Assembly: GCA_944393255.1 (NCBI GenBank)
Contig: CALXZP010000042.1
Location: forward strand, 1-64,000
Source of the DNA: an uncultured Clostridia bacterium
Lineage (GTDB): Bacteria > Bacillota > Clostridia > UBA1381
Length of the DNA stretch: 64,000 bases
Direction: 5' to 3'
The first letter of the stretch is position 1. Each line of letters starts with the position of its first letter. A program made the translations under genes and the position numbers. The notes under the pieces were generated by a model. It did not search any database, was not told where the DNA came from, and saw nothing but the letters and a program-made list of their open reading frames with translations. Below are positions 1 to 64,000 of this stretch, in pieces.

Positions 1-145
1 CATGCATTATCATGTTATGCAGAATAACCGCTTTGGTTATCCTTCTGCTACTATTCTTATTATAGAAAAGATGAAATGTCAATAGGCATACCGTAAACTG
101 TTAATGCTAATTTTCACTTGACACTAAACTCGCGTTTATTGGGTA
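1..145. other. AT-rich intergenic start of window
   Basis: No coding sequence is visible. An imperfect hairpin lies at 19-48 (arms GCAGAA/TTCTGC extended by TAACC/GGTTA). It could be the end of a transcript entering from the left, but no clear U-run follows, so I do not call it a terminator. Confidence 0.4.
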
Positions 146-174
146 TTGCATTTTTAACTTTCTTGTGATATAAT
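146..174 (+). promoter_or_regulatory. sigma-A promoter of the small RNA
   Basis: TTGCAT (146-151) and TATAAT (169-174) are separated by 17 bp. Transcription would begin at about 180, exactly at the first base of the long inverted repeat that follows. No start codon with a ribosome binding site follows on this strand, which points to a non-coding transcript. Confidence 0.5.
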
Positions 175-179
175 ATCTA

Positions 180-336
180 TGCTACACAAATTTTTAAGAC
201 TTCATATATGGTTTACGTTAGCTAAAAGAACGTAAGCCTTGCTTTCATACCATATATGAACGTTATGATTTGTGTAGCAATAAATTGCAGGCTGCGTTTT
301 TTGTGTGTAGCTGTGCAATGCAGCTACACATTTTTT
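180..336 (+). ncRNA. candidate structured small RNA of about 157 nt
   Basis: The transcript from the promoter at 146-174 would fold into a long rod. 180-190 pairs perfectly with 269-279 (11 bp). 201-212 pairs perfectly with 249-260 (12 bp), separated from the outer stem by an internal loop. An inner helix forms from 213-219 and 229-235. A strong intrinsic terminator follows at 304-336. The sequence of the terminator's 3' arm (GCTACACA) repeats the 5' arm of the outer stem, so 271-279 could pair either with 180-190 or with 322-330. The rod shape recalls 6S RNA, but I see no decisive 6S signature. A small inverted-repeat element with 11-bp ends is the alternative. No coding potential is visible. 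Confidence 0.45.
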
Positions 337-337
337 A
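304..337 (+). terminator. intrinsic terminator of the small RNA
   Basis: A perfect 10-bp stem (304-313 with 321-330) with a 7-nt loop is followed by a run of T at 331-336. It ends the candidate small RNA and faces the convergent Xre gene. Confidence 0.75.
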
Positions 338-339
338 TG

Positions 340-369
340 GAGAAAAATAAAAAAGAGCCGTCCGGCTCT
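340..369 (-). terminator. terminator of the Xre gene
   Basis: On the minus strand, the 7-bp stem AGAGCCG/CGGCTCT (354-360 with 363-369) with a 2-nt apex is followed by a U-rich tail (complement of the A-rich stretch 343-353). The stem overlaps the stop codon of the regulator gene. Confidence 0.6.
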
Positions 370-683
370 CAATGTAAGGCTTGAGCAAGTTTTTTGAGCA
401 GCTCTCTGTTTTCATTTGATAACTCTAACCAATTATCAATAAGGCATTTAAGCTCTGGTGTAACTTGTACCATATCCTTATCCTCATTTTCATCATAAAA
501 GAACTGCGAAAGCGTAATTCCAAAAGCATTACAGATTTGCTGAAGTGTGTAAAGGCTTGGTGTAGTATTTCGTCTGTACATATTTGATATTGCGCCGTCT
601 GATAAGTCGGCTTCTTTAGCTATTTTATAATCCGACCAACCATACAATTTTTGCAGTTGTTTAATTCTATCTAACACTTCCAT
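369..683 (-). CDS. small Xre-family transcriptional regulator
   Basis: This 104-residue protein has a Cro/C1-type helix-turn-helix at about residues 5-60 (KIAKEADLSDGAISNMYRR is the recognition region), followed by a short helical tail with no recognisable ligand domain. It probably binds DNA as a dimer. I start it at the ATG at 683, which has a GAGGTGTAGGA Shine-Dalgarno sequence about 8 nt upstream; a GTG at 704 would add seven residues without a site. It stands alone, convergent with the candidate small RNA and downstream of recR on the same strand. Its targets are unknown. The upstream DNA contains CAGC-N6-GCTG (728-741), which could be an autoregulatory operator. Confidence 0.8.
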   Translation of the reverse strand: MEVLDRIKQLQKLYGWSDYKIAKEADLSDGAISNMYRRNTTPSLYTLQQICNAFGITLSQFFYDENEDKDMVQVTPELKCLIDNWLELSNENRELLKKLAQALH

Positions 684-796
684 ATATGATATCCTACACC
701 TCACATATTATATTATAATTATAACAGCTATTTTGCTGAAATAGTATAGAATGTATTAGGATAGGGGGCAATAAGCCCCCTATAGCCCTTTTTGCT

Positions 797-1399
797 TCAG
801 CCGTTCATAACCGTACGGCTTTCCATTGCCTTTATAAGCGTTATTTTGTCTGCATATTCTATATCCGAGCCGATCGGTATCCCGTGAGCTATCCTTGTTA
901 CCGTAACTTCAAACGGCGATAGAAGCTTGGAGATGTAGACCGCCGTTGCCGTACCGTTGACGGTAGGATTTGTGGCGAGAATGACCTCTTTGACCTCGCC
1001 GCCGCTCAAACGCAGCAGCAGCTCGTTTATTTTGATATCGTCCGGGCCGACGCCGTCCATAGGGGAGAGCGCGCCGTGCAGAACATGGTAGAGACCGTTG
1101 TATTCATGCGTGTTCTCAATGGCGGAAACGTCCTCCGGGCTTTCCACAACGCATATAAGGGAGCGGTCGCGCTTTGATGATGAGCATACGGAGCAAGGAC
1201 TTGCATCGGTGAGATTTTGGCATTGCTCGCATAGATGTATAGTCTTTTTTGCATGGACTATGGCGTTTGCCATCCGATCCGTATCCTCGCCGGACATGTG
1301 CTCCAATATATAAAACGCTATCCTTTCCGCGCTCTTGTGTCCGATACCGGGCAGACGTTCAAATTTTTCTATCAGCTCTTCGATGACTGCGGAATACAT
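797..1399 (-). CDS. recR: recombination mediator RecR
   Basis: RecR works with RecO and RecF to load RecA onto gapped DNA. The 200-residue protein shows the family order: a helix-hairpin-helix DNA-binding motif (residues 15-29), a four-cysteine zinc site (C57, C60, C69, C72), and a Toprim domain starting near VVESPEDV (residue 84). Length is normal. It is the last gene of the dnaX-ybaB-recR operon. Its ATG overlaps the TGA stop of ybaB by one base, so translation of the two is probably coupled. Confidence 0.97.
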   Translation of the reverse strand: MYSAVIEELIEKFERLPGIGHKSAERIAFYILEHMSGEDTDRMANAIVHAKKTIHLCEQCQNLTDASPCSVCSSSKRDRSLICVVESPEDVSAIENTHEYNGLYHVLHGALSPMDGVGPDDIKINELLLRLSGGEVKEVILATNPTVNGTATAVYISKLLSPFEVTVTRIAHGIPIGSDIEYADKITLIKAMESRTVMNG

Positions 1400-1752
1400 C
1401 AGAATAATCCCGGGATATTTATGCCGCCCGTAACGGCGCCCATTTTTTCAGCCATAAGATCGTCAGCCTTCTTTATACCCTCGTTAACGGCGGCTGTGAT
1501 CATGTCCTCGAGCGTTTCAATATCGTCCGGATCAACTGCTTCGGGATCAAGCTTGAGCGATACAAGCTCTTTTTTGCCGTTTACTACGACCTTGACCGCT
1601 CCGCCGCCGGACGAAGCCTCTACCTGCTCCTCCTCGGTCTCTTTCTGAACGCGTTCCATTTCTTCCTGCATCTTCTGCGCCTGCTTTATAACGCTGTTCA
1701 TATTCTGCTTCTGGTTCATGCCCGAACCTGAAAAACCCTTATACTTACCCAT
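1399..1752 (-). CDS. ybaB: nucleoid-associated protein YbaB/EbfC
   Basis: This 117-residue protein of the YbaB/EbfC family forms dimers that bind DNA and coat the nucleoid. It has the typical Gly/Gln/Met-rich N-terminus, a charged helix with MQEEMERVQKETEEEQV (about residues 28-44) and the conserved core VKVVVNGKKELVSLKLDP. The ATG at 1752 has an AAAGAGGT ribosome binding site. It sits between dnaX and recR, the arrangement seen throughout Firmicutes, and its stop overlaps the recR start. Confidence 0.95.
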   Translation of the reverse strand: MGKYKGFSGSGMNQKQNMNSVIKQAQKMQEEMERVQKETEEEQVEASSGGGAVKVVVNGKKELVSLKLDPEAVDPDDIETLEDMITAAVNEGIKKADDLMAEKMGAVTGGINIPGLF

Positions 1753-1811
1753 AATAGTTATACCTCTTTCTTTTTTCTCTATTGTAATCGGAAGCCTTTG
1801 AAGCTCCGTAA

Positions 1812-3746
1812 TTACTGCCTGTTTTGATCGTCGTCATCGTTCTCGGAGCGAAGCTCGCGCTCCTCCAGAAATTCTTCCGGCTCATCGTCGTCCTCGTCTT
1901 CGTCCAGCTGCAGAACAGACTGCTCGCCGAATTCCTGCCCGGTGTCTTCGCCGAAGGTGATGCGCTTGTCCGCGTCGGTTATTATATCCGAAAACTTCTC
2001 AATAAATTTACTGAAAAGATCGTTGTTGTCCGTTTGCTCCGCACCGCCGGCCGTATCCTCCTCTGTTTCGGGCGCGGCGCCGTCGCCGGGCCGCTTCTTA
2101 AGAGTGAACGGATTGAGGATCATGCTGTCGTCAAGATCGGAGCGCCTCGCTATTTTTATGGTGTATTCCGTACCCGTTACACTGCGGAATGCGTCTCTTA
2201 TCTCGTCAAGATGGCTGACTGCCGTCCTCTGTGTAAAATCCCTGCGGTCATCGGGGGTGAGGATTATTATACCCTCCGCGTCAAAGGTCGTAGTGCAGTT
2301 TTTGAGCGGAAAAAAGTACGGATTTTTGCGCTGGGACATCGTTGCCATTATGCTGCTCCAGTTCCGGGCAAGCTTTGCCGTAGGATAGTCGGAGTACAGC
2401 TCATCCTCCGGTATCGGCGAATAGAGCCGCGCCGACGGCTTTTTTTTTACCGGAGCTTCAGTTTTTTTTTCAGGCGCCGCCGCTGCCGGCGCCGCTCCGT
2501 TTTTCAATGCCGTTTCTATAGCTGTGAGCCGGTTAAGTATCTCCTTTTTTTCAGCCGTATTTTCGCGCGCCGCCGCTGTCGCCGCTGCCGGCGCTCCCGC
2601 GGCGAGCTTTTGCTCGACCGAGGCGAGCCTGTCCATCACGGCGTTGGGAGAACGGTCTATTTCGGGACGCGCAAGCTTTATATACGCAAGCTCATAAATG
2701 AGCCGCGGCGATCTTGCGGTCCTTGCGTCCGCCTGTGCCGCAGCTATAAGAGCGGAGGCGTGTTCTATCTTTTCAAAGGTCATTCTGTCGCTCTGCGATT
2801 TGAGCCGGACGAGCGTCTGCGGATCGTGATCGAGCAGCTCGCCGGGCGACTGCGAAAGCTTGCATATCATGAGCGCCCTGAAATGCTCGAGCATTGAATT
2901 GGAAAGCTGCGAAAGATCCTTTCCGTCCGAGAGCGCTTTGTCGGTAAGCTCGACTACTGCGCCCGCATCGCCGTTTATGATAGCCTCGGTAAGCTCGAAT
3001 ACGGAATCGAGAGTGGATATACCAAGCGTGTTTACGATGCTTTCCTCTGTTATATCGCTGCCCGAAGCGGCTATAACGCGTTCCATTATGCTGAGTCCGT
3101 CTCGCATAGACCCGTCGGCGAGAGAGGCGAGAAGCCTGTATGCGCCGTCGGTCAGCTTGTACCCGTCGCCGTATGCGATCTCTTTCATGCGTACCACTAT
3201 ATCATCCGTGCCTATGCGCCTGAAATCAAACCGCTGGCACCTTGACAGGATAGTCTGTGGAACCTTGTGCGCCTCCGTGGTGGCAAGGATAAAAATGACG
3301 TTTTCCGGCGGCTCCTCAAGAGTTTTGAGCAGCGCGTTGAACGCGCTCGGCGAAAGCATATGAACCTCGTCGATTATATAGACGGTATATTTCGCTTCCG
3401 ATGCGACGTAGTTCACGTCGTCGAGCACTCCGCGTATATCCTCAACGCCGTTGTTTGAAGCCGCGTCCATCTCTGTAACGTCCATTATGGAGCCGTCTAT
3501 GATACCCCGGCAGACCGGGCACTCGTTGCAGGGGTTTCCGTCTTTAGGATGGAGACAGTTGACCGCGCGCGAAAGTATTTTTGCACAGGTCGTTTTTCCC
3601 GTTCCGCGCGTGCCGCAGAACAGGTAAGCGTGTCCGACCGTATCGGAGATTATTTGATTTTTCAGCGTCCTTGTTATATGGCTCTGACCTACTACATCGT
3701 CAAAGACCATAGGCCGCCATTTTCTGTATATAGCCTGATGCGCCAT
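1812..3746 (-). CDS. dnaX: DNA polymerase III subunit tau (possibly also gamma)
   Basis: DnaX is the ATPase of the clamp loader and bridges polymerase and helicase. The 644-residue protein has Walker A GTRGTGKT (45-52), a zinc module (C64, C73, C76, C79), Walker B IIDEVH (about 124-129), the sensor-1 region, then an Ala/Lys/Pro linker and an acidic C-terminus. I start it at the ATG at 3746 (MAHQAIYRKWRP, the family's usual opening), with a GGAG site upstream; the frame stays open for 32 more codons but these look like leader RNA. The linker contains two runs of nine A on the coding strand (2462-2470 and 2440-2448), each followed soon by a stop in the -1 frame. Slippage could produce a shorter gamma-like form (see findings). 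The gene follows the SRP RNA and its terminator. Confidence 0.96.
   Translation of the reverse strand: MAHQAIYRKWRPMVFDDVVGQSHITRTLKNQIISDTVGHAYLFCGTRGTGKTTCAKILSRAVNCLHPKDGNPCNECPVCRGIIDGSIMDVTEMDAASNNGVEDIRGVLDDVNYVASEAKYTVYIIDEVHMLSPSAFNALLKTLEEPPENVIFILATTEAHKVPQTILSRCQRFDFRRIGTDDIVVRMKEIAYGDGYKLTDGAYRLLASLADGSMRDGLSIMERVIAASGSDITEESIVNTLGISTLDSVFELTEAIINGDAGAVVELTDKALSDGKDLSQLSNSMLEHFRALMICKLSQSPGELLDHDPQTLVRLKSQSDRMTFEKIEHASALIAAAQADARTARSPRLIYELAYIKLARPEIDRSPNAVMDRLASVEQKLAAGAPAAATAAARENTAEKKEILNRLTAIETALKNGAAPAAAAPEKKTEAPVKKKPSARLYSPIPEDELYSDYPTAKLARNWSSIMATMSQRKNPYFFPLKNCTTTFDAEGIIILTPDDRRDFTQRTAVSHLDEIRDAFRSVTGTEYTIKIARRSDLDDSMILNPFTLKKRPGDGAAPETEEDTAGGAEQTDNNDLFSKFIEKFSDIITDADKRITFGEDTGQEFGEQSVLQLDEDEDDDEPEEFLEERELRSENDDDDQNRQ
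2401..2472 (-). other. candidate slippage region in dnaX (two A9 runs)
   Basis: On the coding strand a run of nine A occupies codons 426-429 (2470 down to 2462) and a second occupies codons 433-436 (2448 down to 2440). One inserted A, or a -1 ribosomal shift, at the first run gives AAC followed at once by TGA (2460-2458), hence a 429-residue product. At the second run the -1 frame meets TGA at 2403-2401, giving about 448 residues. A 6-bp stem (TCGGCG/CGCCGA) starts four nucleotides after the second run. Confidence 0.5.
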
Positions 3747-3767
3747 TATCCCGCTCCCTTCACCGGT

Positions 3768-3797
3768 CAAAAAAAAACGTCCGCATATCCGGCGGAC
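3768..3797 (-). terminator. SRP RNA terminator / possible dnaX attenuator
   Basis: On the minus strand the 6-bp stem GTCCGC/GCGGAC (3797-3792 with 3784-3779) is followed by G and nine U residues (3777-3769). It lies between the SRP RNA and the dnaX ribosome binding site. No separate dnaX promoter is visible, so dnaX is probably transcribed by read-through. Confidence 0.7.
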
Positions 3798-3922
3798 TGT
3801 ATCTATATAGCAGGGCGTATACGAAGCCTCAAATTGTTTCATGCCGAAAATCTCATCTGAACTTCGTTAAACGCAGACTTTCAGATACACCCATCCGAAA
3901 TTCGGTATAATTTTCAAAAATA

Positions 3923-4036
3923 AAGGCTCCGATCGAGCTACCCGCAACACATCTCAAGATCTGCTTAGTGCTGCTTGGTTCCCCATCTGACACGGTTCAC
4001 AGTATGAGATCGCGCGGACTCGATCATCATCGCCCT
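3923..4036 (-). ncRNA. ffs: signal recognition particle RNA (small bacterial type)
   Basis: The minus strand contains the conserved SRP domain IV apical hairpin, GTGAACCGTGTCAGATGGGG followed by AACCAAGCAGCACTAAGC, with the asymmetric and symmetric internal loops that bind Ffh. Flanking arms pair: GATCGAG (4025-4019) with CTCGATC (3937-3931), and GATCTCAT with the ATGAGATC-like strand further in. No Alu domain is seen, so this is the short 4.5S-like form of about 110 nt. It lies directly upstream of dnaX, as in many Firmicutes. The exact ends are estimated. The usual GGTCAGGTCCGGAAGGAAGCAGC is here varied to GTCAGATGGGGAACCAAGCAGC; pairing is kept. Confidence 0.88.
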
Positions 4037-4060
4037 ATATCCTTGATCAACAATACATAT

Positions 4061-4089
4061 ATTCTAACATATTTTTTATAAAACTTCAA
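4061..4089 (-). promoter_or_regulatory. sigma-A promoter of the SRP RNA
   Basis: Minus strand: -35 TTGAAG (4089-4084) and -10 TAGAAT (4066-4061), spacer 17 bp. The predicted start is near 4053, slightly upstream of the SRP RNA 5' arm. Confidence 0.7.
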
Positions 4090-4206
4090 GAGTAAATTTA
4101 AAATTTTTTAAAAAAATTTGCGGATACGAGATATTTAATGCGGCATCCCGCATCCGCACGGTGCTTTGCCGCAGCGGCTGTAAGCTAAGCATACTGCCTC
4201 CTTGGG

Positions 4207-6735
4207 CTATCTGCTTATCGTGACAAGATGAAGAGCTTCATCGTATTCAACGCTGCATCCGAGGGCTTCCGATATGCTTCTGAGCGGCGCATATGCTGCG
4301 CCGTCTGTTATGATCACCGGGGCTGTCTCAAAGGTCTCGGAGCCGACGGTCATTTCGGACGAGGCCGTGTCTATCACAGCCTCCGTGCCGTTAAAGCGCA
4401 GCGTTATCATGCCGTCGTCCCAGTCAACTCCGGCTCCCATGAATTCGGCTATGTCGCGCACAGGCACATACGCAAGGCCGTTGTTTATAAACGGCTTCTT
4501 TTCCGTGCCGATATATTTTCCGCCGTATTTTATGACGATGTTATCATCGCAGAGGCGGGGGAGAGGGTGCTTCTCGCTTCCGTTTATTATGAGCTCTTCG
4601 CCTATCACCTCAAAGGTCCTGACCTTTTCCGACGCCATTACGCCTTCCCAGTAAACGCCGTCGCTGGAAAGATACAGCGCGCGCCCTTCCGTGAAATAGT
4701 AATATTTGCCGTAGGAATCGATATAGTCGGGTTCAAGTCCGAGGTACTCGACTTCCTCGAAATCAGCGCCGTTAACGGACAGCTTGATCCTGCCGCCGTC
4801 AAGGAGCGCGGAGTATGTGCCGTAATTCCAGCAAGGCAGCTGGGTATATACCATATCCCACCACTTGAATTCGGTCGTAGAACGGAACATCGTTCCCGAG
4901 GTCTTTACATAATATACGCCGTTCGCCGCTGCCGCCGCCTGCGGATAGCTGCCGAAGGTGTAGCTTGCTCTCAGACCGAAATTTTCATCGAGCAGATACA
5001 CCGTCCGGAAAAGAGGATCCGCGTGCCAATACACCCCGGCGTCATATAATGCCGGACGCAGCAGATATCCGTCTCCGGCATAGGTGAGCGAGTATTCGTT
5101 TACGTTCCCTGCGATATCCTTTACGACTTCTGAGGGGAGTGTAACGCTGCGCCAGCTCTCACGGTCACTGCTGAGATAAAGCGTCGTTCCCTCCCATTTG
5201 TAATATTCTCTGCCGGTGAAGAACCGATCCTTTTCTATACCGCTCCGCTCTGTCTCATATGTCTCTATTATCTGCGGATAGTCGCTCAGCCGGAAATAGT
5301 TCTGCATCCCTCCCGAATAGTTGGGCGTCAGGATAACGCAGACGGTGTATTCCGAAACGGTCTGAGCCGGGATGGTCATGCACGCCATGTTGTCGGAGAC
5401 CCGCTCGGTGCGCGTGCCCTTGCAGAGCGCGTAGCCGTTTACAACATTGCCTTCGCTGTCTTTAAGATATACGACGTTGTTGGATGACGTGGCAAGGCAG
5501 TATGTGAGGTAACGCTGCTTGTTTCCGTTGTTCGTTATCTTTATCTTATAGTTGTATATGACTCCGTAATTACCGAGATTGCATGCCAGCTCGGTGCCGT
5601 CCTCCTCGGTCAGCTCCCGGTTGGGGATATATGCCGAGCTGCTCCCGTAGCTTTTGTCGTATTCCGATATGTCCGTATGCCTCGTATCAAAAACGTAATA
5701 CGGGCTGCGCTCGTCCTCGGGCACGCCCGAGCCGTAATAGTAGTCCTTCATCGGATCGTAATAGCTGAATGCGAGCATGTCTGATTCGGCGCAAAGCTCA
5801 TACGACCACTGGTCGGCGCGCGGATTGAGGTGCGTGTACCATTTTTCGACCGTATTTCCCTCGGGCTTATATTGGTTGTATACAGTCACCGGCAGTATCC
5901 CTGCGGGATCGTCGTCGCTTATGGTGTATTCAAGCTCTGCCGTCACCTCGTTAAGTCCGTCAGATATGCCCTTGTACTGTCTGTCCCGGTAATAGCTGCC
6001 GTATGCGGGGGAGCGGTTGATGTTCGACCTGTCGCGCAGAGCGCCGTTGGAACGGACTGCGAGTATGTTTACATCACACACTCCGCTGTCTATGGTAAAA
6101 TCGGTCATGATATTGACCGAGCGGCAGAAGGGTATCTCCCTGTAGTTATCTATAAAATCCGACAGCCAGACGGTCTCTCCGGCTTTCACTTCAAAAACAG
6201 TCTCCTCTATGGGATCGCTTTGGTAGGCGCTGCCGGAATTGAGCTGGCGTATCGGCATACCGAGGTATGCCGACCAGCAGTAGAAGCAGCCCCATTCATC
6301 CTCGACGGTATACTGTATATCGTTTAAGATGAACGAGCGGTGCTCCGGAACCTCGAAGCCGAGTTTTTCAAGAGTTATCACCGTATCCTCCTGTGCTCTG
6401 AACATAACGTCAAGCTCGATATCGAAGCCGCGCGACGAGGCGGCGTAGCTTTCCAAATTCGTGTTTGAATCAATGTCCGTTCTGTTGAGAAACGACGCGA
6501 ACAGCGCGTATTTGTCGGGAGTAAGCCCCTCGTTATTCATTATATACTTGGGGTTCATATTTGAATTGTCCGCAAGATCCACGCTCCGTATAAGCTCATG
6601 GTTATTGCAGTAGATATATTTTCCGCCCGGCTTTTGCGTAAACACAAGGTCGGACGGCTCTACTGCGCCGGCCGCAGCCGGGACTGCCAAAGCGGCCGCA
6701 GCCGAGCAGACCGCCAAAACATATTTGATATTCAC
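4207..6735 (-). CDS. secreted protein with C-terminal copper-amine-oxidase-N-like domain
   Basis: This 842-residue protein has a signal peptide (residues 1-24, ending near AAAGAVEP), a long Tyr/Trp-rich central region of unknown fold, and at about 755-842 the repeat family called copper amine oxidase N-terminal (PF07833), with YVPVRDIAEFMG and YAPLRSISEALG half-repeats. Despite the name, that domain is not an oxidase; it is common in exported clostridial proteins and probably mediates cell-surface binding. I start it at the GTG at 6735 because GGAGG lies 9 nt upstream and a signal peptide follows at once. It follows the MATE gene by 52 bp and may share its transcript. The central part resembles a repeated blade/propeller arrangement (YLSSDRESW, YLSSDGVYW), but I cannot assign a function. 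Confidence 0.7.
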   Translation of the reverse strand: MNIKYVLAVCSAAAALAVPAAAGAVEPSDLVFTQKPGGKYIYCNNHELIRSVDLADNSNMNPKYIMNNEGLTPDKYALFASFLNRTDIDSNTNLESYAASSRGFDIELDVMFRAQEDTVITLEKLGFEVPEHRSFILNDIQYTVEDEWGCFYCWSAYLGMPIRQLNSGSAYQSDPIEETVFEVKAGETVWLSDFIDNYREIPFCRSVNIMTDFTIDSGVCDVNILAVRSNGALRDRSNINRSPAYGSYYRDRQYKGISDGLNEVTAELEYTISDDDPAGILPVTVYNQYKPEGNTVEKWYTHLNPRADQWSYELCAESDMLAFSYYDPMKDYYYGSGVPEDERSPYYVFDTRHTDISEYDKSYGSSSAYIPNRELTEEDGTELACNLGNYGVIYNYKIKITNNGNKQRYLTYCLATSSNNVVYLKDSEGNVVNGYALCKGTRTERVSDNMACMTIPAQTVSEYTVCVILTPNYSGGMQNYFRLSDYPQIIETYETERSGIEKDRFFTGREYYKWEGTTLYLSSDRESWRSVTLPSEVVKDIAGNVNEYSLTYAGDGYLLRPALYDAGVYWHADPLFRTVYLLDENFGLRASYTFGSYPQAAAAANGVYYVKTSGTMFRSTTEFKWWDMVYTQLPCWNYGTYSALLDGGRIKLSVNGADFEEVEYLGLEPDYIDSYGKYYYFTEGRALYLSSDGVYWEGVMASEKVRTFEVIGEELIINGSEKHPLPRLCDDNIVIKYGGKYIGTEKKPFINNGLAYVPVRDIAEFMGAGVDWDDGMITLRFNGTEAVIDTASSEMTVGSETFETAPVIITDGAAYAPLRSISEALGCSVEYDEALHLVTISR

Positions 6736-6787
6736 CTTATCATACCTCCGTATTTTCCCGGCAAGCCGCAGCTTTGCCGTAATTGTT

Positions 6788-8131
6788 TTATTTAAGCAGC
6801 TTTCTGCTGCGGAATGCAAACATGGCTGTCGTAACGCATACGGCGGTCACGTCGCTTATCGGCTCCGCAAGGAAGAGCCCCCAAACTCCGAGCTCCGTCA
6901 CCATAGGTATTATGACGGCGAGCGGGAACAGCAGTATTATCTTTCTGAGACAGGCGAGGAAAACCGAGGTCTTTGCTTCGCCCAAAGCGATAAAGGTCTG
7001 CTGGCAGGCGTTCTGCGCGCCCATAAGGGACATGCCGATCATAAAAAGCCGAAGCGCGCTGCTGCCCTGTGAGATCAGCTCCGGATCGTTTGAGAAGAGC
7101 CAGAGAAAGAAGCCCGGGAACAGTTCCACAAGAGCTACTGCCGAGAGTGAAAACAAAAGGCTGGCGGCAAACTGTATGCCGAACGTCTTTTTTACGCGGG
7201 CGATGTTTTTTGCTCCGTAATTGTAGCCGATGATAGGCTGAACGCCCTGCGCAAAGCCGGAGAGCGGCATCCATACCAGCTGCATGATGCTGAACAGCAC
7301 GGACATTATCGCTACGTACATATCGTTTCCGTATGTTATCATGCCCTTGTTGAACGTGAGCTGGATGATGCATTCGGTGGACTGCATAACGAACGGCGAA
7401 ACGCCCAGAGCGAGTATGGAGCCTATTATCCGAATATCCGGCGCCATGGTCCTCAGCCTCAGCTTAAGGATGGTCTTTTTGCCCGTAAGGAATACGAGCA
7501 CCCAAACGCAGGAGGCGAACTGTGAGATTATAGTTGCGAGAGCCGCGCCCTTAACGCCCATACCGAACACGAATATGAACACGGGATCGAGGACGATATT
7601 GAGCACCGCGCCCAGGCATACCGTAAGCATACTCTTTGTCGAGAAGCCCTGGTTGGTTATGAACATATTGAGCCCGAGCGAGAGCTGAACGAATATAGTG
7701 CCTATAAGATATACTGATATGTAATCGGAAGCGTAGGGCAGCGTGTTGGAGCTGGCTCCGAATATCATGAGTATACGATCCTTTGTGACAAGGAATACGA
7801 TACTGAGTATGACAGCAAAGATTATAAGGAGCAGAGCGCTGTTCCCGAGATACTTTTCGGCTTTTTTATAATCGCCCGCGCCCATGGCTATCGATGCGCG
7901 CGAAGCGCCCATACCGGCGAGCATGGCGAATGCCGAAACGAGCATGATTATCGGGAAGGTAACGCCGAGACCGGCAAGCGCGAGCGAGCCGATCCCCGGT
8001 ATCCTTCCGACGTATATCCTGTCTACTATATTATATAAAAGATTAACAAGCTGGGCGGCCACCGTGGGCAGAGAGAGCCGTATGATCAGTTTTCCGGGGG
8101 ATTCCGTACCCAGATAGCTGTTTTTCTCCAA
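6788..8131 (-). CDS. MATE-family multidrug/drug:cation antiporter
   Basis: This 447-residue protein has about twelve hydrophobic segments and the MATE pattern: N-terminal PGKLIIRLSLPTVAAQLVNLLYNIVDRIYVGR and the second-half equivalent QGVQPIIGYNYGAK. The family exports cationic drugs or metabolites in exchange for Na+ or H+. The start is a TTG at 8131 with AAAGG upstream. It lies 46 bp downstream of the amylase gene and 52 bp upstream of the secreted protein, so all three could be one minus-strand transcript. The substrate cannot be read from the sequence. Confidence 0.93.
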   Translation of the reverse strand: MEKNSYLGTESPGKLIIRLSLPTVAAQLVNLLYNIVDRIYVGRIPGIGSLALAGLGVTFPIIMLVSAFAMLAGMGASRASIAMGAGDYKKAEKYLGNSALLLIIFAVILSIVFLVTKDRILMIFGASSNTLPYASDYISVYLIGTIFVQLSLGLNMFITNQGFSTKSMLTVCLGAVLNIVLDPVFIFVFGMGVKGAALATIISQFASCVWVLVFLTGKKTILKLRLRTMAPDIRIIGSILALGVSPFVMQSTECIIQLTFNKGMITYGNDMYVAIMSVLFSIMQLVWMPLSGFAQGVQPIIGYNYGAKNIARVKKTFGIQFAASLLFSLSAVALVELFPGFFLWLFSNDPELISQGSSALRLFMIGMSLMGAQNACQQTFIALGEAKTSVFLACLRKIILLFPLAVIIPMVTELGVWGLFLAEPISDVTAVCVTTAMFAFRSRKLLK

Positions 8132-8177
8132 GATTATCAGACCTTTCCGATATTATTATATGACTGTAAATAAAAAT

Positions 8178-9488
8178 TTATTTTTCCATGCGCCAGAACT
8201 GAACGCTGTAGGGCGGAAGCTCGCTCCCGCCGCCGAAATCGTGGGCGGTACCGGTCAAAAGCTCCTCCGCCATGCCGCAGCCCGCGTCAAAATGGCATGT
8301 GACGGGGACGTCGCCTGCGTTTATCGCTACGAGGACGCGTTCTTTGTCCGACTTGCGTTCAAAAATGCAGTGGCTGCATTGCAGTACCACCTGCCGGAAC
8401 GAGCCGTTTATGAGCGCGTCGCTGTTTTTGAAGATATCCGCAAGCTTTGCGATGAACCCTGTGAGCTCGGTTTCCTCTGGAGCCTCGATACACGGGCGGA
8501 GCGCCGGATCGCCCTGGCTCTTTTCGCCCTTTACTCCGAATTCGCTGCCGTAGTATATGCAGGGGAAGCCGGGCATACCGAACATCATCCCGTATACGAG
8601 CGGGATATGCTTTTCGTTCGATATAACGCTTGCAAGCCTTGTAACATCGTGATTGTCGGCAAAATTCATAAGATGCAGTCCTTTGCACATACACCACGGT
8701 TCGCTGCCGAACAGGCGCTGGACAGAATGTATGATCTCGAACATATTCATGCTGTTGAATGATGAATATAATCCCTTATAGCACTGGTAGTTGGTGCAGG
8801 AATGGAGCATTTCGCCGTTTACACGCTGTGTGTAGTCGCCGTGGAGCAGCTCGCCGAGCAACAGGAAATCCGGCTTGAGCGTTTCGCTGAAGCGGCGAAG
8901 ACTGCGGAGAAAGTCCGGCTCAAGACAGTATGCCACGTCGAGACGCAGACCGTCTATATCAAATTCATCCACCCAGAACTTGACCGCCGCGAACAGATGC
9001 TCCGTCACTGCCGGGTTGCGCAGGTTTAGCTTTACAAGGTCGTAATTTCCCTCCCAGCCCTCGTACCAAAGTCCGTCGCTGTAATTGCTGTTTCCGCCGA
9101 AGTCGATATGGAACCAGTCCTTGTATTCCGAAGCCTCGCGATTTTCGAGAACGTCGCGGAATGCCCAAAAGCCGCGCCCGACATGGTTGAACACGCCGTC
9201 AAGGACTACCTTGATCCCGTTTTCGTGCATGGCTTCAACTATTTCCTTGAAATCGTCATTGTCGCCGAGGCGGCAGTCTATCTTAAAGAAATCGCGGGTG
9301 TTATAGCCGTGAGTGTCCGACTCGAATATCGGAGAAAAATATACGGCGTTTGCGCCCAGCTCCTTTATATGTCCGATCCAGTCCCCGACTTTTTTTATCC
9401 TGTGCGTCTGCACTCCGTCGTTTTCAAACGGCGCGCCGCAGAAGCCGAGGGGATATATCTGATAAAAAACACTTTCAAATGCCCACAT
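8178..9488 (-). CDS. GH13 alpha-amylase-family glycosidase
   Basis: This 436-residue cytoplasmic protein (no signal peptide) has a complete GH13 barrel: region I DGVFNH (97-102), nucleophile D184 in GLRLDVA, acid/base E213 in LLGELLHGD, and the transition-state aspartate D281 in FADNHD. A short beta C-terminal domain follows. The close fit to cyclomaltodextrinase/neopullulanase-like intracellular enzymes suggests breakdown of imported maltodextrins, but substrate is an inference. It lacks the N-terminal domain of classical neopullulanases. The ATG at 9488 has an AGGAGG site, and a sigma-A promoter lies at 9573-9601. Confidence 0.92.
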   Translation of the reverse strand: MWAFESVFYQIYPLGFCGAPFENDGVQTHRIKKVGDWIGHIKELGANAVYFSPIFESDTHGYNTRDFFKIDCRLGDNDDFKEIVEAMHENGIKVVLDGVFNHVGRGFWAFRDVLENREASEYKDWFHIDFGGNSNYSDGLWYEGWEGNYDLVKLNLRNPAVTEHLFAAVKFWVDEFDIDGLRLDVAYCLEPDFLRSLRRFSETLKPDFLLLGELLHGDYTQRVNGEMLHSCTNYQCYKGLYSSFNSMNMFEIIHSVQRLFGSEPWCMCKGLHLMNFADNHDVTRLASVISNEKHIPLVYGMMFGMPGFPCIYYGSEFGVKGEKSQGDPALRPCIEAPEETELTGFIAKLADIFKNSDALINGSFRQVVLQCSHCIFERKSDKERVLVAINAGDVPVTCHFDAGCGMAEELLTGTAHDFGGGSELPPYSVQFWRMEK

Positions 9489-9572
9489 TAAACAGTTCCT
9501 CCTAAATTTTGTTTCAATTTCGGGCGGCAGGAAAAAGCATGCCGCGCTGCCGTCCGTTGTCTCAATGTGTAT

Positions 9573-9601
9573 AGTATACCATATATCCCGATCAAAATCA
9601 A
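9573..9601 (-). promoter_or_regulatory. sigma-A promoter of the amylase-MATE transcript
   Basis: Minus strand: -35 TTGATT (9601-9596), -10 TATACT (9578-9573), spacer 17 bp. It is divergent from the ABC exporter promoter at 9644-9672. Confidence 0.65.
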
Positions 9602-9643
9602 TACACTAATACGCATATCATTCCGATCATATTTTCTTAATTC

Positions 9644-9672
9644 TTGACAATCGGATCAATATGTATTATAAT
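9644..9672 (+). promoter_or_regulatory. sigma-A promoter of the ABC exporter operon
   Basis: -35 TTGACA (9644-9649) and -10 TATAAT (9667-9672), spacer 17 bp: both hexamers match consensus. A leader of about 80 nt precedes the first gene. Confidence 0.8.
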
Positions 9673-9759
9673 ATACAATAGCAAGGAAATAAAACCGTTT
9701 CTGGAATTTATTTTAAATGTTGCATATAGGTAAAATATTATATTACGAGGTGTTTGAAT

Positions 9760-11490
9760 TTGAAAAAACTGCTGGTCTATCTAAAAGATTATAAGAAGGA
9801 AAGCGTTCTCGGACCGCTGTTTAAGCTGCTTGAGGCGCTGTTTGAGCTGTTTGTTCCGCTGGTGGTCGCGGCGATAATAGACAAAGGCATAGCAAATAAC
9901 GATCATGGCTATATAGTACGTATGTGCATTATACTTGCGGTGCTGGGCGTCATAGGTCTCGTGTGCTCGATAACGGCTCAGTTCTTTGCGGCAAAAGCGG
10001 CAGTCGGGTTTTCAACAAAGCTTCGTCATGCGCTGTTTGCACATATACAGTCTTTCTCGCACAGCGAGATAGACGCGATAGGAGCGTCTACGCTTATAAC
10101 GAGGATGACCTCGGATATAAATCAGGTCCAGTCCGGCGTAAACCTTGTGCTGCGCCTGTTTCTGCGTTCGCCTTTCGTGGTGTTCGGCGCGATGATAATG
10201 GCGTTTACCATCGATGTGCCGAGCGCGCTCATTTTTGCGGTGGCGATACCGGTTCTGGCGCTGATAGTTTTCGGCATAATGCTGCTGACCATGCCGCTTT
10301 ATAAAAAATCGCAGCGTGCTCTTGACAGCGTTCTCACAAAAACCCGTGAGAATATAACGGGCGCAAGGGTGCTCAGAGCCTTCTGCATGGAGGAGCGTGA
10401 GAGCGAAGATTTTGCGGAGCGGAACGAAACTCTCGTCAGTATCCAGAAATTTGTGGGAAAGATCTCCGCGCTCATGAATCCGCTCACCTATGCCGTAATA
10501 AACGCGGCGGTGATAGTTCTGATATGGCAGGGCGCTATGCGCGTTGACAGCGGCGCTCTCACGCAGGGACAAGTTGTGGCGCTTTACAACTACATGAGCC
10601 AGATACTTGTGGAGCTTATAAAGCTTGCGAATATGATAATATCGCTCACAAAGGCTCTCGCATGCGCAAACAGGATATCGGATGTGATGGATATACGATG
10701 CAGTCTTAAAAACGGCTCTGTGTCAACCGGTATTGAAGATGCTCCCGTGGTCGAGTTTGAAAACGCGGCTCTTATGTATAACGGCGCGTCAGAAACGGCT
10801 GTAGAGGGAGTGAGCTTTACGGCTGTGCGCGGAGAGATGGTAGGTATAATAGGCGGCACGGGCTCGGGAAAAACTTCACTTGTGAACCTTATACCGAGAT
10901 TTTATGATGTCTGCGCCGGCTGCGTAAAAGTGAACGGTGTTGACGTGCGCGAGTACGATATTGACGCGCTGCGTGCGAAGATCGGTGTTGTTCCGCAGAA
11001 AGCAGTTCTTTTCAAGGGAACGGTCCGTTCCAATCTCGAGTGGGGAGGAGAAGACAGGGATAGGGATTTTGCGATCGAGGCAGTAAAAGCGTCGCAGTCA
11101 ATGGAATTTATATTCAAACTGGATCGTGGTTTTGACACCTATGTTTCGCAGAACGGCAGCAATCTTTCGGGAGGACAGCGCCAGAGGCTTACTATCGCGC
11201 GCGCGCTGATGAAGCGGCCTGAGATACTGATACTTGACGACAGCGCTTCCGCTCTCGACTTTGCTACGGATGCAAAGCTCAGAAGAGCGATAAGAAATCT
11301 GCCGTACGATCCTACGGTCTTTGTGGTATCGCAGAGGGCATCGTCAGTGATGAAGGCGGATAAGATAATCGTTCTTGACGACGGAGTGCCGGCAGGGATA
11401 GGCACGCATGAGGAATTGCTGGATAACTGCGAGGTTTACAGAGAGATATACTATTCACAGTTCCCGAAGGAGGAGCAGGCAAATGGCTAA
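9760..11490 (+). CDS. ABC exporter half-transporter, degenerate-site subunit
   Basis: This 576-residue subunit joins a six-helix membrane domain (about 1-310) to an ATPase domain with Walker A GGTGSGKT and a canonical LSGGQ signature. The Walker B end reads ILILDDS: the catalytic Glu is Asp. The switch His is Gln (VVSQRAS instead of VAHRLS). These are the marks of the non-hydrolysing half of heterodimeric exporters such as BmrCD or TM287/288. I start it at the TTG at 9760, nine nt after GAGG; a TTG at 9754 is too close. The partner gene overlaps the end by 8 bp. The substrate is unknown. Confidence 0.93.
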   Translation: MKKLLVYLKDYKKESVLGPLFKLLEALFELFVPLVVAAIIDKGIANNDHGYIVRMCIILAVLGVIGLVCSITAQFFAAKAAVGFSTKLRHALFAHIQSFSHSEIDAIGASTLITRMTSDINQVQSGVNLVLRLFLRSPFVVFGAMIMAFTIDVPSALIFAVAIPVLALIVFGIMLLTMPLYKKSQRALDSVLTKTRENITGARVLRAFCMEERESEDFAERNETLVSIQKFVGKISALMNPLTYAVINAAVIVLIWQGAMRVDSGALTQGQVVALYNYMSQILVELIKLANMIISLTKALACANRISDVMDIRCSLKNGSVSTGIEDAPVVEFENAALMYNGASETAVEGVSFTAVRGEMVGIIGGTGSGKTSLVNLIPRFYDVCAGCVKVNGVDVREYDIDALRAKIGVVPQKAVLFKGTVRSNLEWGGEDRDRDFAIEAVKASQSMEFIFKLDRGFDTYVSQNGSNLSGGQRQRLTIARALMKRPEILILDDSASALDFATDAKLRRAIRNLPYDPTVFVVSQRASSVMKADKIIVLDDGVPAGIGTHEELLDNCEVYREIYYSQFPKEEQANG

Positions 11491-13246
11491 GAAAAAAGAT
11501 ACGATAAAAAAGGTCTGGAAATATATAAGCCGTTACAGGGCGTATTTGATACTGTCCGTACTTCTGGCGGCGGTAACGGTCATACTTACGCTATATGTTC
11601 CGATATTGGTGGGTTATGCGATAGACGGGATAATCGGACCGGGGAATGTCGATTTTCACGGAATATTGGGGATACTGATAAAAATAGGCGCGGTCGTGGC
11701 CGCGACTGCGGCCCTGCAGTGGGTAATGAATGCTGTGAACAATAAAATAACATATAATGTTGTGCGCGATCTGAGGCTCGCGGCATTCGGAAAGATACAG
11801 AAGCTGCCGTTTTCATATCTTGATTCACATACGAGCGGCGAGGTGGTGAGCCGGGTCATAGCCGATGCAGACCAGTTTGCCGAAGGCCTGCTCATGGGAT
11901 TTACCCAGCTGTTTTCCGGTGTGATGACGATAATAGGAACATTGTTTTTCATGTTCAGGATAAACATTTGGATCGCACTTGTAGTTGTCTGTCTTACTCC
12001 GTTATCGCTGCTTGTCGCTAAATTCATAGCTTCGAGGACGTACAATATGTTCATGGTACAGTCTAAGGCCCGCGCCGAACAGACGTCGCTGATCGACGAG
12101 GCGATAAATAATCTGAAATTAATAAAGGCGTTTTCAAGAGAAAAGATAATTATCGATGAATTTGATTATGCAAACGATTATTTGCACGACTGGTCATTAA
12201 AAGCCGTGTTTTTCTCATCGATAACAAATCCTGCGACAAGGTTCGTAAATAATATCGTATATGCGGCGGTCGCGCTTGCGGGGGCGATAGCGGCTTGCAG
12301 CGGACATATAACAGTGGGACTTCTGTCAAGCTTTTTGTCATATGCAAATCAATATACCAAGCCGTTCAATGAGATATCGGGAGTGGTAACTGAGCTGCAA
12401 AACGCCATTGCGTGCGCTGAAAGGCTCCTGGAGCTCATAAACGAAACGCAGGAAACTCCCGAGCTTGGAAATGCAAAAACGCTTTCAAACGCCGAGGGAT
12501 ATGTCGATATAGACCATGTTTATTTTTCGTATTCACCGAATACGAAGCTGATAGATGATCTGGAGCTGAACGTGAAACCGGGACAGAGGATAGCCATAGT
12601 AGGACCGACCGGCTGCGGCAAGACGACGATAATAAATCTGCTCATGCGTTTTTATGATCCTGACAGCGGCGTTATCTCGGTTGACGGCGAGCCTATAAAG
12701 GAGCTTACAAGAAAAAGCCTGCGCACCTCATACGGTATGGTGCTTCAGGAAACGTGGCTGAAATCCGGCACTATACGCGACAATATCGTTATGGGACGCC
12801 CCGACGCGACTGACGAAGAAGTGGTCGCGGCGGCAAAGGCGGCGCATTCCTATAGCTTTATACGCCGTCTTCCGAATGGGTTTGATACCGTTATAGGCGA
12901 GGACGGAGGCAGTCTTTCGCAGGGGCAGAAGCAGCTGCTGTGCATAACGCGAGTTATGCTGTGCCGTCCGCCTATGCTTATCCTTGACGAGGCTACATCT
13001 TCGATAGATACACGCACAGAGATAAAGATACAAAAGGCGTTCAACGAGCTAATGAAGGGAAAGACCAGCTTTATAGTGGCTCACCGGCTTTCTACGATAA
13101 GGGAAGCGGACGAGATCCTCGTAATGAAGGACGGACGGGTCATAGAGCAGGGCAATCATGAGCGGCTCATGAAGCGCGGGGGCTTCTATGCGGAGTTATA
13201 TAACAGCCAGTTCAAACAGCCGGAAATAAAAACAAGGAAAAGATAA
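11483..13246 (+). CDS. ABC exporter half-transporter, catalytic subunit
   Basis: The 587-residue partner has a membrane domain followed by an ATPase domain with Walker A GPTGCGKT, an intact Walker B MLILDEAT and switch VAHRLST, but a degenerate signature LSQGQ. With the preceding subunit this leaves one consensus ATP site (this Walker B plus the other LSGGQ) and one degenerate site. The ATG at 11483 lies inside the end of the upstream gene (ATGGCTAA overlap) with AAGGAGG in front, so the two are translationally coupled. A longer open frame upstream only overlaps the partner gene and has no independent start signal. Confidence 0.94.
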   Translation: MAKKKDTIKKVWKYISRYRAYLILSVLLAAVTVILTLYVPILVGYAIDGIIGPGNVDFHGILGILIKIGAVVAATAALQWVMNAVNNKITYNVVRDLRLAAFGKIQKLPFSYLDSHTSGEVVSRVIADADQFAEGLLMGFTQLFSGVMTIIGTLFFMFRINIWIALVVVCLTPLSLLVAKFIASRTYNMFMVQSKARAEQTSLIDEAINNLKLIKAFSREKIIIDEFDYANDYLHDWSLKAVFFSSITNPATRFVNNIVYAAVALAGAIAACSGHITVGLLSSFLSYANQYTKPFNEISGVVTELQNAIACAERLLELINETQETPELGNAKTLSNAEGYVDIDHVYFSYSPNTKLIDDLELNVKPGQRIAIVGPTGCGKTTIINLLMRFYDPDSGVISVDGEPIKELTRKSLRTSYGMVLQETWLKSGTIRDNIVMGRPDATDEEVVAAAKAAHSYSFIRRLPNGFDTVIGEDGGSLSQGQKQLLCITRVMLCRPPMLILDEATSSIDTRTEIKIQKAFNELMKGKTSFIVAHRLSTIREADEILVMKDGRVIEQGNHERLMKRGGFYAELYNSQFKQPEIKTRKR

Positions 13247-13424
13247 GCCGCGCATTTCGCACGGTGTTCGCAGGCTCGCATACGCCGCAGCTCAAGAGGG
13301 CGCTGAATACGGATAAAAAGGAACCGAACCGGTGCAAAAGAAAACAAATACACTATTATTTGGGTATCATTGGCTTTTTAATAAAAAATTTAATAAAACG
13401 GCACAAAAGATTTATAAAAAGTTC
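13247..13424. other. intergenic region, nothing recognised
   Basis: Between the ABC operon and the next promoter I see no gene, RNA or clear terminator, only an AT-rich stretch from about 13380. Confidence 0.5.
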
Positions 13425-13453
13425 TTGAAAATCCGTGAGTTTTGTTGTATAAT
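13425..13453 (+). promoter_or_regulatory. sigma-A promoter of the PucR/CdaR-type regulator
   Basis: -35 TTGAAA (13425-13430), -10 TATAAT (13448-13453), spacer 17 bp. Confidence 0.7.
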
Positions 13454-13519
13454 ATGTATGGAATAGTGCCGGATGTTTAAGCACCGGCAATTAAATATTT
13501 GCATTCGGAGGACAAAACT

Positions 13520-14605
13520 ATGATAAGTAAAGCTTTTCAGAATATAGTAACACAAATGGCAGATGTGTTCCCAAAAAGGTTTGGTATTGCCGATTCCCAC
13601 GGACTTGTTCTTGCTTATAACGGTCTTGAACCGAATGACGACATAATGGAGGGGTTGGTACTTGCCGCCGTAAACAGCGAGAAGCTTTTGTTCAAGGACG
13701 GCTTTACTATCCGCGCCATGTCCAACAAGCCGTATGCCGAATATGTGGTCTATGTGGAAGGAACGGATGAGACCGCTAAATACTGCTGTAATGCTGTAGC
13801 GGTCGCTGCCAATAATGTACGTCACTATTACGATGAGAAGTATGATAAGACCAATTTTATGCAGAATATCATTTTTGATAATCTCATTTCTTTCGACCTG
13901 CACCAGAAGGCGAGAGAGCTGCATGTTGAGTGCGACGTCCCGCGCGCGGTGTTCTATATGAAGGATTCGGACGGCGGCGAGATCAGCATATATGAGGTCG
14001 TAAGAAATCTATATCCCGACAAGGAGCATGATTTTGTTATAAGCATTGATTCGAACAATATAGTTCTTATCAAAGAGCTTAAAGAGATGATCAATACGAA
14101 AGAGCTTGAGGAGATGGCGCAGCAGTTACTTGATACCGTACAGGCTGAAGCGATGCATCCGGTGATCATAGGACTTTCAACGGTCGCCGCCAACATAGAC
14201 GAGCTCAACAACTCGTATAAGGAAGCGCAGATAGCGATAGACGTAGGCAAGGTGTTCGACGAGGAAAAGAGTATCCTCAGCTACGACAATCTCGGTATCG
14301 GCAGACTTATATACCAGCTTCCCATCAAGCTGTGCGAGCTGTTCCTTAAGGAGGTATTCAAGAAGGGAGATATAACCACTCTTGACGACGAGACCATACT
14401 GACTATAAACAAATTCTTTGAAAACGACCTGAACGTGAGCGAAACCTCAAGGCAGCTTTTTGTGCACAGAAACACTCTCGTATACAGGCTTGAAAAGATA
14501 TATAAGCTTACCGGACTGGATCTGAGAAAGTTCGACCAGGCTATCGTGTTCAAGGTTGCGATGATGGTACATAAGTATCTTATGTCCAATCCGATGAAGA
14601 TCTGA
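13520..14605 (+). CDS. PucR/CdaR-type transcriptional regulator
   Basis: This 361-residue protein ends in the PucR-type helix-turn-helix (about 300-355: FFENDLNVSETSRQLFVHRN then TLVYRLEKIYKLTGLDL), used by carbohydrate-diacid and purine regulators. The middle part (about 130-280) resembles the GGDEF-like fold of CdaR proteins, and the N-terminus may sense a ligand. The ATG at 13520 has CGGAGG eight nt upstream. It is monocistronic, with its own promoter and a strong terminator. No diacid or purine genes are adjacent, so the effector is unknown. Confidence 0.8.
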   Translation: MISKAFQNIVTQMADVFPKRFGIADSHGLVLAYNGLEPNDDIMEGLVLAAVNSEKLLFKDGFTIRAMSNKPYAEYVVYVEGTDETAKYCCNAVAVAANNVRHYYDEKYDKTNFMQNIIFDNLISFDLHQKARELHVECDVPRAVFYMKDSDGGEISIYEVVRNLYPDKEHDFVISIDSNNIVLIKELKEMINTKELEEMAQQLLDTVQAEAMHPVIIGLSTVAANIDELNNSYKEAQIAIDVGKVFDEEKSILSYDNLGIGRLIYQLPIKLCELFLKEVFKKGDITTLDDETILTINKFFENDLNVSETSRQLFVHRNTLVYRLEKIYKLTGLDLRKFDQAIVFKVAMMVHKYLMSNPMKI

Positions 14606-14626
14606 CGAAATTACGAAAACCGTAAC

Positions 14627-14663
14627 AAGGGGGGTGTATTTTGTATGCCCCCTTGATTATTTT
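14627..14663 (+). terminator. intrinsic terminator
   Basis: The 7-bp stem AAGGGGG/CCCCCTT (14627-14634 with 14648-14654) is followed by GATTATTTT. A second, imperfect GC-rich hairpin (about 14669-14710) followed by AAAATTTTTATT may be a backup terminator before the protease gene. Confidence 0.75.
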
Positions 14664-14743
14664 AAATAGGAGCAGCGCTTTGGGCTGTTTGCTTGCAGTA
14701 CAGCGCTCCTAAAATTTTTATTATATTTCAGAGGTGTTGATAT

Positions 14744-15943
14744 TTGAGATCTGCGGTTAAAACTATAGTAACGATAACAACGACTGCGGCTGTGACCTTT
14801 GCGGGTACTTCGGCTCTTTTTGTTCTGGCGGGCGGGGGAGCCGCGGGACATAACGGCAGTTTGGAGCGCAAGCTCGGCGTGGTCGATACGTATATAGAAA
14901 ACAATTATCTCTATGAGGATCACAGCGGGAGCGATATGGAGGAGGCGGCGGTAAAGGCGTATGTAGAGGCTCTCGGCGAGCCGTATACGCATTATTACAC
15001 CCCGGCGGAATTTGAGTCGTACATGAGCGATATAGAAGAGAGCTATGTCGGTATAGGCGTAGTCATATCTGCGGACGAGGAAGCAGGGAAGATAATCGTG
15101 ATCGCCCCGACGGAGGGATCTCCGGCATATAATGCAGGCATTCTGCCGGGCGACTATATAACCGCAGTTGACGGAGTGACGTTTACCGGCGATGAGATGA
15201 ATGAATGCGTCAGCGCGATAAAAGGCGGGCCGGAGGGAAGCAGTGTGAGGCTTACAGTCGAACGCGGCGGTCAGAGCATGGATCTTGATATCATACGCAA
15301 ACAGATAGTGACCGAATCGGTCAAGTCTGAAATGCTTGAAGGAAATATAGGATATATAAGGATAACCGGGTTCAATGCAAGCGAGCAGGGCTCGGATGAG
15401 AATACCTTTACCGAATTTGCGGAGCAGACGGAGGCGCTCAAGTCGGACGGTATGCAGAAGCTCATAATCGACCTGCGCGACAATCCGGGCGGAGTGCTTG
15501 ATGTAGCGTGCGATATCGCCGATTATCTGCTGCCGGAAGGGATAATAACGTATACCGAGACCCGTACCGGCGAAAGGGAGGAATACCGTTCCGGCGCTTC
15601 GGAGCTGGATATGCCTATAGCGGTACTGATAAACGGAAACAGCGCGAGCGCTTCGGAGGTATTGGTAGGAGCGCTCAAGGATTACGGAAAGGCGGTCGTG
15701 GTAGGTGAAAAGAGCTATGGAAAAGGTATCGTTCAGGCGGTGTATCCGTTTTACGACGGCTCCGGTATGTCAATGACTATAGCAAAATATTATTCGCCCG
15801 GCGGCGTATGTATACACGGAGTGGGTATCGAGCCGGATGAAGCGGTCAGCGTACCGGAGGAATACGAAGGCTATTATGCTTCGGAAATACCGCGCGAGTC
15901 AGACACACAGCTGAATAAGGCAATAGAACTGCTCGGCAAATAA
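14744..15943 (+). CDS. S41-family carboxyl-terminal processing protease
   Basis: This 399-residue CtpA/CtpB-like protease is anchored by one N-terminal membrane segment (about 5-30). It has a PDZ domain (about 95-180, YVGIGVVIS...AGILPGDYI) and a tail-specific protease core with catalytic S302 in NSASASE, K327 in SYGKG and supporting Q331. The Ser-Lys spacing of 25 matches B. subtilis CtpB. Such proteases cut C-termini of exported proteins; in spore formers one of them activates SpoIVFB. The start is a TTG at 14744 after AGAGGTG. It is followed by two exported-protein genes in the same direction. Confidence 0.93.
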   Translation: MRSAVKTIVTITTTAAVTFAGTSALFVLAGGGAAGHNGSLERKLGVVDTYIENNYLYEDHSGSDMEEAAVKAYVEALGEPYTHYYTPAEFESYMSDIEESYVGIGVVISADEEAGKIIVIAPTEGSPAYNAGILPGDYITAVDGVTFTGDEMNECVSAIKGGPEGSSVRLTVERGGQSMDLDIIRKQIVTESVKSEMLEGNIGYIRITGFNASEQGSDENTFTEFAEQTEALKSDGMQKLIIDLRDNPGGVLDVACDIADYLLPEGIITYTETRTGEREEYRSGASELDMPIAVLINGNSASASEVLVGALKDYGKAVVVGEKSYGKGIVQAVYPFYDGSGMSMTIAKYYSPGGVCIHGVGIEPDEAVSVPEEYEGYYASEIPRESDTQLNKAIELLGK

Positions 15944-15976
15944 TGAGTGATAAACATAGGAAGGGGTTGCTCTCAT

Positions 15977-17062
15977 ATGGCAATGTCGCAGCGTATGTGG
16001 AGACGGGAACAGGAAAGAAAAAGACGCGAGCGTGAGCGCCGGGCAAGACGGCGCAGGAACTGTACGCTGATAGTTATGCTCATAGCGGCTGGCGCCGCAG
16101 CTGCGGTGTGCTTGAAATACTGCGCCGGAGGCGGAGAGACGCAGTCCGGTGCGGACCGGAACACCGCTGCGGAGGCGACCGTGCAGCCGTCGGCCGCGGC
16201 TGCTGCTCCGTCGGCTCCGGCCGGGACTCCGATCCCGGTCTCAGAGCTTGAAACATCGTTTTACAGGGAGTCGGCTTTCGTGGGCAACGCGCTTGCGGAT
16301 GGGATAGAGGCGTATGGGATACTGCCCGATACGGATATTTATGCCAAGGTGGGCATAGATCTCGACAATGCTTATACGACTGCTGCTGATAACGATTCCA
16401 TGTCGGTCGTGGATCAGCTGAAGAGCAAAAATTTCAGCAAGGTCTTTCTCTTCTTCGGCGAATCGGAGCTGGCGTCAAATGACGCATCCGGATTTGAGGA
16501 TAAGTACGCGGAGCTTATAGGCAAGGTAAAGTCATATCAGCAGGAAGCGCGGATATATGTTGTTTCCATACCGCCGGTCACGAAGGAGACCTCTGAGTCA
16601 TCTGCATCAGGAATGACTGTAAGGAACATACGCTCATATAATAATGCGCTCAGGCGGCTGGCGGCTGATGAAGAGGTATATTATGCGGACGCATATGAGG
16701 CTCTTGCGGATGACGATGGGTATCTTAAGAGCGGAGTTTCCGCCGACGGGATAAACCTTGACAGGGACAGCTATATAATAATGCTTAATTATATAGCAGA
16801 TAATGCGTATATTCCCGACAGCAGCGATAATAGCGGAAGCAGTGAAGAAGATACAGACGGGGAAGAGGAAAACACTGAGGATCCGGACAGCAGCGGTGAC
16901 GAGGATGAGGATACCGAGCCGACCTCAAGACCGAGACCGACGGCTGAGTCGGAAAGAGACAGCGGCGGGGAAGAGGAAGAGCCGACCGCTACGCCGAGAC
17001 CGACCGTGAATGTATTGAAGGATTCGGCGGTATCCGGCAGTTCAGGCGGAGATTCGGAATAA
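15977..17062 (+). CDS. membrane-anchored SGNH-fold protein lacking catalytic residues
   Basis: This 361-residue protein has a very basic cytoplasmic N-terminus (Arg-rich, 7-28), one membrane segment (about 31-47), an SGNH-hydrolase-like domain (about 95-280) and an acidic Ser/Glu/Asp/Pro-rich tail. The SGNH block I reads FVGNAL (101-106) where GDS is expected, so the nucleophile Ser is missing, and the last block reads DGINLD where D-x-x-H is expected, so the His is missing too. It is probably a binding or scaffold protein, not an esterase. The ATG at 15977 follows AGGAAGGGG. It lies between the S41 protease and a DUF4358 lipoprotein. Confidence 0.65.
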   Translation: MAMSQRMWRREQERKRRERERRARRRRNCTLIVMLIAAGAAAAVCLKYCAGGGETQSGADRNTAAEATVQPSAAAAAPSAPAGTPIPVSELETSFYRESAFVGNALADGIEAYGILPDTDIYAKVGIDLDNAYTTAADNDSMSVVDQLKSKNFSKVFLFFGESELASNDASGFEDKYAELIGKVKSYQQEARIYVVSIPPVTKETSESSASGMTVRNIRSYNNALRRLAADEEVYYADAYEALADDDGYLKSGVSADGINLDRDSYIIMLNYIADNAYIPDSSDNSGSSEEDTDGEEENTEDPDSSGDEDEDTEPTSRPRPTAESERDSGGEEEEPTATPRPTVNVLKDSAVSGSSGGDSE

Positions 17063-17083
17063 ATGCTATACGGGAGGCAAGCG

Positions 17084-17536
17084 ATGAAGAAGCTTTTTAT
17101 GATTTTTATATTGACGCTCGCGGCAATGTGCACTGCTTCATGCGGAAAGATCAGCGAGATCAGCAGTGCGGAGCTTGCGGAGCTGCTCAATTCATCATCG
17201 GTATTTTCCGAGCGGCTGACCGGGATCGACGCAGCGGCGGCGGAAAAGAGGTTTTTTCTCAACCCGAGCGACTATAATGAAATAACGGCATATATCGGAA
17301 CAAAAGCTACGTGCGACGAGTTCGTGATAGTAAAAACCGATACTCCGGATAACGTCATGACGAAGCTCAGAGGACATTTGGATATACAGAAAAACAACTA
17401 TTCATCGTACAGGACTGCGGAGGCGCAGAAAATAGACAGTGCGCTGCTTACGGAATATAAGGGAACGGTAGTGCTGATCGTCTCGGGCGACGGAGCGGCT
17501 GCCGGACAGCTGTATGAGGATTATCTGAAGAAATAA
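17084..17536 (+). CDS. DUF4358 lipoprotein
   Basis: This 150-residue exported lipoprotein has a signal peptide with a lipobox-like CTASC (cysteine near residue 20). The mature part fits the DUF4358 family, small clostridial lipoproteins of unknown function often encoded beside SGNH-type proteins, as here. The ATG at 17084 follows GGGAGG. It is the last gene of the S41-protease/SGNH group. Confidence 0.7.
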   Translation: MKKLFMIFILTLAAMCTASCGKISEISSAELAELLNSSSVFSERLTGIDAAAAEKRFFLNPSDYNEITAYIGTKATCDEFVIVKTDTPDNVMTKLRGHLDIQKNNYSSYRTAEAQKIDSALLTEYKGTVVLIVSGDGAAAGQLYEDYLKK

Positions 17537-17549
17537 AAGGTACAGTATA

Positions 17550-17575
17550 GACCGGCGCGCGGCAGTGCGCCGGTC
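17550..17575. terminator. hairpin between convergent genes
   Basis: A near-perfect GC-rich stem (GACCGGCGC with GCGCCGGTC) lies in the 45-bp gap between two convergent genes. It has no long U-run, but could stop transcripts from both sides. Confidence 0.5.
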
Positions 17576-17581
17576 ATGTGT

Positions 17582-17803
17582 TTATTCTCCGCTGTGTTTT
17601 TTACCGGCGGCTTCGCTTATGAGCTTATGATACTCGTTTGTAAGGCGGTACGCAAGCCTGTACCGCTCGTTGAGTGACAGCTTTGCCACATCGGCTACGC
17701 CGGACGGGACGTCTGCGAGCACCGAACCGCATTTTCTGCAATAATTGCCTATGCGGTTCGAATAGAAAATATGATTACATTTTTTGCAGTATGTAACGAA
17801 CAT
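17582..17803 (-). CDS. small zinc-ribbon protein
   Basis: This 73-residue protein has two CxxC knuckles (CKKC and CRKC) within the first 26 residues, forming a zinc ribbon, and a helical C-terminus. I recognise no named family. AGAGGG precedes the ATG and a promoter lies at 17827-17855. It is divergent from ftsK/spoIIIE. Confidence 0.7.
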   Translation of the reverse strand: MFVTYCKKCNHIFYSNRIGNYCRKCGSVLADVPSGVADVAKLSLNERYRLAYRLTNEYHKLISEAAGKKHSGE

Positions 17804-17826
17804 GAGCAGCCCTCTCTTTCATGTAT

Positions 17827-17855
17827 ATTTTACCACATATCAGTTGGAAAATCAA
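17827..17855 (-). promoter_or_regulatory. sigma-A promoter of the zinc-ribbon gene
   Basis: Minus strand: -35 TTGATT (17855-17850), -10 TAAAAT (17832-17827), spacer 17 bp. Confidence 0.6.
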
Positions 17856-17975
17856 TAGTATATGGGAGAATATATGATATTTCTGCATTAAAGGCGGCAA
17901 TTTTGGGGGTAGATTTTTTTTCTGAAATATGATATACTTAAAACGATAGTTACCAAAGGAGGTAGATCTGATCAA

Positions 17976-20606
17976 ATGTCTGCAAAGAAAAAGACAAGCG
18001 GTAAGGCCAGGACTGCTTCAAAAAAGAATGTGCAGCCCGTGGGTGGAACATTTTTCTCAAGTCCGCTGTTCATTCACGGGCTTATTTGGAGCGTCCTGTT
18101 CGCGTTTACCGGTCTGTTTATGTATATAAATACTGACGCTGTGATAGCGGAGGCGATACGCGGGACCCTCGGCGGATTGTTCGGGATAATGTCTTTTTTG
18201 ATACCCGTGATATTCCTGGGTACGCTTGGATATCTTGTCTATTACCGGTCTGTAAGCGGTATGTGGATAAAATTCATACTTTCCGTCTGTGCTCTTACGG
18301 ATATGTCCGCTATAATAGGACTGTTTGCCGACTATGACGCGTCAGTAGCGTTTGAAATGTGCAGTGAATATATGAACGGCGGCGGACTTGTAGGTGTTGC
18401 GGCGTCGTCATTTTTGTCAAAGCTTATAGGCCCGGCAGCGTCATTCGTGCTTCTTGCCGTGCTTTTTGTAGTATTCGGATGTCTGATAACAAGGGTAAAT
18501 CTCATACCGTATCTTGTGAGGTATTTCAAAATGCTGCTCGGGTATTCCGCAGATATGGGCGGGAGGATGAAGCAGCGAACGGAAGAGTATGTGCGCAGAC
18601 GGCGCGAGGAGGCAGAAACGGCCGGCGTGCGGGATGCGGAAGAAGGATACGAGCCTCGAAAAGGCCCAAGCTATGTCCCGCCGGAAGAGGACGAGCTTCC
18701 TATGAGCCTGAGCGAGCGCAGGAGAAAGCAGAAGGCGGAGCCGGAACGGGAGGAACGCCGCAGAAGCGGAGATCCGACGATAGATATAGCGAACGGCTTT
18801 GCTGAGGATATAGGGACTGCTGCGGCCGAGCCTGTGCCCGATATATTCGGCGATGATACCGGCGGCGGGGATTTTGACCTGTACAATATGCGGTTCGATG
18901 ATGAGCCGGAAACGGAAGCAGTGCCTGAGGAGATCGAAACAATGCCTGAGAGCGGCACTCCGGAGCCGGAAGGACAGGACGAGACCGATGAGGAAGGAGA
19001 AGAAGGGACCGGCGAGGAGGATTATGCTTCAAGCGAGATTTTAAAGGATATGAACGTATCTCAGATGGCGGATGTACAGAAGGCAAAAAATCTGACTGAC
19101 GGTGAAAAACAGAGCTTCCACAGCGAGCTTGACCGCGCTATGAGCGAACCCGCGGCGGAATACCGGTTTCCTACACTTGAGCTTTTGGACGCGCCGGTGC
19201 GCGTATCGAGCGACCAGAGGCGCGAGCTGTATAAAAAAGCGGAGCAGCTTATTGCTGTTCTGGATAATTTTGGGGTAAAGGCAAAGCCTGTGCAGGTAAC
19301 GCAGGGGCCGACCGTTACCCGCTATGAGATCCAGCCGAGCAGCGGCACAAAGCTTTCCAAGATAGTAAATCTCGCCGATGATATCGCTCTGAATATGGCG
19401 GTCGCAACAGTGCTGATCGCGCCGGTGCCCGGCAAAGCCGCAACGGTAGGCGTGGAGATACCAAACACAAATGTAACGCCTGTCAAGATACGTGAGATGC
19501 TTGAATCGTCGGAGTTTATAAATGCGAAGTCAAAGCTAACGGTTTGCCTCGGAAAAGACATAGGCGGCAATGTAGTAGTTGGCGACATAGCGAAATGGCC
19601 GCACGCTCTTATAGCCGGAGCTACGGGCTCAGGTAAATCGGTGTGTATAAATACTATCATCACATCTATTTTATATAAGGCAAGCCCGAACGAGGTAAAG
19701 CTGATAATGATAGACCCGAAGCAGGTAGAGCTTGGCGTATATAACGGGATACCGCATCTGCTTGTGCCTGTGGTGACAGAGGCGAAAAAAGCGGCGGGCG
19801 CACTGAACTGGGCGGTATCAGAGATGATGAACCGTTACGACATGTTCAAAAATTCCGGTGTGCGCAAGCTTGAAACATATAATAAGCTGATGGAAAAGAC
19901 GGGCGGCGAAAAGCTTCCGCAGATAGTCATAATCATAGACGAGCTGGCGGATCTTATGATGGTCGCGGCGAAGGAAGTCGAGGACTATGTCTGCCGTTTG
20001 GCGCAGCTTGCCCGCGCGGCGGGGATACATCTCATAATCGCAACACAGCGTCCGTCGGTAGACGTTATCACCGGTCTTATAAAAGCCAATATCCCGTCGA
20101 GGATAGCGTTTTTTGTTTCGCAGCAGGTGGACAGCCGTACGATCCTCGATAAAGCGGGTGCGGAGAAGCTGCTGGGCATGGGTGATATGCTGTATTATCC
20201 TACCGGTGCAAGAGCAACGACGCGCGTCCAGGGCGCGTTCGTCTCGGACGGCGAGGTCGAGCGTATAGTCGATTATATAAAGAGCACGTCTCCTCAAACG
20301 CATTACAGTGAGGATCTGGAGGAGCATATAGAGAGGATCGCTCTGGGAGAAAACGGAGTAACTCCCGATACGGAGGACGACGGCGACGCACTCCTGCCCG
20401 ATGCTATAAAGCTTGCAGTCGAGCTGGGCAAGATATCAACGTCTATGATACAGCGCAGGCTCGGCGTGGGATACTCGCGCGCGGGAAGAATAATAGACCA
20501 GATGGAAGCGAGGGGGATAGTGTCTCCTGCAAACGGTTCAAAGCCGCGCGATGTGCTCGTAAGCCATGCGGATATGCCGTTCGATTCCGACGGCGGGGAA
20601 ATATGA
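17976..20606 (+). CDS. ftsK: DNA translocase FtsK/SpoIIIE
   Basis: This 876-residue motor pumps chromosomal DNA through the division or sporulation septum. It has four N-terminal membrane segments (about 27-180), a charged Glu/Pro-rich linker (about 200-370), the alpha/beta motor with Walker A GATGSGKS and Walker B VIIIDELAD, and a C-terminal winged-helix gamma domain (SMIQRRLGVGYSRAGRIIDQ) that reads the KOPS/SRS polarity sequences. The linker is acidic and long. The ATG at 17976 has a perfect AAAGGAGG site. A TATACT -10 lies at 17933-17938 with only a poor -35. Whether it serves vegetative division or sporulation cannot be told from the sequence. Confidence 0.95.
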   Translation: MSAKKKTSGKARTASKKNVQPVGGTFFSSPLFIHGLIWSVLFAFTGLFMYINTDAVIAEAIRGTLGGLFGIMSFLIPVIFLGTLGYLVYYRSVSGMWIKFILSVCALTDMSAIIGLFADYDASVAFEMCSEYMNGGGLVGVAASSFLSKLIGPAASFVLLAVLFVVFGCLITRVNLIPYLVRYFKMLLGYSADMGGRMKQRTEEYVRRRREEAETAGVRDAEEGYEPRKGPSYVPPEEDELPMSLSERRRKQKAEPEREERRRSGDPTIDIANGFAEDIGTAAAEPVPDIFGDDTGGGDFDLYNMRFDDEPETEAVPEEIETMPESGTPEPEGQDETDEEGEEGTGEEDYASSEILKDMNVSQMADVQKAKNLTDGEKQSFHSELDRAMSEPAAEYRFPTLELLDAPVRVSSDQRRELYKKAEQLIAVLDNFGVKAKPVQVTQGPTVTRYEIQPSSGTKLSKIVNLADDIALNMAVATVLIAPVPGKAATVGVEIPNTNVTPVKIREMLESSEFINAKSKLTVCLGKDIGGNVVVGDIAKWPHALIAGATGSGKSVCINTIITSILYKASPNEVKLIMIDPKQVELGVYNGIPHLLVPVVTEAKKAAGALNWAVSEMMNRYDMFKNSGVRKLETYNKLMEKTGGEKLPQIVIIIDELADLMMVAAKEVEDYVCRLAQLARAAGIHLIIATQRPSVDVITGLIKANIPSRIAFFVSQQVDSRTILDKAGAEKLLGMGDMLYYPTGARATTRVQGAFVSDGEVERIVDYIKSTSPQTHYSEDLEEHIERIALGENGVTPDTEDDGDALLPDAIKLAVELGKISTSMIQRRLGVGYSRAGRIIDQMEARGIVSPANGSKPRDVLVSHADMPFDSDGGEI

Positions 20607-20723
20607 CGGCTGCCGTATACGGGATTTGTGCAGATCGTGCCGGGATGACGCATGAACGTAGGCTTGCCTCCATTATTGAATTGGCGCTGTAAAAGTTTGT
20701 GAAAGGATTTAACGGTTATAGAA

Positions 20724-22712
20724 ATGAAAAAAGCTGATCCGAATAAAAGACCGCCGTATAGCGGTTTCCTGCCTGTATCGGCTGAGGATATGAAAGAGCG
20801 CGGCTGGGATCATTACGATTTCCTGTATATCACGGGAGACGCATATGTAGATCATCCGAGCTTCGGGCACGCCATAATATCGAGAGTGCTGGAATCGCGC
20901 GGCTACAGGGTGGCTATCCTGCCGCAGCCGGACTGGCACAGCGCGGAGGATATCAAGAGGTTTGGGCGTCCGAGGCTTGGTGTGCTTGTTACCGCCGGGA
21001 ATATCGACAGCATGGTAAACCATTATACTGTAAGCGGCAAAAAGCGCCGTGACGACGCGTATTCGCCCGGTAACCGATCCGGCTGCCGGCCGGACAGAGC
21101 TACAATAGTATACTGTAATCTTGTCCGTGAGGCGTTCGGAAGGATACCGCTGCTGATCGGAGGAGTTGAAGCCAGCCTGAGAAGATTTGCGCATTATGAT
21201 TACTGGGACAATAAGGTGCGGCGGTCCATACTGTTCGATTCACGCGCGGATCTGCTGATGTACGGTATGGGGGAGAGGCAGATAGCGGAGATAGCCGACC
21301 TGCTCGGCAGCGGCGTTGATATAGGCGATATAACCACAGTTGCAGGAACATGCTTTATACAGTCTCATGCCGACGGCTATAAGGTCATACCGTCGTATGA
21401 GGAATGTGTTTCGGATAAAAGGGCGTATGCTGTTTCGTGCCGAGAGCAATACCGGGAACAGAACCCGTATCTGGGCAAGGCTTTGGCACAGGAGCACGGC
21501 GGACGTTTTCTTATACAAAATCCGCCGCAGTCTCCGCTCGATACGCGCGAGCTGGACGAGGTATATGAGCTTCCGTATATGCGAAGACCTCATCCGATGT
21601 ATGATAAATACGGAGGGATAAAGGCGATTGAGGAGGTCAAATTCTCTATTTCAGCTAACCGCGGCTGCTACGGCAGCTGCAGCTTCTGCGCACTGGCGTT
21701 CCATCAGGGGCGTATAGTGACGTCAAGGAGCGACGAGAGCATGATAAGGGAAGCGGAGCTTATGACAAAGGACGCGGACTTTAAGGGCTATATCCACGAC
21801 GTGGGAGGTCCTACGGCAAATTTCCGTGAGCCGGCATGTGAAAAGCAGCTCACAAAAGGCGCGTGCGCCGACAGGCAGTGTCTGTTCCCAAAGCCGTGCC
21901 CGAATATGAAGATAGACCATAGTAAATATCTCGGGCTGCTGAGAAAGCTTAGGAAGATAGACGGTGTAAAAAAAGTTTTTGTAAGATCGGGTATAAGGTT
22001 TGATTATCTGATGGCCGACCGTGACGATACCTTTTTCCGCGAGCTGCTGAAATACCATGTGAGCGGACAGCTCAGGGTAGCGCCCGAACATATTTCGGAT
22101 AATGTTCTGCATTGTATGGGCAAGCCTGAGAATGCCGTGTACGAACGGTTTTCGGATAAATTCCGACGGCTCAACGACAAGCTGGGACTGGAGCAGTATA
22201 TCGTGCCGTATCTGATGTCGAGCCATCCCGGCAGCACCGTGTCGGACGCGGTAAAGCTTGCGGAATATCTAAATAAACATAAAATAAATCCCAGACAGGT
22301 TCAGGATTTTTATCCTACACCGGGAACGATATCGACATGTATGTACTATACCGGTCTCGACCCCTTCACAATGAAGGAGGTATACGTGGCGCGTTCGCCG
22401 AAAGAAAAGGCTATGCAGCGCGCGCTCCTTCAGTTTCGTGACGAGGATAATTACGATCTGGTCAAGGAAGCGCTGCTCCAAGCGGGAAGAGAGGATCTTA
22501 TCGGTTTCGGACGCGAATGTCTGATACCGCCGAGGAAAATAAAGAATGACCATACGGAAAGGAAAGGTGAAAAGCATGGCAAAACTGCTGAAAGGAAAGG
22601 AAGTTTCGGACAGAATAAAGAACGAGCTGAGAGAAGAGGTAAAAAAGCTCAAAGAACGCGGAATAGTTCCGGGTCTCGCCGTAATACTGGTAGGGGACGA
22701 TCCGGCAAGTAA
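20724..22712 (+). CDS. YgiQ-family radical SAM protein
   Basis: This 662-residue protein belongs to the UPF0313/YgiQ family: N-terminal [13 protein letters not shown] block, a B12-like N-domain, then the radical SAM cluster motif C315-x3-C319-x2-C322 (CYGSCSFC). The reaction of the family is not established. The C-terminal about 60 residues form a Lys/Arg-rich tail beyond the conserved domain. The last 137 bp are also the beginning of folD in another frame. The ATG has only a distant AAAGGA, so initiation is weak or the start is slightly off. Confidence 0.9.
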
Positions 22713-23436
22713 AGTGTATGTGAACAATAAGAAGAAAGCGTGCGAGTATATAGGTATCGAATCTTTTGAATACCTTATGGATGCGGGGACGTCTCAGGAG
22801 GAGCTTTTGTCGCTTATAGACAGGCTCAATAAGGACAGCGCCGTTTCGGGCATACTGTGCCAGCTCCCTCTGCCGGATCATATAGACGAACAGGCAGTGA
22901 TAAATGCGATAGACCCCAAAAAGGACGTGGATGCATTTCATCCGGTGAATGTGGGTAAAATAATGACGGGCAATTATGACTTTGTACCGTGTACGCCGGC
23001 AGGAGTCATGGAGCTTATAAAAGAGTCGGGGATAGACATAGAGGCTAAAGAATGCGTTGTCGTGGGACGGTCGAACATAGTCGGCAAGCCGATGGCGATG
23101 CTTTTGCTGCATAAGAACGGTACGGTGACCGTATGCCATTCAAAAACGGCGGATCTTGCGGAAAAAACGCGTAAGGCGGATATACTTGTGGCGGCGGTGG
23201 GAATACCGAATTTCATCAAGGGCGATATGATAAAGCCTGGCGCGGTGGTGATAGATGTCGGAATAAACAGGATAGCGCCGAAAAAGCTTGTCGGAGACGT
23301 CGAATTTGAGTCGGCCGAGCCGGCAGCGGGAGCGATAACGCCTGTTCCCGGCGGGGTAGGACCTATGACTATAGCAATGCTCATGAAAAATACGCTTAAG
23401 GCGGCGGTCATAAATCACGATAGGGAAGCGGAATGA
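22576..23436 (+). CDS. folD: methylenetetrahydrofolate dehydrogenase/cyclohydrolase FolD
   Basis: FolD interconverts 5,10-methylene-THF, methenyl-THF and 10-formyl-THF. The 286-residue protein has the catalytic YVNNKKKAC segment, the QLPLP block, the PCTPAGV block, the NADP-binding GRSNIVGKP and [10 protein letters not shown]. Length is normal. I start it at the ATG at 22576, the usual [10 protein letters not shown] opening with GGAAAGG upstream. It therefore begins 137 bp inside the preceding radical SAM gene, in the +1 frame; translation is probably coupled. Confidence 0.96.
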
Positions 23437-23564
23437 TTGCAGAACTCCGCCTTGTTTTGCGGTTATATGACGTATAATTATCTAAAAAACGGCGTAATAA
23501 AGGGAAATTTATAAATAGATTTAACAAAAATTTGTTTATATTTGAAAATAAACGACATTTTTAA

Positions 23565-23593
23565 TTGACATAGCTGAAATTTTGATGTATACT
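23565..23593 (+). promoter_or_regulatory. sigma-A promoter of the SCP2 gene
   Basis: -35 TTGACA (23565-23570), -10 TATACT (23588-23593), spacer 17 bp: a strong promoter. Confidence 0.75.
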
Positions 23594-23649
23594 ATTACTG
23601 TAATCTTAGTTGACAGATCGAACTGAGCTTCGACGAAAGGAGAATTTTC

Positions 23650-24207
23650 ATGACTTTTGAAAATGCGTTAAAAAGGATAAAAGCAAAATTTGAAGAGGTT
23701 GACGCTTCAAAGCTTGCGGATATGGCTGTACAGGTTACATTGACAGACGAGGATTGCGGCGGCACGCTGTACTTCAAATCAGCTGACGGAAAGGTTGATG
23801 TGGAGGGCTATGATTATCGTGATAACGACGCTGTGATCGACATCGACAGAAAGGCGTTCAGCGATATTCTTTCAGGCAAGCTTACGCTTGACAAGGCGAT
23901 CGAAAAGGGGCTTGCAACAGCAAAGGGCGACTTTGACAAGCTTGCTACGCTCAACGACGCTATTCCTAAGTATGTTCCGCCTGCAAAGAAGAAAGCAGCA
24001 GAGGTAAAGACAGAAGCAAAGACGGAGCCGGTCAAGACTGTGGAGAAAAAGGTGGAGAAGAAGGCTGTTGCGGCAGCGCCCGCAAAGGCGGCTGTTAAGG
24101 CAGAGCCGGTAAAGAAGCCTGCTACAGTAAAAAAGGCAGCGGCGGAAAAGCCGGCGGCTGTAAAAAAGACTGCAGCTGTAAAGAGGACTTCAGCAAAGAA
24201 GGCATGA
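23650..24207 (+). CDS. SCP2 sterol-carrier domain with histone-H1-like tail
   Basis: This 185-residue protein has an SCP2-type lipid-binding domain (about 1-105; the ending FDKLATLNDAIPKYVP and the LSGKLTLDKAIEKG helix are typical). It is followed by about 70 residues made almost only of Lys, Ala, Pro, Val, Glu and Thr, with KKPA, KKTA and AKKA repeats, like bacterial histone-H1-like proteins. No membrane segment or signal is present. The tail could bind DNA, RNA or acidic membranes. It is a single-gene transcript with a strong promoter and terminator, and codon use is like its neighbours. Function is unknown. Confidence 0.75.
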   Translation: MTFENALKRIKAKFEEVDASKLADMAVQVTLTDEDCGGTLYFKSADGKVDVEGYDYRDNDAVIDIDRKAFSDILSGKLTLDKAIEKGLATAKGDFDKLATLNDAIPKYVPPAKKKAAEVKTEAKTEPVKTVEKKVEKKAVAAAPAKAAVKAEPVKKPATVKKAAAEKPAAVKKTAAVKRTSAKKA

Positions 24208-24251
24208 GGCTCTCATTGGATCTTTAAGATCCGTCAAAATATTATTAAAAG

Positions 24252-24292
24252 ACACAGCCGGACATATAATGTGCTCGGGGCTGTGTTTTTTT
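24252..24292 (+). terminator. intrinsic terminator of the SCP2 gene
   Basis: The stem CACAGCC/GGCTGTG (24253-24259 with 24279-24285) is followed by seven T residues. Confidence 0.75.
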
Positions 24293-24375
24293 AGTTGTAT
24301 AGAGCAAGATATATTAATCTTTTGCGTGCAGCTGCGCAGGTGTTAAAACTCGGCTGAAAAAATAGCTGCCGAAAC

Positions 24376-24404
24376 TTGACAAAGCAGCGGTGTTATGATA
24401 AACT
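24376..24404 (+). promoter_or_regulatory. sigma-A promoter of icd
   Basis: -35 TTGACA (24376-24381), -10 TAAACT (24399-24404), spacer 17 bp. Confidence 0.65.
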
Positions 24405-24490
24405 ATATAAAGCAACGGGTAATTTAACAGGATCGTGAGAATACGCGGTACTGCATTTATTACCGCCCGGGATATGGAGGAAAAAGATAA

Positions 24491-25699
24491 ATGGCAAAAA
24501 TTCAGATGAAAACGCCTCTCGTTGAGATGGACGGAGACGAAATGACAAGAGTAATATGGAAGATGATCAAGGATATTCTTCTTGAGCCGTATATTGATCT
24601 CAAAACAGAGTATTACGATCTCGGACTGGAGCACAGAAATGCGACTGACGATAAGGTGACATATGACAGTGCGGAGGCTACAAAGAAATACGGCGTAGCG
24701 GTAAAGTGCGCTACGATAACTCCTAATGCGGCGCGTATGACCGAATATGACCTGAAGGAAATGTGGAAGTCGCCGAACGGCACCATCCGTGCTATACTCG
24801 ACGGAACGGTATTCAGAACGCCGATACTTGTAAAGGGAATAGTTCCGTATATCCCGACATGGACAAAGCCCATAACTATAGCCAGACACGCTTACGGCGA
24901 TGTATATAAGAATGTTGAGATGCAGGTGCCGGCCGGCGGCAAGGCGGAGCTTGTGTATACAGATAAGGACGGAAATGTAACAAAGGAAACTATCCACGAG
25001 TTTGAAGGCAGCGGTATAATCCAGGGTCTGCATAACCGCGATGAGAGCATAGAGTCCTTTGCGCGCGCATGCTTTAACTACGCGCTTGATATAAAAGAGG
25101 ATGTGTGGTTTGCCACAAAGGATACCATATCGAAGAAGTACGATCACCGCTTCAAGGATATCTTTGCGGAGATATATGAAAATGAATATAAGGATAAGTT
25201 TGAAGCAGCCGGGATAGAATATTTCTATACGCTCATAGACGACGCTGTTGCAAGAGTGATACGCTCCGAGGGCGGATATATCTGGGCGTGCAAAAACTAT
25301 GACGGAGACGTTATGTCCGATATGGTAGCTACCGCGTACGGCTCGCTTGCGATGATGACGTCTGTTCTTGTATCTCCCGACGGTATATATGAATATGAGG
25401 CGGCGCACGGAACGGTGCAGCGCCATTATTACAAATATCTCAAGGGCGAAACAACGTCAACGAACTCGGTCGCTACGATATTCGCATGGTCGGGCGCGCT
25501 AAGAAAGCGCGGCGAGCTGGACGAGCTTCCCGAGCTTGTTCATTATGCCGACTGCCTTGAAAAGGCGACTGTCGGTACTATTGAGGACGGTATCATGACC
25601 GGCGATCTCTACAGTATGTCTAAGCTTGAAAAGAAGGAAAAGGTAGATACCGAAGGCTTCTTAAAAGCCGTAGATGAAAGACTTAAGGCGATGCTTTAA
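24491..25699 (+). CDS. icd: NADP-dependent isocitrate dehydrogenase (eukaryote-like dimer type)
   Basis: This 402-residue enzyme oxidises isocitrate to 2-oxoglutarate with NADP. Its opening ([20 protein letters not shown]), KCATITP, and DGTVFRTPI followed by AHGTVQRHY are those of the eukaryote-like homodimeric class, not of the E. coli Icd class. The ATG follows TGGAGG. It has its own promoter. In an anaerobe it probably feeds glutamate synthesis. No other citrate-branch genes are adjacent. Confidence 0.95.
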
Positions 25700-25863
25700 T
25701 ATAAAATAAAAACGGCAGAGCGTTTCCGCGCCGCATATGCGGCGGGGGAGCGTCTTTGACCGGTTATAACATAAGCAAAATCGGGCTGAGGCAGGAGAAA
25801 AACTGAGATATGTACCGGCGTAACGGGTTTCAAAATATTTTTAAAAATAATTCAGAAAAAGTA
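25700..25863. other. intergenic region after icd
   Basis: A GC-rich palindrome (CGCCGC-ATAT-GCGGCG near 25730-25746) may end the icd transcript, though no U-run follows. Nothing else is seen before the tRNA promoter. Confidence 0.4.
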
Positions 25864-25892
25864 TTGACAAAACAGCTATAATCTGATATAAT
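25864..25892 (+). promoter_or_regulatory. sigma-A promoter of the tRNA-Ser genes
   Basis: -35 TTGACA (25864-25869), -10 TATAAT (25887-25892), spacer 17 bp: full consensus, as expected for stable RNA. Confidence 0.8.
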
Positions 25893-25935
25893 AGTCTTTG
25901 TCAGTGAGCAAAAGGTCTTTTGCTGAAATACATTC

Positions 25936-26024
25936 GGAGAGATGTCTGAGTGGTTGAAAGAGCCGGTCTTGAAAACCGGTGACGGTTCCGCCGTCCGCGG
26001 GTTCGAATCCCGCTCTCTCCTCCA
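25936..26024 (+). tRNA. tRNA-Ser (anticodon UGA)
   Basis: A class II tRNA of 89 nt. The acceptor arms GGAGAGA and TCTCTCC pair, the anticodon loop is CTTGAAA (UGA, reading UCN), a long variable arm is present, and the T arm contains GGTTCGAATCC. CCA is encoded at the 3' end. Confidence 0.95.
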
Positions 26025-26109
26025 TAAAAACTTAATATTGCGAGTGCTGCATACAAGCTCGGTCATTTTTAAAAAGGCAGTGATCATAAAGATTGTATGC
26101 GTATTATTT

Positions 26110-26200
26110 GGAGAAGTACTCAAGAGGCCGAAGAGGCGCCCCTGCTAAGGGTGTAGGTCGGGCAACCGGCGCGAGAGTTCAAATCTCTCCTTCTCCGCCA
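26110..26200 (+). tRNA. tRNA-Ser (anticodon GCU)
   Basis: A class II tRNA of 91 nt. The acceptor arms GGAGAAG and CTTCTCC pair, the anticodon loop is CTGCTAA (GCU, reading AGC/AGU), a long variable arm is present, and the T arm contains AGTTCAAATCT. Discriminator G and CCA are encoded. It follows the UGA tRNA by 85 bp and a terminator ends the pair. Confidence 0.95.
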
Positions 26201-26206
26201 TTACTT

Positions 26207-26243
26207 AAATACACTTTCATATTCTGTGAAAGTGTATTTTTGT
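26207..26243 (+). terminator. intrinsic terminator of the tRNA pair
   Basis: A 13-bp stem (AAATACACTTTCA with TGAAAGTGTATTT) is followed by a short T-run. It ends the tRNA transcript. Confidence 0.75.
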
Positions 26244-26258
26244 TTTCTGACATTCATT

Positions 26259-26303
26259 CAATACTCGGTTTTGTATGAACAAGACCGAGTATTGTTTTAT
26301 ATT
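26259..26303. terminator. second hairpin between tRNA genes and ABC operon
   Basis: An 11-bp stem (CAATACTCGGT with ACCGAGTATTG) is followed on the plus strand by TTTTATATTT. It may back up the tRNA terminator and, less clearly, end the convergent ABC transcript. Confidence 0.5.
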
Positions 26304-26324
26304 TGCGGATATGAAAGAACAGTC

Positions 26325-28049
26325 TTATTGCTTTTCGCTGAGCATAACAAGCTCGCGGTAGATCCCGTCTTTGTCTTTAAGACTGTCGTGCGTGCCGGAT
26401 TGGACGATCCTGCCGTCTTTGACTACGTATATAACGTCCGCACCTTCGATCGTGGACAGGCGGTGTGCGATGACTATTACGGTTCTGTTCTTCATAAGCT
26501 TCTCAATGCTCTTTTGGACTATGGCCTCGTTTTCGTTGTCGAGCGCCGAGGTCGCCTCGTCTAAAAGGAGTATGGGCGCATTTTTCAGAAATGCTCTTGC
26601 GATGGCTATTCTTTGGCGCTGCCCTCCGGACAGCGTCTCGCCGCGTTCGCCGACAATGGAGTCGTAGCCGTTGGGCAGCTCGGATATAAATTCATGTGCG
26701 TTTGCCGATCTTGCGGCTTCTGTTATTTCGGCGTCGGACGCGCCCGGTTTTCCGAAGGCGATATTTTCTTTTACGCTTGCATCAAACAGATAAGCGTCCT
26801 GCGGTACGTATGACAGCATATCCCTCAGTTCTCTGAGAGGCATGGAATTTATATTTCTGCCGTCTATATATATTGCTCCGGAATTTATCCTGTAGAATTT
26901 CGGTATCAGCTTTATAACAGTGCTTTTTCCGCCGCCGCTCGGACCGGCGAGCGCAGCGGTGGTGTTCTTCCTGATCTTAAAGCTCATCCCGTCTATGACC
27001 GGGGCGCCGCCGTAGCTGAAGCTTACATCCTTAAATTCTATATAAGCGTCCGGGCTTCCGCATTCTAAACCTGCTTCCGCCGCGTCGTGTTCCTTGCCGG
27101 TATCCAAGACCTCATGTATTATATCTGCGGCTGCTGCCGATTCCTGCATCATGCCCCATGATACGCCGAAATTTAACAGCATGCTGCTGATGTTGTTCTG
27201 TACGGTCAGAATAGCGAAAACGGTCCCGAAGTCGGTCATGCCTTTAGCTGCCATGATCGCGCTGACCGCGATAAGTACGAAGCTGTTTAAAAAGCTGAGC
27301 AGGTTGCTGATACTGCTCAGAGCTCCCACCTTAGAAATTCTTTTTATCCTGAGCGCGGCCGTTTCGGTGTTTGCAAGGTCATACCTGTTTACGGCGCTGC
27401 CTCCGGAGTCAAACAGCTTTATAACTCTGAATCCGGCTGTGAGATCGGAAAGTCTGCTGAGCAGAGCCGACTCGCTTCGCTGTATCCTGCCGCCGAGTGT
27501 ACGCAGAGAAGCTGCATATTTTACATTTATAATAACAGTGAGAGCGCATGCAGCAAGGGACATGAGACCTATTCTCATATCCATGGAGAGAATGAATGCG
27601 CAGGACGCGGAGCCGCCGATGATCGCGGTCAGGAAGTTGGGGCAGTGGCTGGCGTAGGCCTGCTTCATGGTCTCGACGTTGCTGTTTAACCTGAATATAC
27701 TGTCGCCGCTGTGGTTTTTGTCGTAGTATGCCACCGGCAGGAACTCCATATGCCGGAACAGGCTGCGCCGCATATCGTACATTATATATCTTATGGAGCG
27801 CATTTTGAAAAAACGGCTCAGAACGCTCGCAAGGAATACGGCGATAGCCGCTGTGCCGAGGAATATGGCCGTTTTGAATGAGGCGAGATCCATGGATGTA
27901 ACGGAATTTATTATGTCCCTGTTTACTAAAGCCATAAGCATATCGCCAAGGAATGACAGGCCGATATCAAAAAACAGCGTGACCCAGTATGCATATTTAA
28001 ATCTTCCCATCAGGGAAAAGCAGCTTTTTAAGCCCTGGATTACATTCAT
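26325..28049 (-). CDS. ABC exporter half-transporter (second gene of pair)
   Basis: This 574-residue protein has a six-helix membrane domain (about 1-300) and an ATPase domain with Walker A GPSGGGKS, signature LSGGQ, Walker B LLLDEAT and switch IAHRLST. All catalytic residues are intact, unlike the exporter at 9.8-13.2 kb. It lies 35 bp downstream of a second such gene on the same strand, and the two probably form a heterodimer. AGGGAAG precedes the ATG. Substrate unknown. Confidence 0.92.
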   Translation of the reverse strand: MNVIQGLKSCFSLMGRFKYAYWVTLFFDIGLSFLGDMLMALVNRDIINSVTSMDLASFKTAIFLGTAAIAVFLASVLSRFFKMRSIRYIMYDMRRSLFRHMEFLPVAYYDKNHSGDSIFRLNSNVETMKQAYASHCPNFLTAIIGGSASCAFILSMDMRIGLMSLAACALTVIINVKYAASLRTLGGRIQRSESALLSRLSDLTAGFRVIKLFDSGGSAVNRYDLANTETAALRIKRISKVGALSSISNLLSFLNSFVLIAVSAIMAAKGMTDFGTVFAILTVQNNISSMLLNFGVSWGMMQESAAAADIIHEVLDTGKEHDAAEAGLECGSPDAYIEFKDVSFSYGGAPVIDGMSFKIRKNTTAALAGPSGGGKSTVIKLIPKFYRINSGAIYIDGRNINSMPLRELRDMLSYVPQDAYLFDASVKENIAFGKPGASDAEITEAARSANAHEFISELPNGYDSIVGERGETLSGGQRQRIAIARAFLKNAPILLLDEATSALDNENEAIVQKSIEKLMKNRTVIVIAHRLSTIEGADVIYVVKDGRIVQSGTHDSLKDKDGIYRELVMLSEKQ

Positions 28050-28084
28050 TTTAATGCACTTCCCTTCATTTTGTATCTAAGGTA

Positions 28085-29833
28085 TCACAGACCGCCTTTG
28101 TTCAGGAGCGCAGCGTATGCGCCGCCGCGTTTTATCAATTCATCGTGCGTGCCGCATTCGCATATTACACCGTCCTGTAATACCGCTATCCTGTCTGAAT
28201 TAATTATGGTTGAAAGCCGGTGGGCGACGATCAAAACGGTCTTTCCCTTGCTCAAATTATCGAGCGCCTTTTGAACCTCGGACTCCGCTTTGACGTCCAG
28301 GGCGGAGGTCGCCTCGTCGAGGAGCAGTATCGGCGAATTTTTGAGCATGGCTCGAGCTATGGAAATGCGCTGTATCTGGCCTCCCGACAAACGGCAGCCG
28401 CGTTCGCCGACTACAGTGTCGTAACCGTTTTCCGTTTCTGTTATAAAATCGTGTGCGTAGGCTGCTTTGGCTGCTGCGATAACCTCCTCTTTAGAGGCGT
28501 TTTCTTTTCCCATAGCTATATTGTCGTATATAGAAACGGGGAACAGGTATGCCTCCTGTGAAACGTATGAGATCAGTCCGCGCGCGGACTTTAATGAGCT
28601 GTCGTTAAGATCTGTGCCGCCTATGAGTATTTTACCGCCTGTCGGACGGTAAAAACCGCAGACAAGCCCTAAAAGAGTGCTCTTGCCGCAGCCGCTCGCT
28701 CCCGTAAAGCCGATAGTTTCTCCTTTTTTTATATCGATGGTCACCCCGTTTAAAACAGACCTGTGTTCTTCGTAACCAAAACGCACGTCTTTGAAGCTTA
28801 TAGCGGGCACGCCGTCGGCAAGCTTTGTTAAGACCGCGCCGCCGTCCGGTTCGGAAGGCTCGTTTATGATAGAGAACACCCTGTCCGCTGCCGCCGAGGT
28901 GTATCTTAAGTTAAAAAACATAGACGACGTGCGCATAAGCGGAGAAAGCGTCTGGGCGAGCAGTGTCGAAAAGGCGATAAGAGAACCGAGTGTGAAATTG
29001 CCTTTGAAGCACATATACCCTCCGGCGGTCAGGCAGACAAGCATGGGTATATTGCGGGCGAGCATGAAAACCGCCGAGCCTTTGAACTGATGCTTGTCAT
29101 TGCTCAAAGCCATATCAGTGGCGCGTTTTATTCCGCTGTTATATTTATCCGAGAGAGTATCCTCAAGATTATATGATTTTACGACAGAGATACCGCTCAC
29201 CATATCCGAGACTGTGTTGCTGACTCTGCCGAGATATTTCATATATTTCTTTGAACCGTCTTTAAAAGGTATGGAAAAGCTCGCTCCGAGCGGCACAAGT
29301 ATCGGCACCGTAATGAAGCAGAGCACGAAAAGGAGCGGATCCAGCGTTATCAGGTATGCCGTGTAAAATATAAGAGAAAACGGGAGCTGGATAAGCTGTA
29401 TAAAGTCGTCCTCCATAAATCCCTGTACGGTATTCGCGTCCGAGCTCATTTTGGAAAGTATCTCTCCGCTTCGGTGCGAGGTCATATAGCTCATCGGCAG
29501 GCTTGCGACTTTTTTTGCGCTGTCAAGCTTGATATCCTTTATGATGCCGGTCGAAAATCTGCCGGTGGCGTAACGGGTAAAGTACACCGACAGCATGATG
29601 AGACCGATAGCGATAAGGGCGCGCAAAAAAGCGGACACCGCACTGCCTGTATCGCCGCTCTGCGCATAGTCCACGATCTCGCGCAGATAGTCTGTTTTTT
29701 CGACCTCCAGATAAGAGCACAGCACGGAAGCCGCAGCGGCAGAGACCGCCCACGGGAAATACCTGCGGGCGTACATCGTCATATTTTTGAGATTTTTATA
29801 TTTTCTTTGTTTTGCTGCAGTTTTATCGTTCAT
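28085..29833 (-). CDS. ABC exporter half-transporter (first gene of pair)
   Basis: This 582-residue protein has a membrane domain and an ATPase domain with Walker A GASGCGKS, LSGGQ, LLLDEAT and VAHRLST, all intact. The longest frame opens 37 codons further upstream, but those codons lie upstream of the promoter found at 29843-29871, so I start at the ATG at 29833. No Shine-Dalgarno sequence precedes it. The promoter predicts transcription to start only 1-3 nt before the ATG, which suggests a leaderless mRNA. Confidence 0.88.
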   Translation of the reverse strand: MNDKTAAKQRKYKNLKNMTMYARRYFPWAVSAAAASVLCSYLEVEKTDYLREIVDYAQSGDTGSAVSAFLRALIAIGLIMLSVYFTRYATGRFSTGIIKDIKLDSAKKVASLPMSYMTSHRSGEILSKMSSDANTVQGFMEDDFIQLIQLPFSLIFYTAYLITLDPLLFVLCFITVPILVPLGASFSIPFKDGSKKYMKYLGRVSNTVSDMVSGISVVKSYNLEDTLSDKYNSGIKRATDMALSNDKHQFKGSAVFMLARNIPMLVCLTAGGYMCFKGNFTLGSLIAFSTLLAQTLSPLMRTSSMFFNLRYTSAAADRVFSIINEPSEPDGGAVLTKLADGVPAISFKDVRFGYEEHRSVLNGVTIDIKKGETIGFTGASGCGKSTLLGLVCGFYRPTGGKILIGGTDLNDSSLKSARGLISYVSQEAYLFPVSIYDNIAMGKENASKEEVIAAAKAAYAHDFITETENGYDTVVGERGCRLSGGQIQRISIARAMLKNSPILLLDEATSALDVKAESEVQKALDNLSKGKTVLIVAHRLSTIINSDRIAVLQDGVICECGTHDELIKRGGAYAALLNKGGL

Positions 29834-29842
29834 AATAAAGGT

Positions 29843-29871
29843 ATTGTACCATATTTGATCATAGCAGTCAA
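29843..29871 (-). promoter_or_regulatory. sigma-A promoter immediately upstream of the ABC operon
   Basis: Minus strand: -35 TTGACT (29871-29866), -10 TACAAT (29848-29843), spacer 17 bp. The -10 box ends 9 nt before the ATG at 29833. Confidence 0.7.
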
Positions 29872-30099
29872 GAATGAACAGGCAAAAACACAAACTTTTT
29901 GTATTATCAATGCTTTTATTATAAAATAGCGCGGCGCCGGTCACGTCTTGTGCATAAAGCTAAAGAAATATCGATGCTGCCGCGCTTTTGGGGGGCTTGC
30001 AATTTTTACTTTCTTGTGCTAAAATAAATACAGTAAAAACCAAGCTGTGCACACTGCGGAAGGTCAGAGCGGGTGCAGGCGGCTTATGAGGTGAACGGT

Positions 30100-30408
30100 A
30101 TGAATACGTATGAAAAGATATATGAGGCGGTAAAGCATATACCGTACGGGCGCGTAGCAACATATAAGCAGGTCGCGGCCATGGCGGGGAACCTGGGCTG
30201 GGCGCGCACGGTCGGGAACGCGCTGCATAAAAATCCCGATCCTGACAATATACCCTGCTACAGAGTGGTAAATCACCGCGGCAGAACGTCGCCCGCGTTC
30301 GCTTTCGGCGGAGAGGATATACAGCGCAGGCTGCTGGAAGCGGAGGGAGTGGAATTTAATGAAAAGGGACTGGTGATAATGGAACGGTTCTGCATAACGG
30401 CGCGGTGA
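30100..30408 (+). CDS. small MGMT/alkyltransferase-like protein
   Basis: This 102-residue protein matches the C-terminal domain of O6-alkylguanine-DNA alkyltransferase: GRVATYKQVAAMAG, helix-turn-helix WARTVGNAL, active-site loop PCYRVV (C53) and FAFGGEDIQRRLLEAEGV. The acceptor Cys is present, but the His of the usual PCHR is Tyr. Alkyltransferase-like (ATL) proteins instead replace the Cys. The protein could be a repair enzyme with a changed triad or an ATL-like lesion binder. It starts at the ATG at 30100 after GAGGTG. Confidence 0.82.
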   Translation: MNTYEKIYEAVKHIPYGRVATYKQVAAMAGNLGWARTVGNALHKNPDPDNIPCYRVVNHRGRTSPAFAFGGEDIQRRLLEAEGVEFNEKGLVIMERFCITAR

Positions 30409-30527
30409 TATATATATATGCTCCGTTTTTGCCGCATAAATGCGGTAAAAGCGAGCCTGACGGTATGCAGCTCAGATTTAAAAATGCAAAGACCGGCAGT
30501 TTATCACTGTTTTTTTTACAAAATGTA
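30409..30527. other. intergenic region upstream of leuC promoter
   Basis: Contains a weak symmetric hairpin (TTTTGCCGCATAAATGCGGTAAAA core near 30427-30450) that may end the MGMT-like transcript. No gene seen. Confidence 0.35.
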
Positions 30528-30556
30528 TTTACTAATCGCTTGAAATGTGTTAAAAT
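30528..30556 (+). promoter_or_regulatory. possible sigma-A promoter of leuCDB
   Basis: -35 TTTACT (30528-30533), -10 TAAAAT (30551-30556), spacer 17 bp. The following leader of about 140 nt contains a GCGAAGCC/GGCTTTGC hairpin but no recognisable T-box, leader peptide or riboswitch. Confidence 0.5.
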
Positions 30557-30697
30557 AAATACTATAGCGGAAGCGAAGCCTTTTGCGGCTTTGCCTGCGA
30601 ATGTGCTTATTGTATCGAAGTGAAGCAATGCCGGACGCATTGTATTTATGTTTTGAGCATACAGTCGCGATTTTATTTATGAAAGGGTTGATATAAC

Positions 30698-31960
30698 ATG
30701 GGAATGACCATGACGCAAAAGATCCTTGCCAGAGCGGCAGGACTTGATTCTGTCAAAGCCGGAGATCTGATTATGGATAAGCTGAGTCTCGTGCTCGGCA
30801 ACGACATAACGTCTCCTGTGGCGATCCGTGAATTCGAGAAATTGGGAAAGGCTTCGGTATTTGACAAGGCTAAGATAGCGCTGGTACCGGATCATTTTAC
30901 TCCTAATAAGGATATTAAATCGGCCGAACAGGCTAAGGTCGTAAGAACGTTCGCGCTTGATAACGATATCGTGAATTACTTTGAAGTGGGTGAGGTCGGG
31001 ATCGAGCATGCGCTGCTGCCGGAAAAGGGACTTGTGGTAGCGGGCGACGTTGTTATCGGCGCAGATTCGCATACCTGTACATACGGCGCTCTCGGCGCGT
31101 TTTCGACCGGCGTAGGTTCCACAGATATGGCTGCCGGTATGGCGACGGGCAAGGCGTGGTTCAAGGTGCCGGAGGCGATAAAGTTCTATCTTACGGGCTC
31201 TCTGCCGGCATATACGAGCGGCAAAGACCTCATACTCCATATAATCGGCATGATAGGCGTGGACGGTGCGCTTTACAAGTCTATGGAATTTACGGGGCCG
31301 GGGATGCATACTCTCACAATGGACGACCGTTTCACAGTTGCAAACATGGCGATAGAAGCTGGGGCGAAGAACGGTATATTTGAGGTGGACGATCTCACGC
31401 GCGAATATATGAGAGAGCATTCCGACCGCGAATTTGTTGAATTCACGGCTGACGAGGATGCTGAATACGCGCAGGTGATAAATATAGATCTTTCAAAGGT
31501 ACCGCACACCGTAGCGTTCCCGCACCTTCCGGAGAATGCCAGGACGCCCGGGAACTGGGGCGACGTGGCGATAGACCAGGTGGTCATCGGTTCATGCACA
31601 AACGGCAGACTGTCAGATCTGCAGCGCGCTGCGGATATACTGAGGGGCAGGAAGGTCAAAAAGGGCGTAAGGGTGATAGTTTTCCCGGCTACTCAGAGGA
31701 TATACCTCGAAGCGTTAAAGGACGGTACGCTCTCAGCCCTTGTTGAGGCGGGCTGCGTTATATCAGCTCCGACCTGCGGGCCGTGTCTCGGCGGACACAT
31801 GGGCATACTGGCGGCAGGCGAAAGATGCATTTCGACAACAAACCGCAACTTTATCGGAAGAATGGGGCATGTTGACAGCGAGGTGTACCTCGCAAGTCCG
31901 GAGGTCGCAGCGGCAAGCGCACTGACCGGCAGAATAACGGCTCCGGAGGAAGTGGTTTGA
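30698..31960 (+). CDS. leuC: 3-isopropylmalate dehydratase large subunit
   Basis: LeuC with LeuD isomerises 2- to 3-isopropylmalate in leucine synthesis. The 420-residue length fits the shorter, HacA-like subgroup. The [4Fe-4S] ligands are visible in GSCTNGR and in APTCGPCLG. Typical blocks include [20 protein letters not shown]. First gene of leuCDB; ATG after AAAGGG. Confidence 0.95.
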
Positions 31961-32072
31961 CCTGAGCCGGGCTTGGACAAGTCTGCATTGAGAGACGGAC
32001 GGACTGCGGAGCATAAGCTGCGCGGCTCGTCCATGACGGGGCGCTGCCCCTTATTGAAGGAGGTACAATATA

Positions 32073-32564
32073 ATGAAAGCTAAAGGCACAGTCATCAAAT
32101 ACGGTGACAATATAGATACGGACGTGATCATCCCGGCGCGCTACCTTAATACATCTTTGCCGGAAGAGCTTGCAAAGCACTGCATGGAGGATATAGACAA
32201 GGATTTTATAAACAGAGTGCAGCAGGGAGATATAATGGTAGGCGGAGCCAACTTCGGCTGCGGCTCGTCGCGCGAGCACGCGCCGATAGCCATAAAGGCG
32301 AGCGGTATCTCATGCGTTATAGCGGAGAGCTTCGCCAGGATATTTTTCAGAAATTCGATAAACATAGGTCTGCCGATACTCGAATGTCCGGAGGCGGCAA
32401 AGGATATCGGGGAAGGGGATACCGTCTCGATAGATTTTGACTCGGGCGTTATCAAAAACGAGACAAAGGGCAGAGAATACCGGGCTGCTGCGTTCCCGCA
32501 GTTCATGCAGGAGCTTATAAATGCCGGCGGACTTGTGAACTATATCAGTTCGGGCAAGATGTAA
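32073..32564 (+). CDS. leuD: 3-isopropylmalate dehydratase small subunit
   Basis: The 163-residue swivelling subunit that completes the active site of LeuC. It carries the family motif [15 protein letters not shown] and an N-terminal [14 protein letters not shown]. It matches the short subunit that pairs with the short LeuC class. The ATG follows GAAGGAGG. It lies 112 bp after leuC. Confidence 0.96.
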
Positions 32565-32638
32565 ATATTTGTGCGGGGTCTCGCTCCGGGGCGGAAGTCC
32601 TGCGGAGCCGGTAAAAAATATCAAGGAGTAAGAAAGCA

Positions 32639-33700
32639 ATGAGTGAATTTAAAATAGCGCTGATCAAGGGCGACGGCATAGGTCCGGAAATAGTGGACGG
32701 AGCAGTAAAAGTGCTTGACGCCGTGTCGGCAAAATTCGGGCATAAATTTGAATATACGGATGTATATATGGGCGGCTGTGCGATAGATAAATTCGGAACA
32801 CCGCTGCCGCAGGAGACTGTGGATATCTGTAAAGCCTCGGACAGCGTCCTTCTGGGCGCGGTCGGCGGTCCGAAATGGGACGGCTGCAAGGAGAGACCGG
32901 AGAAAGGACTTCTCGGGATAAGAAAGGCGCTCGGTCTCTATTCAAACCTGCGTCCCTCCATACTCAAGCCCCAGCTCAAGGAGGCGTCGCCGCTCAAGGA
33001 CGAAAAGCTTAAGGACGGACTTAACGTAATGGTCGTACGCGAGCTCACCGGAGGAATATATTTCGGCGAGCGCCGCAATGCCGAGGACGGTTCATGGGCA
33101 AGCGATGAAGAGAAGTACAGCGTTGAGGAGGTCGAGAGGATAGGCAGGATAGCGTTTGAAACAGCCATGCTTCGCGGAAAGCGCGTTGTGTCGGTAGATA
33201 AGGCAAACGTTCTCGATTCCTCAAAGCTTTGGAGGCGCACTATGACGGAGCTGGCAAAGAGCTATCCGGAGGTAGAGCTTACGCATATGTATGTTGACAA
33301 CGCTGCAATGCAGCTGGCGATAGCCCCGGCGCAGTTCGACGTTATAGTGACCTCAAATATATTCGGAGATATCCTTTCGGATCTGTCCTCCGCGATCGCG
33401 GGATCGATAGGTATGCTGCCTTCCGCGTCGCTCGGAGCAGGGAAGTGCGGTATGTATGAGCCGATACACGGTTCCGCGCCGGATATTGCCGGGCAGGATA
33501 AGGCAAATCCCGTAGCAACAATCCTTTCCGCTGCTATGATGCTTGAGATGTCGTTCGGGCTTGCGGAGGAGGCCAAGGCGATAAACGAAGCGGTTGACAA
33601 GGTGCTTGACATGGGATACAGAACTCCCGATATTTACAGTGAAGGCATGAAAATGACAGGCTGTGCAAAAATGGCGGAGCTTATCGCAGAAAATATATGA
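32639..33700 (+). CDS. leuB: 3-isopropylmalate dehydrogenase
   Basis: LeuB oxidises and decarboxylates 3-isopropylmalate with NAD. The 353-residue protein has the GDGIGPEIV opening, the substrate-binding [14 protein letters not shown] and the cofactor region [13 protein letters not shown] with GSAPDIAG. Last gene of the operon, with a terminator directly after. leuA is not in the window. Confidence 0.97.
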
Positions 33701-33709
33701 TAAAAAAAT

Positions 33710-33755
33710 ACTGTCCGCAGAACGTATGAACGCGTTTTTGCGGACAGTGTTTTTT
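33710..33755. terminator. terminator of leuCDB, overlapping the end of queH
   Basis: The stem ACTGTCCGCA/TGCGGACAGT (33710-33719 with 33739-33748) is followed by T-rich DNA on the plus strand and preceded by an A-run, so it could work in both directions. It overlaps the last bases of queH on the other strand. Confidence 0.8.
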
Positions 33756-34389
33756 ATTGTTTGGTTTTTCGGCGTTCTTCCGCCTCGCGCTTTGAATATA
33801 TGCAGCCGCAGTAGTCCTGGCGGTAAAGCCCGTATACCGCGGAAAGCTCGCAGGAGCGCTTGTAGCCGTTTTTCTTTTTGAAATCCGAATAGAGCCAGCT
33901 TACTCCGTATTTTTCGGCAAGCTCCGCGCCTATGGAATTAAGGGCTTGCGCGTTTTTGTGCGGGCTTATGGAAAGCGTGGTGGTGAAGAAGTCATAGCCG
34001 CCGCTCCTTGCGGTAAGAGCGGTGTGTTCAAGGCGCAGACGGTAGCATTTCATGCAGCGCGCTCCGCCCTCGCGTTCATTTTCAAGCCCTTTGGAGATGC
34101 TTTCAAACTCGGACGGTGAATAGCCTCCGTCCGTGAAGGCTATTGTATTTATGCAGGGAAGCTCGGACACTAACCGTTTAAGCTCCGCGCTCCGCCGTTC
34201 GTATTCGTCCGCCTCGGTTATATTCGGGTTATAGAAAAGAACGGTTATATCGAAGTACCTGTTCAGATATTCAAGCACATAGCTTGAGCATGGAGCGCAG
34301 CAGGCGTGCAGCAGCAGAGACGGCTTTGCTCCGGCTCCGGCGACGGATTCCAGAGTTCTGTCAAGCATTATCTGATAATTCTGCTTCAA
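33754..34389 (-). CDS. queH: epoxyqueuosine reductase QueH
   Basis: QueH performs the last step of queuosine synthesis, reducing epoxyqueuosine in tRNA. The 211-residue protein shows the family's cysteines: HACCAPC (near residue 29), RCMKCY and DYCGC, which hold the iron-sulfur cluster and adjacent iron. The start is a TTG at 34389 after AAAGGAG. It follows the SCIFF maturase by 37 bp on the same strand. No other queuosine genes are adjacent. Confidence 0.94.
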   Translation of the reverse strand: MKQNYQIMLDRTLESVAGAGAKPSLLLHACCAPCSSYVLEYLNRYFDITVLFYNPNITEADEYERRSAELKRLVSELPCINTIAFTDGGYSPSEFESISKGLENEREGGARCMKCYRLRLEHTALTARSGGYDFFTTTLSISPHKNAQALNSIGAELAEKYGVSWLYSDFKKKNGYKRSCELSAVYGLYRQDYCGCIYSKREAEERRKTKQ

Positions 34390-34426
34390 TCTGTATTCTC
34401 CTTTCTCCGCGCCGAAAGAACGGCCG

Positions 34427-35797
34427 TTAGCCCAGTTTTTTTGCGGCCTCGATCGCTATAGCGCATTCGACGCGTTTTTTCTCCATTTCACATGCTAATT
34501 CGTACGGCTTGTTTATATCTCCGTTGAAGTTGAAGGCATTCGCGCTGCACCCGCCGCTGCAATAGAATTTTGCAAAGCAGCTGCGGCATTTATCCTTTGT
34601 ATATATATTTGAATTTTCAAAATACTTGCATATATCTCTGTCGATGCTGCCGTCATAGACGTTTCCCATGAGGAAATCCTTGTTTCCGACAAACTGGTGA
34701 CACGGGTAAAGGTCTCCGTCGGCGGCGACCGCGAGGTATTCATGCCCTGCGCCGCAGCCCGAAAGACGTTTTATTGCGCACGGCCCCTGATCCAGGTCTA
34801 TCATGAAATGAAAGAAATTGAACCGGCTGCCGTTTTTCCAGCGTTTCAGGTATTCATCGGCAAGCTTTTCATACTGCGCGAATATCTCCGGGAGATCCGC
34901 TTCGGTCAGAGCGTAGTCCTCATCCTCGGGCGCGACTACCGGCTCGACGCTTGTCTGCTTGAAGCCGAGATCGGCGAGGTGTATAACGTCGTCGGCAAAA
35001 TCCTTGTTGTATGCTGTGAACGTGCCGCGGACGTAGTAATTATCCTGGTTCCGGCTCTCTGCCATATCTATGAACTTCGGCAGTATGCTGTCGTACGTGC
35101 CGCTTCCGTCAACTCTTGGACGCATCCTGTCGTTGACCTCTCTGCGTCCGTCTATGCTCAGTACGACGTTCGACATATTCTCGTTTATATATTTTTTCTT
35201 GTCCTCATCGAGCAGAAGCCCGTTTGTGGTAACGGTAAAACGGAAGTTCTTGCCGTGCTTTGCGCCCTCGGCCTTTGCGTATTCTGTTATCTCTTTGACA
35301 ACATTGAAATTCATCAGCGGCTCTCCGCCGAAATAGTCTATCTCGATATTTTTTCTCGATCCGCTGTTGGCTATAACGAAGTCTATAGCTTTTTTTCCGG
35401 TCTCGGCGCTCATCATGCCTCTTGCGCCGTGGTATTCGCCCGTTCCGGCAAAGCAGTATTTGCAGCGCAGATTGCAGTCGTGCGCGATGTGCAGGCAAAG
35501 CGCCTTTACTACGCTTTGCTTGTTCCAGTTCTTGGCGAAATCCTCGTAACAGTCCTCGGTGAAAAGCTGTCCGTTCCTGACAAGCTCGCATATCTCGCCG
35601 TAGCTCTCCGATATCTCCCCGGCAGGATACCGCTCCGAAAGCTCGTCCGCGATAAACTGCGGGCATACCGGCTCCGCCGTGAACGGTTCAAGCAGGTAGT
35701 CGAGCATGTCGTACAGGCAGTCGTCCACTACGTGAACGGCGCCGGAATAAATGTCGAGAACGATATTCATGCCGAACATTTTGTATTTATGTATCAA
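34427..35797 (-). CDS. radical SAM SCIFF maturase
   Basis: This 456-residue enzyme forms thioether cross-links in the SCIFF peptide encoded just upstream. It has an N-terminal peptide-binding region (1-95), the radical SAM motif C108-x3-C112-x2-C115 (CNLRCKYC), and a C-terminal SPASM-type cysteine-rich domain (CGAGHEYLAVAADGDLYPCH and CRSCFAKFYCSGGC) for auxiliary clusters. The start is a TTG at 35797 after AAAGGAA. It is separated from the peptide gene by a hairpin that may lower its expression relative to the peptide. Confidence 0.95.
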   Translation of the reverse strand: MIHKYKMFGMNIVLDIYSGAVHVVDDCLYDMLDYLLEPFTAEPVCPQFIADELSERYPAGEISESYGEICELVRNGQLFTEDCYEDFAKNWNKQSVVKALCLHIAHDCNLRCKYCFAGTGEYHGARGMMSAETGKKAIDFVIANSGSRKNIEIDYFGGEPLMNFNVVKEITEYAKAEGAKHGKNFRFTVTTNGLLLDEDKKKYINENMSNVVLSIDGRREVNDRMRPRVDGSGTYDSILPKFIDMAESRNQDNYYVRGTFTAYNKDFADDVIHLADLGFKQTSVEPVVAPEDEDYALTEADLPEIFAQYEKLADEYLKRWKNGSRFNFFHFMIDLDQGPCAIKRLSGCGAGHEYLAVAADGDLYPCHQFVGNKDFLMGNVYDGSIDRDICKYFENSNIYTKDKCRSCFAKFYCSGGCSANAFNFNGDINKPYELACEMEKKRVECAIAIEAAKKLG

Positions 35798-35832
35798 TTT
35801 GATCTATTCCTTTCAGTTCAGTATATCATAGC

Positions 35833-35877
35833 AAAATAATACGCCCGGGCGCAGTTGGAACAGCGCGCGCCGGGCGC
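35833..35877 (-). terminator. hairpin between SCIFF peptide and maturase
   Basis: On the minus strand, GC-rich arms CGCCCGG and CCGGGCG (35876-35867 with 35852-35842) form a stem followed by TATTATTTT. It probably terminates most transcripts after the peptide gene and lets some pass to the maturase. Confidence 0.6.
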
Positions 35878-35919
35878 AGAGTTATGTACCGTGCAGACCT
35901 AAGACCGCCCGGCAGATGA

Positions 35920-36063
35920 TCATTCAGCGTGCTCGCACTTCTGATTTGCAACGGTGCATGAAGTTTTGCATGCTGACTGGCAGGAAGTCTGGCATTCGCC
36001 GCAGCCGCCCATAACGGCTGATTCCTTCAGGTTAGCCTTGTTCAAGGTCTTAACGTGCTTCAT
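35920..36063 (-). CDS. scfA: SCIFF six-cysteine precursor peptide
   Basis: A 47-residue peptide beginning MKHVKTLNKANLKESAVMGG and containing six cysteines in its last 27 residues (C21, C24, C28, C32, C36, C43), the defining pattern of 'six cysteines in forty-five residues'. The leader part binds the maturase, and Cys is joined to a neighbouring residue (Thr in known examples). It has a strong AAGGAGG site. Its role in Clostridia is still unclear although it is nearly universal. The gene is easily missed because of its size. A -10 TATACT lies at 36144-36139 with only a poor -35. Confidence 0.96.
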   Translation of the reverse strand: MKHVKTLNKANLKESAVMGGCGECQTSCQSACKTSCTVANQKCEHAE

Positions 36064-36196
36064 TAGACAATCCCTCCTTATTTGACCGGAGCCGCGTTTT
36101 ACGGCCCGTTAAAATACGCACAACGGCGCTATACTGATAGTATATCATATCTCGCAGAAAAAATAAAGTCTTTTTGAAAAAATTTAAACAATAAAT

Positions 36197-36472
36197 TTAA
36201 ATTTCGGGATCTTTCTCTTCTTCTTCCTGCTCCTTCTCTTCTTCCTCTTCCTGTTTTCTGCGCGGATACGGCTCCTGCTCGTCCGTGAGATACATTATAT
36301 AGCCCAGAGACGTATTGTAATAGAGAGCCAGCCTGACAAGCATCTCCGGCGGTATCTGCCGCATACCTGTTTCATACTGCGAATACGTGTTTTGCTTTAT
36401 ATTGAGTATTCCTGATATTTCTTTCTGCGAAAGATCGGCGTCCTCGCGAAGATCCTTCAAACGCATTTTCAT
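36197..36472 (-). CDS. Xre-family regulator with acidic tail
   Basis: This 91-residue protein has a helix-turn-helix (about 1-65, LSQKEISGILNIKQNTYSQY) followed by a tail made mostly of Glu and Lys. I start it at the ATG at 36472, which has AAAGGGG nine nt upstream; a longer form from 36562 would add 30 residues without a ribosome site. Upstream sequence (36571-36610) repeats ATCTCAAA and contains ATCTCAAAATGAGAT, a likely autoregulatory operator. Confidence 0.72.
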   Translation of the reverse strand: MKMRLKDLREDADLSQKEISGILNIKQNTYSQYETGMRQIPPEMLVRLALYYNTSLGYIMYLTDEQEPYPRRKQEEEEEKEQEEEEKDPEI

Positions 36473-36570
36473 GTTTATCAGCCCCTTTCTTATCATGATA
36501 TCGGATAAAAAACTTTTTATTTTCTCCTGCGGATACGATATATGAAGTCCTTCTAAAGCCATTATATATT

Positions 36571-36610
36571 ATCTCAAAGTCAAAGTTTGAAATTTATCTC
36601 AAAATGAGAT
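36571..36610. promoter_or_regulatory. probable operator of the Xre regulator
   Basis: ATCTCAAA occurs at 36571-36578 and again at 36597-36604, the second as part of the palindrome ATCTCAAAATGAGAT (36597-36611 approx.). Such repeats upstream of an Xre gene usually bind the regulator itself. Confidence 0.45.
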
Positions 36611-36912
36611 TTAATAAATTTAATATGTAAAAATAAAGTGCATCTGTTCCATTTTAAGGACATAAAATACATTTTGACAGAGCGCGCCGCCGCCGTTTAC
36701 AGAATGGCAAAAACAGTCTTTGTATATAATGCATAAAAGAAAATATGAAATTAGTTAAAACTGACTAATAAAAACTTGTTTATACAAAAAAAATTGTGGT
36801 ATATATATAATATGAGCCGTTTGCACCTGCCGGTGCGCGGCTGTGAACGATAAAAGATAATACCGGAGCTGTCGCTTATTCGGCTGCCGGACATGTAAGG
36901 AGGAAAATGTTA
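36611..36912. other. intergenic region upstream of the EF-G paralog
   Basis: AT-rich. It contains the inverted repeat ATTAGT-N8-ACTAAT (36750-36769) and a TATAAT -10 box (36806-36811) with a poor -35. The EF-G-like gene's AAGGAGG site is at 36897-36903. No other gene seen. Confidence 0.45.
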
Positions 36913-38964
36913 ATGGAGAATATCAGAAATATCGTTGTTATGGGACACGGAAAATGCGGAAAAACAACGCTTACGGAGGCGATGCTGTTTAATGCCGGCG
37001 AAACGAAGCGCCTCGGCACGATCGCAGACGGTACGACCACCGCCGACTATGACAGTGAAGAGATAAAAAGAAAGTTCTCGATAAACACCGCGGTAGCGCC
37101 GGTGAACTGGAAAGATATGAAGTATAATATCATTGACACGCCGGGATATTTCGATTTTGCCGGAGACGTCAAGGCGGGCGTAAGAGCAGCCGATTCGGCG
37201 CTTGTGGTGCTCAGCGGAAGAAGCGGAGTTTCGGTAGGCACGGAGCAGGTGTTCAAGTATGCGAAAACAAAAGATATTCCCATAATGTTCTTTGTAAATA
37301 AAATAGACGATAACCGCGCGAGCTATGAAAAAACTCTTGAGGAGATGAAGGAGGTATTCGGAAAGGCCGTAACTCCGTTCGTATATCCCATAAGAGAGGG
37401 CGACGAGTTCAAAGGCTTTGTTGACATAGTGGATATGACAGCGCGCCGCTACGAGGGAACGGACAGGGTCGATATACCGGTGCCGGAGGGCATGGCGGAG
37501 GTTGTGGCTCCGCTGCGCGAAATGATCATGGAGGCTATCGCAAGTACGGACGAAGAGCTTATGGTGAAATACTTCAACGATGAGGAATTCACTTTCGATG
37601 AGATAAAGCAGGCGATACGCAAGGGCGTCAAGGACGGCAGCATTTACCCCGTATACTGCGGCAGCGGACAGGACAACATCGGAGTGCGCAGTCTTATGGA
37701 CGGTATAGGCAAATATCTGCCGTCGCCGTCAGAGATCAAGGAGGTAGGCAGAAAACGCGATACGGCGGAGCCTGTGGAGCTGGTTCAGAGCGAGGCGGAA
37801 ACGAGCGCGGCGGTGGTATTCAAGACCATAGCTGACCCGTACGTAGGCAAGATGTCGATATTCAGAGTATACTCCGGCGAGATAAAGGCCGACAGTACAT
37901 ATTACAACCCGAACAAGGGCGAGAGCGAGAGGATAGGCAAGGTATACACGCTATGCGGCAAAAAGCAGACTGAGGTGAAGTCCGTCAAGGCAGGCGATAT
38001 AGGCTGTGTGACAAAGCTTGAATTCACAAAAACAGGCGACACGCTCTGTGATAAGAATAAGGATATAATCCTTACGGGCATAGAGTTCCCGCCGCCGGTG
38101 CTTTCAATGGCGGTATCGCCCGCGGCAAAGGGAGACGAGGAAAAGCTCGTAAGCGGACTTACAAGGCTCATGGACGAGGATCCGACCTTTACCGTGTCCA
38201 ATAACGCAGAGACAAAGCAGACGCTCATAAACGGACAGGGCGAGCAGCATATAGACGTTATCGTCAGCAAGCTCAAGAACAAATACGGAGTGAACGTAGT
38301 CCTTGACGAGCCTATAACTCCGTACAGGGAGACGATAACAAAGACGGCGGTAGTAGAAGGAAAGCATAAGAAGCAGTCCGGCGGTCACGGACAGTACGGT
38401 CATGTGAAAATTGAATTTTCGCCCGGTCTTACCGAGGAGCTGATGTTCGAGGAGAAGGTATTCGGCGGAAGCGTGCCGAAGAACTATTTCCCGGCTATAG
38501 AGAAGGGCTTGCAGGAGAGCTGCGCAAAGGGCGTTCTTGCGGGCTATCCCGTGGTAAATCTCAAGGCTACTCTGCTTGACGGCTCATATCATCCGGTAGA
38601 CTCCTCGGAGATGGCGTTCAAAACAGCCGCTTCCATAGCGTATAAGGAGGGGCTGAAGCAGGCCGGGCCTGTAATTCTCGAGCCTATAGGCTATCTTAAG
38701 AGCTACGTTCCGGAAAATATCATGGGCGACGTTATAGGCGATATAAATAAGCGCCGCGGCAGGATCATGGGCATGGGCGAGAGCGATAAGGACGGACTAA
38801 ACCTTGTCGAGGCGGAAGTTCCTATGTCCGAGATGAATAAGTATGCCACCGATCTGAGAGCGATGAGCGGCGGACGCGGGACGTTCACATTCGAGTTCGT
38901 TAGATACGAGCAGGCGCCGATGGACGTTGCAAACAAGATAATCGCGTCGGCAAACACAAAATAA
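36913..38964 (+). CDS. elongation factor G-like GTPase (paralog)
   Basis: This 683-residue protein has all five EF-G domains. The P-loop is GHGKCGKT, not the usual AHIDAGKT, the switch region has DTPGYFDF, and NKID is the guanine motif. These changes and the overall sequence place it in the EF-G-like (FusA2-type) group, not the translating EF-G, which is normally beside rpsL/rpsG. Its role is uncertain; some relatives act in ribosome recycling or rescue. I start at the second of two close ATGs (36913), nine nt after AAGGAGG. Confidence 0.88.
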   Translation: MENIRNIVVMGHGKCGKTTLTEAMLFNAGETKRLGTIADGTTTADYDSEEIKRKFSINTAVAPVNWKDMKYNIIDTPGYFDFAGDVKAGVRAADSALVVLSGRSGVSVGTEQVFKYAKTKDIPIMFFVNKIDDNRASYEKTLEEMKEVFGKAVTPFVYPIREGDEFKGFVDIVDMTARRYEGTDRVDIPVPEGMAEVVAPLREMIMEAIASTDEELMVKYFNDEEFTFDEIKQAIRKGVKDGSIYPVYCGSGQDNIGVRSLMDGIGKYLPSPSEIKEVGRKRDTAEPVELVQSEAETSAAVVFKTIADPYVGKMSIFRVYSGEIKADSTYYNPNKGESERIGKVYTLCGKKQTEVKSVKAGDIGCVTKLEFTKTGDTLCDKNKDIILTGIEFPPPVLSMAVSPAAKGDEEKLVSGLTRLMDEDPTFTVSNNAETKQTLINGQGEQHIDVIVSKLKNKYGVNVVLDEPITPYRETITKTAVVEGKHKKQSGGHGQYGHVKIEFSPGLTEELMFEEKVFGGSVPKNYFPAIEKGLQESCAKGVLAGYPVVNLKATLLDGSYHPVDSSEMAFKTAASIAYKEGLKQAGPVILEPIGYLKSYVPENIMGDVIGDINKRRGRIMGMGESDKDGLNLVEAEVPMSEMNKYATDLRAMSGGRGTFTFEFVRYEQAPMDVANKIIASANTK

Positions 38965-38996
38965 CGGTTGATACACTCTTTTCGATATAATAAGCG

Positions 38997-39030
38997 GTAA
39001 AAACGGTCGCGCACGGCGCGGCCGTTTTTG
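38997..39030 (+). terminator. intrinsic terminator of the EF-G paralog
   Basis: The stem AAAACGG..CGCG with CGCGGCCGTTTT is followed by a T-run ending near 39029. Confidence 0.7.
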
Positions 39031-39142
39031 CCGTTTTGACGGCATGTGCGATATAAAGCCTTTGCATACGGTCTCCTTAAAAGCCGCTGAAGCGCTTTTT
39101 TTGCCAAGGTGAAAAAAATTTAGAAAAATTTCAAAAAAACAC

Positions 39143-39171
39143 TTGACAAATCAGGGTTACAGGTGTAAACT
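39143..39171 (+). promoter_or_regulatory. sigma-A promoter of the BlaI/BlaR1-type pair
   Basis: -35 TTGACA (39143-39148), -10 TAAACT (39166-39171), spacer 17 bp. The -10 box overlaps the first BlaI-type operator. Confidence 0.75.
39156..39170. promoter_or_regulatory. BlaI/MecI-type operator 1
   Basis: GTTACAGGTGTAAAC, a near-perfect palindrome of the TACA-N2-TGTA type bound by BlaI/MecI repressors. It covers part of the spacer and -10 box. Confidence 0.75.
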
Positions 39172-39181
39172 ATAGATAAGA

Positions 39182-39196
39182 GTTACAAATGTAAAC
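39182..39196. promoter_or_regulatory. BlaI/MecI-type operator 2
   Basis: GTTACAAATGTAAAC, 26 bp downstream of operator 1 and between the promoter and the ribosome site. Two operators on nearly the same DNA face suggest cooperative autorepression. Confidence 0.75.
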
Positions 39197-39215
39197 TCGG
39201 ATGAGGAGGTTTAGT

Positions 39216-39587
39216 ATGGAAAATGTAAAGAACATTTCCGAATCGGAGTGGAAAGTGCTCGAGGTCTTGTGGGACAAGCCGGGAAGTCTCATAGGCGAAA
39301 TAAGAACGGCCCTTGCCGGAAGCGGCTGGAGCTATTCGACGATAAAGACGCTCGTTTTGAGATTGACTCAAAAGGGAGCGCTTTACACAAAGGAAACGCC
39401 GCAGGGCAAGGAATACTATCCTGCGGTGGACGAGGACAAATCGCGCCGCGACGAAACGAAGCATTTCCTTGACAGGATATATAACGGTTCGGTGCGGATG
39501 CTGTTTTCAAATCTCGTAAAAGACTCGAAATTGTCTGACAAAGAGGCTGAGGAGCTTATGGGGCTTATTGATAAGATGGAGGATTGA
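39216..39587 (+). CDS. BlaI/MecI-family repressor
   Basis: This 123-residue protein is a winged-helix repressor (ISESEWKVLEVLWDKPG... then YSTIKTLVLRLTQKG, residues 5-65) with a C-terminal dimerisation helix. In the classical systems the membrane protease BlaR1/MecR1 triggers cleavage of the repressor. The usual cleavage region near residue 100 reads RMLFSNLV here. The ATG at 39216 follows AGGAGG. Two matching operators lie in its own promoter, so it autoregulates. Confidence 0.88.
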   Translation: MENVKNISESEWKVLEVLWDKPGSLIGEIRTALAGSGWSYSTIKTLVLRLTQKGALYTKETPQGKEYYPAVDEDKSRRDETKHFLDRIYNGSVRMLFSNLVKDSKLSDKEAEELMGLIDKMED

Positions 39588-39646
39588 AGCTTGAAGGCGA
39601 TATGAACATCTGCTTCAAGCGTGTTTTGCGAAAGGAGTTAAAGCCT

Positions 39647-41107
39647 ATGAACAGTACGATATATTCTCTGTTTATCTCAATGGCATTGCGTGTAACGGTA
39701 ATTACGGCGTTTGTAATGCTCATAAAGCTCGTGTTCCGCCAGAAGCTTTCCGCGGCGGCGCACTGCGGCATATGGCTCATACCGGTAGTCCAGGTCATGT
39801 TTTGTATAGGCAATGTGAGCATACCCGCCAAGACCAGTATCTATAATGTGGTCGAGGGGGTAACGGTCCCGGCGGACGTGATAGCCGCGCAGCAGACGGC
39901 GGCGCATACAGATGTGCGCAACATCATTGCGCTGGTCTACTGCATCGGAACGGCTGTGCTCGCGCTTTGGTATCTGACGGTGTTCCTGCTGCACAGGTAC
40001 AGAACATCAAAGCTTGAGACGGTAGATGACGCGGAAACGCTGAGAATACTCAGCGGTCTGAAATCGGTTCTCGGCATAGGCGGCGAAATAAAGCTGCGCC
40101 GCGGCAAATTTGCGCAGACGCTCGGAAATACGGTCATCCTGCCCGGCGGATATTCCTATGACGAGCAGCGGCAGATAATGCTTCACGAGCTTTGCCACTA
40201 TAAGAACAAGGACAATGTCAAGCTTCTTATCGCTGCGGCGGTGATATGCCTTAACTGGTTCAATCCGTTGGTTTGGCTGGCGTTCAGACGGTTCAGGAGC
40301 GATATAGAGATGTATTGCGACGATAACGTTATGAAGCTGACAGACAGCAAAAAGGAATACGCGATGGTTCTTGTAAAGACCGCGGCTGAGCATACTCGGT
40401 TCGTTCCCGGAGCGGCCGGAGTAAGCAACAGCAAGCACGAGGTGGCGCGCAGAGTGAGACGGATAGCGTCGTGGAAGAAAAAGAAGCCGGTATGGCTCGT
40501 TGCGGCGGTGTGCGCATGTGTGACAGTCTCATGCCTGTGTCTGACCGACGCTGTATCAACGGCAGTGGAGAATACCGTTGACGCGGCCGCTGCGCCGGAG
40601 CCTGTGGATGTGGTCCCGGCTATAATAGAGACCGTAACATCGCAGAACACTCCGGAGCCGACGGAAGCGCCGGCGGAGCCGGAGCCGGAATATTCCGAAC
40701 CGCGTACCCGTCAGAGCACGGCGGCTGTGCAGGATAACGATACTGCGCAGGACGACGCTGCCGGCGAACGTGCCGAAAGCGGCGGAACGTATTCATATGC
40801 GCCGGAGACGGACACGGTCTATGAAGCGGAAAACGCTGCGGCGTACGCAGAGCCGGAAGAGCCTGTACAGGAGCCGGAAACCGCCGCGCCTGAGGAGGAT
40901 ATATATTCCTCTCTGGGCGAGCCGGAGAGCGTGAGCGCAAACGGGAACAAGGAGACCTACAGCCTTGACGACGGCAGAACGGCGGTGCTTCACTATGACG
41001 GCGGCGAGCTTGAAACGGGCTACATCATAAACGGCGGCGGACAGGAAAGCGAGCCGGCCGCGGAGGATGCGCCGGAGCCGCGCGAAGGGAGCGTAACAGA
41101 GGAGTAA
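39647..41107 (+). CDS. BlaR1/M56-family membrane metalloprotease sensor
   Basis: This 486-residue protein has several membrane helices (about 1-130 and near 285-305) and a cytoplasmic zinc protease with HELCH (H180, E181, H184) and a downstream glutamate region DIEMYCDDNV. In BlaR1 the extracellular domain binds beta-lactams; here there is no penicillin-binding domain but a long disordered Pro/Glu-rich segment ending in a 28-residue module (40949-41032) shared with the next gene. I start at the ATG at 39647 with AAAGGAG; a TTG at 39584 overlapping the blaI stop is an alternative. Confidence 0.85.
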   Translation: MNSTIYSLFISMALRVTVITAFVMLIKLVFRQKLSAAAHCGIWLIPVVQVMFCIGNVSIPAKTSIYNVVEGVTVPADVIAAQQTAAHTDVRNIIALVYCIGTAVLALWYLTVFLLHRYRTSKLETVDDAETLRILSGLKSVLGIGGEIKLRRGKFAQTLGNTVILPGGYSYDEQRQIMLHELCHYKNKDNVKLLIAAAVICLNWFNPLVWLAFRRFRSDIEMYCDDNVMKLTDSKKEYAMVLVKTAAEHTRFVPGAAGVSNSKHEVARRVRRIASWKKKKPVWLVAAVCACVTVSCLCLTDAVSTAVENTVDAAAAPEPVDVVPAIIETVTSQNTPEPTEAPAEPEPEYSEPRTRQSTAAVQDNDTAQDDAAGERAESGGTYSYAPETDTVYEAENAAAYAEPEEPVQEPETAAPEEDIYSSLGEPESVSANGNKETYSLDDGRTAVLHYDGGELETGYIINGGGQESEPAAEDAPEPREGSVTEE

Positions 41108-41370
41108 AGCAGCTTTTTTGGGAGATAGGGTAAAGGAGATAATATAGGCAGATAAGGCCGGAGCCGTATAAGGGAAGATAAACGGGTAAACAGGCAAAGG
41201 GAGATAAGCAGGTATTTTCTGAAACGGCAGAGGCGGGCGCTCGCCCCGGTAATGAGCTATGAGCATTATTTTGCGGGTGAGCGCTGTTTTTAAACAAAAA
41301 CAGAGTAAAAATATTCAATATTATTGCAATTAACACCATTAGAGGAGATAGAAAGGAAAGGTAATATATT
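41108..41370. other. intergenic region with AGATAA repeats
   Basis: Purine-rich DNA (41120-41215) with at least five GAGATA/AGATAA-like units is followed by a GC-rich hairpin (CGGGCGCTCGCCCCG near 41237-41250) and a CTGTTTTT/AAAAACAG palindrome (about 41284-41303). No BlaI-type operator and no clear promoter for the downstream array is seen. Confidence 0.4.
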
Positions 41371-41613
41371 ATGAAAAAGGCGATGCTTATAGCGGCGATC
41401 ATGATGATGGGAACTACCGCGCTGGCGGCTGACAGGGACGATATGGCGGCGGTAGCGATAGGAAGCAACCGTGCAGCCGTTTATGAAACGGCCGGAACGG
41501 GTGAGACGACCTCGTCGGGGCTTAAGGAGACGTATACGCTTGACGGCGGCGATGAGGCGGTACTGCATTTTGACAGTGATATTCTCGTAAGAGGATTTAT
41601 ATTAAATTATTGA
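41371..41613 (+). CDS. small secreted protein sharing a module with the M56 sensor
   Basis: This 80-residue protein has a signal peptide (1-20, ending ALAA) and a short mature part. Its last 28 residues (KETYTLDGGDEAVLHFD...ILN, 41524-41607) align without gaps with the C-terminal module of the preceding M56 sensor, 16 of 28 identical by eye. I know no named family. It has a GGAAAGG site and lies 31 bp before the first SLH gene. It could be a ligand, decoy or co-receptor for the sensor, but that is an inference. Confidence 0.65.
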   Translation: MKKAMLIAAIMMMGTTALAADRDDMAAVAIGSNRAAVYETAGTGETTSSGLKETYTLDGGDEAVLHFDSDILVRGFILNY

Positions 41614-41644
41614 ATATGGTATGGGAATACAGGAGGTGAAAGGG

Positions 41645-44125
41645 ATGAACAGGATCGTTATGAAAGCGGCTGCGGCGTTTTGCGCGGCGGCTATCCTGCC
41701 GTCGGCATGGGCGGTTCCCGAAACGAAAGCGGCGGAATGGATAAACCTGTCCTCGTGGGCGTATGAGGATGTGAGCAGCTTTGTGAGCAAGGGACTGCTT
41801 CCGGAAAGCCTGAGCGGCGTTTCGGATTATACGCGCCCGATAAAGCGGTGGGAGCTGTGCGAGCTGATATATTCCGTGCTTGACAGCGCCGGTATGTTTG
41901 TGCATGACAGGTTCGGAAAAAGCTTTGACGACTGCGGCGGATATCCGAATATGAACAAGCTCTGCAGCGTGGGCATAATAGACGGCGTTGAGACGGACGA
42001 AGGCGTGTTCTTTTATCCGGAGAACGATATTACGCGCGAGGACGCAGCCAAAATAGCCGGCAATACGATGACCGGTACGGGAGTATGGGAGGATGCCGGG
42101 GATACGGGTGCGGAAGCCCTGAACGGAAGAATAAACGATGTTTCCGAAATAAGCGGATACGCGCTGCCGTCGGTGGCTTCTGCGATCTCAAACGGGTTGA
42201 TGACCGATACCGGCAGCGGCAGCTTTGAGCCGAAGGCGCGGCTGACGGTCGAGCAGGCGGTGATAATTGTTTATAGGATGTATAATAATATCCCAAAGCT
42301 TGTGGACTCGGATAACGAGACGGCGGACGGCGCCGGGGAGCAGACTGTGCGCGAACTCGGAGACGGGCTTGAGGAGACGTACGACGGCGGCGTTTACCGT
42401 ATAAAGAAAGACGGCGAAACGCTCATGCAGCTTGAAGCGGACGTATATTCCAAGCTTCTTTACGGAAAGAACAACGGCGCAGAATACATTTTTGCGGTCA
42501 ATTTCAACGATAAGACCGATGTGTACGACCTCGGCACGAAGGAGCTTTTGTATACCATACCGTATATAGTGTATAGGCTTGACAATGAAAACGGACTGGC
42601 GTACGTGTACTCGTCGCGGTTCATGCCGGCATACAGCGGTGTTTACGGCATGGACGGCGCGGAATTGGCAAAGCCGGAATACAGCGAAAGGGAGCTTGAG
42701 CTGATGGCGGAAAACGGCTTCAGGGAGCCGGAAGAGGAATACCGTGCGGCGGACGGCTGGATATACTATTCAAACTGGAACGACAGCGGGCATCTGTATA
42801 AGGTTGATACAAACGGCGAAAATAAAAAGCTGCTCGTGAGCGGGCTTGACTGCTGCGATACGGAATACTTTAAGGGAATGCTGTATTTCAAGGCGAAGGA
42901 AAACGGCGCGCTTTACTGTACCGACAGCGAGGGCGGAAAGCTTTTCACATTGTCCGAGTCAGAAAACGCCGAGATGGTGTGGCCGAGGGCGTCCTTATTC
43001 AACTCTGAGGCGTATGAGGACGGCGATATCATCACCGATATAAACGGAAATAGATTTGTAATAGGTCGGGACAGCATTTATTACGACAGGCGCGGACAGG
43101 TGTTTGACGGCTGGCTCATGTACGGTGAACCGGCAGATTATACGAGAGAATTTACCGAGCCTGACGGCGGAACAGCGTCGGTATCAAGCAGCGCCTGCAT
43201 ACTTTACAGGTTCAGAACGGCAAACGGCGGTATAGAGCGCGAAAAAATAGCCGACTATCCCGTATACAAGCTATCCGTGAGCGCAGACGGGGATGCGGTA
43301 TGGTTTATGAACGCACAGGAGCTTGCCGAGACAGGGGAATCGCAGATATACGTGTATGACGGAAAGGATATCACCGATGCGGCGGACGGCATAAAAGCGA
43401 TAGATATCGGGTTTTGTTATGACAAGGACAAAGACGGGGCGGACATGAGCAAGCTTTGCTTTATCACGATGGATGAGATAGGAAAAGGCACATATCATGC
43501 CATGGATATAAAAACGGGAGAAATAACGCAGGAGCAGCTTGAACAGCCGCGTTATGAGCAGAGCGACGGGCATGTTTACAGCGGCATAAGCGCTGACGAT
43601 ATGAAGGCGTACGGCACGGAGGACAGAACGCTGGTCATTGAATATAACGGAACGAAAACGGAGCTTGGAAAAGCTGATCCGATCTATAGGGAAGGCAGCA
43701 CGGTCTATTATTCAAAGGATATTAACATGCTGTACGGATACGGCTCGTCAAACCCGTTAAGGCGGGTTGTGAATTCGGAGCGGGATATATATTGGTACGA
43801 TTATGTCACGGGAGAGAAAGGATACGCGGCCGGTGACTTTGACTGCCGGTGGGATGAGTTCGATGGTGCGTACATATATACTACTCCGCTTATGCAGTAC
43901 AGGATGCTGAGCGGCGGCGGATCGGTTTCCGTATATCCCAATAAGGGAATAAACAAGTACGGAGCGGTCGGGCTGCTGTCAACGCTCAGTGACGTGATAT
44001 GGCAGAACGACCACCTCTATAAGATAGACAAGGACGGCGTTTTTACCGACGTGACCTGCAGCGACGCCGGATATTGGGTATATGTTCCGAACGGGAGCGA
44101 CGAGGCCGCTATGAGCCAATGGTAG
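41645..44125 (+). CDS. SLH-domain surface protein, array copy 1
   Basis: This 826-residue exported protein has a signal peptide and three S-layer homology domains (about 25-225: AEWINLSSWAYEDV, ENDITREDAAKIAG and KARLTVEQAVIIVYR). A long Tyr/Asp-rich region of propeller-like repeats follows (RAADGWIYYSNWND, HLYKVDTNGENKKLL), resembling DUF5050, and a C-terminal IYVPNGS-like end. SLH domains attach proteins to pyruvylated wall polymer. The rest may bind a ligand. AGGAGGTGAAAGGG precedes the ATG. It is the first of four paralogs in tandem. Confidence 0.85.
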   Translation: MNRIVMKAAAAFCAAAILPSAWAVPETKAAEWINLSSWAYEDVSSFVSKGLLPESLSGVSDYTRPIKRWELCELIYSVLDSAGMFVHDRFGKSFDDCGGYPNMNKLCSVGIIDGVETDEGVFFYPENDITREDAAKIAGNTMTGTGVWEDAGDTGAEALNGRINDVSEISGYALPSVASAISNGLMTDTGSGSFEPKARLTVEQAVIIVYRMYNNIPKLVDSDNETADGAGEQTVRELGDGLEETYDGGVYRIKKDGETLMQLEADVYSKLLYGKNNGAEYIFAVNFNDKTDVYDLGTKELLYTIPYIVYRLDNENGLAYVYSSRFMPAYSGVYGMDGAELAKPEYSERELELMAENGFREPEEEYRAADGWIYYSNWNDSGHLYKVDTNGENKKLLVSGLDCCDTEYFKGMLYFKAKENGALYCTDSEGGKLFTLSESENAEMVWPRASLFNSEAYEDGDIITDINGNRFVIGRDSIYYDRRGQVFDGWLMYGEPADYTREFTEPDGGTASVSSSACILYRFRTANGGIEREKIADYPVYKLSVSADGDAVWFMNAQELAETGESQIYVYDGKDITDAADGIKAIDIGFCYDKDKDGADMSKLCFITMDEIGKGTYHAMDIKTGEITQEQLEQPRYEQSDGHVYSGISADDMKAYGTEDRTLVIEYNGTKTELGKADPIYREGSTVYYSKDINMLYGYGSSNPLRRVVNSERDIYWYDYVTGEKGYAAGDFDCRWDEFDGAYIYTTPLMQYRMLSGGGSVSVYPNKGINKYGAVGLLSTLSDVIWQNDHLYKIDKDGVFTDVTCSDAGYWVYVPNGSDEAAMSQW
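41731..41880 (+). repeat. conserved 5' block of SLH array, copy 1
   Basis: Encodes AEWINLSSWAYE and the rest of SLH1. Nearly the same DNA occurs at 44221-44370 (about ten differences in 150 bases by eye), including silent sites. Confidence 0.75.
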
Positions 44126-44137
44126 GAGGTAAGGCAG

Positions 44138-46594
44138 ATGAACAGCATAAAAATAAATGCGGCGGCGCTGATATGCGCTCTGTCGCTGATATCCGCATCC
44201 GTGCCGATGGGCGCGGGCGCGGCGGAATGGATAAACCTGTCCTCGTGGGCGTATGAGGAGGTAAGCGGCTTTGTGAGCGACGGGCTGCTTCCGGACAGCC
44301 TGAGCGGCGTTTCGGATTATACGCGCCCGATAAAGCGGTGGGAGCTGGGCGAGCTGATATATTCCGTCCTGTATCACTGCGGACAATTTTCTGAGGACGT
44401 ATATCAGGGCAGAGAATTCAGCGACTGCGAAGCATATCCCAATATTACGAAGCTCTACCGCTACGGGATAGCCGAGGGCGACGGCAGCGGGAATTTCAGA
44501 CCGGAGGAAAATATAACGCGCGAGGACGCCGCGGTGCTTATAGGACGGGCGATGGATCATTGCGGAGCGTATTATTCGACTGCGGATATAGATGGCGAAA
44601 ACGATGAAAACGCTGGCTTGAGCGGTATATCCGACAGTAAACAGATAAGCGGCTATGCAAGATCCGACGTGCTCAGTCTTATGAAGTTCGGCATCATGAA
44701 CGGAACAGGCGGCGGCTTCGAGCCGAAGAGCGGACTGTCTGTTGAACAGGCAGTGATAGCGGTCTACAGAGTTTATAAGTGGCTGCCGAGGCTGATACTC
44801 CCGGATAACGAAGGTATAAGCGGAGAGAATGAGCAGACGCTGCAGGAATACCCGAACGGGGCAGTTGAAGCGTTTTACGGGAACAGCTATCTTTTGAAAA
44901 AAGACGGGAAGCAGCTGATGACGTTTGAGACCGATGTATATTCAAAAATACTCAGCTGTGACTATGGCGGAGAAACACTGGCGTTTGCGGTCAACTTCAA
45001 TGATAAAACGGATGTGTTCAGGGCGGAAACAGGCGAGTTTATGTATACTATACCGTATATCGTCTATAAGCTCAGACCGGAGGAAGGACATATATACGTA
45101 TACTCGTCACGGTTCATGCCGGCATACAGCGGTATTTACGGCTTTGACGGCAGCGAGATCATAAAGCCGGAATACAGCGAAACGGAGCTTGAGGCGATAG
45201 CGGCGAACGGTTATGATATCCCGCAGGAGCAGTACCGTGCGGCGGACGGCTGGGTATACTATTCAAACTGGAATGATAACGGACATTTGTATAAGGTGGA
45301 TTCAAACGGTGAAAACGGCAAGCTGCTTGTAGACGGCCTGGACTGCAAGAATACGTATTACTTTAACGGTATGCTGTATTTCAATGCAAAAGAAGACGGC
45401 TGTCTCTACTGTATAGACGAGGATGGCAATGCTCTGCAAAAAATATCCGAGACTCCGGCTCAACAAATATGGGTACAAAAGGTCGGATTTGACGATCTCG
45501 CCGAGGAAAAAGAAGTAAATCTTATTGAATATAGCGCATCCAGAACGCTTTTGTACGGCACGGAGCGATTTACGGGCAAGAACGGGCGGATCCTGTACGG
45601 CGAAGATGCTTCTTTTGAAATGGAATATGTGGATGAGAGCACCGGTGAACGAACGTCCGTGCCGTTGTCGGCTTACATACTGTATGAATTCAGTTTCGGC
45701 AGCGGAGAACGCAAAAAGGTGGCGGATTTTCCCGTAAATAGAGTGATATGGTCATCCTCTGGAGACGACAGAGTGCTCTTTACGAACTATGAGGAAGCAA
45801 AAAAAACGGGAGCTTCGCCGATATATATGTATGACGGCTCCGAGCTTAAATGCATTACCGGCAGTCTGAAAGCGGTCACATACGGATTTATGCAGGAGGA
45901 AGGAAGCGGATATGGCGGGGATCGGCTGATTGGCAGCAAGGTCGGTTTTGTAACGCCGGAGGATATGGACGGAGACACATATCACATAGCAGATCTTGAT
46001 ACGGGTGAGATCACTGTAGAGAAGCTCAGGGAACCCGCCGATGACGAATACAGCGGCGGTGAAGATAAGATGGGCTATGATGAGCTGAGCGGCGACGGGT
46101 ATGAGATATACCGCAGCGGCATGAATCTGTATGTAGAAAACGGCTCGGAAACGAAGAGCCTCGGTGAAGGAGCCGCATTATTCCGTGACGGGGATATATT
46201 GTATTATGCGAATTACGCCGACCTTTTGGGAATCGACCTGTACGGTTATGCTCTGATGGCTTACAATATGAGAACAGGCGGACAAAGCATTGTAAGCGAC
46301 AGATATGTATATTGTTTAGGTATAAGATCCGATGTGATGAGCTTTCAGGAAAAGACCGGACATATCAAGAAAATAGACGGCGGAGAAACGCTTACCGTTT
46401 ATCCGAACAAGGGCCTTAAAAGATACGGCGAAGTCGATAGGATAGAGCACCGGATGAGGCAGATATGGCAGCCCAGGTATGTGTATAAAATAGATAAAGA
46501 CGGTAACTGTACACAGCTGACCGACTGCCAGTCCGAGTTTTGGCTATATGTTCCGAACGGAGCCGATAAAGCGAGCTTTTGTCAGTACGGCTGA
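44138..46594 (+). CDS. SLH-domain surface protein, array copy 2
   Basis: This 818-residue paralog of copy 1 has the same order: signal peptide, three SLH domains (ITREDAAVLIG, LSVEQAVIAVYR) and the propeller-like region with RAADGWVYYSNWND. The first 80 codons combine a signal peptide like that of copy 3 with an SLH1 second half like that of copy 1. AGGAGG precedes the ATG, 12 bp after copy 1. The remaining parts are clearly diverged from the other copies. Confidence 0.85.
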   Translation: MNSIKINAAALICALSLISASVPMGAGAAEWINLSSWAYEEVSGFVSDGLLPDSLSGVSDYTRPIKRWELGELIYSVLYHCGQFSEDVYQGREFSDCEAYPNITKLYRYGIAEGDGSGNFRPEENITREDAAVLIGRAMDHCGAYYSTADIDGENDENAGLSGISDSKQISGYARSDVLSLMKFGIMNGTGGGFEPKSGLSVEQAVIAVYRVYKWLPRLILPDNEGISGENEQTLQEYPNGAVEAFYGNSYLLKKDGKQLMTFETDVYSKILSCDYGGETLAFAVNFNDKTDVFRAETGEFMYTIPYIVYKLRPEEGHIYVYSSRFMPAYSGIYGFDGSEIIKPEYSETELEAIAANGYDIPQEQYRAADGWVYYSNWNDNGHLYKVDSNGENGKLLVDGLDCKNTYYFNGMLYFNAKEDGCLYCIDEDGNALQKISETPAQQIWVQKVGFDDLAEEKEVNLIEYSASRTLLYGTERFTGKNGRILYGEDASFEMEYVDESTGERTSVPLSAYILYEFSFGSGERKKVADFPVNRVIWSSSGDDRVLFTNYEEAKKTGASPIYMYDGSELKCITGSLKAVTYGFMQEEGSGYGGDRLIGSKVGFVTPEDMDGDTYHIADLDTGEITVEKLREPADDEYSGGEDKMGYDELSGDGYEIYRSGMNLYVENGSETKSLGEGAALFRDGDILYYANYADLLGIDLYGYALMAYNMRTGGQSIVSDRYVYCLGIRSDVMSFQEKTGHIKKIDGGETLTVYPNKGLKRYGEVDRIEHRMRQIWQPRYVYKIDKDGNCTQLTDCQSEFWLYVPNGADKASFCQYG
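44163..44370 (+). repeat. conserved 5' block of SLH array, copy 2
   Basis: 44163-44288 matches 46671-46796 of copy 3 with about four differences in 126 bases, whereas 44221-44370 matches copy 1: a mosaic. Confidence 0.75.
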
Positions 46595-46645
46595 TTTTAG
46601 GCGCGCTGTATCGGTGAGGAAAGATGAGAAACGGAGGAGATGGGC

Positions 46646-49126
46646 TTGAGGAAATTAAAGATAAGAACAGCGGCGCTGATATGCGCCCTGTCGCTGATAT
46701 CCGCATCCGTGCCGATGGGCGCGGGCGCGGCGGAATGGATAAACCTGTCCTCGTGGGCATACGAGGAGGTAAGCGGCTTTGTGAGCGACGGACTGCTCGC
46801 CGGGCGGCTGAAAGGGGAAGCGGACTATACGCGCGCGATCACGCGCGGTGAGTTTGCGGAGCTTATATATTCCGTGCTGTCCGCTTCCGGACGCGGCGGT
46901 GTGAGCGAAAGCGGCGGGAGCGCTTCCGGCTTTGCCGATTGCAGCGGTTATCCGGACATAAATAAGCTTGACCGCGCGATATTTGAGGGGCTGGAGGACG
47001 CAGGTGTGAACCTGTATCCGGAGCGCCGTGTGACGCGCGAAGAAGCTGCGCTCATAATTTACAACGCGCTGGGAGCTATAGGTGTTTACGGCTACAGCAG
47101 CATCCCCGACTATGAGAGGCTCGGCGCAAATATCAGCGACGCCGGAGAGATAAGCGGCTACGCGGTAAACGCGGTCGAAAAGCTGACGAGCAGCGGCATA
47201 ATGACGGATACGGGCGGCGGTAAATTCGAGCCAAAGTCCGAAATAACGATAGAGCAGGGGATCGCGGTGCTTTACAGGATATACAGGTCGATCCCGAAGC
47301 TCATATATGCAGACGCGGAGGGCATAGAAGGCGGAAGCGGGGAAATACAGTCATACGGCGGCGGTCTTGCGGAGATATACAGCGGCGGAAGGTATACCGT
47401 GACCGATAACGGCGCAGAGCTGCTGAGCTTTGAGGCCGATGTGTATTCAAAGCTGCTATGCTGCGAGTACGGCGGAAGAAGGCTGGCATTTGCCGTTAAT
47501 TTCAACGACAAGACGGACGTATACGACCTTGACAGCGGAAAAGTGATATATTCTATACCGTATATAGTGTACCGTCTCGACGCGGAAAACGGACTTGTAT
47601 ATGTGTACTCATCGCGGTTCATGCCGGCTTGCAGCGGTCTGTATTCGATGGACGGCGCGGAGCTGACGCCGCCGGAATACAGCGAATCAGAGCTTTCGGA
47701 GCTTGCGGCAAACGGCTTTGATATACCGGAGGAAGAACGCCGTAACGCCGACGGGTGGGTGTATTACACAGACCGCGGCGACGGGCGTATATATAAGACC
47801 GATTCAAACGGTGAAAACGAAAGCCTGCTCACAGCTGACGGCGGCTGCACTAATATAGCTTATGCCGACGGTATGGTCTTTTACAATTCAAGCGGAGGCT
47901 CGCTTATGTGTACGGACGGGAGCGGCGGCGGAGCCGTTCTGTCCGAGCAGCCTGCGGAGCTGCTGACGGCTTACGATGTGGTATTCGATCCGCACAAGCC
48001 TCCGCAGTACGCGGCTGAAAAGGTATATTCCAAAAGCGACGACGGCGGGAACAGGATAACGGACGGATATTTTCTTGACAAAAACGAGATATCTTCCTGC
48101 CTTAGAGCTGACGGGAGCATCATCTTCGGCGAAGCGGCTGAGCTGAAAAGAACGATAGTAGATCTTGAGGAAAAGAGCACGGGCGAAAGAACTCTGTATG
48201 CCTGCCGGCTGTATAAGGTCAATATTTCCGAAAACGGCGCGGAAGCGGAGCGTGTCGCCGATTTTCCGGCGATAGGTATATGCGCGTCTCCTGACGGCTC
48301 GGGCATATACTTTATGAACGCGGAAGAGCTTGTGAAGAACGGCGATTCTCCGATCTATGCGTATGACGGAAAGACCGTATCGGCGCTGCCGCAGGGGCTG
48401 CGCGCGGAGTGCTTCGGGTTTCTGAGAGGGAACGGCGATGAGGACGGCATGATAGGGTATTTGACAAAGGACGAGATAGGCGGGGGTACATACCATGTGT
48501 TCGATCCGTCGGATGGAAGCGTCACGGTCAAAGACATGCCGGAGTATGAAAAGAGTGAAAGCGGCGATTCCTTACCGCTTTCAGACGACGAGAACGGCAG
48601 ACTTTCGGCAGACTGGGACGGGAGCCGCCTGAAGATAGAATACGGCGGCAGTACGAAGGAGCTGGAAAACGTTTTATATATCGATACCTTTGGCGGACGC
48701 GTATATTACAGCCCCGGTACGGCGCGAAGCTTTTTCGATATGTCGGTGCTTTCGACGGTCGGGATGGGCAGAGTGTGGCGGATAAGCTGCTATGATTACA
48801 GGACGGGCGGGACTGCGGAGGTGAGCGATGATTTTTCGGAAAGCTTCATCACGTCACGCCTGCTCGGAGATAAGCAGATATACAAGACGGCAGCCGGTCA
48901 ATACAGGCTTTTGACGGGTACTGAAAGCGTTTCCGTATATCCGAACAAGGGTCTGCACCGGTTCGGCGAGCTGTCCGCCGTAGCGCGCCTTGACGGGACT
49001 TCATGGCAGAACGGACGTCTTTATAAAATAGATAAAGACGGAAACTTTACACAGCTGACCGAGCGCGGCGCAGAAGAGTGGATCTATGTGCCGAACGGCG
49101 GCAGCGAAGCAAAATTTTCAGGATAA
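46646..49126 (+). CDS. SLH-domain surface protein, array copy 3
   Basis: This 826-residue paralog has a signal peptide, three SLH domains (ITRGEFAELIYS, VTREEAALIIYN, ITIEQGIAVLYR) and the propeller-like region, here with RNADGWVYYTDRGD replacing the usual NWND. I start at the TTG at 46646, eight nt after GGAGG; the ATG at 46640 is only 2 nt from it. It lies 51 bp after copy 2. Confidence 0.84.
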   Translation: MRKLKIRTAALICALSLISASVPMGAGAAEWINLSSWAYEEVSGFVSDGLLAGRLKGEADYTRAITRGEFAELIYSVLSASGRGGVSESGGSASGFADCSGYPDINKLDRAIFEGLEDAGVNLYPERRVTREEAALIIYNALGAIGVYGYSSIPDYERLGANISDAGEISGYAVNAVEKLTSSGIMTDTGGGKFEPKSEITIEQGIAVLYRIYRSIPKLIYADAEGIEGGSGEIQSYGGGLAEIYSGGRYTVTDNGAELLSFEADVYSKLLCCEYGGRRLAFAVNFNDKTDVYDLDSGKVIYSIPYIVYRLDAENGLVYVYSSRFMPACSGLYSMDGAELTPPEYSESELSELAANGFDIPEEERRNADGWVYYTDRGDGRIYKTDSNGENESLLTADGGCTNIAYADGMVFYNSSGGSLMCTDGSGGGAVLSEQPAELLTAYDVVFDPHKPPQYAAEKVYSKSDDGGNRITDGYFLDKNEISSCLRADGSIIFGEAAELKRTIVDLEEKSTGERTLYACRLYKVNISENGAEAERVADFPAIGICASPDGSGIYFMNAEELVKNGDSPIYAYDGKTVSALPQGLRAECFGFLRGNGDEDGMIGYLTKDEIGGGTYHVFDPSDGSVTVKDMPEYEKSESGDSLPLSDDENGRLSADWDGSRLKIEYGGSTKELENVLYIDTFGGRVYYSPGTARSFFDMSVLSTVGMGRVWRISCYDYRTGGTAEVSDDFSESFITSRLLGDKQIYKTAAGQYRLLTGTESVSVYPNKGLHRFGELSAVARLDGTSWQNGRLYKIDKDGNFTQLTERGAEEWIYVPNGGSEAKFSG
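46671..46860 (+). repeat. conserved 5' block of SLH array, copy 3
   Basis: The signal-peptide part matches copy 2; the SLH1 part (46711-46860) matches 50601-50750 of copy 4 with about six differences in 150 bases. Confidence 0.75.
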
Positions 49127-49150
49127 ATATTATTTGGGAGGTAAATGAAA

Positions 49151-50509
49151 ATGAATAAGAAGATAAGCTCTGTACTAACAGCGGCGGCTCTTGCGGCCGC
49201 AATAATGCCCGCAGCGGCAAATGCGGAAACAGGTGTAAAAACAGGCGACTATATAAGGCTCGGTACATATAACGGGACTCCGCTCATATGGCGGTGCGCC
49301 GGGGAAGATGAAAACGGCGCGCTGATGTTTGCCGGCTCTGTCATATGCTACAAGGCTTTCGACGCCGCTTCGGAGGGGAACTCTTTCGGCACGAACCTCT
49401 GGCAGCGGTCCGCAATACGCGCATGGCTGAATTCCCCGGATGAAAATGTGGTATATACGGCAGCTCTGCCGTCGGAGGAAAATGTGTGGCTCGGTTATAA
49501 CAGCTATGATAAGGAACCGGGCTTCCTCACAAATTTCAGCGAAGCCGAGAAAAAGGCTGTCAAGCCCGTCCGGCTCAAAACGCCGCTGAACGAGGAGTAC
49601 GCGGCTGAGGCAGACGGTACGTATACCGGAACGGAGCTGGATACGGAGTTCACCGCTCAGAGTGCGGATATGGCGTATCAGTATACAACGGACAGCATGT
49701 TTCTGCTGGATACGGAGCAGCTGTCTATGGTCATGACTGCTCTGCCGGGGTATCAAGTTCCGGAAAATGAGGCTGTTTTCGGCGGAGTATACGCCGGGCT
49801 GGACAGCAGTATGAAGAACGAATACTGGCTGCGATGCCCAAACATAAATAAGGGCGACAAGGACAGGGTGTATTCGGTACAGGTATCGGAGGATGAAGCG
49901 TTCTGCTCGAAGCATACCATAGCATACATGAGCGCAGGCATACGCCCGGGCTTCTATCTGAACGATAACGTATCTTTCGTAAGCGGCAGCGGAACGGCAG
50001 ACGACCCGTTCATAGTCACTTCGGACACGGTTGATAACCCATTGCCGAACGAGCAGGAAAAGATAATAAGGGTGACGAACGACGGCGAAAGAATACAGGT
50101 ATTTCTGGATAAATCCGAGCTGGAGTTCACCGATGCAAAGCCATTCATCGATGAAAACGACCGTACCATGATACCCATAAGAGCGGTCGCGGAGGGTCTG
50201 AACTGCGGCGTTGAGTACGACGAGCAGACGAGGACGGTAACTGTAACGGATAATGATAATGTGCTGACGCTCGTTATCGGCGGCAGGAACTTAGTCCGTA
50301 ACGGCGAGACTATAGAGATGGATACGGCGGCTGTCATATACGGCAGCAGAACGTATATACCGCTGCGGTTCGCGGCGGAAGCCCTGGGATACGATGTGAA
50401 TTACGGAGCCAGGGTGGTATCGGTGACGATCGATGAAAACGGCAATGCGGTATGGACAACGGAGGACGGCATAAGCGGCAGCTTTGAGGAACTCCAGGCA
50501 ATGCACTGA
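49151..50509 (+). CDS. secreted DUF6273-like protein with copper-amine-oxidase-N domain
   Basis: This 452-residue exported protein has a signal peptide (1-24), a DUF6273-like domain (about 28-275; IRLGTYNGTPLIWRC, WLRCPN, SAGIRPGFYL) of unknown function, and a C-terminal PF07833 domain (about 320-430; MIPIRAVAEGLNC and YIPLRFAAEALGY), not an oxidase. It stands between SLH copies 3 and 4 on the same strand and is exported and surface-directed like them. I start at the second ATG (49151), nine nt after GGGAGG. Confidence 0.75.
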   Translation: MNKKISSVLTAAALAAAIMPAAANAETGVKTGDYIRLGTYNGTPLIWRCAGEDENGALMFAGSVICYKAFDAASEGNSFGTNLWQRSAIRAWLNSPDENVVYTAALPSEENVWLGYNSYDKEPGFLTNFSEAEKKAVKPVRLKTPLNEEYAAEADGTYTGTELDTEFTAQSADMAYQYTTDSMFLLDTEQLSMVMTALPGYQVPENEAVFGGVYAGLDSSMKNEYWLRCPNINKGDKDRVYSVQVSEDEAFCSKHTIAYMSAGIRPGFYLNDNVSFVSGSGTADDPFIVTSDTVDNPLPNEQEKIIRVTNDGERIQVFLDKSELEFTDAKPFIDENDRTMIPIRAVAEGLNCGVEYDEQTRTVTVTDNDNVLTLVIGGRNLVRNGETIEMDTAAVIYGSRTYIPLRFAAEALGYDVNYGARVVSVTIDENGNAVWTTEDGISGSFEELQAMH

Positions 50510-50535
50510 CAAGAAGTATACAAGGAGAAACAGAA

Positions 50536-53007
50536 ATGAACAGTATGGTAAAAACGCTTGCAGCGGCGCTGTGCGCCATGTCGGTATTGCCTGCGTCCGC
50601 GCCGATAGGCGCGGGCGCGGCGGAATGGATAAACCTGTCCTCGTGGGCATACGAGGAGGTAAGCGGCTTTGTGAGCGACGGACTGCTCACCGGGCGGCTG
50701 AAAGGTGAAGCGGACTATACGCGTGCGATCACGCGCGGCGAATTTGCGGAATTGCTGTACTCTGTCATATCGGAGACCGGCATGATCCGTGATGAAAAAA
50801 TGAATTACGTGTTTGACGACTGCGAGGAGTATCCGGCTGTGGATATGCTGTACGGCTATATCCGTTCATGGATAAGAGACGACAGCCTGATAGGCGCGGA
50901 AGGAAGAAATTTTTATCCCGATCGGCCGTTAAAGCGCAGCGACGCGGCGATCATGCTGTACACCGTTGCTGCCTATACCGATATATTGACCAATATATAT
51001 CTTAAGGACGTGCAGATAAGTGTTTCCGACCTGGACGATCTGAGCGAAGATGCCCGGAAAATGATAGGCAGAGTTATGGAGGTGGGCTTTATGTCAGGCT
51101 CGGGCGGCGGGTGTTTCGATCCCGGCGGCGAGCTTACGGTGGAGCAGGGCGTAGCGGTGGCGTACAGGATGTATAAGGCCGTGCCGCGTCTGATATATTC
51201 CGATGATGAGGGACATGAAAACGGCGATGTGCTGCAGACCTACGGCGGCGGTCTCTCCGAGCTTTACAGAGACGGCGGATATGTCATATCGGACGGGAGC
51301 GCGGAGCTTATGTCTTTTGAAACGGATGTATATTCAAAAATACTGTGCTGTGAATACGGAGGAAAAAGATTTGCATTCGCGGTGAATTTCAATGACAAGA
51401 CAGATGTTTACGACCTGGACAGCGGAAGCGTATTGTATTCCATCCCCTATATAGTATACCGTCTCGATGCGGAAAACGGCATGGCATATGTATATTCATC
51501 AAGGTTCATGCCGGCTTACAGTGGACTGTACTCATTCGGAGGCGAGGAGCTTGCCGCGCCCGAATACAGCGAGACCGAGCTTTTGGAAATAGCCGAAAAC
51601 GGCTTTGCTGCGCCGCAGGAGGAATACCGCGGAGCGGACGGCTGGATATACTATGCAAACTGGAACGATAACGGACATCTTTATAAGATAGACTCGAACG
51701 GCGAGAACAAAAAGCTGCTCGTAGACGGCTGCGATTGTATAAATACGCAGTATAAGGATGGACTCATATATTATAATTCAAATGAGGATAATTCTCTGAG
51801 ATGTGTTGATGAAAACGGCGGCAGCCAATACGTTATATCAGATAAGCGCGCGCATTTTATGCACAAGGATGTAATGAGATTTGATACGGAGGATGTTCCT
51901 GAGGATATCAAAGGCTATAAGGATATATACGGGAACAATTATTCGGTTGAGTATTTCAGCTATTGCTACGGTGCGCCGGATGCGGCGTTCTTCAACGGCT
52001 ATGAGATTTACGGTGAGAATGCATATATTGAAAGAACGATCGTGTATCCGGACGGCGGCAGCTTTAAGGCGATGTGTTATGCGGAGTATGTATACAAATT
52101 CAAGGTCACCGGCAGCGGTGTGGAAAAAGAGAAGATAGCGGAGTTTCCGATATCGAATATCAGCTTTAACAAAAGCGGCGACAAGATGTATTTCATGAAC
52201 GGAAAGGAGATCGCGGAAAACGGGGACTCGCCGATATACGTGTATGACGGGGAGACGGTTTCGGAGGTCTCGCCGGGACTGCGCGCCGAATGTTACGGAT
52301 TTTTGTTCAACGGCGAAGAACAGAGCGATGAGATAGGCTATATACCAAAAGAGGAGCTATGGACCGGCACATACCGTGTGCTTGACCTTGCCGGCGGAAG
52401 CATAAGGCAGGAGCAGCTCTTGGAATACAGTGAGGAAGAGTTCGATCATTACCGGGTATATGATACCGGGCAGGCTGACGATAAGCTTTCGGTGATACGG
52501 TCCGGCAGCGAAGTTCTCAGAGTGGAATATGACGGGAAAGCGACGGAGCTTGACCGCGCTCAGTTCCAGGATATCGTGGGAGACAATATCATCTATTTGA
52601 AGATCGGCGGCGAAGCACGGCCGGTGCATATGAGTTCAAATATAGGCTCGTCTGAGACAAAAGAGCTTTGGGCGTATAATTACAAGACAGGCGCGGATAT
52701 GAGGCTGTGCGACGATTTTGCCTCGCGTTTGACATATGCGGCTACCGAAGGAAATCTTATCTACAGGACGCCGCAGAATCAGTATAAGATAGTTTTGGGT
52801 ACTGAAAGCAGAACGGTATATCCCAATAAGGGACTGCACCGGTACGGTAAAACGGCTTATATCACGAGGCTGTACAATGTTACATGGCAGAAGCCCTATC
52901 TTTACAAGGTGGATACCGAGGGAAACCTTACGCAGCTGACAGACTGCCATACCGAAAAATGGATATATGTGCCCAACGGCAGCAGTGAAGCCGTATTCAG
53001 AGGCTGA
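50536..53007 (+). CDS. SLH-domain surface protein, array copy 4
   Basis: This 823-residue paralog has a signal peptide, three SLH domains (ITRGEFAELLYS, LKRSDAAIMLY, LTVEQGVAVAYR) and the propeller-like region (GADGWIYYANWND, HLYKIDSNGENKKLL). Its SLH1 is nearly that of copy 3, but its signal peptide is distinct. AAGGAG precedes the ATG, 26 bp after the DUF6273-like gene. A weak hairpin at 53076-53099 may end the array. Confidence 0.85.
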   Translation: MNSMVKTLAAALCAMSVLPASAPIGAGAAEWINLSSWAYEEVSGFVSDGLLTGRLKGEADYTRAITRGEFAELLYSVISETGMIRDEKMNYVFDDCEEYPAVDMLYGYIRSWIRDDSLIGAEGRNFYPDRPLKRSDAAIMLYTVAAYTDILTNIYLKDVQISVSDLDDLSEDARKMIGRVMEVGFMSGSGGGCFDPGGELTVEQGVAVAYRMYKAVPRLIYSDDEGHENGDVLQTYGGGLSELYRDGGYVISDGSAELMSFETDVYSKILCCEYGGKRFAFAVNFNDKTDVYDLDSGSVLYSIPYIVYRLDAENGMAYVYSSRFMPAYSGLYSFGGEELAAPEYSETELLEIAENGFAAPQEEYRGADGWIYYANWNDNGHLYKIDSNGENKKLLVDGCDCINTQYKDGLIYYNSNEDNSLRCVDENGGSQYVISDKRAHFMHKDVMRFDTEDVPEDIKGYKDIYGNNYSVEYFSYCYGAPDAAFFNGYEIYGENAYIERTIVYPDGGSFKAMCYAEYVYKFKVTGSGVEKEKIAEFPISNISFNKSGDKMYFMNGKEIAENGDSPIYVYDGETVSEVSPGLRAECYGFLFNGEEQSDEIGYIPKEELWTGTYRVLDLAGGSIRQEQLLEYSEEEFDHYRVYDTGQADDKLSVIRSGSEVLRVEYDGKATELDRAQFQDIVGDNIIYLKIGGEARPVHMSSNIGSSETKELWAYNYKTGADMRLCDDFASRLTYAATEGNLIYRTPQNQYKIVLGTESRTVYPNKGLHRYGKTAYITRLYNVTWQKPYLYKVDTEGNLTQLTDCHTEKWIYVPNGSSEAVFRG
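50601..50750 (+). repeat. conserved 5' block of SLH array, copy 4
   Basis: Nearly identical to 46711-46860 of copy 3 (about six differences by eye), with different flanks. Confidence 0.75.
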
Positions 53008-53074
53008 GCGGCGGCGGGGATAAACGAGCGGCTGTTTCGTTAAAAATGACGCAGACTTAAGCGTATATAAGCCC

Positions 53075-53100
53075 GAAAATCGGTTATTACAGCGATTTTT
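53075..53100 (+). terminator. weak terminator after the SLH array
   Basis: The AT-rich stem AAAATCG/CGATTTT (53076-53082 with 53093-53099) is followed by TGAATG. Weak. Confidence 0.4.
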
Positions 53101-53131
53101 GAATGAAAATGCGCGAATTGAATAAAAATGC

Positions 53132-53160
53132 TTGAAAATCGCGCAGGACTGTGATATAAT
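53132..53160 (+). promoter_or_regulatory. sigma-A promoter of yebC
   Basis: -35 TTGAAA (53132-53137), -10 TATAAT (53155-53160), spacer 17 bp. The leader carries a strong hairpin. Confidence 0.75.
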
Positions 53161-53171
53161 ATATTTTACGA

Positions 53172-53223
53172 GCGCTGTGCACCGAACTGCACAGCGCATG
53201 GATTTATGGATCATACTGCACAG
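53172..53223 (+). promoter_or_regulatory. structured leader of yebC
   Basis: A perfect 10-bp stem (GCGCTGTGCA at 53172-53181 with TGCACAGCGC at 53188-53197) starts about five nt after the predicted transcription start. ACTGCACAG occurs at 53186-53194 and again at 53215-53223, so the CTGTGCA arm has two possible partners. No U-run follows; it is not a simple terminator. Confidence 0.5.
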
Positions 53224-53262
53224 TATTGCAGGCCGAATATATTATACGAGGAGTGTTTGACG

Positions 53263-54003
53263 ATGTCAGGTCATTCAAAATGGAGTACAATAAAGAGGAA
53301 GAAGGGCGCTAACGACGCGCAGCGCGCTAAGATATTCACAAAAATAGCGCGTGAGCTTATAGTTGCGGTAAAGGCCGGCGGCCCCGATCCCGCCAACAAT
53401 TCGAGCCTTAAGGACGTTATAGCGAAGGCGAGAGCAAACAATATGCCTAACGACAATATAACGAGAACCATCAAAAAGGCGTCGGGCGCGGAGGGCAGCG
53501 CGGATTACGAGGCTATAACCTACGAGGGCTACGGCCCGGGCGGCGTAGCCGTTATAGTCGAAACGCTCACGGATAACAGGAACAGGACTGCGGCGGACGT
53601 TCGCGCGGCGTTTTCAAAGTACGGCGGCAATATGGGGACGACCGGCTGCGTAAGCTTTATGTTCGATAATAAGGGCGTTATCGTTATAGAGGACGAGGAC
53701 GGCGAAATAGACGAGGACGAGGTAACGATGGACGCTCTCGAGGCGGGAGCCGAGGACGTTACCGTAGATGAAGGCGTTATCGAGATAGAGACCGCGCCGC
53801 TTGAGGTCGGAGCCGTCAGGGAAGCGCTTGAGGGCAAGTATGCCATAGCTTCGGCGGAGGCTCTGCAGATACCGCAGACTACTACCGCGCTTACCGATGA
53901 AAAGCAGATAGCAAATATGAGAAAGCTGCTCGATACTCTCGAGGATAACGACGACGTTCAGAATGTATATCATTCATGGGATGAGCCGGAAGCTTTGGAT
54001 TGA
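53263..54003 (+). CDS. yebC: YebC/PmpR-family regulatory protein
   Basis: YebC-like proteins act as transcriptional regulators or, in some bacteria, help ribosomes translate proline stretches. The 246-residue protein begins MSGHSKWSTIKRKK GAND, the family's opening, and has normal length and the acidic insertion DEDGEIDEDEV. I start at the ATG at 53263 with GAGGAG. It has its own promoter, a structured leader and a terminator. Confidence 0.94.
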   Translation: MSGHSKWSTIKRKKGANDAQRAKIFTKIARELIVAVKAGGPDPANNSSLKDVIAKARANNMPNDNITRTIKKASGAEGSADYEAITYEGYGPGGVAVIVETLTDNRNRTAADVRAAFSKYGGNMGTTGCVSFMFDNKGVIVIEDEDGEIDEDEVTMDALEAGAEDVTVDEGVIEIETAPLEVGAVREALEGKYAIASAEALQIPQTTTALTDEKQIANMRKLLDTLEDNDDVQNVYHSWDEPEALD

Positions 54004-54012
54004 TATTCATAA

Positions 54013-54046
54013 AAAAGACGCTCTGCGCAACACGAGCGTCTTTTTG
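54013..54046 (+). terminator. intrinsic terminator of yebC
   Basis: The stem AAGACGCTC/GAGCGTCTT with a 10-nt loop is followed by T residues to 54045. Confidence 0.75.
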
Positions 54047-54137
54047 AGTATATATCGGTTTCAGGGATACGGCGGGAAAGGCGGCTGTGCGCCGCCGCGC
54101 CGTATATATGTATTGGATAAATTGGAGTGATTGGGAA

Positions 54138-56450
54138 TTGGAAAAGAACATAGAAATACTGCCGGCGATACCCATGCGCGGACTTGTGGTGTTCCCTTAT
54201 ATGCAGCTGAACTTTGACGTTGCAAGGGAGGTTTCGGTACAGGCTGTAACATCATCGACCTCCGCCGATTCTCGCATTTTTCTCGTATCGCAGAAGGATG
54301 TGAACGTTACGAAGCCCGGCTATGACGACCTGTTTTGTATGGGCACGATCGCGCGGATCAAGCAGGTCATGCATCTGCCGGGCAATGTGACAAGGGTGAT
54401 CGCTACAGGTCTGTGCAGGGGGATCGTGCGCGGATGCGCTCAGGAGGAGCCGTTTTTCAGGCTTGAGGTGGAGCCTGTGGATGAAACGTATTCGGGGATA
54501 TCCGATATCGAGTCGGCATACTGCCGGTCGGTCAAAAAGAAGTTTGAAGAATATTTTGCTTTGAACGGCAAGCTCCAGCCGGAGCGGTTCATGAGCATAA
54601 TGTCAACGAACCATCTCGGCAAGCTCTGTGATAACGTCGCCGCGTCTACGGATATGGAGCCGGAGGTGAAGCAGCGGCTGCTGAGCCAGCTTGATTTTAC
54701 AAAACGCGCCGACGAGCTGCTGATGCAAATGCAGAAGCTTATCGAGATAGTAGGGCTGGAACAGACGATAATGCGGAAAACAAAGCAGAAGATGGATGAG
54801 AATCAGCGCGAATACTATCTGCGCGAGCAGCTCCAGGTCATACAGGAGGAGCTTGGCGATAAGGACGGCACCGCTGCGGAGGCTGCGGAGTTCTCCGAGC
54901 AGATAAGAAAAGCGAGAATGCCGAAGGACACGACGGAAAAGCTTGAAAAGGACGTGAAAAGGTTTTCGCGTCTGCCGTCCGCGAGCGCGGACAGCGCGGT
55001 TTTGAGGACGTATCTCGAAACTGTGCTCGATCTGCCGTGGAACAGATCGACAAAGGAGAAATTTGATATAAAGAAAGCTCACGATATCCTTGAGGAGGAT
55101 CATTACGGGCTTGAAAAGGTAAAGGAGCGCATACTCGAATTTCTTGCGGTGAGGAAGATGACGCGCGGTAAGAACTCGACGGTACTGTGCTTTGAAGGAC
55201 CTCCGGGAGTGGGAAAGACCTCTATAGCGCGTTCCATCGCGCGTGCGCTCGGCAGAAAATTTGTCCGCGTGTCGCTCGGCGGTATACACGACGAGTCGGA
55301 TATACGCGGCCACAGAAAAACGTATATCGGCGCTATGGAGGGACGCATCATAGCGGCGGTGCGCGAAGCAAAGGTGAAAAATCCGCTGATACTGCTGGAC
55401 GAGATAGACAAGATGGGCGCCGATTATAAGGGCGATCCGTCCGCCGCACTGCTCGAGGTGCTTGACAATGAGCAGAACGATGCGTTCCGCGACCATTATA
55501 TAGAGGTACCGTTCGACCTGTCGAACGTGCTGTTCATAACCACTGCGAACGTACTTGACAGCATATCTCAGCCGCTTCTGGACAGGATGGAGATAGTGCG
55601 GCTCTCGGGCTATACGGGCATGGAGAAATTCCATATAGCAAAGGGCTACCTCATAAAAAAGGCGCTTAACAAGACGGGCATGAATGAGGAGCAGTTCAAA
55701 ATAACCGACGAGGCTGTAATGAAGATAATCGAGCATTACACGCGTGAGGCGGGCGTCAGAAAGCTTGAGCAGACGCTTGAGTCGCTCTGTCGAAAAGCGG
55801 CAAGACAGATACTCGAAACGGGCGAAAAGTCTGTGACCGTATCAGCTGAAAATATAGAGGAGTTTCTCGGCAAGGAGAAATTCAGCTTTGATATGATGAA
55901 CGGGAGCGACGAGATAGGCGTTGCGCGGGGTCTGGCATGGACGAGCGTGGGCGGCGAAACTCTTTCGGTCGAGGTAAACGTTATGAGCGGCACCGGAAAG
56001 GTGGAGCTGACCGGAAAGCTCGGCGACGTCATGAAGGAGAGTGCGAGAGCCGCTATCAGCTATATACGCTCAAGCGCGGATAAGCTGAATATAGACGACG
56101 GCTTCCATAAGGATAAGGATATACATATACACGTGCCCGAGGGCGCGGTGCAGAAGGACGGTCCCTCTGCCGGGATAACTATGGCGACCGCTGTGGTATC
56201 GTCGCTCACGAGCCGGCCGGTGCGGCGGGATATAGCAATGACGGGCGAGATAACCCTGCGCGGCAAGGTGCTGCCGATAGGCGGTCTGAAAGAAAAATCA
56301 ATGGCGGCATACCGTGCCGGGATAAAGACAATAATAATCCCGGAAAAGAATACTCCCGATATCGAGGAGATACCGCGTGAGGTACGCGATAATATAGAGT
56401 TCATACCGGTAACGAATATGGAAACGGTACTTGCGAACGCTTTGGTATGA
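54138..56450 (+). CDS. lon: ATP-dependent protease Lon
   Basis: Lon degrades misfolded and regulatory proteins. The 770-residue protein has the N-terminal substrate-binding domain (1-190, LPAIPMRGLVVFPYMQLNF), an ATPase with Walker A GPPGVGKT and Walker B ILLDEID, and the protease with catalytic Ser in DGPSAG and Lys in PIGGLKEK. I start at a TTG at 54138, ten nt after GGAG, which gives the usual opening; a longer frame adds 17 residues rich in Trp and Tyr that are not family-like. engB follows directly. Confidence 0.94.
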   Translation: MEKNIEILPAIPMRGLVVFPYMQLNFDVAREVSVQAVTSSTSADSRIFLVSQKDVNVTKPGYDDLFCMGTIARIKQVMHLPGNVTRVIATGLCRGIVRGCAQEEPFFRLEVEPVDETYSGISDIESAYCRSVKKKFEEYFALNGKLQPERFMSIMSTNHLGKLCDNVAASTDMEPEVKQRLLSQLDFTKRADELLMQMQKLIEIVGLEQTIMRKTKQKMDENQREYYLREQLQVIQEELGDKDGTAAEAAEFSEQIRKARMPKDTTEKLEKDVKRFSRLPSASADSAVLRTYLETVLDLPWNRSTKEKFDIKKAHDILEEDHYGLEKVKERILEFLAVRKMTRGKNSTVLCFEGPPGVGKTSIARSIARALGRKFVRVSLGGIHDESDIRGHRKTYIGAMEGRIIAAVREAKVKNPLILLDEIDKMGADYKGDPSAALLEVLDNEQNDAFRDHYIEVPFDLSNVLFITTANVLDSISQPLLDRMEIVRLSGYTGMEKFHIAKGYLIKKALNKTGMNEEQFKITDEAVMKIIEHYTREAGVRKLEQTLESLCRKAARQILETGEKSVTVSAENIEEFLGKEKFSFDMMNGSDEIGVARGLAWTSVGGETLSVEVNVMSGTGKVELTGKLGDVMKESARAAISYIRSSADKLNIDDGFHKDKDIHIHVPEGAVQKDGPSAGITMATAVVSSLTSRPVRRDIAMTGEITLRGKVLPIGGLKEKSMAAYRAGIKTIIIPEKNTPDIEEIPREVRDNIEFIPVTNMETVLANALV

Positions 56451-56480
56451 CGTGCACTGTTTGTGCGGAAAGGGAACAGT

Positions 56481-57101
56481 ATGAATATTAATTTTCAGAA
56501 TGCAAAATTTGAAAAATCGGCTGTGGCAAAAGACCAGTATCCGCAGTCGGATATGCTTGAATTTGCGTTTGCGGGACGTTCCAATGTCGGAAAGTCGTCG
56601 CTTATAAACAAGCTTTTGAACAGAAAATCGCTTGCGCGCGTTTCCGGAACGCCCGGCAAGACCATCACTATAAATTTCTACAACATAGACGAAAAGATTT
56701 ATCTTGTAGATCTTCCCGGCTATGGCTATGCAAAGCGATCAAAAGAGGAGGTCGCGAAATGGGGAAGGATGATGGAGGATTATCTGGCGAACCGAGACCG
56801 GCTCGTTCAGACCATTCTGCTTGTGGACAGCCGCCATACGCCGACTGCTCAGGATATCCAGATGGCTGAATGGATAAGGCATTATCATGAGCGTCTTGTG
56901 GTTGTAGCGACCAAGCTGGACAAGCTCAGAAAGCGCGAGATAGAGGAGCGGCTGAACGATATAGCCGATACGCTGGAGCTTACAGAGGATGATATACTTG
57001 TTCCGTTTTCCACTGCGGATGACGAGGGCAAGTATTCGGTAATAGATATGATCGAGATGATGAGAGTGGGAGTGCTCATGCCGTACGAGGACGGGGAATG
57101 A
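56481..57101 (+). CDS. engB: ribosome biogenesis GTPase EngB/YsxC
   Basis: EngB/YsxC is an essential GTPase for large-subunit assembly. The 206-residue protein has G1 GRSNVGKS, the TPGKT switch, G3 DLPGYGYA and TKLDK. The ATG at 56481 follows GGAAAGGG. It lies 30 bp after lon, the conserved Firmicutes pairing. Confidence 0.96.
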   Translation: MNINFQNAKFEKSAVAKDQYPQSDMLEFAFAGRSNVGKSSLINKLLNRKSLARVSGTPGKTITINFYNIDEKIYLVDLPGYGYAKRSKEEVAKWGRMMEDYLANRDRLVQTILLVDSRHTPTAQDIQMAEWIRHYHERLVVVATKLDKLRKREIEERLNDIADTLELTEDDILVPFSTADDEGKYSVIDMIEMMRVGVLMPYEDGE

Positions 57102-57143
57102 GCAGCGCACATCAGGCCATAAATTTACAAAAACAAAAAATCA

Positions 57144-57172
57144 TTGACAAAGCGATGTCGTTGTAGTATAAT
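57144..57172 (+). promoter_or_regulatory. sigma-A promoter of the aldolase gene
   Basis: -35 TTGACA (57144-57149), -10 TATAAT (57167-57172), spacer 17 bp: full consensus. Confidence 0.8.
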
Positions 57173-57227
57173 TAGAGGTGCAGTATTTGACTGCGGAAAT
57201 ACGGTAATACGGTAGGAGGAAATAACA

Positions 57228-58205
57228 ATGGAGAAACAAGGAAATTTAATGCAGTTCAGACCTGACATTAAAGTGGTTGACGCGACAGTTCGTGACGGAG
57301 GGCTTGTAAACAATTTCTTCTTTGAGGACGAGTTTGTTAAGAAGCTTTATGAAACGAACGTAAAGGCCGGGATCGATTATATGGAGTTCGGCTATAAGGC
57401 GTCAAAGGAGATATTTGACGTTAAGGAATTCGGGAAGTGGAAGTTCTGCGATGAGGAGTCAATAAGAAGCATTGTAGGCGAGAACGACACTGATCTGAAG
57501 ATAGCGGTCATGGCCGATGTGGGAAGAACGGATTTCAGAAGGGATATAATCCCGAGAAGCGAGAGCGTTATAGATATGATCCGTATCGCTACGTATATAA
57601 ACACGATGCCTGCGGCGATAGAGATGATAGAATACTGTCATTCGCTCGGCTATGAAACGTCGTGCAATATCATGGCGGTATCGACGGCGCGTGAAAGCGA
57701 TATAAATCTTGCGCTTGAGCTGCTGGGCGAGAGCAATGTCGATGTTATATATCTTGTGGACAGCTATGGCTCGCTCTATCCCGAGCAGATACGGGAGTTT
57801 TCGTTCAAGTATCAGAAGATAGCCACAAAGTACGGCAAGCAGGTCGGCATACATGCTCATAACAATCAGCAGCTTGCGTTCGCGAATACGATCGAGGCCT
57901 GCGCTTACGGAGTGAGCTATCTCGACGCCACCATGGGCGGCATGGGCAGAGGCGCCGGAAACTGCGGTCTTGAAGCGCTGATGGGCTTCTTAAAGAATCC
58001 GAAGTACCAGATAGTTCCGGTACTGAAATTTATCCAGAGCGAGATCGTGAAGCTGAAAGAGCAGGGCGTCGTTTGGGGATATGATGTTCCGTATCTCTGC
58101 ACGGGTATATTAAACGTGCATCCGCGCTCGGCGATAGCGGCGATCAAGGAAAACGACAAGGACTATGCCAATTTCTACATAGGTCTCTGGGACAGGGAAT
58201 ATTGA
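57228..58205 (+). CDS. HMGL/DRE-TIM-type aldolase-domain protein
   Basis: This 325-residue cytoplasmic protein has the DRE-TIM barrel of HMG-CoA lyase-like enzymes: DATVRDGGLVNN supplies the Arg-Asp pair and HAHNNQQLAFAN the metal-binding histidines, with a GGMGRGAGN glycine loop. The closest recognisable group is the 4-hydroxy-2-oxovalerate aldolase-like aldolases, but no partner dehydrogenase is adjacent and the substrate is unknown. It has a strong promoter, AGGAGG site and its own terminator. Confidence 0.82.
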   Translation: MEKQGNLMQFRPDIKVVDATVRDGGLVNNFFFEDEFVKKLYETNVKAGIDYMEFGYKASKEIFDVKEFGKWKFCDEESIRSIVGENDTDLKIAVMADVGRTDFRRDIIPRSESVIDMIRIATYINTMPAAIEMIEYCHSLGYETSCNIMAVSTARESDINLALELLGESNVDVIYLVDSYGSLYPEQIREFSFKYQKIATKYGKQVGIHAHNNQQLAFANTIEACAYGVSYLDATMGGMGRGAGNCGLEALMGFLKNPKYQIVPVLKFIQSEIVKLKEQGVVWGYDVPYLCTGILNVHPRSAIAAIKENDKDYANFYIGLWDREY

Positions 58206-58220
58206 TAAAAGTTTAAAACG

Positions 58221-58263
58221 GCCGTGCCGTTGGGTGGAAGGACCCGGCGGCACGGTTTTTTTG
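58221..58263 (+). terminator. intrinsic terminator of the aldolase gene
   Basis: The stem CCGTGCCG/CGGCACGG with a further inner helix is followed by eight T residues. Confidence 0.8.
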
Positions 58264-58381
58264 TGTTTTGTATAAAATAAAGGAATACAGATAAAAATAA
58301 AAAAGAACAGAAAATGATATATAATTGCAAAACATATGTTGCGCAGTTATCCGATAAAATGATAACCGAGGGGGAAGGACT

Positions 58382-59392
58382 ATGAATACAAGGGTCGGCG
58401 GGCGCACCGTTGAGCTGGGCAGGAGACCGGTTATAATTTCAAGTGCGGCGGTCGTGGGTGCAAAGGAGGGCGAAGGCCCTCTTGCAAAGGATTTTGATAT
58501 GATAGTGTCCGATGATAAAATGGGGCAGAAGTCGTGGGATCTTGCGGAGGGCGCGTTTCAGAAAACGGCAGTGGAGCTGGCGCTCAAAAAAGCCGGAGTG
58601 AAAGCACAGGAGGTGGACTGCGTTCTTGCGGGAGATCTGCAAAATCAGTGCGTGGCGGCGAATTACGGTCTGCGCAGCAGCAAGATCCCGTTTTACGGAC
58701 TGTACGGGGCGTGTTCCACTATGATAGAGAGCCTGTCTCTCGGTGCGCTGCTCGTTTCGGGCGGAGCCTTTGCCCGCGCTGTATGCGCTACCTCCAGTCA
58801 CTTTTGCAGCGCAGAAAAGCAGTTCAGGAATCCGCTCGAATACGGAGGACAGCGCGCGCCGGCGGCACAGTGGACGGTGACGGGAAGCGGCGCGGCCCTG
58901 CTGGCGGAAACGGGCGCGGGGCCGGTGATAACGCATGTGACGCCCGGAAAGATAGTTGATAAGGGCGTAAATGATATGAACAATATGGGTGCGGCAATGG
59001 CTCCTGCGGCGCTGGACACGCTCATAGCGCATCTTGAGGATACAAACACGTCGCCGTCCGACTACGACCTCATACTCACGGGCGATCTGGGTGTGGTCGG
59101 GTCGGATATACTCTGCGATCTTGCGGCGGGCAGCGGCTGGGATATATCAAATGTCCATAACGACTGCGGAAAGATGATATACGACATCGAGGGTCAGGAT
59201 GTACATGCCGGCGCAAGCGGCTGCGGCTGCTGCGCTGCCGTGTTCTGCGGCTATGTTATGCGCAGGCTGAACAAGGGGATATACAAAAAAATCCTGGTCA
59301 TAGCGACCGGAGCATTGATGAACCCGACTACGGTACAGCAGGGCGAAAGCATACCGTCCATCGCTCATGCCGTGTCGATAACCGCATGCTGA
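58382..59392 (+). CDS. spoVAD: stage V sporulation protein AD
   Basis: SpoVAD binds dipicolinic acid for its uptake into the forespore. The 336-residue protein has the thiolase-like fold (GLYGACSTMIESLSLG, VCATSSHFCSAEKQFR, NDCGKMIYD, ASGCGCCAAV) of the family. It has GGGGGAAGG before the ATG and spoVAE follows. spoVAC, which normally precedes it, is not here. No convincing sigma-G promoter was found. Confidence 0.96.
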   Translation: MNTRVGGRTVELGRRPVIISSAAVVGAKEGEGPLAKDFDMIVSDDKMGQKSWDLAEGAFQKTAVELALKKAGVKAQEVDCVLAGDLQNQCVAANYGLRSSKIPFYGLYGACSTMIESLSLGALLVSGGAFARAVCATSSHFCSAEKQFRNPLEYGGQRAPAAQWTVTGSGAALLAETGAGPVITHVTPGKIVDKGVNDMNNMGAAMAPAALDTLIAHLEDTNTSPSDYDLILTGDLGVVGSDILCDLAAGSGWDISNVHNDCGKMIYDIEGQDVHAGASGCGCCAAVFCGYVMRRLNKGIYKKILVIATGALMNPTTVQQGESIPSIAHAVSITAC

Positions 59393-59407
59393 GAAGGGAG
59401 AATTATC

Positions 59408-59764
59408 ATGGATTATATAAAGGCGTTTGCGGTCGGAGGCGCGATATGCGTCATAGGACAGATACTTGTTGATAAAACGAAGCTTACTCCGGCGAGGATA
59501 CTTGTATCCTTCGTTGTAGCGGGCGTGTTTCTGGAGCTGTTCGGTATATATGCGCCGCTTTCTCAGTTTGCGGGAGCCGGCGCGGGAGTGCCGCTGACAG
59601 GCTTCGGCTCGGCTCTCTGCAAGGGCGTGATGCAGGCGGTGGACGAAAAAGGCGCGCTCGGGATATTGTCAGGCGGACTTGCCGCTGCCTCGGCGGGGAT
59701 AAGCGCGGCTTTGCTGTTCGGGTTTCTGACTGCGCTGATATTTAAGTCAAAACCGAAAAAATAG
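59408..59764 (+). CDS. spoVAE: stage V sporulation protein AE
   Basis: A 118-residue integral membrane protein with about four membrane segments, recognisable from GGAICVIGQILVDKTKLTPARILVSFVVAGV and ...GVPLTGFG. With SpoVAC and SpoVAD it forms the channel that moves dipicolinic acid. It starts 15 bp after spoVAD. Confidence 0.94.
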   Translation: MDYIKAFAVGGAICVIGQILVDKTKLTPARILVSFVVAGVFLELFGIYAPLSQFAGAGAGVPLTGFGSALCKGVMQAVDEKGALGILSGGLAAASAGISAALLFGFLTALIFKSKPKK

Positions 59765-59765
59765 C

Positions 59766-59794
59766 TTTACATTTACCGATGGATAATGTATAAT
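59766..59794 (+). promoter_or_regulatory. sigma-A promoter of comF
   Basis: -35 TTTACA (59766-59771), -10 TATAAT (59789-59794), spacer 17 bp, beginning right after spoVAE. Confidence 0.7.
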
Positions 59795-59832
59795 TATTAT
59801 ATAAAATAACACGGCGGCGGGAGGAAACAGAG

Positions 59833-60567
59833 ATGCTTCCGTTCTGCCGCGCCGCTTTGCGGAAGGGGGCTGGGATGCTGAAACGGCTGATCAGAGCTTT
59901 ATTTGCTCCGCGCTGCTGTGTTTGCAGCGGACGTATATCTGAGGAGTACATATATAAGGAATACAAAAACGTGTGCATATGCAAAAACTGTTTTGAAGCG
60001 CTCGACAGAACCCCGGCGGACAGTCTGTTTCCCGGGACGCGGCATCTTGATTTTCTGACCGCGCCGTTTTACTATACCGGCGAGTACAGAAGGATATTTC
60101 TGCAATTCAAGTTCTCGGGCTTTTTTGCGTACGGACATATCATAGGTCAGGCGGCGTGCGAATATTTTTCGGCGCACAAGGTACTTGAGGAATACGACTG
60201 TATCGTTCCGGTGCCCTTGACGCGGGCGAGGCTGAACCGGCGCGGCTTTGACCAGGCGGCGCTGCTCGCGGAGCATTTTGCGGAGGGTATAGGCATACCC
60301 GTCCAAAGAGCGCTTGAGCGCACGGAAGAGGGCGAGATACAGAGCAGGCTGAGCGGTGCGGCGAGAGCCGAGAATATAAGGGATTCGTTTGCAGTGTGCA
60401 GCGATGTTAAAGGTATGAGGATAATAATAGCCGACGATGTTTTCACTACCGGAAGTACGATGAACGAGTGCGCACGGGTGCTGAGGGAGGCAGGCGCGGA
60501 GGACGTCTGCGGCGCGGCAGCGGCAGTTGTGCTGCGAAAGCCGCGCTCTGAGGCGGACATATTCTGA
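59833..60567 (+). CDS. comF: ComF-family phosphoribosyltransferase-like protein
   Basis: ComF proteins aid DNA uptake in competent bacteria. The 244-residue protein has an N-terminal zinc finger (CCVC and CICKNC) and a PRPP-binding PRTase domain with VVPVPL, RGFDQA and IIIADDVFTTGSTM. I keep the ATG at 59833 because GGGAGG lies 8 nt upstream; an ATG at 59875 would give the more usual ComF opening. Whether this organism is transformable is not shown. Confidence 0.88.
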   Translation: MLPFCRAALRKGAGMLKRLIRALFAPRCCVCSGRISEEYIYKEYKNVCICKNCFEALDRTPADSLFPGTRHLDFLTAPFYYTGEYRRIFLQFKFSGFFAYGHIIGQAACEYFSAHKVLEEYDCIVPVPLTRARLNRRGFDQAALLAEHFAEGIGIPVQRALERTEEGEIQSRLSGAARAENIRDSFAVCSDVKGMRIIIADDVFTTGSTMNECARVLREAGAEDVCGAAAAVVLRKPRSEADIF

Positions 60568-60639
60568 CCGGTAAAAAAACAGGCGGCCGCGAAATATTCA
60601 GTCTGTGAGCATTTGTAAAAAAATCAAAAGGAGACAATG

Positions 60640-61221
60640 ATGAAGAAAGAAGCGCTGATAGTAATAGACATGCAGAACGGTTTTATAGAAGAGGCGTCGC
60701 CTCTATGCATACGCCATGCAAAGGAGACCGTTCCGGCATGTGCAAAAACGATAAACGCCGCGCGCAGCGCGGGCATGGTGATAATTTTTGTGAACCGCAT
60801 ATACCGCGAGGACGGCTCGGATGTTGAAAAGACGAGATATGAAAAATGGTCGGCGGGCGGAAAGCCTCTCACACGTTCCGCACAGGGCGATTTGTCGGCT
60901 GAAAATCCGAAGGAATTTAATAAATGCGAAAGCGACTATGAGATAATAAAGCAGAGGTTTTCAGCGTTTTTTCAGACAGAGCTTGATATGCTGTTGCGAA
61001 GGCTCGGTATAACGAAGATATATCTTGCCGGGACTACGACCCCGAATTGTATAAGAACGACCTGCTATGACGGACTGTCGCTGGATTATGACGTGACCAT
61101 AATTGAGGACTGCTGTTCGTCTAATACATATGAGATACAGGCGTCCAACTGTATCGACATGCTGAATGTGGGAGCGGAGGTCGTTATGAGCCGCGAGTTC
61201 ATCGAAGGTCTCGGAGAATAA
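60640..61221 (+). CDS. isochorismatase-family cysteine hydrolase
   Basis: This 193-residue protein has the isochorismatase-like fold with the catalytic triad D10 (LIVIDMQNGF), K104 (IIKQRF) and C137 (TTTPNCIRTT). Members hydrolyse amides such as nicotinamide or N-carbamoyl compounds; the substrate here is unknown. I start at the second of two ATGs (60640), six nt after GGAG. Confidence 0.9.
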   Translation: MKKEALIVIDMQNGFIEEASPLCIRHAKETVPACAKTINAARSAGMVIIFVNRIYREDGSDVEKTRYEKWSAGGKPLTRSAQGDLSAENPKEFNKCESDYEIIKQRFSAFFQTELDMLLRRLGITKIYLAGTTTPNCIRTTCYDGLSLDYDVTIIEDCCSSNTYEIQASNCIDMLNVGAEVVMSREFIEGLGE

Positions 61222-61272
61222 GTATATAGGAATATCTTAGGGAGTTTGCATTGAGGAGAGTTATAAAGAGAC

Positions 61273-61701
61273 ATGATGAAGAACGGGGAAAAAAGCTATA
61301 AAAAGTACGGATATCTTTGCAGCGAGGCGCGGATGATAAGGGAAAAGGTGTTTGTCGGTGAACAGGGCTTTAAAGATGAGTTCGACGATATTGACGGGTA
61401 TGCCAAAGTGCTGGTATTCTACTGCGGCGGCGTACCTGCGGGCGTATGCAGATACTTCAAGGACGGGAATGTATACCATATCGGAAGGATAGCCGTATTG
61501 CCTGAGTACAGAGGCAGCGGACTCGGTTCCGATATAGTCCGCGCCGCGGAAAGAGAGATCATAGCGGAGGGCGGCAGCGAGGCGGTGCTTTCGGCGCAGA
61601 AGCGCGCAGAGGGGTTTTACAGAAAGCTCGGCTATGCTCCCGAGGGAGAACCGTATTACGAGGAATACTGCGAACATATATTAATGAGAAAAAAGTTTTG
61701 A
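61273..61701 (+). CDS. GNAT-family acetyltransferase
   Basis: This 142-residue protein has the GNAT fold with the acetyl-CoA pyrophosphate loop RGSGLGSDIV and the IREKVFVGEQGF opening common in ElaA-like members. It is short but complete. Target unknown. AAAGAG is the only nearby ribosome site. It lies 51 bp after the hydrolase gene and may be cotranscribed. Confidence 0.88.
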   Translation: MMKNGEKSYKKYGYLCSEARMIREKVFVGEQGFKDEFDDIDGYAKVLVFYCGGVPAGVCRYFKDGNVYHIGRIAVLPEYRGSGLGSDIVRAAEREIIAEGGSEAVLSAQKRAEGFYRKLGYAPEGEPYYEEYCEHILMRKKF

Positions 61702-61727
61702 TAAAATGCCCGAACGGGCCGGTATGA

Positions 61728-61763
61728 AAAGCTGACGAGGTATGCGCCCCGTCAGTTTTTTTC
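61728..61763 (+). terminator. intrinsic terminator of the GNAT gene
   Basis: The stem CTGACG/CGTCAG, extended by GG/CC, with a loop of about 9 nt is followed by seven T residues. Confidence 0.75.
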
Positions 61764-61874
61764 TGCCGGAAGATCAGGGCGGATATGGGTAAGAGCTGTG
61801 TCTGTATTATACAGCAAAAATCAGTGTCTGAATCAAAAAACGGAATTTTCTGTGCCGGATGAAGTTTTTCTACC

Positions 61875-61903
61875 TTGAAAAAAATATAAAAGAATAATAG
61901 AAT
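61875..61903 (+). promoter_or_regulatory. sigma-A promoter of the large secreted protein
   Basis: -35 TTGAAA (61875-61880), -10 TAGAAT (61898-61903), spacer 17 bp. Confidence 0.65.
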
Positions 61904-61951
61904 TAACTCAGCGGACTAATATTTTATTTCTAGAAGGAGGAGAAAAACGAT

Positions 61952-63955
61952 ATGAAAAAATTAGCGGCAATGGTTGCAGCCGTCACAGTTGCGGCGGGGT
62001 CGATCGCGCAGACCGGAGTTTTTGCGGAGCAAATGAACAAAGGCGATGAAGAATACCCCTTATCTGCGGCGGAAAAGAAAGTGTGCTTTGAGGAGGATTT
62101 TGAAAGCGACGGGGTCATAGATAATATAACAAACGGCACGAACGGATGGCCTCACTCAAGCGAAGGGTACGAGCACTACAGTGTTGACGTTTTCGGAAAT
62201 ACCGGAAACCAAACAAAGCAGCTCCGTCAGGCTGTTGCTGACGAGTGGTGGCAAAATAATTATTTATGGCTCAATCTTTATGACAGCGGTGTTGCAAAGC
62301 TTACAGCGGATGGCGCCGATCCTGAGACTGCGGGTACGGAAATGCGCAGTTATCTTTCGGGAGATGCTACTGTTTCATTTGATATGACGGTAGGAATACC
62401 CAATCCAAAAGATATGGGTGAATCTTATGCAAGAATAAAAGATGCAAATGGAAATACTCTTCTGGGCATATCATTTAAAGATCTCGGAGGTGACACCGAC
62501 GCCGAGGCAAAGGGGCAGATAGTGATAAATAATGTGCTCAATGCGGAAATGAACGGCGGAGCGGAATACGTATGCATACCTGAGTTTACGTATACATACA
62601 ATGCAGAAGAGAACACATATTATTCTCCCGTGTACAATATTAAAATGGAGTTCAAACATTCTGACAATACGGTGAGATTAAGCATTAACGGCAATACTGC
62701 GGAAACAGGACCGGGAGAGTGGATCCCGATAAGCAATGCCGACAACAGCGGCAAAGCTGATTCTTTTGGCATGCTTAGAGAAATTGAATTCGCCGTTTAC
62801 AGCGGAGCATGGTGGCAGAGTTTATACGTAGATAACATCAAAATAGAAGCGGAAAAAGCTGAAGCGCCGGAGGAGCCGGATATAGGATATGCAGAAGGTG
62901 TTCATTTTGCAGAGGGTTTCGAGTCAAGCGGGATCAGTAATGTTATTTCAGCCGAGACAAAGGGCTGGAGCTATGATGGGATCACGGATGACGAAGGCTA
63001 TCATCATAAAGAATGTGTAAATTTGTGGGCTGGCGATAACGGTTCGGGAAGCGGCTCATCTCTCAGATATTCAAACGGAGAAAAATGGTTTGGGACTACA
63101 TGGCTGAATTTGGATCTTAGAACAAACGGGATCGGCAAGTACAGAGACGCCGGATACACGAATGCGGAAGCTATAGTGGACAAATATCTGACGGATGACA
63201 GCTCTATATCGTTTAAAACCAAGTTTGAAGTTCAGAGCGCCGACCCGGGCGGCGGACATGAACAGTATATAAGACTTAAGGGCGACAGATATAATGTGAT
63301 CTCGGAACTTGTGGTAAAAGACGGAGTATTATATCTTAAAGCGCTGAGTGCGGACGGTACGCAGGATACCATGTATCAAATAGGCAGCGTGGATATTTCA
63401 CAGAATAATAATCAATGGCATACGTTCAGGTTAGACCTTGATAAATCTGAGAATACATACGTTTTGACCGTGGATGGAACGGTATTTGAAAAAACGCCGT
63501 ACGGCAGAAATATTCCTGCCGGAGCTGCGGGAGATGAAGACAGAAGCATTGGCAAGCTTGGCTATATGGAGTTCGGTCACTATCGTTCCGGGTGGTGGCA
63601 GTGCATGTATATTGATGATATTGTGATAGCCGACATCGGAGAAGATACGGCTCCCGCCGAATGGGGAGTAGAAGATTTTAATATCGATGCTCAGGGAAAT
63701 TACAGCTTTAAAGCTGTAAAAGGCGGCGCAAGCTATGACGATGCATTTATAATTGCCGCTCTCTATGACGGAGAAAAGCTTGCCGAAACTAAAATGTACA
63801 GCGATCTTCAGTTCAATGATGCGTCCGAATATACGGCGGAAGGCAGCTTTGATCTTCCTCAGGACGGCGGGGAGCTGAGCGTCAAAGTGTTTATATGGCA
63901 CGGAGAAATGATCCCTGCGGCGGAAGTATACGAAAGCTCACTAGGAACTGTGTAA
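61952..63955 (+). CDS. large secreted protein with two lectin/concanavalin-like repeats
   Basis: This 667-residue protein has a signal peptide (1-25, ending VFA) and two related domains of about 250 residues. Both have an FEEDFES/FAEGFES start, a conserved tryptophan region (NYLWLNLYDSGVAKL / TTWLNLDLRTNGIGKY) and a GAWWQSLYVDNI / SGWWQCMYIDDI end. These look like beta-sandwich carbohydrate-binding modules. A shorter third part follows (about 570-667). AGGAGG precedes the ATG. No catalytic motif is visible, and its function, possibly polysaccharide binding, is inferred. The stop is inside the window. Confidence 0.7.
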   Translation: MKKLAAMVAAVTVAAGSIAQTGVFAEQMNKGDEEYPLSAAEKKVCFEEDFESDGVIDNITNGTNGWPHSSEGYEHYSVDVFGNTGNQTKQLRQAVADEWWQNNYLWLNLYDSGVAKLTADGADPETAGTEMRSYLSGDATVSFDMTVGIPNPKDMGESYARIKDANGNTLLGISFKDLGGDTDAEAKGQIVINNVLNAEMNGGAEYVCIPEFTYTYNAEENTYYSPVYNIKMEFKHSDNTVRLSINGNTAETGPGEWIPISNADNSGKADSFGMLREIEFAVYSGAWWQSLYVDNIKIEAEKAEAPEEPDIGYAEGVHFAEGFESSGISNVISAETKGWSYDGITDDEGYHHKECVNLWAGDNGSGSGSSLRYSNGEKWFGTTWLNLDLRTNGIGKYRDAGYTNAEAIVDKYLTDDSSISFKTKFEVQSADPGGGHEQYIRLKGDRYNVISELVVKDGVLYLKALSADGTQDTMYQIGSVDISQNNNQWHTFRLDLDKSENTYVLTVDGTVFEKTPYGRNIPAGAAGDEDRSIGKLGYMEFGHYRSGWWQCMYIDDIVIADIGEDTAPAEWGVEDFNIDAQGNYSFKAVKGGASYDDAFIIAALYDGEKLAETKMYSDLQFNDASEYTAEGSFDLPQDGGELSVKVFIWHGEMIPAAEVYESSLGTV

Positions 63956-64000
63956 TAAAGCATAAAAAATAGCATATTTGCCCCCGGTCGGCTTTGGCAT
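63956..64000. other. end of window, nothing seen
   Basis: Non-coding DNA after the secreted-protein gene; too short to assign. Confidence 0.3.

What the first reader, a model, noticed from the sequence alone, without database searches (positions are those of the whole stretch)
39143..53007. Sensor-repressor pair next to an SLH/propeller surface array: candidate undescribed surface system
Seen: a BlaI-type repressor with two own operators, a BlaR1-type M56 metalloprotease that lacks a penicillin-binding domain, a small secreted protein, four SLH-anchored propeller-like paralogs and one DUF6273-like protein, all on one strand over 14 kb. Known: BlaR1-type proteases sense an extracellular signal and relieve BlaI repression. 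Inferred: the sensor monitors the cell surface or something bound by the array. No BlaI box is seen in front of the array, so control of the array by the repressor is not shown.
Basis: partly seen in the sequence, partly recalled or inferred. Interest (0 to 1): 0.65.

Follow-up and report, generated by a model that had tools for sequence, protein, structure and literature searches.

The report
Sensor–repressor operon coupled to surface propellers
In one family of uncultured gut Clostridia, a protease-type sensor and its repressor are always found beside genes for wall-anchored propeller proteins; the sensor carries a small external binding domain, most loci also encode a free secreted version of that domain, and the set looks like a self-contained, so far undescribed system for controlling a surface protein array.

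Summary
Window 39143-53007 holds a BlaI repressor with two operators, an M56 (BlaR1-type) protease without a penicillin-binding domain, a small secreted protein, four SLH/double-propeller paralogs and one DUF6273 protein. AlphaFold and Foldseek place it in the BamE/BLIP fold.

In 70 genomes of the family, this domain and the propeller family occur in exactly the same 20. Of 26 sensor loci, all 24 with enough contig carry the propeller gene beside the sensor. The tail is the most conserved part of the sensor (96-98% identical; core 74-88%, linker 43-52%). Tailed sensors are not one clade (AU p 4.5e-84); the tree needs five gains or losses, so the tail goes with the array rather than with a protease lineage. 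In one genome the array lies upstream of blaI and has its own copy of the double-operator promoter, so the array is very probably in the BlaI regulon.

Most likely the sensor reads the state of the array, or a partner of it, through the tail, and the free twin competes for the same site. The ligand is not shown. New variant of BlaI/BlaR1-type regulation.

The parts
39143..39198 (+). BlaI-controlled promoter: TTGACA (39143), operator 1 (39157-39168), operator 2 (39183-39194)
   Evidence: The same layout, TTGACAAA with O1 starting 14 nt after the first T and O2 at 38-40 nt, stands before blaI in 23 of 24 readable loci and before the array in G027:C33.
39201..39587 (+). BlaI/MecI-family repressor
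   Evidence: PF03965, 97.3 bits.
39647..41107 (+). M56 (BlaR1-type) membrane metalloprotease sensor: protease core, last membrane helix at residues ~281-299, then a ~113-residue Ala/Glu/Pro/Thr-rich linker
   Evidence: PF05569, 123.5 bits; hydropathy and HELCH motif; linker.
40898..41032 (+). C-terminal extracytoplasmic BamE/BLIP-like domain (DOM) of the sensor
   Evidence: 48% identical to the small protein; 96-98% identical among four orthologs while the core is 74-88%; dN = 0 against G004.
41229..41291 (+). Intergenic hairpin between sensor and small gene (GTTTTT follows)
   Evidence: MFE -30.8 kcal/mol, z -3.1; hairpins at the same place in L008-L011 and L013, but no T run in L009/L010, so a terminator role is not consistent.
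41371..41613 (+). Free secreted DOM protein: signal peptide plus one BamE/BLIP-like domain
   Evidence: Model pLDDT 79.5; Foldseek best hits BamE (5wam) and BLIP-like protein (3gmx), probability 1.0; free copies found in 18 loci.
41645..44125 (+). SLH/double-propeller surface protein 1
   Evidence: SLH and DUF5050 above cut-off; 46% identical to SLH2.
44138..46594 (+). SLH/double-propeller surface protein 2
   Evidence: SLH and DUF5050 above cut-off; structure model.
46640..49126 (+). SLH/double-propeller surface protein 3
   Evidence: SLH above cut-off; DUF5050 21.6 bits, below cut-off; 44% identical to SLH2.
49145..50509 (+). Secreted DUF6273 + Cu_amine_oxidN1 protein, an accessory member that varies between loci
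   Evidence: not seen in most relatives; G001 has an LRR_5 + Cu_amine_oxidN1 protein at the like place.
50536..53007 (+). SLH/double-propeller surface protein 4
   Evidence: DUF5050 above cut-off, SLH 14.5 bits below cut-off; 43% identical to SLH2.

Best explanation
The locus is a self-contained surface-array regulon. BlaI represses a promoter with two operators that drives blaI, the sensor and, by read-through, the free DOM protein and the SLH/propeller array. The M56 protein spans the membrane; its protease faces the cytoplasm and its BLIP/BamE-like domain hangs outside on a flexible linker. A change in what that domain binds, most likely the propeller proteins or a wall component they engage, activates the protease, which inactivates BlaI and turns the operon on. 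The free secreted domain competes with the tail for that partner, or saturates it, and so sets the feedback. Shown by sequence: the parts, the operators, the linkage of tail and array, a separate BlaI-type promoter on the array in one genome, constraint on the tail, recurrence of the tail on unrelated sensors, the predicted fold. Inferred: read-through in the window, BlaI cleavage, the partner of the domain, the role of the free copy.
For: Same 20 of 70 family genomes carry DOM and the propeller family. 24 of 24 sensor loci with enough contig have the array beside them, in many genomic contexts. G027:C33: array and blaI each have a TTGACAAA + double-operator promoter. Type B loci: array 0-60 nt after the sensor gene. 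Tail 96-98% identical while core is 74-88% and linker 43-52%; dN 0 at dS about 1.2. Tailed sensors not one clade: five changes forced, AU p 4.5e-84, and none of the 39 tailless M56 rows has a propeller gene beside it. Fold: BamE/BLIP; this superfamily is thought to act by binding a partner domain (PMC2954215). BlaR1/BlaI precedent (PMC7593790).
Against: No operator directly before the array in the window, and a strong hairpin lies in the 263-nt gap before it, so read-through is not shown. No binding partner is known. The free DOM gene was not found in about 8 of 26 loci (some cut by contig ends), so it is probably not essential. No fusion of DOM with a propeller protein was seen. Only four phylogenetically independent pairs were available (4 of 4 agree, p 0.125). 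G071's promoter does not match clearly.
Confidence: 0.6

Rival explanations
1. The BLIP-like tail monitors penicillin-binding proteins or other wall enzymes (cell-wall stress), and the array is a wall-stress output. The free DOM protein modulates the same enzymes.
For: BLIP binds class A beta-lactamases and is thought to bind penicillin-binding proteins (PMC2954215); CopD, with BLIP-superfamily PepSY domains, controls PBP1a/PBP2b dynamics (PMC10653890). M56 sensors classically report beta-lactams.
Against: The tail tracks the propeller family exactly, which a general wall-stress sensor need not do. CopD's extracellular domain showed no interaction with the PBP transpeptidase domains tested. 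No beta-lactamase or PBP gene was recognised beside the arrays, though neighbours were not all scanned.
Confidence: 0.2
2. Homotypic signalling: the free DOM protein is itself the ligand of the tail (domain pairing or strand exchange), so the cell or its neighbours measure how much of the operon's secreted product is outside.
For: Free and tethered domains share 48% identity in the window and recur together; in G001 and G006 the tail has lost the N-terminal helix part and keeps only the strand part.
Against: About 8 of 26 loci have tail and array without a recognised free copy. The free copy diverges faster (69-80% identical) than the tail (96-98%).
Confidence: 0.15
3. The repressor and sensor regulate only themselves; the array has its own promoter after the hairpin and the neighbourhood is just clustering of surface genes.
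For: In the window operators occur only before blaI and a hairpin with GTTTTT lies before the array.
Against: Operators before the array in G027:C33, 0-60 nt gaps in type B loci, no plus-strand promoter-like site at 41108-41370, no T run after the hairpin in L009/L010, repeated pairing with several sensor lineages.
Confidence: 0.12

Closest known systems
BlaI-BlaR1 / MecI-MecR1 beta-lactam induction systems
   Same: PF03965 repressor plus PF05569 membrane protease side by side, two dyad operators on a TTGACA promoter.
   Different: No penicillin-binding sensor domain; tail is a BamE/BLIP-like domain on a long linker; output is an SLH/propeller array, not a beta-lactamase or PBP2a. Scores far below the NCBIfam cut-offs for BlaR1 (93.9 against 400) and BlaI (77 against 180).
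BLIP-like superfamily (BLIP, SmpA_OmlA/BamE, PepSY, DUF2874, DUF3192)
   Same: Predicted fold matches BamE and BLIP; secreted or outside the membrane.
   Different: Below every Pfam cut-off; no report found that links it to M56 sensors; occurs both tethered and free in one operon.
SLH-anchored surface proteins with DUF5050 propellers
   Same: Signal peptide, SLH repeats, propeller region.
   Different: This subfamily is found only beside tailed M56 sensors; no paper held mentions SLH together with DUF5050.
CopD (Streptococcus pneumoniae)
   Same: Membrane protein with extracellular BLIP-superfamily domains acting at the cell wall (PMC10653890).
   Different: No protease, no repressor, PepSY rather than BamE-like, no array.

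Membership tests
BlaI/MecI repressors | PF03965 winged-helix domain | tested here: met
   97.3 bits against cut-off 22.6.
BlaI/MecI repressors | TACA-N2-TGTA type dyad operators at its own promoter | tested here: met
   Exact dyads at 39157 and 39183; layout conserved in 23 of 24 readable loci. Binding itself not tested.
BlaR1/MecR1 beta-lactam sensors | M56 peptidase domain with HExxH | tested here: met
   PF05569 123.5 bits; HELCH.
BlaR1/MecR1 beta-lactam sensors | C-terminal penicillin-binding (class D beta-lactamase-like) sensor domain | tested here: not met
   No such Pfam match; tail is DOM; 93.9 bits against NCBIfam cut-off 400.
BlaR1/MecR1 beta-lactam sensors | Induction by beta-lactams | not testable with these tools
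   Needs an assay.
BLIP-like superfamily | Helix plus antiparallel sheet fold | tested here: met
   Foldseek: BamE 5wam E 4.6e-3, BLIP-like protein 3gmx, probability 1.0, TM about 0.6. No hit reached E 0.001.
BLIP-like superfamily | Membership of a Pfam family (BamE, BLIP, PepSY) above cut-off | tested here: not met
   Best BamE E-value 0.019; the window protein scores 13.0 bits against cut-off 23.2.
BLIP-like superfamily | Inhibits or binds a partner protein | not testable with these tools
   No complex prediction or assay available.
SLH-anchored surface proteins | Signal peptide and SLH repeats | tested here: met
   N-terminal hydrophobic stretch in all four; SLH above cut-off in three of four, the fourth by paralogy.
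SLH-anchored surface proteins | Binding to wall polymer (pyruvylated secondary polymer) | not tested
   Wall-polymer genes were not looked for.

The most novel reading that the evidence does not exclude
A homeostatic surface-surveillance circuit: the sensor's BLIP-like tail and the free secreted twin compete for one site on the propeller array, so the protease reports unassembled or missing array. Unrelated M56 sensors acquired this tail several times (five changes on the tree), making the tail-array contact the unit of evolution.
Probability: 0.3. Interest if true: 0.8.

Novelty: new variant of a known kind. Interest (0 to 1): 0.62.

Why it matters
BlaR1-type proteases are known almost only as beta-lactam sensors, while most family members have no known signal. 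Here the signal domain, its free twin and the likely output sit in one operon that recurs with unrelated sensors. That makes the question of what non-beta-lactam M56 sensors detect directly testable, and suggests how some gut Clostridia control a protein coat.

Tried and rejected
Beta-lactam sensing: no penicillin-binding domain. A general rule that each M56 tail mirrors its downstream gene: looked at in the five other M56 loci of this genome and not seen. Further BlaI sites in the window: only the two exact ones; the TTGACA + operator pattern is unique in the genome. Own promoter of the array: no plus-strand promoter-like site at 41108-41370. Known RNA element: none in Rfam. Sequence relatives of DOM in the PDB: none. 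Fusion of DOM with a propeller: none, all DOM frames are small proteins or M56. DOM outside the family: none in the other 25 genomes of the order, and in a draw of 391 genomes of the class only members of this family match. Literature on M56 with S-layers: nothing relevant. A first operator regex found nothing because its spacing was wrong; replaced.
Full report
OBSERVATION. Pfam gives Penicillinase_R for 39201-39587, Peptidase_M56 for the sensor, SLH and DUF5050 for the long paralogs, and DUF6273 plus Cu_amine_oxidN1 for 49145-50509. SLH4's SLH match and SLH3's DUF5050 match are below cut-off, but both proteins align over their length with the others at 43-46% identity. The likely sensor start is the ATG at 39647, that of the first array protein 41645. 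A model of SLH2 (pLDDT 77) has a long all-beta part whose best solved relatives are tandem propellers such as LRP6. Two exact TTACANNTGTAA dyads lie between 39157 and 39194 and nowhere else in the window; TTGACA with such a dyad at this distance occurs once in the genome.

After the last membrane helix the sensor has a linker of about 113 residues rich in Ala, Glu, Pro and Thr, and then a domain of about 45 residues (40898-41032). The same domain makes up nearly all of the mature small secreted protein: 21 of 44 residues identical, E 2e-11. I call it DOM. In Pfam it reaches only sub-threshold similarity to BamE, in 5 of 13 members. The AlphaFold model of the small protein (pLDDT 79.5) finds BamE and beta-lactamase-inhibitor-type proteins as its best solved relatives (Foldseek probability 1.0, E 4.6e-3 and up, TM about 0.6). 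So it most likely has the BLIP-like fold, whose members are thought to act by binding a partner domain (PMC2954215).

DISTRIBUTION. Searches of 70 genomes of the family found DOM in 20. The propeller family, counted where the match passes beyond the SLH repeats (all at E 3.3e-39 or better; SLH-only matches start at 5.9e-33), is in exactly the same 20. The other 25 genomes of the order have no DOM, and in an even draw of 391 genomes of the class all five matches belong to this family. There are 26 sensor loci with DOM. In 24 the propeller gene lies beside the sensor; in the other two (G064:C160, G064:C18) the contig ends just after the sensor, and unpaired array fragments exist in the same genome. 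The order varies: sensor, free DOM, propellers (window and most relatives); sensor, propeller, free DOM (G000:C5, G004:C59, G021:C5, G073:C110); array first (G027:C33). The flanking genes differ widely (after an EF-G-like gene, after a lysA-like gene, next to trp- or atp-like genes), so the module, not the chromosome region, is conserved. A free DOM gene is found in 18 loci. None of the five DOM-less M56 loci of this genome has a propeller gene of this family beside it.

CONTROL OF THE ARRAY. In front of blaI, 23 of 24 readable loci share TTGACAAA with a first dyad 14 nt from the start of the -35 box and a second at 38-40 nt; G071 is the exception. In G027:C33 the small gene and the propeller gene lie upstream of blaI, and the array has its own copy of this double-operator promoter (TTGACAAATCGAGGTTACTGTAGTAAACTATAATTAGAGGTTACGAAAGTAACCTC) besides the one before blaI. 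This natural rearrangement marks the array as a target. In type B loci the array follows the sensor by 0-60 nt. In the window itself the gap to the small gene is 263 nt, with no promoter-like site on the plus strand but a strong hairpin. Hairpins sit at the same place in five relatives, but L009 and L010 lack a T run, so I read it as a possible attenuator or mRNA-processing element; read-through in the window is inferred, not shown.

CONSTRAINT AND EVOLUTION. Between the window and three orthologs the M56 core is 74-88% identical, the linker 43-52%, DOM 96-98%. Against G004, dN of DOM is 0 at dS about 1.2, while the linker has dN/dS 0.29. The tail is therefore the most constrained part of the sensor. 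A tree of 61 M56 proteins (22 with DOM, 39 without) needs five changes of the DOM label, all forced by well-supported branches, and one clade of tailed sensors is rejected (AU p 4.5e-84). Type A, type B and three single sensors (G027:C92, G071:C49, G064:C18) are different M56 lineages. Parsimony cannot tell five gains from fewer gains plus losses, and the count of independent pairs is only four (all agree; p 0.125). M56 distances correlate with propeller distances (r 0.70) and with free-DOM distances (r 0.73), as expected of modules that travel together; kinship contributes to this.

MECHANISM. By the BlaR1 precedent (PMC7593790), an outside event on the tail should activate the inside protease, which inactivates BlaI. 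Because the tail goes with the array and not with a protease lineage, the most economical reading is that the tail touches the array or something the array holds, and that the free twin competes for the same site. The rivals are wall-enzyme sensing, tail-to-twin pairing, and self-regulation only; they are listed with what would refute each.

LIMITS. Nearly all genomes are metagenome assemblies with broken contigs, and repeats in the array break them further. The models are of single chains. Nothing here tests binding, cleavage or expression. Statements about BlaR1 topology are from the cited review and hydropathy.

Noticed in passing
L139:2770-4653, L140:2770-4644, L141:2156-4051 (G004:C121, G076:C27, G027:C86): M56 sensors whose extracytoplasmic part is a set of SLH repeats, each next to a BlaI gene: a protease sensor that appears to be anchored directly to the wall, another surface-linked variant in the same family.
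   Followed up: partly
L026:5849-7160 (G000:C62) and the clade with n_L110, L114, L116, L117, L119, L121, L137, L138: A well-supported clade of M56 proteins in which most members have a stop inside or at the end of the M56 match, with TAG, TGA or TAA in different genomes; in G000:C62 a second ORF follows about 26 nt later. This looks like a conserved split gene rather than random decay.
   Followed up: no
window 41108-41130; L008, L009, L010, L018, L048, L059 just after the sensor stop: A conserved GCTTTTTTGGGAGA-like stretch directly after the sensor stop codon in both type A and type B loci, followed in type A by repeated GGTAAATAGG-like purine-rich sequence. Function unknown.
   Followed up: no
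L022:6117-7815 (G000:C42 near 102 kb): Another BlaI + M56 pair whose M56 frame ends early; the next ORF begins with the rest of the M56 region and continues into what looks by eye like a LytR-CpsA-Psr-type domain. Not checked by HMM.
   Followed up: no
L023:4341-6143 (G000:C40) and L024:4266-7340 (G000:C14): Two more M56 loci of this genome near SLH proteins: one sensor has a Cu_amine_oxidN1 tail and lies after an SLH gene, the other is followed by an SLH + Cu_amine_oxidN1 gene. M56 sensors may be used for surface proteins more widely here.
   Followed up: partly
L011:7761-7895 and L013:11195-11329: In these two sensors the DOM tail lacks its N-terminal helix part and keeps only the strand part, hinting that the strands carry the conserved function.
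   Followed up: no

Follow-up and report, generated by a model that had tools for sequence, protein, structure and literature searches.

Why should a membrane sensor of the BlaR1 type and a small secreted protein encoded beside it carry the same stretch of protein? A locus of an uncultured Clostridia bacterium raises this question. It lies in a stretch of 64,000 nucleotides (contig CALXZP010000042.1, positions 1 to 64,000), which we analysed as a whole and call the window. M56/BlaI systems are best known for their response to beta-lactams, in which the ligand is a drug. At the window locus, the original prediction held that the sensor's C-terminus and its secreted neighbour share a module of 28 residues, and that the secreted protein mimics or competes with the extracellular end of the sensor, or that both bind one target. 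Here we describe the shared module, its fold, its distribution in relatives and its regulatory context, and weigh what the pair may do.

A BlaR1/BlaI-type locus with surface-layer genes

The genes of the locus stand in the order BlaI repressor, sensor, small protein and SLH surface proteins, with the following features.

39143..39196, + strand: promoter with -35 TTGACA at 39143, read together with two BlaI-type operators
39157-39168 and 39183-39194, + strand: BlaI-type operators TTACAGGTGTAA and TTACAAATGTAA, respectively, 26 bp apart and overlying the blaI promoter
39216..39587, + strand: BlaI/MecI-type repressor (Pfam PF03965, E 9.4e-28)
39647..41107, + strand: M56 metallopeptidase sensor, BlaR1-type (Pfam PF05569, E 1.1e-35, above cut-off)
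40862..41032, + strand: predicted BLIP/BamE-fold domain of the sensor (profile match E 2.2e-28; the sequence is itself a member of the profile)
41371..41613, + strand: secreted protein of 80 residues, a signal peptide followed by one predicted BLIP/BamE-fold domain
41440..41607, + strand: predicted BLIP/BamE-fold domain of the secreted protein (profile match E 2.0e-22; also a profile member)
41621..44125, + strand: SLH surface protein with DUF5050 propeller, the first structural gene (Pfam SLH E 1.6e-8, DUF5050 E 3.1e-9)
44138..46594, + strand: second SLH/DUF5050 protein (Pfam SLH E 7.5e-15, DUF5050 E 2.6e-11)
46640..49126, + strand: third protein of the SLH-propeller family (phmmer against the first, E 4e-187)

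As read from the sequence, the first ATG of the repressor's ORF is at 39201, the ATG at 39216 is preceded by GGAGG, and the sensor begins at an ATG with GGAG upstream. The sensor runs from its HELCH active-site motif through the last membrane helix and a Pro/Glu-rich linker to the BLIP/BamE-fold domain and a short acidic tail. The signal peptide of the secreted protein spans about 41371-41427, judged by eye. Sensor and small gene are separated by 263 bp, in which we found no plus-strand promoter or terminator match, and we infer that the two genes share one transcript.

This arrangement resembles BlaR1/BlaI and MecR1/MecI in the adjacent blaI and M56 genes, in the HExxH motif of the peptidase and in the tandem operators of the TTACAnnTGTAA type. 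As in BlaR1 and MecR1, the sensor domain is C-terminal, past the last membrane helix. Unlike those receptors, the window sensor has no penicillin-binding domain, and the genes linked to it encode SLH surface proteins rather than a beta-lactamase. Pfam on the whole sensor returned M56 and a sub-threshold M48 only, with no penicillin-binding or class-D-like sensor domain, and the NCBIfam model blaR1_generic scored 93.9 bits where its cut-off demands 400. An NCBIfam match to ilvC (E 0.0041) was far under its cut-off and was taken as chance.

The shared module is part of a larger domain

The predicted likeness between sensor and secreted protein is confirmed: when 40949-41032 (KETYSLDDGRTAVLHYDGGELETGYIIN) and 41524-41607 (KETYTLDGGDEAVLHFDSDILVRGFILN) are translated and set side by side, no gap is needed and 16 of 28 residues are identical. 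Against the 48 other non-overlapping ORFs of at least 80 aa in the window, the best ungapped identity of the secreted protein over 28 residues was 10, and 100 shuffles of its mature form gave at most 11/28 with the sensor. Used as a query against the whole genome, the secreted protein found the window sensor at E 1.7e-6, as well as a further such pair elsewhere in the assembly, on contig C5 (sensor E 1.4e-10, small protein E 4.1e-7). In this second pair the domain is the last part of the M56 sensor, and an SLH protein accompanies the sensor and the small secreted protein.

The match is real, but the 28 residues are not the whole unit. With relatives aligned, the true domain has about 56 residues and the consensus IGxxRxxVYxxLGEPxSVSxxGxKETYxLxDGxTAVLHYDxxxLxxGYI, and the stretch first noticed comprises only its three-stranded sheet. 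Because the first part of the domain is degenerate in the window sensor, only the last 28 residues are conspicuous there. The position given for the module likewise needs a small correction: it is in the C-terminal region of the sensor, but it stops about 24 residues before the stop at 41107 and is not the very end.

The SLH propellers were also said to contain a GLEETY-like stretch akin to the module. The stretch can be seen by eye, but homology is not supported: HHalign of the module gave a probability of 15% against the segment alone (26 sequences; single-comparison E 0.0017) and of 1% against the SLH protein in full (single-comparison E 0.051). Around residues 246-275 of the first SLH protein (window 41621-44125), a conserved motif that opens the propeller resembles the module's sheet. 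It reads roughly NGxxExxxGxxxxLKxGxxxLMxFETDVYS and occupies the equivalent place in the aligned SLH proteins (26 in all). The sheet-like motif could be mimicry or chance.

Predicted fold of the domain

From 19 aligned sequences, AlphaFold modelled the secreted protein in its mature form (pLDDT 89.5, pTM 0.70) as two helices followed by three strands, H-H-E-E-E. For the sensor we modelled the domain of relative L085, with pLDDT 88.6. In a Foldseek search against the PDB, the first 27 rows were all of BamE or BLIP type, weak matches with a best E of 0.024 and none below 0.001. By VIA-align 2, the secreted model superposed on residues 83-163 of BLIP (domain 2) with Z 9.7 and rmsd 1.6 over 60 aligned residues (25% identity). 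Further matches were E. coli BamE (Z 8.6), the S. mutans BLIP-like structure 3d4e (7.9) and YjgB (4ygt; 7.6), and the L085 sensor-domain model gave Z 8.3 with BLIP, 8.2 with BamE and 7.9 with YjgB. In these predicted models, helices precede an antiparallel sheet and the whole superposes on BLIP and BamE, as in the BLIP-like superfamily.

Sequence families place the domain less closely. The BamE family PF04355 reached the window secreted protein at E 0.09 (13.0 bits, below the curated cut-off of 23.2); of 11 small proteins it matched seven with E no higher than 1, the lowest value being 0.0014. The BLIP family PF07467 had no match in Pfam scans of the window proteins and the relatives' small proteins. 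Searches for solved structures by sequence gave none with one alignment (A1) and chance-level matches with the single protein and a second alignment (A2). The domain is thus alike in fold to BLIP, BLIP-I and BLP but differs from them in sequence family and in number, as BLIP is a tandem of two and each protein here has one. It is also alike in fold to BamE / SmpA-OmlA, 3d4e and YjgB. BamE, however, is a lipoprotein of the outer-membrane BAM complex, and the signal peptides of the small proteins show no lipobox cysteine by eye. An outer-membrane role for a BamE-like domain would not be expected in the window's Clostridia lineage.

Distribution and gene neighbourhood

We searched 95 genomes of the order with a profile, and 20 proved to carry the domain. 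All 44 copies fall into two contexts: 26 form the C-terminal domain of M56 sensors of the BlaR1 type, and 18 belong to small secreted proteins. Within the order, then, the module does not turn up in unrelated contexts only, one of the two outcomes on which the original prediction was to fail. The hosts of these sensor/small-protein systems include some gut bacteria. We read 29 loci, 28 of which have the module; the remaining one (L039, a first-look match in genome G005 at E 0.004) lacks it and was dropped.

Nor is the pairing lost among homologs, the other such outcome. Sixteen of the 18 small genes share a contig and a gene array with a module-bearing sensor, and the other two (L033, L074) are on contigs cut nearby. 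Seen from the other side, 16 of 26 sensors have a small gene, four (L072, L073, L075, L079) are cut by a contig end, and six on apparently uncut stretches have none beside them (L035, L036, L038, L076, L077, L078). With six loci lacking it, the secreted twin would therefore be an accessory rather than a ligand that the sensor requires. The small gene may stand between sensor and SLH gene, after the SLH gene or, once (L034), ahead of both; its place varies, and its membership of the array does not. An SLH-family gene adjoins 24 of the 26 sensors; the exceptions, L072 and L073, end at the edge of a contig. The HExxH motif is kept in all 26, and the peptidase is therefore probably active.

Two of these loci have peculiarities of their own. 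In L029, a second small secreted protein of 127 aa (6946-7329, - strand) lies between the small and SLH genes and is weakly module-like (E 2.3). In L036 (6999-8374, genome G003), the sensor is split over two overlapping frames of 138 and 320 aa, a frameshift of either the gene or the assembly.

Beyond the order the domain thins out to weak matches, some of them to BamE-like lipoproteins. Across the class, 12 of 391 genomes matched at E 0.01 or better, five in the window's family and seven outside it. Three of the seven outside loci are BamE-like by eye (L050-L052), one has a sub-threshold PF04355 match (L054) and three look like chance (L053, L055, L056). At the level of the phylum, 4 of 398 genomes matched at E 0.001. 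At L101-L104, which are BamE-like or weak matches in other families, the surrounding 7-16 kb held no M56, BlaI or SLH-propeller gene. One of the BamE-like loci, in another Clostridia genome, encodes a lipoprotein-like protein with three tandem profile-matching stretches (L051:1324-2364, + strand) and has no M56 or BlaI gene nearby.

Operators and regulation

Only five TTACAnnTGTAA sites occur in the 2.6-Mb genome, two of them at the window's blaI promoter. The three further sites (C14:28381, C23:2266 and C25:34940) are possible other BlaI-type repressor targets.

A scan of the 29 loci (428,810 bp) for tandem operators, with a step of 24-26 and at most one mismatch, returned 18 hits; ten block-shuffled versions of the sequence returned 1-5. 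Fourteen lie within 70 bp upstream of blaI, so that 14 of 24 blaI genes carry an operator pair by the strict criterion. One more hit is 272 bp from a blaI gene that also has a nearer one, two have no blaI or small gene, and the last precedes the L034 small gene by 93 bp. In that locus (genome G027), the small and SLH genes make up a unit of their own upstream of blaI, a natural split of the operon in two. The promoter of the small-SLH unit is a near-copy of the locus's own blaI promoter, operators included:

L034:7356-7393 and L034:10149-10186: near-identical tandem-operator promoters, one for the small and SLH genes, the other for blaI and the sensor

Since the operator is copied at the small-SLH promoter, the small and SLH proteins of L034 belong, as far as sequence can show, to the regulon of that BlaI. 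Regulon membership is thus assigned from the operator in one locus and from the gene array elsewhere.

History of the module

The original prediction had pictured module fission or duplication between receptor and neighbour. As a recent event at the window locus, this can be set aside: in a tree of the 44 modules, few of whose forks are firm, copies group by protein type and not by locus (4 label changes against a shuffled mean of 14.0, with 0 of 500 shuffles as low). The duplication would therefore be old. Resolution is low, with 7 of 37 inner branches starred and the L034 small protein falling among the sensors, and a single clade of small proteins is not rejected (p-AU 0.242).

Within the sensor, the domain has changed least. 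Over 11 loci, mean distances were 0.45 for the domain, 0.62 for the M56 part and 0.79 for the linker. L066, L067, L069 and L070 were left out of this test as near copies of L068, as was L028, in which the contig ends within the SLH gene. After control for M56 distance, and with the tree ignored, partial correlations over these 11 loci were 0.54 between sensor domain and small protein, 0.51 between sensor domain and SLH protein, and 0.36 between small and SLH protein. All three rise together, and shared history may be their source.

What the sensor may read

The sensor domain and its secreted twin probably bind one partner, which is the most economical reading of one domain family in one regulon. 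We favour a fuller account, to which we give slightly less than an even chance: an M56/BlaI operon whose sensor carries a BLIP/BamE-fold domain and whose soluble twin binds the same surface partner, probably as feedback. The system would be a proteolytic signalling operon of the BlaR1/BlaI type that controls cell-surface SLH proteins. The outside part of its sensor would be a single domain of about 56 residues, not penicillin-binding, on a long Pro/Glu-rich tether; this long acidic tether could let the domain reach into the wall. In BlaR1, binding on the outside activates the peptidase on the inside, BlaI is lost and the operon opens (PMC7593790, in the portion available). By analogy with that family, a ligand bound outside would activate the metallopeptidase inside, BlaI would be removed and the operon expressed.

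Members of the BLIP-like superfamily are described as binding and inhibiting partner proteins (PMC2954215, excerpt). The common partner in our case would most likely be the operon's SLH-propeller protein, or whatever that protein binds; the SLH-propeller protein is the first candidate because it is the most constant neighbour. Exposed free partner might then fire the sensor, and the induced soluble twin would occupy that partner and damp the signal. As the twin would be induced by the signal, competition between it and the sensor would amount to negative feedback in which a soluble version of the receptor domain does the damping. The complete loop, in which a metallopeptidase receptor induces a bare copy of its own sensor domain as a soluble decoy for a surface partner, plausibly the SLH-propeller protein, and so keeps the surface layer in homeostasis, is a tentative proposal that we think rather unlikely to be right in every part. 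The six apparently uncut sensor loci without a small gene argue against such feedback being universal.

A domain shared between receptor and regulon has a precedent in the RsgI anti-sigma-I factors of Clostridium thermocellum, whose outside domains (CBM3, GH10, PA14) are of families also found in secreted proteins of the regulon (PMC4711584, in the text accessible to us). Judged by domain homology and by the operator or gene array, the window system has the same trait. If the parallel extends to function, the domain would bind a glycan or envelope polymer; the sensor would read this ligand and the small protein would bring it to the SLH layer, with no feedback involved. The SLH-propeller genes of the same array, and the shared operator in L034, agree with this, as does the presence in RsgI of CBM and GH families found in regulon proteins. 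The parallel is incomplete, however. RsgI is an anti-sigma factor, whereas M56 and BlaI act here and the sensor has no anti-sigma-I N-terminal domain. RsgI modules bind glycans or are glycoside hydrolases, and the RsgI partner is a multi-domain enzyme where here it is a bare domain. The small protein has no anchoring domain, and the BLIP-like superfamily is described, in the excerpt of PMC2954215, as protein-binding and inhibitory, not glycan-binding. We regard this account as possible, on the doubtful side.

Alternatively, the secreted protein could itself be the ligand. It would dock on the sensor domain, for example with the two sheets edge to edge, and either hold the sensor off or switch it on, so that the sensor gauges its own product. 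The occurrence of one domain on both proteins would suit this, as would their operon-like array, the single operator type of L034 and the way in which the distances of the two domains track each other (partial r 0.54). The six loci with no small protein beside the sensor speak against it, for another input is probably present there, and the sequences give no sign that the domain associates with itself. We consider it unlikely. PepSY proteins, which belong to the BLIP-like superfamily, also occur on or beside metallopeptidases and are proposed to inhibit them (PMC2954215, excerpt). They lie on the same side of the membrane as the peptidase, whereas here, by homology to BlaR1, the M56 site would be inside and the domain outside.

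The domains might instead do what BLIP does and bind a serine beta-lactamase or a penicillin-binding protein (PBP), the sensor watching a PBP and the secreted twin inhibiting one. Structurally, BLIP domain 2 is indeed the closest match (Z 9.7, with 25% identity and an rmsd of 1.6 over 60 residues), and the M56/BlaI chassis is the beta-lactam one. However, BamE fits nearly as well (Z 8.6), BLIP works with two tandem domains in place of one, PF07467 was unmatched in the Pfam scans, and no beta-lactamase or PBP gene was seen in the conserved array. A fold does not show a function, and this reading is improbable. That a common small extracellular domain sits in two adjacent genes by chance, as the BamE-like lipoproteins unlinked to M56 outside the order might suggest, is scarcely credible and already largely refuted by the distribution of all 44 copies over two contexts within the order, by the 16 of 18 small genes beside a sensor and by the operator shared in L034.

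Much of what this system is made of is already known: the M56/BlaI chassis, the fold, and the occurrence of one domain in both sensor and regulon (RsgI; loosely BlaR1). In the open-licence literature, as far as its text was available, we came across no M56 protein described as sensing through a BLIP/BamE-fold domain, and no account of a secreted twin; none of the open-licence papers searched contained both 'beta-lactamase inhibitory protein' and 'BlaR1'. The window system puts a domain of protein-binding fold on the M56/BlaI chassis, ties it to surface-layer proteins and naturally encodes the sensor domain a second time, in soluble form, in the same operon. It suggests that the sharing of domains between sensor and effector can be reduced to a bare domain of 60 residues. 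If the favoured account holds through to the decoy, there would be a class of M56 sensors that reads proteins through a BLIP-like domain instead of antibiotics. The small protein would be a ready-made bait with which to find what the sensor reads.

Other M56 genes in the genome

The window's genome has seven M56 places, two of which bear the module. We considered whether M56 sensors share their ends with a neighbour as a general rule and rejected it: the C-terminal 119 residues of one of the others, the M56 protein on contig C14, had no other match in the genome at E 0.1. At a further place (L092:1480-3187, contig C42 of the same genome, about 102 kb), an M56 frame of 271 aa is followed by an ORF in another frame. 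The beginning of this second ORF looks like the continuation of an M56 membrane helix, and what follows is LytR-CpsA-Psr-like by eye, which suits either a fusion with a change of frame or two separate genes.
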